IMG/VR virus record: IMGVR_UViG_3300018045_000014
Location: 1 to 32,690 of that record
DNA from: a virus
DNA length: 32,690 nucleotides
Direction: 5' to 3' (one strand)
The notes under the pieces were generated by a model. It saw only the letters and a list, made by a program, of their open reading frames with translations, made no database searches and was not told where the DNA came from. This document shows, piece after piece, positions 1 through 32,690 of the stretch. Every line of letters starts with the position of its first letter. Position 1 is the first letter of the stretch. The position numbers were made by a program, and so were the translations under genes.

Positions 1-10
1 TGTAGCACGT

Positions 11-54
11 CATTTATTTTGCGACATCTTCTGACATGGTTTGCGACAACGTTC
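11..54. repeat. two tandem 22-bp transposase-binding-like sites at the phage right end
   Basis: The core TTTGCGACA occurs at 18-26 and again at 40-48, exactly 22 bp apart in direct orientation, within 55 bases of a TG terminus. Mu transposase end sites are about 22 bp long, and R1 and R2 of Mu lie side by side, so these are read as R1 and R2. The phage terminus would then be base 1 or very close to it. A weaker relative, TTTTGCAGCAT, lies at 141-151. Confidence 0.65.
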
Positions 55-166
55 TCTAGCCTCTTACCCGCCTTGCTAGAGTGAGTTATCCACAGTTACT
101 TTAGTTTTTTCTTTGTATTTTTGTTCCAGATCAATAATTCTTTTGCAGCATACCACTTCACCAACA
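54..166. other. noncoding right-end segment with hairpin and DnaA-box-like motif
   Basis: A perfect 7-bp inverted repeat, CTCTAGC at 54-60 and GCTAGAG at 75-81, could form a hairpin. It has no T-tract on either side, so it is a poor intrinsic terminator. TTATCCACA at 86-94 matches the E. coli DnaA box exactly, which could be chance in a window of this size. The rest is T-rich with no supportable ORF. No mom/com gene is present here, unlike in Mu. Confidence 0.4.
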
Positions 167-661
167 TTATTGATGAGGACTTTGTGCGTACTGACGAACA
201 ACATCCATCGTCAAACCTTGACGAATATCATATTTATCAACACTCGCTAACTTAGCAGGACTGTATTCGTGTGAACTTTCAAGCCCTCTTTGCCCTGCGT
301 TGACCTCGCTGCAAAACATTCGCTTCTTAGAGTGGACACCTAACTTAAGCGCTTGTGAGAATAAGATTCCGAGCCAGTCATACCCCTTCGACTTGTGCGA
401 TCTGTACACTCTCATCGCGTCTTGATAGTCAATGTCAACAACAGCGTAATCCCAGTTTTTGGGATTGGGTCGGTGTCGCATTCTTCTCACCCCGCCATCC
501 ATGTGACTGCTCGAATACCACTGCCCGTTTATGATCAACTCTGTGTGAGTAATATGAGAATAGGGTCTTGTGCCTTTGGACAGCCATTGTCGCCACCTTA
601 TTAGCTTGTTGAAGAAGTTTCCTTCCCCAACGTAATAAGCTTGAATCGCTTTAACTTTCAT
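167..661 (-). CDS. permuted NlpC/P60 (YiiX/YebB-like) cysteine hydrolase
   Basis: This 164-aa protein has the hallmarks of the circularly permuted papain-like family used by phages and bacteria to cut amide bonds in cell wall or lipids. There is an early His (H39) in YSHITHTELI, a WYSSS strand, a YDWLGIL segment near residue 95, and the probable nucleophile Cys in FCSEV near residue 117. It is the last gene before the phage end. The ATG at 661 is chosen because a GAG lies 8 bases upstream; a GTG at 667 that overlaps the preceding stop is possible but too close to that GAG. A role in cell-wall degradation during entry or release is inferred from the family; the substrate is unknown. Confidence 0.7.
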   Translation of the reverse strand: MKVKAIQAYYVGEGNFFNKLIRWRQWLSKGTRPYSHITHTELIINGQWYSSSHMDGGVRRMRHRPNPKNWDYAVVDIDYQDAMRVYRSHKSKGYDWLGILFSQALKLGVHSKKRMFCSEVNAGQRGLESSHEYSPAKLASVDKYDIRQGLTMDVVRQYAQSPHQ

Positions 662-663
662 TG

Positions 664-1206
664 TCACATCTCGAGTGCATCTGAAATCTCAAACACCTCA
701 GCTCTAGCAGACTGGTACTTACCCAAAATCGTCAGATACGCCACCTCATAATTATCTGCGTTAGTGACAATTTTTAGCGCCAACTCTTCTTCTGTCTCCC
801 CTTTGCCTCGATTTGAACATAAAACGGCCAACTGTGGACACGACTTACTTGTGTCAGCTAAAAACTCTCTTGCTCGCTCTTCTTGTTTTTTCCAGCTTAA
901 AGCTTCGTCAACAGAGACACCTCCAGTCAATTCATCACATTGTTTTTTAAATAGGTTTGCCAAATTTTTTAGCCTAAACTGCGCTTGCGAAGAAAGGGTA
1001 GCTTGCGCGATAAATTCACCCTTATCGATTTCAGTTAGCTCGATCTCAACGGGTTGTTCGGAAACCAAAGCGACAATTTCAGACTCGCTACCTTTAACGG
1101 CAACCACATTTGTGTCAAAATTCTTCACTTGAACCACACTGTTCTCGCAAAACCGTAAAACAGTGTGGGCAGTGAAAACTACATTCCATTTAAAATATTT
1201 AACCAT
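664..1206 (-). CDS. hypothetical protein after the tail fibre, possible fibre chaperone
   Basis: This 180-aa protein has no family that I recognise with confidence. The N-terminal part is beta-like. The C-terminal half (from about residue 90) is helical and charged, with a KKQEERAREFLADTSKS segment and an acidic tail ending EISDALEM. It sits directly downstream of the receptor-binding protein gene, where phages often keep fibre-assembly chaperones, and that position is the only basis for the suggestion. The start at 1206 has GAGGGT 7 bases upstream; an in-frame ATG at 1221 is the alternative. No membrane segment or signal peptide is visible. Confidence 0.5.
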   Translation of the reverse strand: MVKYFKWNVVFTAHTVLRFCENSVVQVKNFDTNVVAVKGSESEIVALVSEQPVEIELTEIDKGEFIAQATLSSQAQFRLKNLANLFKKQCDELTGGVSVDEALSWKKQEERAREFLADTSKSCPQLAVLCSNRGKGETEEELALKIVTNADNYEVAYLTILGKYQSARAEVFEISDALEM

Positions 1207-1223
1207 TTTTCTTACCCTCATTT

Positions 1224-2678
1224 TTACAATGACACACATGCAGCAAAGCCGACATCACCGTAACCTCCTGCATTAAACGTTCTTAAATAAACATCAAATA
1301 CCCCCGCATTATTGCCTGAATCATACGTCCCGCCCGCGGCTGGAATCATGTAATTGGTTCTCCAGCAGTAAATTGAATCATTTCCGAAAGCCGTTGTACC
1401 TGCTTGTGACACCCCAGTTGATAGCGGGAACCCGGCACAAGTAAAACGGAAATCTTCTTCGTCATTTGTTATCGCTTGCGAGGTGCTGAACACCTGCTCA
1501 GTATTTAAACCGAGTCGTCTGTCGCCGAGATTACCCGACACCAAGCTTGACAAGTCAACGCCGTCATACAAATCAGTAAAGATTGTCGATTCTGTTATAT
1601 CGTTCGGATTCACGTCTGTTTTAAGAATGTTGAAAATTGAGCCTGTCGTTCCGTAATGAACAACACCAATATTTGCGCGCCGGAGATTGCCATTCACGTC
1701 TGCCACACCACAGGCCTGACCGTTGTGTGTAGTCTTAGCAAGATTGCTTCCAGAGGCAGTTAGCGCACTCTGAGGAACAATTTCGTCCCCACCTGAAGTG
1801 AACGTTAACGTTGAATCGGCAGAATCGGACAAAGCTCCGCTATTGTTGCCTTTAGGCAAATAGGGCGCGACATCCATCCACGCAGCCTCAAACTCACTAG
1901 GACTTGCATCACTGTGCGCTTTTGCTAAAACGGCAAGGGCGTTGGCTTCAAATAGACTTTCAAGATGATGTGAAGTAGATCGATAGGTTTTAATGCCTGA
2001 GACCATTGATTGAAGCCCTGTTGAAACCCCACTAAGAGAATCCACAGTAATCGCCGTCGCGGGTGGGTTATTCGGTCGTGCAATTGGAACTATTCCCGCA
2101 CCTACATCTAGTAGCGACACGTGCGTTGTGTCTCGCAAAAAGCCGATTGTGCAATGCCTAAAAGCTTCGTGTTTCGCAAAACCAGCTTCTTCTTGAGACC
2201 GCACCTCCGCAACGTTACCATTCCATCTAAACCAAAACTCTCGAATGAATCTCATATAAGAGCCAGCAGGATCAATAACCAAGCCATAATTGGGTGAAAG
2301 CCTGTCAGCGTGACCGGTTGGCAACGTGTAACCAGCCGGTACTTCGTCAGCACGCAGTGCGGATACACCGAAACCAATTTGCCCTGCTGTTCCGATTGAA
2401 TAAACTTCACTGTCTGCGATATCATCTTCTGACACTTCTAACTTGTTCAACGCCTTCGACGCATACGCAATATCTTCAAGTACGGTTGATGCATTGATGA
2501 TCGTTGTTAAGCGCTCAGCAAGCACCACTCTAACGTCATCAATTCCTGTTAAAAAATCACCTTCTGCCAGCTGTTTAATAGCGGCACACGCAAAAGATAG
2601 TTGCTTCAAGTCAGATTCGGTTTCTGCGATTATGCGGATTTTCTCAAGTGCCGCCGTTCGGGTGTTGTTATATCCCAT
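1224..2678 (-). CDS. tail fibre / receptor-binding protein
   Basis: This 484-aa protein has a helical N-terminus (about residues 1-85) likely to attach to the tail, then beta-rich segments. The glycine- and aromatic-rich C-terminus (about 400-484) contains YCWRTNYMIP and ends DVGFAACVSL. That end recalls C-type-lectin or FGE-like tips of phage receptor-binding proteins such as Mtd-type proteins, but the resemblance is by eye only. AGGAG lies 6 bases before the ATG. It follows the coiled-coil protein gene and precedes a possible chaperone. No reverse transcriptase or template repeat of a diversity-generating retroelement was seen in the window, so diversification is not claimed. Confidence 0.65.
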   Translation of the reverse strand: MGYNNTRTAALEKIRIIAETESDLKQLSFACAAIKQLAEGDFLTGIDDVRVVLAERLTTIINASTVLEDIAYASKALNKLEVSEDDIADSEVYSIGTAGQIGFGVSALRADEVPAGYTLPTGHADRLSPNYGLVIDPAGSYMRFIREFWFRWNGNVAEVRSQEEAGFAKHEAFRHCTIGFLRDTTHVSLLDVGAGIVPIARPNNPPATAITVDSLSGVSTGLQSMVSGIKTYRSTSHHLESLFEANALAVLAKAHSDASPSEFEAAWMDVAPYLPKGNNSGALSDSADSTLTFTSGGDEIVPQSALTASGSNLAKTTHNGQACGVADVNGNLRRANIGVVHYGTTGSIFNILKTDVNPNDITESTIFTDLYDGVDLSSLVSGNLGDRRLGLNTEQVFSTSQAITNDEEDFRFTCAGFPLSTGVSQAGTTAFGNDSIYCWRTNYMIPAAGGTYDSGNNAGVFDVYLRTFNAGGYGDVGFAACVSL

Positions 2679-2687
2679 CTTTATCTC

Positions 2688-3089
2688 CTAGAGTGGATTC
2701 AATTCGAAGTAAGCCATCGCCATTTCGTTGTTGTAACTTTGCATCTTTGCAACCTCTAGCGCCCCAACTTCGCTTGCCGCCAAAACCGCCGCATCTCTGG
2801 CACTTTCCGCACTGTTAACCGCCGTTTGCGCAGCGACACGACTGACATCCGCATCATTCGCGTAACGTTGTGATGACGAGCTGGCTTCGCTTGCACGATT
2901 TGCGTCTAGATCGATCTCTGAGTGCTTAGTGCTTATGTCGTCGTAAATCACATTAAGCTCTGTGTTCGAGCCGTTGTACTCCAGCACCATGTCGCGCATG
3001 GCGGAGGCCAGCGTAAACATTTTTTCGCTGAAATTAGGATCGCCTAGCGTTGGGATTTCTGGGAGCGTGTTGATTTCTGGGATTGCCAT
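2688..3089 (-). CDS. coiled-coil tail-tip/fibre connector protein
   Basis: This 133-aa protein starts with a Pro-rich segment (INTLPEIPTLGDP). A long alanine/serine-rich helical stretch follows (about residues 55-120, AANRASEASSSSQRYA-like heptads), typical of trimeric fibre shafts and linkers. Its start overlaps the stop of the upstream gene as TAATG, so translation is coupled. Its place between a distal tail protein and the fibre suggests a connector or baseplate-to-fibre linker, which is an inference. No enzymatic motif is visible. Confidence 0.6.
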   Translation of the reverse strand: MAIPEINTLPEIPTLGDPNFSEKMFTLASAMRDMVLEYNGSNTELNVIYDDISTKHSEIDLDANRASEASSSSQRYANDADVSRVAAQTAVNSAESARDAAVLAASEVGALEVAKMQSYNNEMAMAYFELNPL

Positions 3090-3994
3090 TATGCGTATCC
3101 TTTGATTGTTAAGCTGTACGGAGAATCGATGAGGTTGTCGTAAACGGGACTAAAGTCTTGCACTAAGCCGAACACAAACGAGCCTTGATAGTCGCCAGTG
3201 CCGATAAAAAGTGCGGGCTTGTCTTGATATTGCTCGACCAGGTCAATCACTTCGCTTAGATAGCCGGTTGACACTTGCACTTGATAAGTAATGTCTCGCT
3301 TCTTTAAACGCTGCGAGATTGAAATATTGCCAAAGGTGTCTTCGTTAATCTCTGAAAACGTAAAGATTCGTGGTTGAATGCCACCCCATTCACACGCGCC
3401 GATTGTGTGCCTATAGCCCCAAGAGACTTGACCAACCTTGACTTGCGCGCCTGAATTCTCAAAGCGAATGGTAATTGAGCCATTAATGGTTGGCTCGATG
3501 TTGTCGATATCGACCCGCTTAATGAGAGAAGGCTTGCGCAAAAACCAATCTCTGTAGTCGTAAGCGTTATGCTTGAGCAGATCATAATCTAGCTGCTGGA
3601 TCGTAACATCCGCACCATCTTTTACCGTGACGGATAAACTGGCCGCTTCGATATTGATAAAAGACAGACCGGTCACAAGCTCATCGGCACTCAAGGTATA
3701 CTCAACCAAGTCATCATTAATCGTCTGCGTACTAGACAAGTCATCAAACTGGGCTGCCCAATTTGACACACCGGCCACAAACCACTCACCCTGATCAGCG
3801 CTTTGCGGATCAGTGGTGTTGCTGTCGATAGAAGACTCATAGACTTTGCAGCCGCAGTCTTCAACAATGATTTGATCACCCACGGCATAACCCGCGCCAC
3901 CGTTGTAGTTGACATCCCAAAGATTAAAGTCTTGCGCGACGCTGTATGCGCTGATGTTTGCGTAAGCGATGGCAATCGGTTGCTGTAAAATCAT
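3089..3994 (-). CDS. distal tail / tail-tip protein
   Basis: This 301-aa, beta-rich protein is encoded just after the tape measure gene; its ATG overlaps the tape-measure stop in ATGA. There is a short segment with a CGC pair near residue 47 and a second region (about 200-300) with the SISQRLKKRDITYQVQVS strand pattern. Position after the tape measure is where Dit-like or tip proteins are encoded in siphophages. I do not recognise a named family, so the function is positional. It and the genes that follow would have to form the whole tip, since no large gpJ-like hub is encoded. Confidence 0.55.
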   Translation of the reverse strand: MILQQPIAIAYANISAYSVAQDFNLWDVNYNGGAGYAVGDQIIVEDCGCKVYESSIDSNTTDPQSADQGEWFVAGVSNWAAQFDDLSSTQTINDDLVEYTLSADELVTGLSFINIEAASLSVTVKDGADVTIQQLDYDLLKHNAYDYRDWFLRKPSLIKRVDIDNIEPTINGSITIRFENSGAQVKVGQVSWGYRHTIGACEWGGIQPRIFTFSEINEDTFGNISISQRLKKRDITYQVQVSTGYLSEVIDLVEQYQDKPALFIGTGDYQGSFVFGLVQDFSPVYDNLIDSPYSLTIKGYA

Positions 3995-6900
3995 GCGCTA
4001 CCCCCTGTGTTGCTGGCAATATCTTGCTGATACGTCAAGCTCACCTGCTGATAATCGTTAGACTCTCTGCTGTTTCGTACCAGCGTTGACAACTGAGAAA
4101 ACTGCCTTTGCCCAAGCTTATCTAGCTGCTCAACCCGCTGAACCAAGCGCTCAAGAAGCTGCTCAATGCGCGCATTGTGTTTCACGCTGTCACCTGCGTT
4201 TGGCGCCATAGAGAAATCAACAAAGCCGCCTTGCATAAACCCAAGCGTCTGACCCTGTCTGTCTGCCTCAAGCGCTGCGAAAAGCTCTGGGTATTGACTG
4301 ATTTGCGAATTAGGCGCTACGTACTCCCCACCGTGTACAACACCAGCAATGCTGTTTACCCCGATGTTAGGCGTAAACCCGCCTTGCGAAAACCCGTCTA
4401 AATCCGGCGTACTGAAATCAATACCCAGAATGGTTGCTGCGTCAATGTAAGCTTCATACTCAGATAAATTTGCAGCGATGATGTCGTTTGATTGTGAAAC
4501 CAAATCTAAGTAAGCGTCGTAATCTTCCTGAGCTAACGCTCTTTGATCCGCTTCGCGTGACAGCGCCAAAACTCTTGTGAAACCCGACGTTTCACTGGCT
4601 CTTCTTTCGTAAATGTCAGCTAGCTCATCGTGACGACTGGTTCTGTCTAAATACATATCGGCTTGATCGGTCACCGATTCAGCTTCAAAAATACCCTCAT
4701 AACCTGCTTGACTGTCCAAGAGCACTTGACGCCCGAGCACAGTGGTTAAGTCATCAATTCCGTCTGTCAGCTCGACAATGCCTTCAACCTTGAGTTTTTG
4801 CTGTTCAACCGTGGACCCTAAATCTTCTAAGGCAGATTCAGCGGCGTCACCGATTGAAACGGTACCGGACGTAATGACGTTGGCATCTAAAGTGGTCGAT
4901 AAGTCACCTGTTAACGCATCAAGAATTGAACGCTGGTCGTCCGTTAAGTTGCCGCCATTTGCTGTAAGCGTCTTAATGATTTCATCAGAATAGCTGCTTA
5001 ATAAGAGGTTTTCGTCATAGGTTAAGCTGCCGCCATTGGTTGTAAGCGTCTTAATGATTTCATCAGAATAGCTACTTAATAAGAGGTTTTCATCATAGGT
5101 TAAGCTGCCGCCATTGGTTGTAAGCGTCTTAACGATTTCATCAGAATAGCTACTTAATAAGAGGTTTTCATCATCTGACAAACTGCCTGTTAAAACCGCA
5201 TCGAGGTTAGCAATGTAGGTTTTTGAGTCATTCAAAATGAGACGTTTGATGTCATCGTCAACGCCACTGTTTAAAGCCGCATCAATGACGGCACTTGAGC
5301 GAACCGTACCTTCAAGTACCATTTGCTCAACTTCACTCACTGTCCCGTCAGCTAAAACCGCACTAATGATCGCGCTGGCGTTAATCTCACCCTCGACTAC
5401 TGCGGAAATTAAATCCTTGTCTGCATTTTGCTCAATGAGGGTTGTCAGTGTTGCGGTAGAGTTGAACGCATCGTTCAATATTAACGCTTCATTAGCGTCA
5501 CTCAACTCGTCAGCATTAAGCGTCAGGTCGATTGTGCGGTCAAATGCGTTAGCAGATTCAAACAACAACGACCGTAAATCAGTCGTTAAAGCCGCATCGT
5601 TCACCGCAAAGTCAATTAGCGCACTTATGTCATACTCGGTAGAGTTAACCACCGCTTGCAAACCGCTAGGTAAGTCGTCAAGCACATCAGAAAGAAAGCC
5701 AGTTTGACTTTCTAACGCTTGTGTAATCTCTTGCGCTAACAACTCTTCAGCAGTGACTTGTTCAGGTAATGCGTACAGATCTGCCGCAACCTGTGCTTGA
5801 ATTCGATTGTAGTCAGCAAGCGTGGACGCTTGAGACATCTCATAATCGAGATAAGATTGCGCTGAACTGGTGATGCCGCTTAAGGCATCACGATCACCGC
5901 TTTGCGCTAACTCAAGTGTGCTCGCGTAGGCGACGCCTGTTGATGCCGCGCCCAGCGTTAAGCCTAACGCAAACTCTCGAATGGTCTTAAATGTGCCCGT
6001 TAAAAAATCTTGAGCACTAGACAAACTGTCAATATAAGATTCGTGCGACTCATTAAGTCTGTCTATCTCTGTTTGTTCGTCCTGCAGCGCCCATAGACGT
6101 TCTTGCATGGGTTGCAATAAAGGGTCGATTTGCTCCACTTCCTTAGCACGTTGGTACGCTAACAACTCTTCAGCACCAACCAACGCCATTAGTTGCTCTT
6201 CGATCGACAAGCTTTGCGAATAGAAGGTATCCCAAGCGTTTGATACATCATTTGAAACATCGTCTAAACGGCTGTAATACTCGTCAATCGCACCTTTCGC
6301 GTCTTCATACGCTTGCACGTCAGCAAGCAAGGTCGAATACTCGTCCAATTCCTGTGCACTTGCGTTCGCTGTGCCCCCAATAGATTTGAAATACACGGCC
6401 ATATCAGTGAGTTGTGAAACCGATTCGCCGTACAACTCGGTTGCGTTTTCCAACTGGTTTAAGTCAATACCGCTGTTATTGATAACAGTGGTTAATTGAG
6501 ACTCAAGCATTTCAGAGTAGTCTAAATATTGAGGTAACGTGGACTCCAGCAACGCTTCGGCTTGCGAGTTTAGGTTGTCAATTTGGGCGTTAACGTAGTC
6601 TTCAACTCGACTCTCTGTGACTATCTCTCCGTCTATGTTGTACGTAGCCGAAATACCGCGCCTAGCCTTACGCTCAAGAATCACATTCTCGCCACTTTGG
6701 TACGCTGCCAACGACCTTAGAATTGTGTCAATTTCATTAGACGCAGCACTGCCCGTATTACCAAAACTAGTCAGGCGTTCGGACGCTTCTTCTAGGTTTT
6801 CGATGAACTCTTCAAACTGCTTGTTTGCGCGTTCTTGTGTAGAAATAGAATTGCCGCCGCCGAACAACGACCCCGCAATAGTTTGAACCGCCGCACCAGC

Positions 6901-9195
6901 TAACGCACCGCCTGTTGCACCGGCAACCATGCCCGCGCTACCCGCGATGGAGGTTGAAATTGATGCGGATACTTGCGAACTCAATTCACCAGCTAAAACG
7001 CCGCCAATCGTTTGCCCCACGCCTTGCCAATTGCCCGAGACAATCGCATCAGTCAAAGAGGTTCCAACCCGCTCGGACATGGCGTTGAATTCTGATTCGA
7101 TGTCTTCTTGTAGTGCTTTGTTGGCTTGATACCCAGACTCAGCCAATTCTTCACCGTGTGCTGCATCTTCAAACATAGCGTCAAACCAGTCTTGTTCTGC
7201 CTTTTTATCTTCCTCTAGCTCATTTCGATATTCTTCATGAAACGCTTTTACCGCTTTAATCCATTTTTTATCGGCAACGTTTTGGGCATTCGCGCGTGCA
7301 ACCTGGGCGTTCGCTCTGTCTTGAATCGCTTGTTTTTCTTCAAGATAAAAACGGGTGCGTGCGGCAATTTCAAACGCTTGATCTTCGCTCGCACCTTTAC
7401 GAAGGGCATCAAGATACGCTTCAGACTCCGCGACGTCGATAACCGATTTATTTAACTTGGCGTAGCCGAAGTTCAGGTCTGAAATTTGCTTAACAAAATC
7501 ATATTCTTTGGCCTTTGCACCCGCGATCTTTGCTGCATCGCCGACTTTTTCAAACCCCTTTTCTTGTTCGGCAAGCATTTCAGCTTGCTCTTTTAGAGTG
7601 ATGTCATTGAGTATTTTTAACGTGTCGTCGTACTTTTGCAGGGCTTGCGTCGCGGTGTCGTAATCAGCCCTGGCATTGATTAGAGATTCTTGAAGTGCTG
7701 TTTTACGCGGAAAGCGTTTCAGTTGCACTTCAAGGTATTCTATTCTTGCTGAGTATTTATCAACGTCCGCTTTCGCTTGCTCGTAAGCATCGCGTGAATT
7801 CAATATGCGCTGTCGAGCTTGTGCGACGGTTAAACGGTCTATGTTCCGCGTTAACTTATCAATCTCATCTGATACATTAATGGCCGGTGCTCTGACAAGA
7901 CCCAATTCTTCACGAAAAGCGTAAATACCCGCCGCCGCCGTAACCGCCAAACCGACTGGCCCCCCTAAAAGCCCCATAAACCCAGACAGCGCTCGAGTTC
8001 TAATAGATGCGGATTTAGCCGCTTCACTATAAGCAAGCGTAGCTGTTTTTAAATGCGTTGAACTGGCACTGGCATTTTTAGCAGACACAGCATAGGCTCG
8101 CTCAGCCTCACCGGCCAAGACCGTATAAGCAGTTGATGACTTTTGAGCCGCCGCTTTCTGTAAGATCGCAATGGACGCTCTATGCTCTGCCTCTGCGACT
8201 AACTTTAAACCGTGTAATCGTGCTAACTCCTCTTTGCTAGAACGTATAGTAGCGCGTGTATCGACGACTCTTGCTGCCGTGTATTGGGTCATTTTTCCGA
8301 TGGCCGAAGCAGTTGCAACAACAAGAGTGCCACCAATCACTGTTGCAACCACATCGACGTTTTGCGCAATCGCATCAATGCTTTCAGCGAGCGTAAGAGA
8401 TGCAGCAATAGACTGATCTACATCGCCAATGTAAAGCATGGTATTGGTGCGTACATTCTGCCAAGCACCGGATACCGTTAATGGGATTTGAGTGAACTTT
8501 TCCTCAATCACGTCTGCTTGACGTTCTAGCGCAGAAATGACCTTTTCCGCAGTCAGCTCACCTTGTTCAGCCATTGATCGCAATGCACCGATCGGCACAT
8601 CTAGACCGTCTGCAAGCATAAGCGCTACACCGCGGCCATTTTCCATAATTGAATTAAACTCATCACCTCGCAGAACGCCGCTCCCCATTGCTTGAGCAAA
8701 CTGCAACGTCGCGGATGATGCCTGAACAGCATTTGGAGACGTGAGTGCAAGTGACTTATTGTAAAGCTCGACCAGATTAGTTGATTCCGAGGTGTCTTTT
8801 CCAAGCTGCTCCATAGTAGGTGATAACGCTGAATAGAGGCTGACGGCACTTGAAATATCCGCACGCGTCTCGTTCGAAATCGCCTTCAGCTCCTTTTGGA
8901 CATAAGCGAGTTCTTCGTGAGAATCTGTGACCAGTTTTAATTGACCTTGCAATGATGCATAAGCATCAGCGGTTCGCACCGTATCTGCCACGACGTTAGA
9001 CAACTGGAACCCTGCCAATGCAACGGCACCATAATGCCCAATACGCTGCAAAGATGCACCGAGACTATCCGTTGCGGTGTTAAGCTTTTTGGTTTGACTT
9101 TCTGTCTTGGTAAGATCATTATTAATGCCATGCACGACACCGCGGACGTTGCCGTCCGCGTTAATCGTTAATTTGACCTTTAAATTCTTACTCAT
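3991..9195 (-). CDS. tail tape measure protein
   Basis: This 1734-aa protein is by far the largest here. It has the expected layout: an N-terminal tape-measure domain (about residues 70-260, including the SGAWQNVRTNTML region), a hydrophobic segment around 400-425 (SGFMGLLGGPVGLAVTAAAG), long helical coiled coils, a second Gly/Ala-rich stretch around 730-770 (GSAGMVAGATGGALAGAAV), and a C-terminal helical region. It sets tail length and probably helps DNA pass the membrane. Three in-frame 26-residue repeats lie in the C-terminal third. The ATG has only a weak GGTG upstream. It is preceded by the G/GT chaperone genes, as in lambda-like tails. Confidence 0.93.
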   Translation of the reverse strand: MSKNLKVKLTINADGNVRGVVHGINNDLTKTESQTKKLNTATDSLGASLQRIGHYGAVALAGFQLSNVVADTVRTADAYASLQGQLKLVTDSHEELAYVQKELKAISNETRADISSAVSLYSALSPTMEQLGKDTSESTNLVELYNKSLALTSPNAVQASSATLQFAQAMGSGVLRGDEFNSIMENGRGVALMLADGLDVPIGALRSMAEQGELTAEKVISALERQADVIEEKFTQIPLTVSGAWQNVRTNTMLYIGDVDQSIAASLTLAESIDAIAQNVDVVATVIGGTLVVATASAIGKMTQYTAARVVDTRATIRSSKEELARLHGLKLVAEAEHRASIAILQKAAAQKSSTAYTVLAGEAERAYAVSAKNASASSTHLKTATLAYSEAAKSASIRTRALSGFMGLLGGPVGLAVTAAAGIYAFREELGLVRAPAINVSDEIDKLTRNIDRLTVAQARQRILNSRDAYEQAKADVDKYSARIEYLEVQLKRFPRKTALQESLINARADYDTATQALQKYDDTLKILNDITLKEQAEMLAEQEKGFEKVGDAAKIAGAKAKEYDFVKQISDLNFGYAKLNKSVIDVAESEAYLDALRKGASEDQAFEIAARTRFYLEEKQAIQDRANAQVARANAQNVADKKWIKAVKAFHEEYRNELEEDKKAEQDWFDAMFEDAAHGEELAESGYQANKALQEDIESEFNAMSERVGTSLTDAIVSGNWQGVGQTIGGVLAGELSSQVSASISTSIAGSAGMVAGATGGALAGAAVQTIAGSLFGGGNSISTQERANKQFEEFIENLEEASERLTSFGNTGSAASNEIDTILRSLAAYQSGENVILERKARRGISATYNIDGEIVTESRVEDYVNAQIDNLNSQAEALLESTLPQYLDYSEMLESQLTTVINNSGIDLNQLENATELYGESVSQLTDMAVYFKSIGGTANASAQELDEYSTLLADVQAYEDAKGAIDEYYSRLDDVSNDVSNAWDTFYSQSLSIEEQLMALVGAEELLAYQRAKEVEQIDPLLQPMQERLWALQDEQTEIDRLNESHESYIDSLSSAQDFLTGTFKTIREFALGLTLGAASTGVAYASTLELAQSGDRDALSGITSSAQSYLDYEMSQASTLADYNRIQAQVAADLYALPEQVTAEELLAQEITQALESQTGFLSDVLDDLPSGLQAVVNSTEYDISALIDFAVNDAALTTDLRSLLFESANAFDRTIDLTLNADELSDANEALILNDAFNSTATLTTLIEQNADKDLISAVVEGEINASAIISAVLADGTVSEVEQMVLEGTVRSSAVIDAALNSGVDDDIKRLILNDSKTYIANLDAVLTGSLSDDENLLLSSYSDEIVKTLTTNGGSLTYDENLLLSSYSDEIIKTLTTNGGSLTYDENLLLSSYSDEIIKTLTANGGNLTDDQRSILDALTGDLSTTLDANVITSGTVSIGDAAESALEDLGSTVEQQKLKVEGIVELTDGIDDLTTVLGRQVLLDSQAGYEGIFEAESVTDQADMYLDRTSRHDELADIYERRASETSGFTRVLALSREADQRALAQEDYDAYLDLVSQSNDIIAANLSEYEAYIDAATILGIDFSTPDLDGFSQGGFTPNIGVNSIAGVVHGGEYVAPNSQISQYPELFAALEADRQGQTLGFMQGGFVDFSMAPNAGDSVKHNARIEQLLERLVQRVEQLDKLGQRQFSQLSTLVRNSRESNDYQQVSLTYQQDIASNTGGSA
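4944..5177 (-). repeat. three tandem 78-bp in-frame repeats in the tape measure gene
   Basis: Units start at 4944, 5022 and 5100, each 78 bp (26 codons). They encode near-identical copies of a helical unit containing LLLSSYSDEI and KTLT(T/A)NGG. The two units at 5022 and 5100 differ at only a few bases. Because the period is a multiple of three, gain or loss of a unit would keep the frame and change tail length by a fixed step. Weaker, diverged relatives of the unit continue in the protein just upstream (ISAVVEGEIN, ISAVLADGTVSE patterns). Confidence 0.9.
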
Positions 9196-9204
9196 TACAG
9201 CACC

Positions 9205-9297
9205 ATGAAATATATTTGGACGTTTTTAATGACCTTGTCGGTCGGGCTTGTTTTCTTCTGGTTAGCGGTATTTGGCTTCCACGGACTCACCCACTAA
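9205..9297 (+). CDS. possible 30-aa single-pass membrane peptide on the opposite strand
   Basis: An ATG-to-TAA frame of 31 codons lies in the gap between the tape measure and chaperone genes, on the plus strand. The peptide is strongly membrane-like: a short MKYIW start, a roughly 20-residue hydrophobic core (FLMTLSVGLVFFWLAVFGF) and a polar HGLTH end. There is no recognisable Shine-Dalgarno, and all flanking genes run the other way. Part of the effect could be a mirror of the minus-strand frame. It is listed because the hydrophobic pattern is striking, but support is weak. Confidence 0.25.
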   Translation: MKYIWTFLMTLSVGLVFFWLAVFGFHGLTH

Positions 9298-9955
9298 TCA
9301 CGCTGATTAAGCAGCGGCAGTGCCACACGCTCCATCACCATCAATTTGTTGTACAGCGCTTTGTGTTCGCACTTTGGGTAGTTCATGTCCAGTTCTAAGC
9401 GAATGGCGTCGGGCTTGATGCAGTAAAAGACATCTACACCACCGCTCATGCCTATTGCCAGTTGCCTGTCCCATTTGGTAAACAAGGCATGAAACAGATC
9501 CACCGCTTGCGCGTTTTCGTCCAATACCTCAATTTCTGTTTGTTCGGTTTGCTGAAGAATAGGGGCATTGTCTCCAGCCAGATCAATTAACTGTTGCTGC
9601 ACCTCATCCATATCGACTTTCGGTGCAGGCTTAATTAGGGCTTCGGTGACGTCGACGAGATTTTGTCTAGCCCTAGTCGACGTTTCTTTCCCTCGGTGTA
9701 TGCTCTAATAATGGGCAGGCTAATGGTGTCGTCCACTTCAATGACGTCACGGATTTCATCCAGGCTTAACGGCTTGCCGTTGTCGTGCAGCTCAAGGCCT
9801 TTGACGCTTGTGATCAAATCAAGCACTTTGACGTCGTCTTTATCGTTGATCGTCGGCACGCGAAACTGCACTTCTATTTGACCTTTATTGCCTTCATCGT
9901 CAATCAGTTCGACGGTTTCCCAGTGCGTGCGGTTAACATTCAGTTTTACAGGCAT
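9294..9955 (-). CDS. GT: tail assembly chaperone GT fusion made by -1 frameshift
   Basis: The 9294-9611 frame (DUF1799-like, with FHALFTKWDRQLAIGMSGG) is open upstream without a stop as far as the slippery site. It lies in the -1 frame relative to the shorter chaperone. Slipping at 9686-9692 joins 90 codons of G to 130 codons of the T part, giving about 220 aa. In lambda, G and GT coat the tape measure and recruit tail tube protein; GT is made at a few percent of G. The ATG at 9611 is unlikely to be the main start, having no good Shine-Dalgarno. The stop is TAG, followed by about 31 further open codons in the same frame. Confidence 0.8.
9635..9955 (-). CDS. G: tail assembly chaperone G
   Basis: This 106-aa acidic protein (MPVKLNVNRTHWETVELIDDEG start) is encoded between the tail tube gene and the tape measure, the standard place of the lambda gpG-like chaperone. 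AAGGA lies 7 bases before the ATG. The frame ends at 9635, after passing a lambda-type slippery heptamer at codons 88-90. It should bind the tape measure and prevent its aggregation until the tube polymerises. Family assignment rests on position, size and the frameshift arrangement rather than on a motif. Confidence 0.8.
   Translation of the reverse strand: MPVKLNVNRTHWETVELIDDEGNKGQIEVQFRVPTINDKDDVKVLDLITSVKGLELHDNGKPLSLDEIRDVIEVDDTISLPIIRAYTEGKKRRLGLDKISSTSPKP
9686..9692 (-). other. programmed -1 frameshift site GGGAAAG
   Basis: On the minus strand the heptamer GGGAAAG lies in the correct phase (G GGA AAG in the G frame). It is the same slippery heptamer used at the lambda G/GT junction. 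After the slip the -1 frame runs without a stop into the DUF1799-like T part. The heptamer is 17 codons before the G stop. A pure-sequence match, correct phase and the expected gene pair together make this convincing. Confidence 0.85.
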
Positions 9956-10037
9956 TTTGATGTCCTTTAAATGTGAGTTAAATCGGTGTTAAATTCGGTT
10001 GCCAGAACTCGTCCTGGCATCATATTTTTTACGTTAC

Positions 10038-10973
10038 TTACGACTGCGTGATGGTTAAATCTGTATTCGCTGACAGCGGTTTAATGACCGCCGTCATGGA
10101 CACGCTTGCAAATTCACCGTCCCACTCAATGTCCGCGGCTTTCACTTGAATGTTGGGCAGGGCAACAGTAAGCGTTTTATTCGCTTCGTTACCGTGCACG
10201 GCTTGCAGCGCCCCTTCAAAGTTGCCAGAGCCTTTTTTAATGGCATCGACCAGCTGTGCTTCACTTGTGCGGAACGAGATAGAGACCTCACCGTTTCGAC
10301 CCCCAATTTCGACGGACTCGCCTTCTGTATGACGCTCCATATCCACCATAATGCCAGGGTTGATCGACAGCTTACGCATGGCCACCGGCGTGCCAAACAG
10401 AGTTACTTGGGTCGCGACATCGGTCACGCTTTCTGGCACCTTAAAGCTGGAGTAATCCACTCCGCTCAGCGCGGCGGCTTCTTTTGTTGGGTCTTCGTAA
10501 AGTGAGATAAAATCGAACTTAAAACTTGGAACAGCGCCTTGATCGAGATTGATCGTGACACTGCCCCGTGACCCGATAAGACGTTGTTGCAACGCTTTAA
10601 TGCGATAAATCATGGTCAAGGAACTGAAACCATCATCGACAGGGGTGTAAGCGACATCGCTGGCACCCACGACCTCAGCAAACCCACAAGCCATCAACAC
10701 GTCGCCCCAAGCGGGTGGGGTGGCTGCGGTTCCAGAGGTGGCGGCCTCAACACCAAAACTCGTGGTAATTTGACGCGCGGTAGTCACCGCTCCTTGTGCG
10801 CCCATAAAAGACACCACGTTTTTACGGTCTTGGGTTTGTGAGTCCAGCATTTTGACTGATAAGTCTTGTACGAGAATGGCATTGGCTCCCGTTGGGGATG
10901 CCGCCGTACCGTAAGTGCTTTCTAATGCGGCGATCAATGCCTGATTTTGCTTGCGCAGTAATGTCTGTGCCAT
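10038..10973 (-). CDS. phage tail tube protein (siphovirus type)
   Basis: This 311-aa protein starts MAQTLLRKQNQALIAALEST and contains an AASPTGANAILV segment. Repeated beta-strand pairs follow, with RGSVTINLDQGAVPSFKFDF near residue 140 and GGRNGEVSISFRTS near 225, a pattern typical of lambda gpV-like/Hcp-fold tube subunits. A Mu-type contractile tail would show a sheath gene here; none is present, so the tail is predicted to be non-contractile. AAGGAG lies 7 bases before the ATG. It is encoded just before the G/GT chaperones, as expected. Confidence 0.85.
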   Translation of the reverse strand: MAQTLLRKQNQALIAALESTYGTAASPTGANAILVQDLSVKMLDSQTQDRKNVVSFMGAQGAVTTARQITTSFGVEAATSGTAATPPAWGDVLMACGFAEVVGASDVAYTPVDDGFSSLTMIYRIKALQQRLIGSRGSVTINLDQGAVPSFKFDFISLYEDPTKEAAALSGVDYSSFKVPESVTDVATQVTLFGTPVAMRKLSINPGIMVDMERHTEGESVEIGGRNGEVSISFRTSEAQLVDAIKKGSGNFEGALQAVHGNEANKTLTVALPNIQVKAADIEWDGEFASVSMTAVIKPLSANTDLTITQS

Positions 10974-10975
10974 GG

Positions 10976-11188
10976 TTACGCTCCTTTATTCTTTGCGGCT
11001 TGAGCACGCTTTTCAGATTGGGTTAAGCCTGGCTGGGTTTGCGACTGCGGCGTCAGCACCGGTGTGTCATCGTCACCGACCTTATAAGAGCCGCCGCGAT
11101 GGACGTTATCTGCCACTGAACTCGCCCGAACCGGCTCCTCAACCACAGTCGACTTTGTGGCTTTAGTGGTTTCTTTTTTGCCTGTCAT
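10976..11188 (-). CDS. small basic, disordered head-tail region protein
   Basis: This 70-aa protein is low in hydrophobic residues, with a Lys/Thr-rich start (MTGKKETTKATKS) and a Lys/Ala-rich end. It is probably unstructured on its own. GAGGAG lies 8 bases upstream, and the ATGA overlaps the stop of the gp37-like gene. In Mu-type genomes a small gene (gp38 position) lies here between the tail terminator and the main tail gene; I do not recognise a motif that would confirm homology. A structural or assembly role is inferred from position only. Confidence 0.55.
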   Translation of the reverse strand: MTGKKETTKATKSTVVEEPVRASSVADNVHRGGSYKVGDDDTPVLTPQSQTQPGLTQSEKRAQAAKNKGA

Positions 11189-11616
11189 AATAAATTCTCC
11201 TCTGAAATCATTCGTTGTGTGCTAAACCGTTCGATCCAAAACAGTGCGCCATCTGCAAACGTTAATAGCTCCGCGCCGGCTAACACAAAACGGTCATAGC
11301 CCTCGGGTGTCCAGCCAAACAGTTTTTGTCGCACCGCTAGGCGCTTGATTTGCAGAGTTTGTTTGGCATTCTGGCCATCGCGCTCATTAATGGAACGCAC
11401 CCCAATGACTACGCCGTACACTTGTTTTTCCATTTGCACGACCGAACCAATATCTCGAGTCTCTTGTCCTGGCACACTGGATAGTTCGCCCACCCATGCA
11501 CTGGCTTGACCGCTAATTGACTTGGCAGACAGGTCACTCAACGCCACCGAGTCGCTCACGCGATTAAACTGAGTGGTCGCCTCCAGTCGCTGTTGAATTT
11601 GCTGCACCACGTCCAT
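11185..11616 (-). CDS. gp37-like tail terminator / head-tail joining protein
   Basis: This 143-aa protein resembles the Mu gp37 (DUF1834/Gp37) family: an N-terminal helix (VVQQIQQRLEATTQFNRV), a central VYGVVIGVRSINERDG strand pair, and a C-terminal LLTFADGALFWIERFST segment. In this family the protein caps the tail tube and joins it to the head. Start and upstream stop overlap as TAATG. Neighbours are a gp36-like gene upstream and a small gene downstream, which matches Mu head-to-tail order. Confidence 0.75.
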   Translation of the reverse strand: MDVVQQIQQRLEATTQFNRVSDSVALSDLSAKSISGQASAWVGELSSVPGQETRDIGSVVQMEKQVYGVVIGVRSINERDGQNAKQTLQIKRLAVRQKLFGWTPEGYDRFVLAGAELLTFADGALFWIERFSTQRMISEENLL

Positions 11617-12038
11617 TAAATAAACTCGCTTGACTCAGTGCGACGCCACACTGAGGCATCAGAGTGCATCTGTGACGTGGCTTCGTTGCTTGAGGCTTCG
11701 TTGCCGTCCGCCGCAATTCCCAGTTTGATATGTCCTTTCGCGACCTTGTCTAAGAAACTAAGCGCCTCGGTGTAAGCGTTTTTCACTTCCTCCGTGGGCT
11801 TATTGTCATACAGATAGTAACGCGCCATATTGCACGCCAAACGGTTGAGCACCTTGGGCACCGGATTTAACGGCAACGCATAGCGCCCACCCAAATAGGC
11901 TTCTATCTCTGCGGCCGCGTCCTCAATGGCTTGGTTAAGTTCCGCCAAATCCACCGCACTGCCACCGGGGTTGGTCAAATCAATCAACTCCCAACTTTCA
12001 AATCGGGTTTGCATGTCGTCGGCGGTGCAGTAAGTCAT
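11616..12038 (-). CDS. gp36-like head completion protein (DUF1320)
   Basis: This 140-aa protein starts MTYCTADDMQTRF. It has the DUF1320 core: an AELNQAIEDAAAEIEAYLGGRYALPL helix-loop (about residues 33-58) and then an RLACNMARYYLYDN helix. Members of this Mu gp36 family are small helical connector or head-completion proteins. The start overlaps the upstream stop as TAATG. The C-terminal 30 residues are Ser/Ala-rich and may be flexible. Confidence 0.85.
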   Translation of the reverse strand: MTYCTADDMQTRFESWELIDLTNPGGSAVDLAELNQAIEDAAAEIEAYLGGRYALPLNPVPKVLNRLACNMARYYLYDNKPTEEVKNAYTEALSFLDKVAKGHIKLGIAADGNEASSNEATSQMHSDASVWRRTESSEFI

Positions 12039-12322
12039 TATTTAGCGCTCCCAGAAACTGGCTTGGAAGACGGCTTTGAACCCGGCTTAGAACCCGTTTC
12101 AGCAGCGGGTTTTTTTGACGGTGGTGGCGGTGCCTGGTCTGCATCCTCAGGCGTCACGACTTCCACGTTGACTTCCACGTTGAGTTTCGGTTCGGCTTGT
12201 AATTGCTTGAGCTGAATCTCGTCCACCTCCAGTGTTTTCACCTCACCTTCAACAAACTTGTGGCCAGCACGATAGAAATGCGCCACGCCTTTGTCTTTTA
12301 AAGTGACCTTAATCGTTGTCAT
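12038..12322 (-). CDS. HI1506-related small head protein
   Basis: This 94-aa protein has a compact N-terminal part (MTTIKVTLKDKGVAHFYRAGHKF, then VDEIQLKQLQAEP), like the HI1506-related proteins of Mu-like prophages, which cover a short beta domain with a RAG/F motif. The last 40 residues are low complexity, with a run of prolines and repeated SKPGSKPSSKP, probably a flexible tail. It lies between the major head protein and the gp36-like protein. A head-surface or connector function is inferred from position. Confidence 0.65.
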   Translation of the reverse strand: MTTIKVTLKDKGVAHFYRAGHKFVEGEVKTLEVDEIQLKQLQAEPKLNVEVNVEVVTPEDADQAPPPPSKKPAAETGSKPGSKPSSKPVSGSAK

Positions 12323-12339
12323 AACGTTCTCCTGTTCGA

Positions 12340-12355
12340 GTCAGGCGAGCCTGAC
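12340..12355 (-). other. intercistronic hairpin
   Basis: GTCAGGC and GCCTGAC flank two bases, giving a perfect inverted repeat about 18 bases upstream of the HI1506-like start. No T-tract follows on the minus strand, so it is more likely an mRNA processing or stability element at the 3' side of the highly expressed major head gene than a terminator. The 85-base gap holds no ORF. Confidence 0.5.
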
Positions 12356-12407
12356 CCTACCATTTAGATGTGCATTTGGATGTTGGCTTGGATCTGAGCT
12401 TGATCAC

Positions 12408-13316
12408 TTACGCCAAGTAATCCGAATAAATGATCTCGACTTTCTTATACAAAGGGTTGGTACCGCCGTTAGCGAGTTTCTCTGTCAAGAACAGCTCTTC
12501 AGCCGCCACTAAGTTCGAGGCACCCACGACAATTTGCGTTGGCTTAATGCCCATTGGCTTGCCGCCATCGGCTTTGAAGGCCATCATGGCTGCACGACAA
12601 ACATTGAAGTTTTCCGCGCTCAGGGCTTCTTTTGAGGCAAACGCTTGCTGCCACAAACCAAAACCAACATTGCCACGAGAGTCGGCACCAAATCGGAACT
12701 CGTTGCTCATAAACACCGATTCATCATCCAATTTGGTCATGGCCGTGAACACCGGCTTTTTACGCTCTTGATAGATAATCGGCTTAATGGCACGCGACCC
12801 ATCAATTAAGAACCAGGGTGCCGCCGTGCCCGTGCCAGCCTGAATATTAGAGACAGACGTATCTGCCCCTGATCCATCATGTTCAGCATTCACAGGGTGA
12901 TCGGTATCAAAGAAGTACTGGCCGTCGTAGCAAGTCGTTGTGAAGCCCGCTGCCAATAACAACCACACCAACTCGCCCGGATGGCGCGCCATTTGCGCAC
13001 CCGTTTCGGTCATAATCGAGTCAAACTGACCCAGTTGATCGTCCTCAATCTGGGTGCGCTTCACACCCACGGTGACCTCAAACTCTTTATTGGCAATCGC
13101 GTAGCTGTGCTCTTTGAGGTTATTGATGACACGATCACCGGTCCATTCGCGCACATTCGGCATTTGCCCCAACCATCCAAACGTGTTGCTGGCCGTTGAA
13201 GATGGCACGACCATGGTGATGGCTTCGTGATTGGTTTCGGCTAACTTAAAGCCGTCTTGGTAAAGTTTGCTAAAACCGGTGCGTAACGCCTGTAGGCTGG
13301 CATTGGTAATAATCAT
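12408..13316 (-). CDS. T: Mu gpT-like major head (capsid) protein
   Basis: This 302-aa protein matches Mu gpT from end to end: MIITNASLQALRTGFSKLYQDG start, FGWLGQMPNVREWTGDR near residue 46, VKRTQIEDDQLGQF near 83, and YFFDTDHPVN near 135. It forms the icosahedral shell. AAGGAG lies 7 bases before the ATG, which overlaps the stop of gene I (ATGA). It follows the protease/scaffold gene, as in Mu. Confidence 0.95.
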   Translation of the reverse strand: MIITNASLQALRTGFSKLYQDGFKLAETNHEAITMVVPSSTASNTFGWLGQMPNVREWTGDRVINNLKEHSYAIANKEFEVTVGVKRTQIEDDQLGQFDSIMTETGAQMARHPGELVWLLLAAGFTTTCYDGQYFFDTDHPVNAEHDGSGADTSVSNIQAGTGTAAPWFLIDGSRAIKPIIYQERKKPVFTAMTKLDDESVFMSNEFRFGADSRGNVGFGLWQQAFASKEALSAENFNVCRAAMMAFKADGGKPMGIKPTQIVVGASNLVAAEELFLTEKLANGGTNPLYKKVEIIYSDYLA

Positions 13317-13840
13317 GCGTGATCTCCTTGTTCAGATTTAAGGTGAGCCATGTATTCGGCTTCTGGAATGCCTAACAGACTGGCCGCTTGCTTTTGCTCT
13401 GCACTCAACGCCGCTGTTTTTTCTGGTGGGGTTTCCCCGGCATCAATCTGTTTTGCAGAGAGCGCCGCCATCGGTTGACGCAATTGAATGTGTTGAGTCA
13501 GTGACGCCATATTGGACTTACCCAAATTAATCGCCCACGCTTTTTCAGCAGGCCGCAGTAAGCTGTCAGCAATGGCTTTGTCCACCACGGTTTCCACATT
13601 CTGTGCCGCCTGTTGTTGTGTCAGAGCCGCCAGTTGGGTATTGGCTTCCTGATAAAGCTCAATGGGCACGTATTTGGCCGGGTCAGGATCCGCATCGACC
13701 TTGGCCGTTAAAGCGGCAATTTGTTTATTGGCGTCGTCCGCTTGACCTGCTTTATCTTGAATTACGGTTAACGCCGCCACGGCTTCGGCTTCGTTTGCCG
13801 TTTCTGGCAGGCCAAGTTTGGCCAAGAGTGCTTTCCACAT
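13313..13840 (-). CDS. Z: nested scaffold protein gpZ
   Basis: Within gene I an in-frame ATG at 13840 is preceded by AAGGAG at 6-base spacing, a better ribosome site than most starts in this window. Translation from here gives 175 aa (MWKALLAKLGLPETANEAEA start), rich in Ala, Gln and Glu and predicted helical. In Mu, gene Z is exactly such an internal restart of I and makes the scaffold. The start lies at the border between the protease domain and the helical part. Confidence 0.8.
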   Translation of the reverse strand: MWKALLAKLGLPETANEAEAVAALTVIQDKAGQADDANKQIAALTAKVDADPDPAKYVPIELYQEANTQLAALTQQQAAQNVETVVDKAIADSLLRPAEKAWAINLGKSNMASLTQHIQLRQPMAALSAKQIDAGETPPEKTAALSAEQKQAASLLGIPEAEYMAHLKSEQGDHA

Positions 13841-14395
13841 GGTTTTCTCCTTAGGATTCGCAAGGTGTGTGAATTGTTCAAAGGTCAAACTGGCAAGACT
13901 TTGCATACCATCCAGACCCGGGGAGTTAGTCAAAGCCGCCATTTGCATGGTGAGCAGGTGGCCGGTTTGAGGTTCGTAGGTAAAGACAGGGGAGAGATAA
14001 CGATATTCGCCATTGAGAATGGCTTGCTCTGCTTGCGGTGTCCATTTGACATCGATGGCAAATAAACCCTGGCCTTCACGCCAATCAAGATGTTTAAACC
14101 AACCCGCCGCAGGGGCAGGCTGACCGTTTTTTTCTTTGTGAAGCGTTTGGTGTTCGTAATCAATGACGAGTTCATTGACCATGGCACTGGTTTGTGTCTT
14201 GAGAACGGTTGCCAAACTGGCATCGATATACCAGCCTTGATCGGCATCCGCCGGACGGCCATCGACCGCACGAAAATAACCGGCCGGAGTCAGCTGAATG
14301 TCAGTTGGAACTTGCTTAGGTACTGCGCTATCGCCTGGAAGTAACTCCAGAGACAGGCAAGCAATGGCAATGTTGTGAGGTGTTTTCTGTGTCAT
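13313..14395 (-). CDS. I: Mu gpI-like head maturation protease with scaffold domain
   Basis: This 360-aa protein carries the Mu-like protease domain (about residues 10-180) with VNELVIDYEHQTL (probable catalytic His) and AALTNSPGLDGM (probable active-site segment). A helical Ala/Gln-rich scaffold part follows. It trims head proteins during capsid maturation. It is the first gene after a late-promoter-like block, and its Shine-Dalgarno and ATG are inside a strong hairpin that also occurs before the lys-position gene. A nested scaffold gene Z starts in frame at 13840. Confidence 0.92.
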   Translation of the reverse strand: MTQKTPHNIAIACLSLELLPGDSAVPKQVPTDIQLTPAGYFRAVDGRPADADQGWYIDASLATVLKTQTSAMVNELVIDYEHQTLHKEKNGQPAPAAGWFKHLDWREGQGLFAIDVKWTPQAEQAILNGEYRYLSPVFTYEPQTGHLLTMQMAALTNSPGLDGMQSLASLTFEQFTHLANPKEKTMWKALLAKLGLPETANEAEAVAALTVIQDKAGQADDANKQIAALTAKVDADPDPAKYVPIELYQEANTQLAALTQQQAAQNVETVVDKAIADSLLRPAEKAWAINLGKSNMASLTQHIQLRQPMAALSAKQIDAGETPPEKTAALSAEQKQAASLLGIPEAEYMAHLKSEQGDHA

Positions 14396-14415
14396 GCCTC
14401 CAGTGTAGAGGCATG
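14393..14415 (-). promoter_or_regulatory. hairpin burying the Shine-Dalgarno and start codon of gene I
   Basis: CATGCCTC at 14393-14400 and GAGGCATG at 14408-14415 are perfect 8-bp arms around 7 bases. In RNA the stem can extend by U-G and A-U pairs to 10 bp with a CAC loop. One arm holds both the GGAGG ribosome site and the AUG of gene I. The core from 14395 to 14413 recurs before the lys-position gene at 22658. Translation of I should therefore be restricted unless the stem is opened. Confidence 0.75.
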
Positions 14416-14453
14416 GTTAGAAAGGTGAGTTTCAAGGGTTTGACAAGGTTTAT
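14413..14453 (-). promoter_or_regulatory. PI-like late promoter / activator site
   Basis: Minus-strand AAACCTTGTCAAA followed by CTTGAAACTCA aligns without gaps to the block upstream of 22658 (AAACCTTGTTAAA, CTTGAAATTCA). The CTTG cores are one helical turn apart. There is no good sigma70 -10, which fits an activator-dependent promoter. In Mu, the C protein activates Plys and PI, which stand before the same two operons. The activator here would be Mor or an unlisted C-like protein. Exact boundaries and the start site are not known. Confidence 0.6.
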
Positions 14454-14572
14454 CTCAACGGGATGTTTTCGACTAAAGCCTGAGCGGCATGGTTCTCGAT
14501 GATATTTCCTCCTACCTCCATCAAAGCTTAATTCGTCTAAAACATCATTCCAACTAGGTATTAATCTAAGTT

Positions 14573-14776
14573 CTATTTATGTTGAGGTAAGAGGAAGTCT
14601 GGCTTTGAGGTGCCTGTAGTATTATTTGAATAATAAACAGGATCGTTTCTTAGTAATGTGACTTGTTGAAAAGTCCCAGCAAATTGAGTGGCATCTTTTT
14701 GGGCATTTCCTGTATCTGGGTAAGCAGGAAATTCATTGATTTTGAAAAACGCTCTCATTTCTTTTTCATAATCCAT
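14573..14776 (-). CDS. hypothetical 67-aa protein between G and I
   Basis: This 67-aa protein (MDYEKEMRAFFKINEFPAYP start, PDFLLPQHK end) has no recognised family and no membrane segment. It is preceded by GGGGTGA at a usable distance. The surrounding DNA is clearly more AT-rich than the head genes on either side. In Mu, genes G and I are neighbours with only the PI promoter between, so this gene is an addition and may be a moron. Confidence 0.5.
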   Translation of the reverse strand: MDYEKEMRAFFKINEFPAYPDTGNAQKDATQFAGTFQQVTLLRNDPVYYSNNTTGTSKPDFLLPQHK

Positions 14777-14969
14777 AAATCACCCCAATCCAATTCGTTA
14801 ATGAAAAACATTAAAATACTAAAGTGAACTTTACTAAGGTTTCCACAAAGAAACAAACTTTGTGTGTAACCCGTTTAAATTCCTCGTCAAATGTTTAACT
14901 ATTTTCACTTAACCCATTTGCCGCCAAAACAAATAAAACCGCTCAGATCGCTTTATTTTGGCTCAAGCC
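14777..14969. other. AT-rich noncoding gap before the 67-aa gene
   Basis: No ORF is supportable here. On the minus strand CACAAAG and CTTTGTG form a 7-bp inverted repeat around TTTGTTT (near 14846-14866). Next comes AAACCTTAGTAAAG, whose first bases and AAA spacing resemble the two late-promoter blocks (AAACCTTGT-AAA). It could be a third, weaker activator site for the 67-aa gene. No clear intrinsic terminator follows gpG. Confidence 0.3.
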
Positions 14970-15449
14970 TTATTTGAGTTGGGTGTCGATAAAGTGGGCG
15001 AGGTTGTCGAGGATTTCGGCTTCGTCTTGGGCGCTCAATCCAATAAACGGACGGGCGGGGATATTGCCCCACGGGATAGGACCTTTGCGCTTGGTGCGAC
15101 CGAATGCGCCTTGTTTGGCACCGAACTGCATGGTGGCGGCGTATTTACGATCTGAACCAAATTCCACGCCGCTACCGCCATTGACCAATTGATACGCCAG
15201 CTCTCGGTGCAGATCACCGTGCTCAATCAAGATCTTATCTTTGTTTTTCTTTTTGCGTTTAAGCGTGACCGGTGAAAGCGGTGCAAAAGGCTTGCCCTCG
15301 ACATCCACACCGGCTTCAAGGCGATCACGGGTGTTGTTGAGCAGGGTTTCCCCAACTCCCCCTAGTGCCTCAGCCATATCGAGATCGGCTAAGTTATTGA
15401 GCGCGTCTCTCACGCGCTTGTCGTCAACGGTAACCTTAATGCCTGCCAT
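14970..15449 (-). CDS. G: gpG-like virion morphogenesis / tail completion protein
   Basis: This 159-aa protein belongs to the phage virion morphogenesis family (Mu gpG, P2 gpS-like). It has a helical N-terminus with an ALNNLADLDMAEALGGVGE segment and a KPFAPLSPVTLKRKKKNKDKIL segment near residue 52. ILIEHGDLHRELAYQ is followed by VEFGSDRKYAATMQFGAKQG, and the end has IPARPFIGLS. The family acts in head or tail completion. Its start at 15449 is next to the divergent promoter of the plus-strand RNA gene, which is 1 base away. Confidence 0.9.
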   Translation of the reverse strand: MAGIKVTVDDKRVRDALNNLADLDMAEALGGVGETLLNNTRDRLEAGVDVEGKPFAPLSPVTLKRKKKNKDKILIEHGDLHRELAYQLVNGGSGVEFGSDRKYAATMQFGAKQGAFGRTKRKGPIPWGNIPARPFIGLSAQDEAEILDNLAHFIDTQLK

Positions 15450-15478
15450 TTGAGTTCCCTGTGTAATTGATCTATAAT
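15450..15478 (+). promoter_or_regulatory. sigma70-type promoter on the plus strand
   Basis: TTGAGT at 15450-15455, a 17-base spacer, and a perfect TATAAT at 15473-15478. It points away from the phage operon direction, and no other plus-strand gene of any size follows. The predicted transcription start is near 15485. It needs no activator by its sequence, so it should be active in the lysogen. Confidence 0.75.
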
Positions 15479-15484
15479 GAAATT

Positions 15485-15725
15485 CTTCGGGGTTGAACTG
15501 CTGAGTGACTGACCACTGTGAAGCAAACTAACCGTCGGCGGTGCCTGTCAGTGGGCGCATAGCCCTTATTCCTCTCTTTCCTCACTCAGAATCAACTGCC
15601 CCATTCTTTCTTTATTTAGCTGTTTTGGTTAAGATAACAATATAGGCAGTGCTTCTGCCCAGTGCATGCGGTACAACGCGTGACTGAACTCAAAGGCCGC
15701 TTGACTCGTTCAGCGGCCTTTTTTT
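15485..15725 (+). ncRNA. structured noncoding RNA on the opposite strand of the late operon
   Basis: This is a transcription unit of about 240 nt between a sigma70-like promoter and an intrinsic terminator, with no usable ORF. A long interrupted stem pairs 15489-15492 with 15599-15602, 15493-15496 with 15592-15595, 15501-15508 with 15582-15589 (8 bp), and 15513-15518 with 15549-15554. An ACCG-TCGG-CGGT tetraloop hairpin lies at 15531-15542. A pyrimidine-rich linker (about 15601-15620) follows. Then come a GGCAG/CTGCC hairpin, a CAGT-CATGCG/CGCGTG-ACTG hairpin (15660-15686) and the terminator. I do not recognise an Rfam family. In Mu, F and G are adjacent, so this looks like an inserted moron. 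Confidence 0.7.
15692..15725 (+). terminator. rho-independent terminator of the plus-strand RNA
   Basis: AAAGGCCGCT at 15692-15701 pairs with AGCGGCCTTT at 15712-15721 around a 10-base loop, followed by a run of seven T (15719-15725). The T-run is on the plus strand only; the minus strand has just TTT after the stem, so it may weakly affect transcription leaving MuF. The last bases overlap the MuF stop codon. Confidence 0.88.
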
Positions 15726-16956
15726 ATTCACCCCTACGATAAATACGCTCTCCATTGCGAGCCTTTTCCAGATAACCAAGCTTGTCAGGTGTAAAGACTG
15801 TCAACCCACTCCAATACTTGCCGGAAAGGTCAAAAATCGCCAGACCACCTTGCTGTCCTTCCAGCGCAATATTTGCGACATAGCGACGTACCAAACGTGT
15901 GACATCGCCAAACTCCTGCCATTGTAGCCAGATTTCGTCCGGCTCCTTGATTGAGTGTGCCAACAGCTTGATATAGGGAAGCCGCTTAATCAAATCTTGA
16001 CTGTTCTTCCACTGTTTGTTTCGGGTCTGGAATAAGAATTCATTAATCAAGACAGGATGCCCCAGCACATCTTCATAAAATTTTGGGTTGCCAATATCGG
16101 CATCAAACGCCTGTAAAAAGGCCCGCACATATTCTTCTGTCGCCAAGCCTGTGGGCAAGATTAAGTCTTGTGACAGCGGTCTGGTTTTAGGTAGATCGTC
16201 CGGCGCCTGGCAGTAAAAGGTACACAGTGCCAGCGGATTGATTTTAAAATCGGAAAACTCTGGAGTAATACCTTTTAAGGACTCTTTGCCAACATGGTAA
16301 GCAAACCCAGCATCCACACCGTCGGCGACTTTGACGGTTCGCGGATTCGTTCGCACGCCAACGGTTTGTTCTGACCAGACGGTTTGTGGCGCGTCTGAAA
16401 CGGTTAAGCCTTTGCGCTCTAGATCTCGTTCAGACAGGGTGCGTACATAGCACTGACAGCCCCAGCCGTTGGGTGGGTAGTGCACATCCCACCACGGATC
16501 GTCCGCTTTAAGCACCATGCCGTCCCAGCTCAAATGTTGCTCACGGGCATCGGTGACGGCGATTGAGTGTTTGTATTGCCAGTAAGGGCGAGAGCGCGTA
16601 ACTTGCTGCATTTGTTGATAGCGACCCGCGGCGTAGGCAGCGCGTAAATTGGTGTCGTAAATGACGCGCGTTCGCCAGTTGCGGCCACCGTTATAGCTCC
16701 AGCCGTGTTTTTTGACAATGGCATCGAAGTCTTGGCGAAAGTTCTCCAGTGTGCTTTCGCCCGATATGCCTTTGGCAATGGCCGCTTGAAAATCGGCAAG
16801 CAGATCGTCTTTCATGGCTCCGGCAATCACAAACGCCTTGGCGTGTTGTTGTTGCCAAATATCCGCCCAAGTGGCGGTTGGCAGGCGCAGCTTGTCACGA
16901 AAGAAATCAATTTTCTCTTGAAACTGAATGGAACCGTAGTGCGCGTTATCTGGCAT
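15724..16956 (-). CDS. F: MuF-like minor head protein with C-terminal PBECR-type nuclease domain
   Basis: The N-terminal 200 residues are the Mu F/SPP1 gp7 head morphogenesis domain: NFRQDFDAIVKKHGWSYN, WRTRVIYDTNLRAAYAAGRYQQM, and a zinc-type motif region with WDVHYPPNGWGCQCYVR. From about residue 265 a second domain (LPTGLATEEYVRAFLQAF, HPVLINEFLFQTRNKQWK, KEPDEIWLQW, GLAIFDLSGKYWSGLTVF) matches the pattern of PBECR nucleases (phage Barnase-EndoU-ColicinE5/D-RelE-like) fused to MuF proteins. The core Mu F function is internal head assembly near the portal. The tail domain could be a toxin delivered with DNA. AGGGG lies 6 bases before the ATG. No dedicated immunity gene is evident next to it. 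Confidence 0.85.
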   Translation of the reverse strand: MPDNAHYGSIQFQEKIDFFRDKLRLPTATWADIWQQQHAKAFVIAGAMKDDLLADFQAAIAKGISGESTLENFRQDFDAIVKKHGWSYNGGRNWRTRVIYDTNLRAAYAAGRYQQMQQVTRSRPYWQYKHSIAVTDAREQHLSWDGMVLKADDPWWDVHYPPNGWGCQCYVRTLSERDLERKGLTVSDAPQTVWSEQTVGVRTNPRTVKVADGVDAGFAYHVGKESLKGITPEFSDFKINPLALCTFYCQAPDDLPKTRPLSQDLILPTGLATEEYVRAFLQAFDADIGNPKFYEDVLGHPVLINEFLFQTRNKQWKNSQDLIKRLPYIKLLAHSIKEPDEIWLQWQEFGDVTRLVRRYVANIALEGQQGGLAIFDLSGKYWSGLTVFTPDKLGYLEKARNGERIYRRGE

Positions 16957-16969
16957 ATTTAACCCCTAA

Positions 16970-18586
16970 TTAAACCGGATTTAACGCGTCGTTCAAGACG
17001 TCGTAACGGCCTTGCAACTCTGCCAACACCATCGCTTGTGCCAGCAAGTCCGCCATTTGGCTCATGTCTTGATTGGCAATAGTAAGCAAGCCTTGTTGCA
17101 TGGCCTCAAAGCTTTCCGCGTTGTCCACCAGTGAACGTAGCTGCTCAATTAAGTCGGTTGCCGCCGGATCCGCCTGCGTTTGCAGTTGGCTTGACATTTG
17201 ATCGACCGGTGTAACCGTTTGAGGTTGCGTATTCAATGCCGCCGTTTTGGTTTGACAACCGGAGCATTGGCAGCCTTGTTTTGCGGTCAAATCGGCTTGT
17301 GCCGGTAAGGATGTCGAGCCAGTTGGTTGCAGAATATCGTCTTCATCTTCTGGTACTGGAATCTGGGTTTGTTTGTGTAGCCAAGCCTTGCTGATCTGCA
17401 TACCGGTTTTCTGCAAGTTTGGCAGCGCATCGGAAAGCAGCTTGATGTCTTCGGCTTCTTCGGTGACAAACTCCAATTTTGGACAGCGATGAAAGCGGTC
17501 AATTGACGAATGGTTAAAGACAAGCATCGGCCAAATCAGGTCGCGGGTGAGCGTTTTTCCAAACTGTTTGACATCCGCATTACGCAGGTCTTGACGGACT
17601 TCGTTATGGACTTGTCCTAAATTGTACGCCCCGCCATTGTCGGTACCGCTGGTTAAGGTACCGCCCAAAATCGCTTTAGAGGTGGTGCGTTCCGCCCAGT
17701 TCATCAGTGCTAAAAATGGGTCAGCTTGACCTTTGGCGGCTTCTTTGAATTCCAGTGCCATTGAATCTGGAATAATCCCAGCGGCATTGTGACCAATCTC
17801 AATCACCGCTTGCAGCAGTTTGGACTTCTCTGAATCGGTGGCACCGGCGGGATACTTCCCAAGGCGCAGCGGCAGGCCATAAATTTCCAAGAACTCCGCC
17901 AAATCTCGCAAGGAATAGTTTTTAAACAGATAAGGCCATGCCAGTGTTCGTACCAGTCCGGCACGCCCGTGATAGCCGGATTTGGATTTGTGCTGATGCA
18001 CCACCCAGCCACCTGGCCAAAGATCCACCCCTTGACCATCGTTGCCTATGATCTGAAGCGTATTGCGGTCATTTTGGGCGGTCATAAACCAAGACGGATC
18101 GACCCAGTCCAGTGCGACCGGAAGCTGCTCACCCTCGATCAATTGCCACGTAATGGTTTGTGCTGAGTACCCTTTGAGAATGGCATCTGATAACTCCATG
18201 ACCACGTCCGATTCTTCCAGAGGATCCAAACGCTCTTGCAGCCATTCGGTCATGTACAGCTCTTGTTTGCTGGCATTACGTGGTGGCGTAATTTTCCACG
18301 GCACGGTTGTACAGGCTAATTTTCGTTTTTGCATTTCAGCAAACAGGTGGCCGTCTTTTTCTTCCATGTCCGCCGCCAGCTGGGATTGTGCGGTGAGCGA
18401 GCCTTGTTCCGCCTCCGTCATAATTTGCGCAAGTTTATAGGGGGTTAGACCACTGGACGGATGTTCGTCATAACGCTGATGCAGGCCGGAGATTTTTGCC
18501 TCATCGGTCTGCACCGATTGAGTGACTCCGACTTCAAAGGGCAAACCGGTGCGTGGGTCGAGGATGCTTGAAAGTCGTTTTGCCAT
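16970..18586 (-). CDS. gp29-like portal protein (DUF935)
   Basis: This 538-aa protein matches the Mu portal family: MAKRLSSILDPRTGLPF start, LTPYKLAQIMTEAEQGSL near residue 47, MEEKDGHLFAEMQKRKLA near 72, and DWVDPSWF near 165. Other family segments are LAEFLEIYGLPLRLGKYP near 240 and GAYNLGQVHNEVRQDLRN near 325. It forms the dodecameric DNA channel at one vertex. The C-terminal 100 residues hold a CQCSGC cluster and Gln-rich helices. AAGGAG lies 7 bases upstream, and TAATG overlaps the terminase stop. It precedes MuF as in Mu. Confidence 0.94.
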   Translation of the reverse strand: MAKRLSSILDPRTGLPFEVGVTQSVQTDEAKISGLHQRYDEHPSSGLTPYKLAQIMTEAEQGSLTAQSQLAADMEEKDGHLFAEMQKRKLACTTVPWKITPPRNASKQELYMTEWLQERLDPLEESDVVMELSDAILKGYSAQTITWQLIEGEQLPVALDWVDPSWFMTAQNDRNTLQIIGNDGQGVDLWPGGWVVHQHKSKSGYHGRAGLVRTLAWPYLFKNYSLRDLAEFLEIYGLPLRLGKYPAGATDSEKSKLLQAVIEIGHNAAGIIPDSMALEFKEAAKGQADPFLALMNWAERTTSKAILGGTLTSGTDNGGAYNLGQVHNEVRQDLRNADVKQFGKTLTRDLIWPMLVFNHSSIDRFHRCPKLEFVTEEAEDIKLLSDALPNLQKTGMQISKAWLHKQTQIPVPEDEDDILQPTGSTSLPAQADLTAKQGCQCSGCQTKTAALNTQPQTVTPVDQMSSQLQTQADPAATDLIEQLRSLVDNAESFEAMQQGLLTIANQDMSQMADLLAQAMVLAELQGRYDVLNDALNPV

Positions 18587-20088
18587 TACCAGGCTCCTTG
18601 TTTACTAAAGTGGCCATCTTCACGATAGCCTGTTTCTTTGACGGATTCGGGTTCTTTGATCGGTGTCCAGTCGGCTTCCCAAATGTCTGCGAGTGAGGCG
18701 GCATAGGCCATGGCAATGGCGATGGCGGCGTCGCCGTGGCGGTCTTTTTTGGAGCCGGTTTTGATATCGGGAATTTTGGGCACGCCTTTGACTACCTGAA
18801 TAGCGCGTAGGTCGTTGAGCACATCCGCGTCTTTGGGCAGACGAATTTGATCGTCTTCGAAGGCGGCTTTGAGCTTGGGCATATTCTCCAGATACCAGCC
18901 CTGGGAGAGCATGACCTGCTCAACGCGACCACCGTACTTGTAGGCGGCTTGCTCTGCTAAATATTGCCCATTACCGCGTGCATCAAACTTGAGTGCCATG
19001 AGGCGTGGCAAACGGTCGTTAATGTAATAGACAATCTGCTCTTGGTTTTTAAAGGGCACGTTTTTGAGCTCCACCAGAAATGGCACGGTGCGCAGCAGAT
19101 TTTGGGCAATGGCCATCGGTGCGAGTACGGTTAAATCGCCAGAGCGGCCAAAGTCTTCCCCAAAAGCGTGTTGTTCGCTGGGGTTAAGAGCCAGTAAAAG
19201 CGGTTTTACATGCGTTTCACACCAGTCTTTGATTTCGGCTTCACGAATATGTTCTGGCCACGTATTAAACTCGGCGGTTCCTTCATAACGAATCACAGTG
19301 GCATCCACCATGCGCGACTCAATCAACATGCGATTCAAATAAGCGCCACCGCCCTGTTTGGGTTCGCAGTAGTACTCTTCACGCGCATCTTCCACTGTGG
19401 CGGTGTCCTTGAGCAGATTGGCTTTCCAGTGGTCTTCAGCTTGCTGACTCCAGTCCATGCCGCGAACTTGGCAAATACGTTGATAGAGACCTTGCTCACA
19501 GGCGTCGTCTAGCGTAATACGGTGTACCGAATAGCGTTTCTTTGCTGCGCGGCTGTCTTGAATGAGCTCATTGAACAGATTGTCCCAGCCGTTATGGGTA
19601 GATATGAGCCGAACTTTCGCGCCCCACATGGTAAGTGCCAGTGCGGCTTTAAGCACTTCGGCCAAGCGGTCATGGAAGGCCGCCTCATCAATAGTGACAT
19701 TGCCTTGTCTTCCACGAAGATTGGAAGGGTTAGAACTGAGCGCCTGAATCTTAAACCCACTGGCAAAACGAATATTAAAGGTAAGAATGTCTTTGTCTGC
19801 ATCTTGTAAAATTTCCTCTTCTATCTCGCTTGCGGCTTTGTTAAAGGCTTTGGCCCACATGGCACAGGCATCAATAAACTCAATGGCCATTTCTTTGTTG
19901 GATCCGACGTAAAAGTGATTGGTGCCGCCCGCTGACTTCTCTGAACTGGCAGAGAGTACGGCATCGGCGGCTTCCCCCCACGTCAATCCGGTACGACGGG
20001 ACTTCTCGGCAATCTTGAGCGGGGAGACGTCTTCAATCCACGCTTTTTGGTACGGCAAAAGTACGTCGTTGGCGTCATAGGTGTTCAT
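18586..20088 (-). CDS. terminase large subunit (Mu gp28-like)
   Basis: This 500-aa packaging motor ATPase-nuclease has its Walker A-like segment as KSRRTGLTWGEA (residues 29-40) and Walker B as VTIDEAAFHD (131-140). A coupling motif, RLISTHNGWDN, lies near 170. The nuclease part has GEDFGRSGDLTV near 310 and DARGNGQYLAEQA near 395, and ends with DRHGDAAIAIAMAYA near 460, the expected acidic cluster positions. Headful packaging from the phage end, as in Mu, is inferred. Start and upstream stop overlap as TAATG. Confidence 0.94.
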   Translation of the reverse strand: MNTYDANDVLLPYQKAWIEDVSPLKIAEKSRRTGLTWGEAADAVLSASSEKSAGGTNHFYVGSNKEMAIEFIDACAMWAKAFNKAASEIEEEILQDADKDILTFNIRFASGFKIQALSSNPSNLRGRQGNVTIDEAAFHDRLAEVLKAALALTMWGAKVRLISTHNGWDNLFNELIQDSRAAKKRYSVHRITLDDACEQGLYQRICQVRGMDWSQQAEDHWKANLLKDTATVEDAREEYYCEPKQGGGAYLNRMLIESRMVDATVIRYEGTAEFNTWPEHIREAEIKDWCETHVKPLLLALNPSEQHAFGEDFGRSGDLTVLAPMAIAQNLLRTVPFLVELKNVPFKNQEQIVYYINDRLPRLMALKFDARGNGQYLAEQAAYKYGGRVEQVMLSQGWYLENMPKLKAAFEDDQIRLPKDADVLNDLRAIQVVKGVPKIPDIKTGSKKDRHGDAAIAIAMAYAASLADIWEADWTPIKEPESVKETGYREDGHFSKQGAW

Positions 20089-20651
20089 TAACCAATGCCT
20101 AAAATTTGATTTTTAATGGATTGCACGGCATCGGCGGTTAAGCCTTGTGATTTGGCGGCCGACTCCATGGCTTCAGCCGCTTCTTGCGCGGCGCGTTTGC
20201 GAATTTCCGCTTCGCGTTTGGAGTTGGTGGCGGCGGCCATCTCCAGTTTGTTCATGGCATCGGAGAGGTTTTTGAGCATCTTCGCCAGCTCGGGCGCCAT
20301 GTCAGCATCAAAGTGTTGTCCGTGCATTTTCATGGTTATGTCAAACACTAAGGTGCGGATCATCTCATTGACGATTTTACCGACGTCGCCGGACTGGTCT
20401 TCGCCAAAGCGGTCAATATACATCTTGGCGACTTCGCGGCTTTCGCGCAGTTTGGTGCCGACGCGTTCCATTTTTTGCGCATAGCGATTGACCGCGCTTT
20501 TTGAGATGGTTTCGCCCACTTGGGTGCGTTCAATAATGGCGTTGATTTGCTCTGTGGCCTCCAGCTGGGTGACGCGAGGGTCTCGCAGCAAGGCTTGCAG
20601 TTGCTCCAGTATTTCAACTGGCATTTGCTCAACCGTCGATTTACGTCCCAT
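20088..20651 (-). CDS. gp27-like small terminase candidate (DUF3486)
   Basis: This 187-aa helical protein has the DUF3486 (Mu gp27) pattern: MGRKSTVEQMPVEILEQLQ start with an HTH-like N-terminus (about 15-65, ending TISKSAVNRYAQKM), then long amphipathic helices and an Ala-rich C-terminus. Its place directly before the large terminase supports a DNA-recognition role in packaging. The start at 20651 is preferred over upstream ones because AAGGAG lies 7 bases before it. Confidence 0.88.
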   Translation of the reverse strand: MGRKSTVEQMPVEILEQLQALLRDPRVTQLEATEQINAIIERTQVGETISKSAVNRYAQKMERVGTKLRESREVAKMYIDRFGEDQSGDVGKIVNEMIRTLVFDITMKMHGQHFDADMAPELAKMLKNLSDAMNKLEMAAATNSKREAEIRKRAAQEAAEAMESAAKSQGLTADAVQSIKNQILGIG

Positions 20652-20677
20652 ACTTAAGCTCCTTTGCTTTTCATTGC

Positions 20678-20785
20678 TTACAGCCAATTTGATGCAAGGT
20701 CAACCAACGCACAACCTGCACCAATGAAGACACCAAACACAAGCGCGCCTAAGGCGGTGTCCGCCAAGTCTTTTAATACGTCCAT
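20678..20785 (-). CDS. 35-aa membrane peptide
   Basis: This short frame (MDVLKDLADTALGALVFGVF start) has one strongly hydrophobic segment (about residues 11-28) flanked by Asp/Lys at the start and Asn/Trp at the end, so it is a likely single-pass membrane peptide. Its ATG lies one base after the stop of the winged-helix gene, with AAAGGG 11 bases upstream. It fills most of the gap before the DUF3486 gene. Given its place among the lysis genes, a role as an auxiliary holin or antiholin is possible but unproven. Confidence 0.55.
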   Translation of the reverse strand: MDVLKDLADTALGALVFGVFIGAGCALVDLASNWL

Positions 20786-20786
20786 A

Positions 20787-21077
20787 TTACAAGCCCTTTC
20801 TGGCAATGCCTGGTATTTGACTTGCCCCTTTTGCCGCGTCTAAACCGCGTTGGGTCAGCTTGGCGATTATCAAGTCCATGACGAGGGTAATGTCTATCAA
20901 GCCTTGCTCTTTAAGCCAGTACAGCTCGGTTTTAAGCTTGTCTGATGACAGGGTGTGACCTGCCATTTCAAGGGCTTCAATCAACACCACCTCGTTATGT
21001 GCGTACCCGGCATCCGAGGCAAGCACCGTTAAAATCATACGGCGTTGATGTTCGGTCTCTTTCTGTTTAAACGACAT
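20787..21077 (-). CDS. winged-helix (ArsR-like, Mu gp26-type) protein
   Basis: This 96-aa protein starts MSFKQKETEHQRRMILTVLA. It contains ALEMAGHTLSSDKLKTELYWLKEQGLI, the two-helix plus wing pattern of the small winged-helix proteins in the gp26 position of Mu-like phages, often annotated as ArsR family. The end is basic (LTQRGLDAAKGASQIPGIARKGL). It has no ArsR metal-binding CxC motif. DNA binding is inferred from the fold only; the target is unknown. Confidence 0.7.
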   Translation of the reverse strand: MSFKQKETEHQRRMILTVLASDAGYAHNEVVLIEALEMAGHTLSSDKLKTELYWLKEQGLIDITLVMDLIIAKLTQRGLDAAKGASQIPGIARKGL

Positions 21078-21078
21078 C

Positions 21079-21441
21079 TCAACTTCCTTTTGTTATCAAA
21101 TAATCGTGCATTCTTTTGACCGCTTCAGACGTTTGTGTAAAAGAGCCTGTTAACAGGCTTAACTCTCTTGTAATGGCATTAAGCCGGCGGTGTATCTCTG
21201 AAATCTCTTCGTCGTAACCCGGCCTTGATTCCAGCTTGATTAGCCTATCTTTAAGGTGATCGTGTCGCGTCCAAAGCGTCTCAAATGCTTCTCGGTGATC
21301 GTTTTGTATTTGGGATATCAATTTACTGTTTTGGTCTGACTGGCGTGTTAAGACGGTGTAAGCACCGACGACAATCAAGCCTAAAAAGTTGGCCATCGAC
21401 AGCACAAACTTCCAAAATTCATAATCAATTGCTTGTGCCAT
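21079..21441 (-). CDS. DUF2730 family membrane-anchored coiled-coil protein
   Basis: This 120-aa protein has an N-terminal membrane helix (about 12-33, VLSMANFLGLIVVGAYTVLT). A polar coiled coil to the end follows (DRLIKLESRPGYDEEISEIHRRLNAI). This layout matches DUF2730 of Mu-like phages and resembles inner-membrane spanins, although a nested outer-membrane partner was not identified. The start at 21441 has GGAGG 8 bases upstream and overlaps the previous stop as TGATG. A role in lysis is inferred from place and shape. Confidence 0.75.
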   Translation of the reverse strand: MAQAIDYEFWKFVLSMANFLGLIVVGAYTVLTRQSDQNSKLISQIQNDHREAFETLWTRHDHLKDRLIKLESRPGYDEEISEIHRRLNAITRELSLLTGSFTQTSEAVKRMHDYLITKGS

Positions 21442-21665
21442 CAATGTCGCCTCCACTCCATGTACTCTTGGCATTCAACACACCGTTTTGCGTAGGGCAA
21501 CGCGGCCAATCTTGCCTTAGAAATGGGGTCGCCACAGTCTATGCAGTTGCGTGTTTTCACGTCACTCTCTGCTTCACTTTGGCGTTGTGCACGTTCACGA
21601 TGGAGGGTGAGTGCTTGTTCCCGTTGACGTTCTTCGATTCTTTGTGCGATGTCTGCATCATCCAC
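21441..21665 (-). CDS. DksA/TraR-type C4 zinc finger protein
   Basis: This 74-aa protein carries CIDCG, a 14-residue insert ending KRCVECQ, so the four Cys zinc finger of TraR/DksA is intact. It follows a charged helical N-terminus starting MDDADIAQRIEERQREQAL. TraR-like proteins bind in the RNA polymerase secondary channel and mimic ppGpp/DksA effects. Here it is in a late operon between the holin-like gene and DUF2730, as in many Mu-like and P2-like phages. It may shift host transcription late in infection. Confidence 0.88.
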   Translation of the reverse strand: MDDADIAQRIEERQREQALTLHRERAQRQSEAESDVKTRNCIDCGDPISKARLAALPYAKRCVECQEYMEWRRH

Positions 21666-21666
21666 C

Positions 21667-22224
21667 TTAATGCCCTCTTTTTACTGGGCGAGAGCCAAAC
21701 CACCAGGTCACGGAGGTGGTGGCTAAGAAGATGCAGGTATTCACGACTTGATTAAGCAGTGCGTCGGCATTGGCAGCACCCAGTTGATTGCCTGTCATTT
21801 GCATTAATTGGTAGGTGATGAGTGCCATTAACAGCGCAAAGTACAAGGTCAATACGGGGCGCATTAAGCCGCGGATGGCATCGACAAACCCACCACCATA
21901 AGTGGCTTTGTCATTGGCATAGCTTTCTCTGCGCATGTCAAGTTCGGCTTGTTCGATTTCGCCGGCGACGTGCGCTTCTAAGGACAGCCGCTCTTGATGA
22001 GCAATGGCAATATCTCGCTCGGTTTGTGCTTCGATGGTTAACATGTGCAGCTGATGCTCTAGCTCCATCTCTTCACGATCCATTTTGCGCATAGTCAATT
22101 CAAACTGGCGCTTAGCCTGTTCGGCCTTATGGTCAAACCAGTGCTTGATGCCCGTGCCTAGCAAGCCAAGCAAGCCGCCACTGGCGGCGGAACCCATGGC
22201 ACTGAGTATGGCGGTGATGTCCAT
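21667..22224 (-). CDS. holin-like 3-TM protein (GTA-type)
   Basis: This 185-aa protein begins with a Gly/Ala-rich hydrophobic segment (LSAMGSAASGGLLGLLGTG, 7-25), then a long charged helix (about 35-110). Two C-terminal membrane helices follow (LTLYFALLMALITYQLM near 125-141 and VVNTCIFLATTSVTWWFGSR near 160-179). This is the layout of the 3-TM holins found with gene-transfer agents and Mu-like phages, including the WWFGSR end. It should form the lesion that releases or activates the lysis enzyme. Start overlaps the upstream stop as TAATG. Confidence 0.78.
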   Translation of the reverse strand: MDITAILSAMGSAASGGLLGLLGTGIKHWFDHKAEQAKRQFELTMRKMDREEMELEHQLHMLTIEAQTERDIAIAHQERLSLEAHVAGEIEQAELDMRRESYANDKATYGGGFVDAIRGLMRPVLTLYFALLMALITYQLMQMTGNQLGAANADALLNQVVNTCIFLATTSVTWWFGSRPVKRGH

Positions 22225-22658
22225 TAACGTATCTCCAGATAAAAGTCTTGTCGTTGAGTAAGTTGGTGCAGTTTACGCAAAGCGGCGCGGCTGCCTAAGC
22301 CCGCTATTTGCCCGTGTAAGCGCCCCATACGCAGGGCGGGGAGTTGACAACCCCAGCTGTGGGTTTTAAAGCCCAGGGCTTTATCACCGGCAAAGTTGCC
22401 CGGGTGCTGCAAAATGCCCGAGCGATGCGGTACATTGATCACGTGATAGACGTCTTTGTATTTGCCACTGGCCGAACGGGGTAGGTATTTGCACAGATAA
22501 GTGCCCGCAGGAATGCGGCTAATGTTGGTTTGGTTTTGACGGTTGGGCAGTTCTAAAAAGAAACACACTTTTTTACCCAAATACAGCAACACACTGGGTG
22601 TGCCTTGGTTAGAGGAGCCTGCGCGGTAAAGCTGGAGTGTTTTTAGATTCGCTTTCAT
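22224..22658 (-). CDS. DUF5675 family protein in the lys position
   Basis: This 144-aa protein shows the DUF5675 pattern: FFLELPNRQNQTNISRIPAG (about residues 33-52), YHVINVPHRSGILQHPGNFAGD (70-91) and a later HSWGCQLP. The His-Gly-Asn and SxGC elements recall L,D-transpeptidase-like active sites, so a peptidoglycan-acting enzyme is possible, but the family function is not established. It is first in the operon that carries the holin and takes the place of lys in Mu. Its Shine-Dalgarno is in a hairpin shared with gene I. Confidence 0.75.
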   Translation of the reverse strand: MKANLKTLQLYRAGSSNQGTPSVLLYLGKKVCFFLELPNRQNQTNISRIPAGTYLCKYLPRSASGKYKDVYHVINVPHRSGILQHPGNFAGDKALGFKTHSWGCQLPALRMGRLHGQIAGLGSRAALRKLHQLTQRQDFYLEIR

Positions 22659-22676
22659 GCCTCCAGTGTAGAGGCA
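22656..22676 (-). promoter_or_regulatory. hairpin burying the Shine-Dalgarno of the lys-position gene
   Basis: TGCCTC at 22658-22663 and GAGGCA at 22671-22676 form the same stem as before gene I, with the identical 7-base interior. The outer two pairs present at 14393-14415 are missing here, so this copy is weaker. GGAGG and the A of AUG are in the stem. Sequence identity with the 14395 copy covers the bases around the start, while the coding sequences after the first codons differ. Confidence 0.72.
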
Positions 22677-22717
22677 GGGGAAATAGATTGAATTTCAAGC
22701 TTTTAACAAGGTTTTGA
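22677..22717 (-). promoter_or_regulatory. Plys-like late promoter / activator site
   Basis: Minus-strand AAACCTTGTTAAA followed by GCTTGAAATTCAA matches the block before gene I at the same distance from the start codon (no gaps). TATTTC falls about 18 bases after TTGTTA, a poor -10, consistent with an activator-dependent promoter. A terminator lies just upstream, so the late operon should start here. In Mu the equivalent Plys needs the C protein; no separate C gene was found, so Mor or a protein outside this window would have to act. Confidence 0.6.
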
Positions 22718-22735
22718 GAAGCTTTTTAAGGCAAT

Positions 22736-22773
22736 AAAAAACCCGCGTTAAAGCAGGTTAAAGCGCGGTTTTA
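22736..22773 (-). terminator. terminator after the DUF2335 gene
   Basis: On the minus strand AAAACCGCG pairs with CGCGG-G-TTTT around a 16-base loop, followed by a run of six T. It closes the DUF2335 transcription unit and keeps it apart from the late operon that begins about 20 bases further on. Confidence 0.75.
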
Positions 22774-22792
22774 CAAGACAATAAAAGAAAGG

Positions 22793-23263
22793 TTAGCCTG
22801 GCTCGGATTCTTTTTTCGCAGGGCGATTAAGGATGTAAATGGTTAAAATCCCACCAATTGTAGAAGCAATAAGAAATGTACCTGACTCATACTGCTCTTT
22901 GTACATAAGAAAAGCCCCCAAAGAAATGACGATTAATACGACAAATGTCCCGAGTGCCATTCCTAAGGTTCGATAATTGAGTAAGCGGTCAAATTTATCT
23001 TTTTCAATGGATTGTTCAGCTTCCTGCCTTTTTCGAAAATGGCGGTTATTTTCCATAGCATTATCCATAATCTGCTTCGCTGAGCCTGGCACTAAATGAT
23101 CATACACAGCGAGCGTTCGACCAGAGGGAATAGGTCCCTCATGGTATTCTTCATAAGCGACTTCGGTTTGCTCAAAATTTTCTTGATTAGTCGTTTGGGC
23201 AGGATGTGGCTCAGCAGATTTTTTAATTGCTTGTGCGGTTTTGCGCGAATTAAACTGGCTCAT
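22793..23263 (-). CDS. DUF2335 family predicted membrane protein
   Basis: This 156-aa protein has a polar N-terminus and then the DUF2335 core, EGPIPSGRTLAVYDHLVPGSAKQIMDNA (about residues 41-68), with a charged helix after it. Two membrane helices follow near 101-121 (LGMALGTFVVLIVISLGAFLM) and 128-146 (GTFLIASTIGGILTIYIL). The function of the family is unknown; it is common in prophages and integrative elements. It is encoded between its own promoter and terminator with a 69-aa partner, outside the lytic operon logic, so expression in the lysogen is likely. Superinfection exclusion would fit the membrane topology but is a guess. Confidence 0.8.
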   Translation of the reverse strand: MSQFNSRKTAQAIKKSAEPHPAQTTNQENFEQTEVAYEEYHEGPIPSGRTLAVYDHLVPGSAKQIMDNAMENNRHFRKRQEAEQSIEKDKFDRLLNYRTLGMALGTFVVLIVISLGAFLMYKEQYESGTFLIASTIGGILTIYILNRPAKKESEPG

Positions 23264-23269
23264 TGCAAA

Positions 23270-23479
23270 TTACTTGCGGGATTTTCGATTATGGCGTTGC
23301 ATTTCTTGGTGAATGCAGTCTCCAGTTAGTGCGAACGATTGACGCGTTAATTCTGTTGATAGCTCAGACACGGAACCCGTGTATTTTCGAGCAGAAGACT
23401 TGGGTAAAGTTCTTGAGCCGATATAGTCGAACGCAAAAACATCTTTCACGCCTTGCATTAAGCTAGATTTATTTGACAT
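23270..23479 (-). CDS. hypothetical 69-aa partner of DUF2335
   Basis: This 69-aa basic protein (MSNKSSLMQGVKDVFAFDYI start) ends with HQEMQRHNRKSRK. No family is recognised and no membrane helix is visible. A FDYIGSRTL segment near residue 17 resembles DFIGSRKL in the early protein at 29241-29486. The stop is 6 bases before the DUF2335 start, so the pair is co-transcribed. The ribosome site is weak (GAGATAAGT). Confidence 0.55.
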   Translation of the reverse strand: MSNKSSLMQGVKDVFAFDYIGSRTLPKSSARKYTGSVSELSTELTRQSFALTGDCIHQEMQRHNRKSRK

Positions 23480-23650
23480 GTACTTATCTCAACTCACATT
23501 TAAAATTCATTAAGATCTTTGAAACAGCGATGATTACACCCTGTCATTTGACAACCTTTAAAGACAATTAAACCCCGAATAACGATGCATTAAACGAGGA
23601 TTTAATAAATTACTTGTGATTATCATAATTTGTTAACGAGTAACTGTCAA
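23480..23650 (-). promoter_or_regulatory. near-consensus sigma70 promoter and leader of the DUF2335 cassette
   Basis: Minus-strand TTGACA (23645-23650), a 17-base spacer, and TATGAT (23622-23627) make one of the best promoters in the window. The start should fall near 23615, giving a leader of about 135 bases that is AT-rich and contains the palindrome TGTCA-TT-TGACA (near 23541-23552), a possible operator. There is no ORF in this gap. The promoter lies just after the stop of the 66-aa gene. Confidence 0.72.
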
Positions 23651-23673
23651 AGCATTGAACCCTTCCTGTGTTC

Positions 23674-23874
23674 TCAATGTTGTAAGTGTTGTAGTTGTTC
23701 AAAGACGGGTTTTTCTATTTCTTCAAATAGCTCTAGGATGTGGCCGACTTGGTGTGGTTGTACGAGTTCGAGTGCAACTGGTGAGGTTTCGCAGGCTTGC
23801 AGTAAGCCGGTGAGGCCTTTGCGGGCATTGTGAATTTGCCATAGGCGGTCTATGAGTATGGTTTGATTAGTCAT
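23674..23874 (-). CDS. hypothetical 66-aa protein downstream of rha
   Basis: This 66-aa helical acidic protein (MTNQTILIDRLWQIHNARKG start, LELFEEIEKPVFEQLQHLQH end) has no recognised family. Its ATG overlaps the rha stop (ATGACTAA), so it is translated with rha and probably works with it. No membrane or metal-binding motif is visible. Confidence 0.6.
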   Translation of the reverse strand: MTNQTILIDRLWQIHNARKGLTGLLQACETSPVALELVQPHQVGHILELFEEIEKPVFEQLQHLQH

Positions 23875-24505
23875 GTGGTGCCTCCAAGTTAAATTCTCCT
23901 TGGGCGGCTTTATAACCGGTAATAAACAGGCTTATGAGTGCGGCACTGCGATTAAGTTGGCGGGCAATGGAGGCATTGGCGTGGCCTTTATTGGCAAGGG
24001 TGATAATCAAATCACGCTCGGTGGCATTGAGGGGCGCATTGTTTTTACGCGGGGCGCGTTTTTTGGGCAGACGCGCCGTCGCTAACTCTTCGGAGAGGTC
24101 AATGACTTTATTTTGCAGGGCAATGATTTGGTCTTTGTATTCGCAGAGCTGCTGGCTGGGGAGTTGGATTTCGGTGGACAGTTGGTCTTGCATGGCGTTA
24201 AAGGCGTTAATAAAATTTTCTTTCCATTCGGCCGCACGCTTGCCGGTAAAGCCCATGACGAGAAACATAAAGCCGTCTTTGGTGATTTCGTAAGCGGGTT
24301 GCATTTGGCCGTTTCCAGCCTTGTATTCAACCGGCGAAAAATTTCGCTGGTTAAAATCTTCCGAACAATCTAGGTTTTTGATTTTAGCCAAAACGTCTTT
24401 GTGAGGCTTCTGAAAGGCTTCGGCAATAATGGTGGTTGTGGTGGTGATTTTGTGGTCGTGGCGTGATACGAGTTGTGCAGGTTGCACTTTTAACGATGGG
24501 TTCAT
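23867..24505 (-). CDS. rha: Rha-family phage regulatory protein (antirepressor-like) with C-terminal HTH
   Basis: This 212-aa protein has the pRha domain in residues 12-108: FQKPHKDVLAKIKNLDCSEDF, NFSPVEYKAGNGQ, YEITKDGFMFLVMGFTGKRA, and FINAFNAM. A coiled-coil segment (115-145), a basic linker (KKRAPRKNN) and an HTH-like end (DLIITLANKGHANASIARQL) follow. Rha and related proteins act as phage regulators or antirepressors. GGAG lies 7 bases before the ATG. The Shine-Dalgarno is complementary to the loop of a C4-like RNA immediately upstream, so translation is predicted to be repressed by that RNA. Confidence 0.85.
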   Translation of the reverse strand: MNPSLKVQPAQLVSRHDHKITTTTTIIAEAFQKPHKDVLAKIKNLDCSEDFNQRNFSPVEYKAGNGQMQPAYEITKDGFMFLVMGFTGKRAAEWKENFINAFNAMQDQLSTEIQLPSQQLCEYKDQIIALQNKVIDLSEELATARLPKKRAPRKNNAPLNATERDLIITLANKGHANASIARQLNRSAALISLFITGYKAAQGEFNLEAPHD

Positions 24506-24512
24506 TTTAAGA

Positions 24513-24551
24513 CTCCGCTGTTATTACATTAAGTTCACCCTTGCTTCTTAC
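24513..24551 (-). promoter_or_regulatory. two C4 target sites at the rha ribosome site
   Basis: CAGCGGA (24514-24520), overlapping the rha GGAG, is the exact complement of UCCGCUG in the C4 hairpin loop (24585-24591). GTAAGAA (24545-24551) is the exact complement of UUCUUAC in the C4 junction (24572-24578). Two separate 7-base matches, one of them on the Shine-Dalgarno, follow the a/a' and b/b' scheme known for the P1/P7 C4 RNA. Confidence 0.75.
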
Positions 24552-24560
24552 GACAATGGG

Positions 24561-24645
24561 TGTTCGGGAGGGTAAGAACCTGTTCAGCGGATCAGGCTGG
24601 CTTATTCCCCATAAATGGGTCTTGTATTAAGCCAACTCCCGAACA
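24561..24645 (-). ncRNA. C4-like antisense RNA upstream of rha
   Basis: A 10-bp perfect closing stem (24636-24645 with 24561-24570, arm TGTTCGGGAG) encloses two hairpins. One is UUGGCUUA/UAAGCCAG (one U-G pair that only the minus strand can make), capped by CCCA-UUUA-UGGG. The other is CCUG/CAGG with loop AUCCGCUGAA. An unpaired junction UUCUUACC follows. Loop and junction are each complementary to sites near the rha start. This is the plan of the phage C4 RNA (P1/P7 c4), which represses antirepressor translation. I have not compared it with the Rfam model. Confidence 0.75.
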
Positions 24646-24677
24646 TTGTTTTTAATGTTATGCTCGGAGCTTGGATA

Positions 24678-24733
24678 CAAAAAAACCGCCGTACAGCGCA
24701 CCTGAAGCGTATTCAGGGTGTATTGGCGGTTTA
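24678..24733 (-). terminator. intrinsic terminator / attenuator upstream of the C4-rha unit
   Basis: AAACCGCC (24725-24732) pairs with GGCGGTTT (24683-24690), with an inner CACC-TGAA/TTCAGGTG stem, then a run of seven T on the minus strand. A sequence just upstream in the RNA (GCACCTGAGGCGTA, 24758-24771) is complementary at 13 of 14 bases to the inner 3' segment (24698-24711). Formation of that pairing would break the terminator, the classic attenuator arrangement. Confidence 0.75.
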
Positions 24734-24772
24734 TTGCTCCGCCGCTAAAGAGGTTACTACGCCTCAGGTGCT

Positions 24773-24800
24773 ATATTACGGTTTTTTTGCGGTGTGTCAA
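24773..24800 (-). promoter_or_regulatory. promoter before the attenuator and C4-rha unit
   Basis: Minus-strand TTGACA (24795-24800), a 16-base spacer, then TAATAT (24773-24778). Transcription would start near 24766 and read about 90 bases to the terminator at 24678. The spacer contains an 11-base sequence (24779-24789) that is an exact inverted copy of the terminator T-tract region (24678-24688). Confidence 0.55.
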
Positions 24801-24945
24801 ATTAGGTGCCCTTGACGCTTACTTTGATATAGCAAATAACAAAGCCGGGGCGGTAACGGTTGAGTCACAGTAGGAAGCTGCCTTAACTGCGGATGTTTTT
24901 TGTGCCACACCACCGTCCGCTGGGTGTGGGCTGCTGGTGCCGTTT
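24801..24945. other. noncoding segment after the 129-aa gene
   Basis: No ORF is supportable. CCACACC (24905-24911) and GGTGTGG (24923-24929) form a 7-bp hairpin without a minus-strand T-tract. TTGACG and AATAAC with a 17-base gap (from about 24812, plus strand) form a possible but weak plus-strand promoter that would read antisense into the 129-aa gene. Confidence 0.35.
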
Positions 24946-25335
24946 TTAGAAAATATCGTCACTTGACCATTCATCTATGACTTGAACGGTTTTAAACTCG
25001 TATTCAGCTTCTTTTGGTGTTTCATCAATCAATTTGTGCACCATATCCCTAGCGGCATCTAACTCTTTATATCCAGAATAAAACCGACCTGTGTAGACTT
25101 CCACAGCAGCAAAAACGTCTGGTGTTTGCTCCTTTTGCTTTTGTTCTTGAATGGCTTGGTATTCGATTTGTTGCAGCATCTCGGTAAATTCAACGTCAAT
25201 GAGTTCTTTAGGAATGGCGTTTAGGATTTTGTCCCATTGGTGTGCATTGAGTTTAAAGGTGGCTTTTTCATGCAGTTCAAAGTGTTCTGTGGTTAAGGCT
25301 TGTTTTTTTAAGGGTTCAAATGGGTCTGTTTTCAT
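24946..25335 (-). CDS. hypothetical acidic 129-aa protein
   Basis: This 129-aa, mostly helical acidic protein (MKTDPFEPLKKQALTTEHFE start) has a Gln/Glu/Lys-rich middle (QAIQEQKQKEQTP) and an acidic end (DEWSSDDIF). No family is recognised. It follows the RepA-like ATPase gene, with a 95-base gap holding a putative promoter and a cluster of GTTGTA motifs, so it seems to be separately regulated. The ribosome site is weak (AAGG 10 bases upstream). Confidence 0.6.
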   Translation of the reverse strand: MKTDPFEPLKKQALTTEHFELHEKATFKLNAHQWDKILNAIPKELIDVEFTEMLQQIEYQAIQEQKQKEQTPDVFAAVEVYTGRFYSGYKELDAARDMVHKLIDETPKEAEYEFKTVQVIDEWSSDDIF

Positions 25336-25336
25336 A

Positions 25337-25448
25337 GTTGTATGGCCTTTTGTTGGTTGTAAAGTGGTTTACAACTATCAAAGCCTTTATTTATAGGGCT
25401 TAGAGGTGATAGTTGTACAGTTGTAATGTATTAGTTCACAAGGTTGTA
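25337..25448 (-). promoter_or_regulatory. GTTGTA motif cluster and putative regulated promoter
   Basis: GTTGTA occurs at 25337, 25356, 25412, 25420 and 25443 on the plus strand and at 25370-25375 on the minus strand: six copies in 112 bases. TTGTAAA-GTGG-TTTACAA (25357-25374) is a perfect dyad. TACAACTATCA and TGATAGTTGTA (25370-25380, 25407-25417) are perfect 11-bp arms. Between them, a minus-strand promoter candidate reads TGTACA (25414-25419), 18 bases, TATAAA (25390-25395). Multiple operators or iteron-like sites for a DNA-binding protein are likely; the protein is not identified. Confidence 0.6.
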
Positions 25449-26318
25449 AACGATGTGTTTGCCTTGTTTTTCGCTAATCCAATAGAGTTCTTCATATTGA
25501 TCTAGGCGGTCACGCGCGGTTTTGTCGGTTTTTTCATAGCCCAGTTCAGCGAGTAGCGCGGTTTTATTAATGCTTGGTGTATTGGCTATGGCCGCTGTGA
25601 CTTCACTTACAAAGCCTCTTTCACTGGGTGACATACGTGCTTCATGGAGGTTGATTGGGTGCATGCTTAGATCGGCTGATTTTGTGCAGATGGCGGTGTC
25701 GACAATGCTGACTCGGTCTTTATCAATGGTGAGCAGGTGACGGATTTCATCTGCTTTTGATTCAAGCTTTTCAAGACGGTACATATTGTCGACCGAACCA
25801 CGAATGACATTGGAACCTGAGTAGTTGTTGCCGCTTTTGGTGGTGTGGTGCAACAGGATGATGGTGGCACCGGCGTCGCGAATTCGCTTGAGTTTTTTGA
25901 AGCCTGCTTGAGCCTTAGTGTCACTGGTAACATCGACGAACTCTATTAGAGTGTCTAGGAAAATTACCGTGTTTTCAAAACGGTTGTTGTAGGCTTGCTC
26001 TGCTAGGTGTTCTAGCATTAATTCTGGGTTTTCAGCGTCCCCACTGAGTTGGTAGTAGATATTAGGGCAAGGACGAATCAATTTTTTATGTAGCTCTCGC
26101 TGTTCTAAGGCTTCTCTTGAATTATCAAAATCCAAGTAAATAACCTTCATTGCCTGGTCATGTGCATGTTTTGCAATAGACGCGGCTAGCCAGCTTTTAC
26201 CGCTGCCTGGTGGCGAGTAAATAAGTGTGATGATGCGTTTGCCGATAAAGCCGTCGATTAGATATTCTGCTTTTTTCTCGAAGTCTTCGTATTTAAGTGG
26301 GTTTAAGAAATCAAACAT
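25431..26318 (-). CDS. RepA/RecA-fold AAA_25-type ATPase
   Basis: This 295-aa protein has Walker A YSPPGSGKS (residues 34-42), Walker B VIFLDT (118-123), a LLHHTTKSG segment (156-163) and RGSVD (173-177), the pattern of RSF1010 RepA-like hexameric helicases and AAA_25 ATPases. A winged-helix-like C-terminus (SINKTALLAELGYEKTDKTARDR) follows. The start at 26318 overlaps the mor stop as TAATG; a longer frame from 26390 would lie inside mor and is rejected. Mu uses host DnaB for replication, so a phage helicase-like ATPase right after mor is unusual. It might act in replication, recombination or defence. Confidence 0.8.
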   Translation of the reverse strand: MFDFLNPLKYEDFEKKAEYLIDGFIGKRIITLIYSPPGSGKSWLAASIAKHAHDQAMKVIYLDFDNSREALEQRELHKKLIRPCPNIYYQLSGDAENPELMLEHLAEQAYNNRFENTVIFLDTLIEFVDVTSDTKAQAGFKKLKRIRDAGATIILLHHTTKSGNNYSGSNVIRGSVDNMYRLEKLESKADEIRHLLTIDKDRVSIVDTAICTKSADLSMHPINLHEARMSPSERGFVSEVTAAIANTPSINKTALLAELGYEKTDKTARDRLDQYEELYWISEKQGKHIVYNLVN

Positions 26319-26752
26319 TATAGATTCAGGCTTTTTTGTTGAAATTTGCGTATGTTGCTGATGGCTTTGTAGACGGTGGTGTGGCTGCATTTGTATTTTC
26401 TGGCTAGGCTGCTGATGTTGTTGCCCGTGAATTCATTGGTGATGGCAATGTCTCGCAGAAACAGGCGCATTTTGTCATTGTGTGGCAGGTAAAAGGCGAC
26501 CCCTCCAAAGTAGTCGCCTATGGCGGTGACCATGGCGGCGGCAATTTTGTGGGTTTGCTGGGGCGTGAGGTCGGTCATGGTTTGCAGGGTGTAGCGGTGC
26601 ATTTCGTAAAACTCGACGAGTCGAGGGGCGTAGATGCGTTCCATGTCGTCGGGTTCTATGCCTTGCAAGTGGGTCATGACTTGGTCAACGGTGGCGTGTA
26701 TGTCGGTGCCAAAGAGGTCTTTTTGTTGGTCGCTTGTGTCAATTTGGCTCAT
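26318..26752 (-). CDS. mor: Mor-family middle transcription activator
   Basis: This 144-aa protein aligns by pattern with Mu Mor/C: an acidic N-terminus, DDMERIYAPRLVEFYEMHRYT (about 35-55), AAAMVTAIGDYFGGVAFYLPH (70-90), and a C-terminal HTH (NNISSLARKYKCSHTTVYKAI, 110-130). Mor activates the middle promoter and, in the same family, C activates late promoters. Only one such gene is seen, so it may serve both steps. AAGGA lies 7 bases upstream, and ATGA overlaps the previous stop. Confidence 0.92.
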   Translation of the reverse strand: MSQIDTSDQQKDLFGTDIHATVDQVMTHLQGIEPDDMERIYAPRLVEFYEMHRYTLQTMTDLTPQQTHKIAAAMVTAIGDYFGGVAFYLPHNDKMRLFLRDIAITNEFTGNNISSLARKYKCSHTTVYKAISNIRKFQQKSLNL

Positions 26753-27303
26753 GGTTTATTCCTTGTTTTACGAAATTTTGGGTTGTTTCGAATGGATTGC
26801 ATGGTCATTTCAGCAGCTTGAATGTTGGCGTCGTCTTTTTTGGGTTTGACCGTGGGCACGGGTTGTTTTCGGTGTTGTGCCTGTTGGCGTTTTTCTTCGA
26901 GCTTTTGTTCTTCTCGGGCTTCGGCACTGTTTTGTTTGGCGCTGATGATCTCGTAGAGGTATGCGTGGTTTTTTAATGGCAGTCTTAGGTCGTCGCTTTC
27001 GGCGCGCGCTAACATGACGGTAAAGCCTTCGTGCCAGAGTGCTTCTGGTGCATGCCAAATACGTCCGTGGCGTTCTATCCGTGCTCGGTCGATGTCGACT
27101 TTAAGCTGCTGCATGAGTTTGAGCGTTCGCTCCCAGCTCAGTGAACGTGTTGAAGGTCTAAACAGGCCAACATATCGCAGGGTTAAATAGCCTATTGATT
27201 TGGGCAGGTCTGCGGCTAATAAAACGGCTTTACGCGCGGCTTCTTCATTGGCAAAGTCTTGTAGGCTGGCGGAGTGGCCGCAGCGTGGGCAACGGAGTTT
27301 CAC
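26749..27303 (-). CDS. early protein with N-terminal Cys pair, Mu-like phage family
   Basis: This 184-aa protein starts at GTG (overlapping the gemA stop as GTGA, with GGAG 7 bases upstream). Residues 1-12 hold one CPRCGHSA zinc-ribbon-like pair. A YLTLRYVGLFRPSTRSLSWERTLKLM segment (about 39-64) recurs, by memory, in early proteins of B3/D3112-like transposable phages. The last 60 residues are charged and low complexity. A second Cys pair is missing, so a full zinc ribbon is not certain. The function is unknown, possibly nucleic acid binding. Confidence 0.65.
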   Translation of the reverse strand: MKLRCPRCGHSASLQDFANEEAARKAVLLAADLPKSIGYLTLRYVGLFRPSTRSLSWERTLKLMQQLKVDIDRARIERHGRIWHAPEALWHEGFTVMLARAESDDLRLPLKNHAYLYEIISAKQNSAEAREEQKLEEKRQQAQHRKQPVPTVKPKKDDANIQAAEMTMQSIRNNPKFRKTRNKP

Positions 27304-27731
27304 AATATCACTCCGTGGTCATTCGCCCAGCGCTTGAGTGACTCGATAATCATGCTGGCTTCTTGAATGTCCAAAAACTCAGGGCGCTGTTTTTTGCCAT
27401 GGGTCATACGCTTGATATAGCGACTAAGCGCGGTTTCACCTGCGTCATGTACAATGCCTTGCTGGTGCATGGTGATCCAACAGGCGCGAATCTTGTCTGC
27501 TTGAGTTTTCTTTTTGCCTGATTTGCGGCCTTTGTTCTTGGTTGATTTAGGCTTCCAGCCTAGTTCTTTCATGCGGTGCAACACAGCATGCTGACCATGA
27601 AAGTCCAGCTTTGAGGCTGACTCAACGTGAGCGACGTCCATCAACATCGCTCTATAAGCATCGTCGTCCATGCCAAGCTCTTTCTTGGCTATGTGTATCT
27701 TGGCTAAATTGGCTTGTCTTGCTTTGCTCAT
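27300..27731 (-). CDS. gemA: GemA-like early regulatory protein (DUF1018)
   Basis: This 143-aa protein has the GemA/gp16 pattern: NLAKIHIAKKELGMDDDAYRAML (8-30), SASKLDFHGQHAVLHRMKELGWKP (39-62), a Lys-rich linker, then KIRACWITMHQQG and the C-terminal QEASMIIESLKRWANDHG. In Mu, GemA modulates host gene expression and DNA topology. The start at 27731 has GAGGAA just upstream. It is preceded by a group of hairpins that may control its expression. Confidence 0.9.
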   Translation of the reverse strand: MSKARQANLAKIHIAKKELGMDDDAYRAMLMDVAHVESASKLDFHGQHAVLHRMKELGWKPKSTKNKGRKSGKKKTQADKIRACWITMHQQGIVHDAGETALSRYIKRMTHGKKQRPEFLDIQEASMIIESLKRWANDHGVIL

Positions 27732-27743
27732 AATTTCCTCAAG

Positions 27744-27857
27744 CACATAAAATTATGTGTTTTGTCATTTAATAAAGCGCTCTGAATTTGCCGTGTAATC
27801 AATAAAAAGTGAGTTTATTGACCCAGAACGCTTTATTAAATGGCCTGTTTACAGGCC
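27744..27857. repeat. three nested/adjacent inverted repeats before gemA
   Basis: The main repeat has 19-bp arms, CATTTAATAAAGCGCTCTG (27766-27784) and its inverse at 27824-27842, matching at 18 of 19. Inside it TCAATAAA (27799-27806) and TTTATTGA (27814-27821) pair. On one side CACATAA/TTATGTG (27744-27759) overlaps the gemA leader; on the other GGCCTGT/ACAGGCC (27842-27857) forms a GC-rich hairpin. No T-tract of terminator quality follows any of them on the minus strand. The gap has no ORF. Confidence 0.75.
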
Positions 27858-27868
27858 TTAAATGGGTA

Positions 27869-28123
27869 TTAAAGTTCAATTAAATGCTGTTTGAGAAGGT
27901 AGCCTTCCAGCTCCCAAATCTGACGAACGGCATCTTGTCTGGCCACCTGTTCACCGATTTCGGCATCAAAATCAGCCTGGTCTAAAGTGGCGCTTTTGCC
28001 AATGACGTGGTAGCCGTTTTCCAGTGTTAAGCAGCAGACCGTAACGGTGGTCTCGGGAAAGCGGTAGTAGTCTTCGTCCATAATCACGTTATTAATGTCT
28101 TGTGGGCTAAGTTTGTTTTTCAT
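27869..28123 (-). CDS. Gp49-like early protein
   Basis: This 84-aa protein matches the Gp49 family of Mu-like phages: VTVCCLTLENGYHVIGKSATLD (about 27-48), FDAEIGEQVARQDAVRQIW (52-70) and the LEGYLLKQ end. The start at 28123 has GGAGGAATT directly upstream and overlaps the previous stop as ATGA. Longer frames lack a ribosome site. The function is unknown. Confidence 0.85.
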   Translation of the reverse strand: MKNKLSPQDINNVIMDEDYYRFPETTVTVCCLTLENGYHVIGKSATLDQADFDAEIGEQVARQDAVRQIWELEGYLLKQHLIEL

Positions 28124-28296
28124 AATTCCTCCAGTGCATCCCAATTGCTGTTTTGTCTGTGCAGTTGTTCTTTTATGGCATTTAGTCGACGTTGCTTCTT
28201 AACCTGTTCGGGTTTTAATTTTGCGTTGACGGCTTGAATGTCTGTGGGTGGCTTGTAACTTTGTCTGAAAAATTCAGCCATGGGCAGTCGTTCCAT
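28120..28296 (-). CDS. 58-aa hypothetical early protein
   Basis: The reading frame from 28440 is open but overlaps DUF3164; the ATG at 28296 has GGAGGA upstream and gives 58 aa (MERLPMAEFFRQSYKPPTDI start). It is basic and helical with KPEQVKKQRRLNAIKEQLHR. No family is recognised. Tight spacing on both sides places it in the early operon. Confidence 0.65.
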   Translation of the reverse strand: MERLPMAEFFRQSYKPPTDIQAVNAKLKPEQVKKQRRLNAIKEQLHRQNSNWDALEEL

Positions 28297-28304
28297 GGTT
28301 CCTC

Positions 28305-28916
28305 CTACGCTTTGGCCAGATCGAGTGGAATGGGGTTCCATTTGTTGGCGTCTTCTGGATCTCGTTCGTATACACGTATGTACGTTTTTGACCCCGCGAT
28401 TTGTATGCTGTCGCTGATGGCGTCCATGGCTTTTTTCCATTTTGGCTCTCGGATGTCGAGTTTCATTAATCCGAAAATACGTGAGACGTTGATTTTGCCT
28501 TCTTTGTCGGTCTGAAAGGCGTGTTCTACCAGGGCTTTGATGTTGTCATTGGCACCTTCTGACCAGCTGTGTATGCACTCGTCAACGAGCTGTTTAGCGA
28601 CTTGCAGGCGCTCATCAAAGGTGATGGATTCACTGATTGCGCGCTGTACTTTGTAGCGGCCGTCGTAGCTGACCAGGGTGATATTGCCTTTCTTGCCCCC
28701 GATATGGGTGTCGTACTTTTCAGCGGACAGGTCAATGAAGGCTTCTATATCGCCAAACACTCGACCTTTGAATTGGTTTAATGAGGCGTTTAGCTCTTGG
28801 GCGTGACCAATAATCTCAAGCACGAGATCGTTGCGTGCGACATCAATATCTTTAACTAAAGATAAGGGCACAAAGTGGCCTTGTGCGTTTTGCATGTACT
28901 GTGTTTCATCTTTCAT
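28305..28916 (-). CDS. DUF3164 family protein
   Basis: This 203-aa protein fits the DUF3164 pattern of Mu-like phages: QNAQGHFVPLSLVKDIDVARNDLV near the start, HIGGKKGNITLVSYDGRYKVQRA (71-93) and a helical C-terminus (RIFGLMKLDIREPKWKKAMDAI). Many annotators call it a sulfate transporter by error. It is part of the early/semi-essential region; the biochemical role is unknown. AAGGA lies 6 bases upstream. Confidence 0.88.
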   Translation of the reverse strand: MKDETQYMQNAQGHFVPLSLVKDIDVARNDLVLEIIGHAQELNASLNQFKGRVFGDIEAFIDLSAEKYDTHIGGKKGNITLVSYDGRYKVQRAISESITFDERLQVAKQLVDECIHSWSEGANDNIKALVEHAFQTDKEGKINVSRIFGLMKLDIREPKWKKAMDAISDSIQIAGSKTYIRVYERDPEDANKWNPIPLDLAKA

Positions 28917-28926
28917 GATGTGTCCT

Positions 28927-29226
28927 TTAATGAAGCGTATTGGTTTCGATAGGGGTTCTTAGCCACGTTATAAGAGCTGTTTTTTTGGCATTTATAAACA
29001 GTTCAAGTAGGTAGTAAACTTCCCCGTTTTCTCTTATCTGGTAAGCTTTGTTTTCAGCTTTTTTACCCGCTATTTTGAAATCTCGAGGCGGTTCTTGAAT
29101 GGTAAAAACAGGCATGGCGGAATTCATGTTAAGCGCCTGTATGTCTAGCTTGTTTTCAACTAACCACGCTGCTGACAACTTGGCATTGTCAAGTTTGGTA
29201 AACAACTTCTGATATTTTTGGTTCAT
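28927..29226 (-). CDS. 99-aa hypothetical early protein
   Basis: This 99-aa protein (MNQKYQKLFTKLDNAKLSAA start) has a helical N-terminus. A beta-rich middle contains FTIQEPPRDFKIAGKKAENKAY and YYLLELFINAKKTALITWLR. No family is recognised. AGAGG lies 7 bases upstream. Its size and fold character recall the 102-aa protein between A and B, but no clear sequence match is visible. Confidence 0.6.
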   Translation of the reverse strand: MNQKYQKLFTKLDNAKLSAAWLVENKLDIQALNMNSAMPVFTIQEPPRDFKIAGKKAENKAYQIRENGEVYYLLELFINAKKTALITWLRTPIETNTLH

Positions 29227-29240
29227 GACGCGTCCTCTCT

Positions 29241-29486
29241 TTAGTCAAAAAGTGGGCAATGATTTACTTGTTCCCAAGCTTGGTTTAACAGCCTTACACA
29301 GCAGGCAAACTCGTCTTCGTCCATAGTGACTTCAAGAACAGAGGCATCTACCTGAACGGCGATAGCATAACTTGGGTGGCCTGTCTCATCCGCTTTTGAG
29401 GTGACCATAAAACGCTGAATTTTTTCAGGGTGTTGCAGTTTTCGTGAGCCGATAAAATCAGCGTCTTGTGACGTATCTTTTGACAT
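29241..29486 (-). CDS. 81-aa hypothetical early protein
   Basis: The start at 29486 is chosen because AGGAG lies 7 bases before it; ATG at 29492 is too close to that site. The protein (MSKDTSQDADFIGSRKLQHP start) has a beta-like middle, HPSYAIAVQVDASVLEVTMDED. It has no known family. A DFIGSRKL element resembles FDYIGSRTL in the 69-aa protein near the DUF2335 gene. The stop of B is 3 bases upstream of the start. Confidence 0.6.
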   Translation of the reverse strand: MSKDTSQDADFIGSRKLQHPEKIQRFMVTSKADETGHPSYAIAVQVDASVLEVTMDEDEFACCVRLLNQAWEQVNHCPLFD

Positions 29487-29488
29487 GA

Positions 29489-30415
29489 TCATTCTCCTGT
29501 TAAGTCCGCCCAAGCGGCGTTTAGGTGGTGGGTGTTAATGGTGCCGCCTTTGGCGAAGATGCTGGCTAAACGCAGCGCTTTGTTGAGGCCGCGTAAAGCG
29601 CCTGGTCTGGCGGCAATGTCTTGTGCAAAGGCGGTTTCTTCTTTGCCTAGGTTCCAAGCATTGGCTATCATGGCAACGTCTTGTTTGGTTGGGCGGGTCA
29701 GGCGCAGACGCTTGCCAATTCGGCTAAACAGCTGGGCGTATTCGGCGGCTCGACGTGAGCCGGTGAGCTGGCCGTATACCGATTCGTTGCCCAGTAGCGC
29801 GAGACCAATGCCGGATAACTCGGCCAAACGTCTTGCATTTTCAAGTGCTCGATCGTTGAGAAACTGAGCTTCATCGACGACGAGTAGACCTTCGGTATCG
29901 GTCAGGCGTTCAATGATTTCTCGCTCTAACTGGTCGGCATGTCCGCGTGATAGGCGCATCCCGGTGGCGTAGGCCACGGAGCGTAAAAAGGAGCCGCCGG
30001 TGTTTCGGCTTGGGGTGGCTTCAACAATCCAGACGTTATTGGTATTGGCGGCATACTCTTTAATGGCGGTGGTTTTAGACACGCCTGCGCCGCCGTACAC
30101 AATCACTAAGTCGGCCGCAATGTGGGCGTAGGTTAGGGTGCTGATAATCTTTTGTGCCGTGGGCGTGGGCACATATCTTGGGGCTTTTGGCAGCTTTGAC
30201 GCGGTGATTTGTTTGGTGCTTTTCTGATCAAACCACTGTTGCAAACTGCGTTCTACCGCGGTGTTATCGCCCTTGTAAACGCCATTACGCCATTGACTGA
30301 GTTTGGACGCACCAATACCGGACTCTTTTGCTAGTTTTGCGGCGCTGATGTCGCCTTGACTTAGTAAGTTGGCGACCTGGGTGCGTAAATCGGTTTTTAA
30401 ATCGTGTTCTTGCAT
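29489..30415 (-). CDS. B: MuB-like transposition target-selection ATPase
   Basis: This 308-aa protein has an N-terminal HTH (GDISAAKLAKESGIGASKLSQW, 21-42) and then an AAA+ ATPase domain: Walker A GGAGVSKT (108-115) and Walker B LLVVDEAQFL (177-186). Further conserved parts are LALLGNESVYGQLTG, RRAAEYAQLFSRIGKRLRL and a PGALRGLNKALRLA C-terminus, as in Mu B. B binds target DNA and activates A. The usual Gly before the Walker Lys is Ser (codon at 30077-30079). AAGGA lies 6 bases before the ATG; an upstream frame from 30466 has no ribosome site and is rejected. Confidence 0.93.
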   Translation of the reverse strand: MQEHDLKTDLRTQVANLLSQGDISAAKLAKESGIGASKLSQWRNGVYKGDNTAVERSLQQWFDQKSTKQITASKLPKAPRYVPTPTAQKIISTLTYAHIAADLVIVYGGAGVSKTTAIKEYAANTNNVWIVEATPSRNTGGSFLRSVAYATGMRLSRGHADQLEREIIERLTDTEGLLVVDEAQFLNDRALENARRLAELSGIGLALLGNESVYGQLTGSRRAAEYAQLFSRIGKRLRLTRPTKQDVAMIANAWNLGKEETAFAQDIAARPGALRGLNKALRLASIFAKGGTINTHHLNAAWADLTGE

Positions 30416-30440
30416 GTATAATCCTTTGTTAAATTTGGTT

Positions 30441-30483
30441 GGTTTAAACGGTCTTGAAATCCCCATTCCATTGCGTTTAAACC
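30441..30483. repeat. 10-bp inverted repeat between the 102-aa gene and B
   Basis: GGTTTAAACG (30441-30450) and CGTTTAAACC (30474-30483) are perfect inverted arms around 23 bases. One arm ends right at the stop of the 102-aa gene; the other is 25 bases before the B start. Each arm contains the 8-base palindrome GTTTAAAC, so the pair could also be two protein-binding sites. There is no T-tract. It may tune the ratio of A to B mRNA. Confidence 0.6.
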
Positions 30484-30484
30484 G

Positions 30485-30793
30485 CTATTTTTCTTTCCAG
30501 TCGATATACACCCAAATACCATTTGCTTCGTACATCTCTACCATGCATATCTCATTGCGGTAAAAGACATGTTGGTAAATTGGGTGGCCGTACTTTGGTT
30601 TTTCAATTTCAAATCTGACGGTATCCTCCTCCATAAAAAAGCTGATTAATGTCAAATCAAACTGGGTTGAAAGCTTGGCAAAATCCTTTAATGCTTTTTG
30701 GTAAATATTGAGCTTATTCACGTACTGGTTGTGCTCTCGCTGTTTGGTGTCAGCCGTAAATCGAGCATGCGCATTAATGACTTTACCGCTCAT
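30485..30793 (-). CDS. 102-aa hypothetical protein between A and B
   Basis: This 102-aa protein (MSGKVINAHARFTADTKQRE start) has a helical N-terminal half and a beta C-terminal half ending ANGIWVYIDWKEK. No family is recognised. Its ATG overlaps the transposase stop as ATGA, so translation is coupled to A. In Mu, B follows A directly; an extra gene here is an addition. A small modulator of transposition is possible by position only. Confidence 0.6.
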   Translation of the reverse strand: MSGKVINAHARFTADTKQREHNQYVNKLNIYQKALKDFAKLSTQFDLTLISFFMEEDTVRFEIEKPKYGHPIYQHVFYRNEICMVEMYEANGIWVYIDWKEK

Positions 30794-32690
30794 TTTTCAC
30801 TCCTTTTTTGCTCTCTAAATTGCGCCATGAGTTCAATGAAATTGCCCCCATACTCTTCTTGTTTATCCACGGGTTGCTTTAGGTGCTCCAGCTTTTCGGC
30901 CAAACTCTCTTGATTATCATCATCCTCTGCCAGTTCATGACCATTGACGACTTTCTGTTGTTTCTGAAATTCCAGTTGTATCGCCCCGGCTTCCGGTGTT
31001 TCCGGCGTTGGTGTTTTGGGTTGCAATCTTGCTGCCGCTTGAATGTCCATTTGGGTTTGCGCGGCGGCGGCCGCTTTACTATTCTTGCCAAATCGATTTT
31101 TTAACTTGTTGTATTCACGTGCCGCCCCCGTATCTCTAAAGCCAACGGCTGCCACCATCTGTGCATCACAGAGGTAGTAGTTGTCGAGTGTGTAGACGGC
31201 AATGTCTTTGTGCAGGTCGTCGGGGTCAAAGCGCACAATGACTTTTTTGCCGCGATATTGCAGCAGTGAATCAGCGGCATAACGGTTGGCTCCGACTCCC
31301 ACGGCGGAACCCGCTTTGGTGCTGATGGTGCCGTCGCGCTTGACCAGTACCGGCTCGGATTGCAGCAGCCACATGCGGCGTTGATTTTCTGTGGCTTTGC
31401 GAATGGTGGCCTTGGCATAGGATTCGTTAAATACCTGCTCAAAACTCTTAACGCCTGCCGCCATTTCGGTGCGGCGGCCTTCGCGCTGATTCCAGTAGGC
31501 GATTTCTCGGGCAACCACGTCTAAAAATTGGTCGTGATCAATTGCCTTTGAGCCGTAGTTTTCAGGCTTGGCCGTTGGGTTTTCACCTGTGAACGCGCCA
31601 GCAAATTCCGGTGCTTTGTCAATGTATTCACCCAGACCACCGCGACCAAAGGCGCGTTCAATTGGTTTGGCTTGGCCGTGACCTTTGCGGGTAATCTGGT
31701 CAACACTGGTCCAGTGCACGTGCACACCCAAGGCGACAAACAGGCCTTGTGGGTCGTCTTCTTTAATTTTGAAGCGGTAGCGGTTGCGCAGACCGCCGGT
31801 CATGGCTTTGTTGGCCGCTGCACGGGTGTTGTCAATGGTGGCGTGATTAGGAATGCCGTATTGCTCTACAATGTCGCCAAAGCTGACGCGGATGGTGTCG
31901 GTGTTTTCGGTTTTGCCAACGCGGTAACCGAGGATCTTGCGGCTGAAGATGTCTTGCCAATACCAGGTTTTTGGACGGACGATTTCGCCATCGGGAAATT
32001 TGACAAACACATTGTGTTGATAGCCGTCACCATTAATATGTTCCAGCGCGTGCATGTCGCGCACGGTGCGCTCCATGTGTGGATACAGGCGCATTAGGGC
32101 TTCGTGGCCTTCGCGGCGCAATTTGACTTCTGCTACCGGCAGTTGCTTGATGAGACGATCCACGGTTTTTAAACTGGGTATCTGCCAGCCATTTTCTGGG
32201 GCAATGCGTGTCATACGGTAGTAACAAGCCGTGACACTTGGGGCTTCCAAGCGCAAATATTCGGCTTTGAAGTAATCCCACGCTTCTTCGGTAAATTCGG
32301 CGGTGGCGGTGCGTCCGACATAGCTGGGCACTAAGGCCGCTAACCAGTCGTCACGACGGTATAGTTTTAAGCCCGGTTTATTGGGTTTGCCGTGCCAAGT
32401 GTCGCGCAGGTTTGGCCAGCTCAGGCCTTTAAGCTGTTTGCCGGCTTGGGCTTCAAGCTGATGGGCCACTTCTTTACAGGCCTCAATAAACGTCATGCCA
32501 CCGTCGTGCAGCGCCAATACCGCAGCCATCGCCTTAAGCTTGTCCATCGCCTTGTCTTTGGCGGGCTGTTTTTTGGTGTCGTAGTGCTGCCATAGGCTTT
32601 CACGGCAGTAGGTGAAGTTGGCTTTGCGCTCGGCTAACTCGTACTTTTGCTCCAGTGTTGTCTGTGTGGTAAGTGTTGTAACCTCTTCGG
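30790..32690 (-). CDS. A: MuA-like DDE transposase, 5' end outside the window
   Basis: Counting from the Met at 32547, the catalytic residues are D174 (INGDGYQHNVF), D239 (TIDNTRAAANK) and E297 (AKPIERAFG), with spacing close to Mu A (D269, D336, E392). RPKTWYWQDIFSRKILGYR and RYRFKIKEDDPQGLF also match Mu A. The frame continues without a stop from 32547 to the right edge, giving FTYCRESLWQHYDTKKQPAK, which looks like the end-binding Ibeta part, so the true start is beyond base 32690. The C-terminal 60 residues are acidic and Gln-rich, as expected for the part that contacts B and ClpX. Confidence 0.95.
   Translation of the reverse strand, partial: EEVTTLTTQTTLEQKYELAERKANFTYCRESLWQHYDTKKQPAKDKAMDKLKAMAAVLALHDGGMTFIEACKEVAHQLEAQAGKQLKGLSWPNLRDTWHGKPNKPGLKLYRRDDWLAALVPSYVGRTATAEFTEEAWDYFKAEYLRLEAPSVTACYYRMTRIAPENGWQIPSLKTVDRLIKQLPVAEVKLRREGHEALMRLYPHMERTVRDMHALEHINGDGYQHNVFVKFPDGEIVRPKTWYWQDIFSRKILGYRVGKTENTDTIRVSFGDIVEQYGIPNHATIDNTRAAANKAMTGGLRNRYRFKIKEDDPQGLFVALGVHVHWTSVDQITRKGHGQAKPIERAFGRGGLGEYIDKAPEFAGAFTGENPTAKPENYGSKAIDHDQFLDVVAREIAYWNQREGRRTEMAAGVKSFEQVFNESYAKATIRKATENQRRMWLLQSEPVLVKRDGTISTKAGSAVGVGANRYAADSLLQYRGKKVIVRFDPDDLHKDIAVYTLDNYYLCDAQMVAAVGFRDTGAAREYNKLKNRFGKNSKAAAAAQTQMDIQAAARLQPKTPTPETPEAGAIQLEFQKQQKVVNGHELAEDDDNQESLAEKLEHLKQPVDKQEEYGGNFIELMAQFREQKRSEK

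Follow-up and report, generated by a model that had tools for sequence, protein, structure and literature searches.

A structured antisense RNA gene between genes F and G of a Mu-like phage: a proposed antidote to the nuclease-type domain of the neighbouring MuF protein

The F–G interval and its RNA gene

The window (the whole stretch of DNA that was analysed, a Mu-like phage record of 32,690 bases) carries genes F and G on the minus strand, with a portal gene (PF06074) upstream of F. The two genes are separated by 274 nt, and this interval houses a plus-strand promoter, a structured RNA of about 240 nt and a terminator. The features of the locus are:

14970–15449, minus strand: gene G, Phage_tail_S (PF05069, by Pfam).
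15450–15478, plus strand: promoter of the RNA gene, TTGAGT-17-TATAAT, with the −35 box at 15450–15455 and the −10 box at 15473–15478.
15485–15727, plus strand: structured noncoding RNA, antisense to the F–G junction (from its fold z-score, no usable ORF and no Rfam match).
15489–15602, plus strand: large closed domain of GGGG/CCCC, TTGA/TCAA, CTGAGTGA/TCACTCAG and inner pairs (single-sequence prediction).
15501–15508/15582–15589, plus strand: stem CTGAGTGA/TCACTCAG (single-sequence prediction).
15553–15565, plus strand: inner hairpin GGGC-GCATA-GCCC (single-sequence prediction).
15692–15727, plus strand: intrinsic terminator, a 10-bp stem (15692–15701/15712–15721, 10/10 pairs) and a T tract.
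15724–16956, minus strand: gene F, MuF head protein (PF04233) with C-terminal PBECR2 (PF18810), by Pfam.
15736–16122, minus strand: PBECR2 nuclease-type domain of F, residues 279–407, the proposed RNA partner (by Pfam; conserved K, R and T all present).

An earlier note on this DNA had described an independent, oppositely directed noncoding RNA gene at this position, with its own promoter, extensive pairing, a strong terminator and no usable ORF, and in these respects the description stands. The promoter, of the sigma-70 type, has its −35 box abutting the start codon of G; it scores 10/12 and is the sole site with that score in 2.3 kb, while sites scoring at least 9 occur there at chance level. 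The 5′ end of the RNA is taken to lie about 7 nt past the −10 box. The plus strand from 15485 to 15727 gives a folding energy of −81.8 kcal/mol, against −65.7 ± 4.7 in dinucleotide shuffles (z = −3.4, with 1 in 200 as low), and the stems that had been claimed, CTGAGTGA/TCACTCAG among them, were recovered. The terminator, whose fully paired stem runs into the T tract, overlaps the stop codon of F. Neither strand has a usable ORF in the F–G interval, the longest plus-strand frames being of 34 and 26 amino acids with GTG starts.

The earlier note had connected the RNA with no described family. At gathering score, Rfam 15 matched neither the window RNA, for which relaxed E-values brought up only weak matches at chance level, nor the RNAs of the relatives described below. 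A blastn search of the RNA region against phages matched nothing, a PADLOC search gave no match, and no tandem repeat was found in the window RNA. Within this RNA, CGCAT at 15556–15560 could form a loop–loop pairing with ATGCG at 15666–15670; this is a guess from a single sequence and is left out of the argument. The same phage carries a second structured RNA, a match to Rfam RF02221 (sRNA-Xcc1) at window positions 24554–24644 on the minus strand, with 55.6 bits (gathering score 53).

The C-terminal domain of F matches PBECR2 in Pfam with E = 1.6e-26. The AlphaFold model of this domain has a pLDDT of 82.6; Foldseek found no significant match to it in the PDB, and in VIA-align the best Z was 4.0, a sequence-specific ribonuclease domain (3ao9) being among the tied weak matches. 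In the passages that Iyer et al. (2017, PMC5512222) devote to these domains, PBECR is an RNase by prediction, inactive in Mu gp30, and its targets are guessed to be mRNA or CRISPR RNA.

The interval in Mu-like relatives

Relatives were gathered from viral contigs and genomes, both via G and via the C-terminal domain of F. Across the 288 Mu-like loci in which both genes could be assigned, the F–G gap is bimodal, measuring either at most 24 nt or at least 54 nt. MuF proteins that end after the MuF domain have the short gap, of at most 24 nt; long gaps beside BECR-type (nuclease-tipped) F genes contain an RNA gene on the antisense strand, in most cases with a clear −10 box. Read in the same direction as the window RNA, 86 of 141 distinct gaps have such a box, with at least five of six positions matched, directly behind the ribosome site of G; shuffles give 11.5 and the opposite strand 10. 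The bimodal gap and the recurrent −10 boxes therefore make the window RNA one case of a common arrangement, and not the isolated insertion that had been supposed. The adjacency of F and G in Mu-type phages, from which an addition had been argued, holds for Mu itself (where the genes overlap by 4 nt) and for D3112 and DMS3. In the relatives examined, however, F and G are more often separated by a gap that holds an antisense RNA than adjacent, and the phages without the RNA, such as Mu, DMS3 and JBD67, look like losers of it.

The slot RNAs are mostly single units, with two tandem units in three loci (L225, L245 and L137). Some gaps hold other things. In L013 to L034 the F–G gap of 190 nt contains a sense ORF of about 60 amino acids, possibly a protein immunity gene, and the MuF proteins, of 493 amino acids, have no recognised BECR domain; this ORF was set aside as belonging to a different, non-BECR type of MuF. 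A gap of 526 nt in L016, L021 and L025 contains an extra ORF and, on the antisense strand, a tRNA-like element that was not called by ARAGORN. The C-terminus of F in L126 shows a weak Pfam match, below cutoff, to a metallopeptidase-type toxin domain.

Compensatory base changes in homologous F–G gaps had been set beforehand as a refutation test, and they were found in both of the sister classes large enough for it. In the first, the 57 distinct RNAs beside PBECR2a domains, a scan of all column pairs with no preset model recovered two hairpins, an outer stem and a loop–loop pseudoknot. Pairing in this structure reaches 93.7%; there are 278 double-change cells, where shuffles have 79, and covariation is 0.617, compared with 0.192 in shuffles and at most 0.095 in slid controls; the pseudoknot has double changes at all five of its pairs. 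In the second class, the 24 type B RNAs, covariation is 0.363 against 0.140 in shuffles, and the pseudoknot is 100% paired. At paired sites G-U outnumbers A-C by 83:16 in the PBECR2a RNAs and by 21:6 in the type B RNAs, which fits transcription of the RNA-gene strand. Plain folding of the slot RNAs favours the plus strand modestly (mean z −1.4, against −1.1 for the minus strand), and the argument for the strand therefore rests on covariation, wobble pairs and the promoter.

RNAs paired with MuF_C-class domains have features resembling an acceptor arm and a T arm, with sub-threshold matches to tRNA models (E = 7e-4 and 0.005); ARAGORN called no tRNA in the relatives with tRNA-like gaps. The fold class of the RNA differs with the class of the nuclease-type domain.

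The only alignable relative found for the window RNA is an identical copy (L002), and the covariance model of the PBECR2a RNAs does not match it (3 bits). It is accordingly placed in the group, as a divergent instance, by its position, its signals and the intact PBECR2 linked to it, and not by alignable sequence. These same facts, together with a gap of 274 nt against about 100 in the sister RNAs, could mean that the window RNA is an unrelated moron and occupies the slot by chance; this is considered quite unlikely, given that it shares with the sister RNAs its place, strand, −10 position and terminator, and that an intact PBECR2 adjoins it.

RNA presence and the state of the F domain

The F proteins encoded beside an RNA end in a PBECR2, PBECR3, MuF_C-like or unassigned (type B) domain. 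Profile comparison ties PBECR2a and PBECR2b to PBECR, and revealed no similarity of the type B domain to PBECR2 or MuF_C. RNA-less members of these domain families have lost conserved polar residues, and the structural core (PDE.W, R.G) is kept in both groups. Scored on conserved columns that were chosen after the RNA-positive sequences had been seen, the PBECR2a domain is intact in 75/75 proteins with a long gap and in 1/11 without; for PBECR2b the figures are 16/16 and 0/3, and for type B 36/37 and 0/9, the type B exception (L085) being a broken frame. The sole intact PBECR2a domain with a short gap (L227) does have an RNA, which overlaps an extended F frame and was recognised by the covariance model. 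Pooled, the ratio of intact to broken domains is 127:1 with a long gap and 1:22 with a short one (Fisher 3e-24, before the L227 correction); after the recount, 128 of 129 domains with an RNA are intact, and none of the 22 without. If only the published type of residue pair (R/H and S/T) is considered, it is broken in 8 of 10 RNA-less PBECR2a domains. On the trees there are 6 label changes for PBECR2a, 4 of them forced, 3 for type B and 2 for the MuF_C class; since several changes are required per tree, co-loss is recurrent.

An independent check matters here because the columns were chosen after the fact. It was provided by fourteen named phages that had not been used to choose the columns, with the reservation that Mu had been part of the initial set for its own class, in which the residues were read by eye. 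Gap and domain residues were concordant in 14/14: B3, RcapMu, RR1-B, RcWaterboi, AFS-2018a and RC1 have an F–G gap of 66–124 nt and intact residues, while Mu, DMS3, D3112, JBD25, UMP151, JBD67, PM105 and phiSHP3 have a gap of at most 1 nt and broken residues. In these phages the RNA is deduced from the gap, and the class of B3 includes close relatives whose gap RNA was inspected. The broken residues of Mu agree with the inactive PBECR reported for it in the relevant passages of PMC5512222. In B3 (L146, NC_006548) an annotated 32-amino-acid ORF34 covers the antisense RNA site at 18980–19078 and is probably no gene.

That the RNA comes and goes with the state of the active site in the neighbouring F domain indicates this domain as the partner of the RNA, and disfavours the targets that the earlier note had entertained, namely host mRNAs, incoming phages in general and the late transcript. 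The last of these deserves separate comment: the RNA is fully complementary to the F–G intercistronic mRNA and convergent with it, as an antisense regulator of the overlapping late transcript should be. Such a role is nevertheless highly improbable, given the selection on the fold of the RNA itself, with a pseudoknot that would be superfluous for plain antisense action, a pattern of loss that follows active-site residues rather than operon layout, and the existence of orphan copies, described below, that have no such target.

Proposed function and relation to known systems

On the strength of these sequence comparisons, the RNA of the F–G slot is probably a dedicated antidote of the MuF C-terminal nuclease-type domain encoded beside it. 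The RNA would bind the nuclease domain and block its active site as a structured decoy, and in one domain class it may act as a tRNA-like mimic. The toxin would be a late protein carried in the virion; the RNA, from a promoter that should need no phage activator, would be present both in the lysogen and soon after infection. Producer and lysogen would be protected, and a recipient without the RNA would not. The window would represent one divergent instance, in which a longer RNA accompanies a PBECR2 domain that retains the three conserved residues. An antidote is the most economical account because the RNA is kept only with a live-looking nuclease, its fold follows the nuclease class, and it has its own promoter.

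The covariance model of the PBECR2a RNAs was also run over 649 whole genomes from two bacterial families. Most matches adjoin a MuF-PBECR2 gene, and orphans away from MuF genes were found in L332, L333 (two copies), L337, L340 and L341. The orphan of L337, in the region 1490–3089, has a −10 box and a terminator-like hairpin, and sits where a CRISPR array whose period is 61 nt has its degenerate end; the L341 orphan has in its vicinity a purC-like gene and a long ORF resembling a tape measure protein. An immunity function predicts such orphans, though they might also be remnants of decayed prophages.

The main rival is a cofactor or guide RNA, whose distribution would be the same as that of an antidote. 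If the RNA were a positive partner, loading or directing the MuF nuclease as its guide, scaffold or packaged cofactor and losing its use once the nuclease is dead, its pattern of presence and absence, which fits any obligate partner, and the dependence of its fold class on the domain class would be equally accounted for. This is thought fairly unlikely: the five loci with orphans and no MuF gene nearby fit protection better, and the promoter stands apart from the late operon, though a virion cofactor would be needed late. A further alternative makes the RNA a natural substrate of the nuclease, or a sensor, cut for instance for autoregulation or to time the action of the toxin. BECR enzymes cut structured RNAs, according to the same passages of PMC5512222, and some slot RNAs are tRNA-like; this reading explains neither the orphan copies nor the strong separate promoter, and is very unlikely.

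If the slot RNA is an antidote, it may belong to a widespread RNA immunity to virion-delivered toxins, in which each class of MuF nuclease has its own antidote (kissing-hairpin, tRNA-like or larger pseudoknot) encoded antisense in the head operon, and bacterial orphans defend against phages that inject the matching nuclease. This broader proposal is put forward tentatively, as quite possible without being probable. The C-terminal extensions of Proteobacterial phage MuF proteins, left open by Jamet et al. (2017, PMC5576092), would gain an RNA immunity partner; it would become clear why classical Mu has no such RNA; and the role of the nuclease end of gpF, a long-open question, would be directly testable in RcapMu and B3. 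Several RNA families that Rfam lacks also come out of the analysis. Both RNA antitoxins and MuF toxins were already known; what appears to be new is the pairing of the two, the antisense arrangement and the RNA families themselves; no RNA partner of MuF was found in the literature, which is weak evidence, as subscription papers lay mostly outside the coverage.

Several known systems invite comparison. The PBECR domains of Iyer et al. belong to the same domain family and have the same predicted active site, and the passages concerned describe no RNA partner. The window F has the layout of the MuF polymorphic toxins of Jamet et al., a fusion of PF04233 and PF18810 encoded after a portal gene, and shares with them the MuF N-terminus, a toxin-type domain at the C-terminus and an immunity-like gene that follows at once downstream; their immunity candidates are small ORFs, whereas here an RNA gene with no usable ORF lies downstream. 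A likeness to tRNA (Rfam RF00005/RF01852), below gathering scores, is confined to the MuF_C-class RNAs, the window RNA being unlike tRNA. The closest parallel in proposed logic is with type III toxin–antitoxin systems (ToxIN, CptIN, TenpIN), in which a structured, pseudoknotted RNA neutralises an endoRNase and is useless without it. There the toxin is ToxN, and here it would be the PBECR2 domain of a virion head protein, a predicted nuclease; the pseudoknot is backed by covariation in the sister classes, not in the window RNA. The type III RNA consists of tandem repeats and its gene lies upstream of the toxin gene, with which it is cotranscribed, whereas the window RNA lacks repeats, its sister RNAs seldom have more than one unit, and the gene lies 3′ of F on the other strand, with a promoter to itself. 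The best reading is that the slot RNA would work like a type III antitoxin, yet with neither the repeats nor the operon by which those systems are defined.
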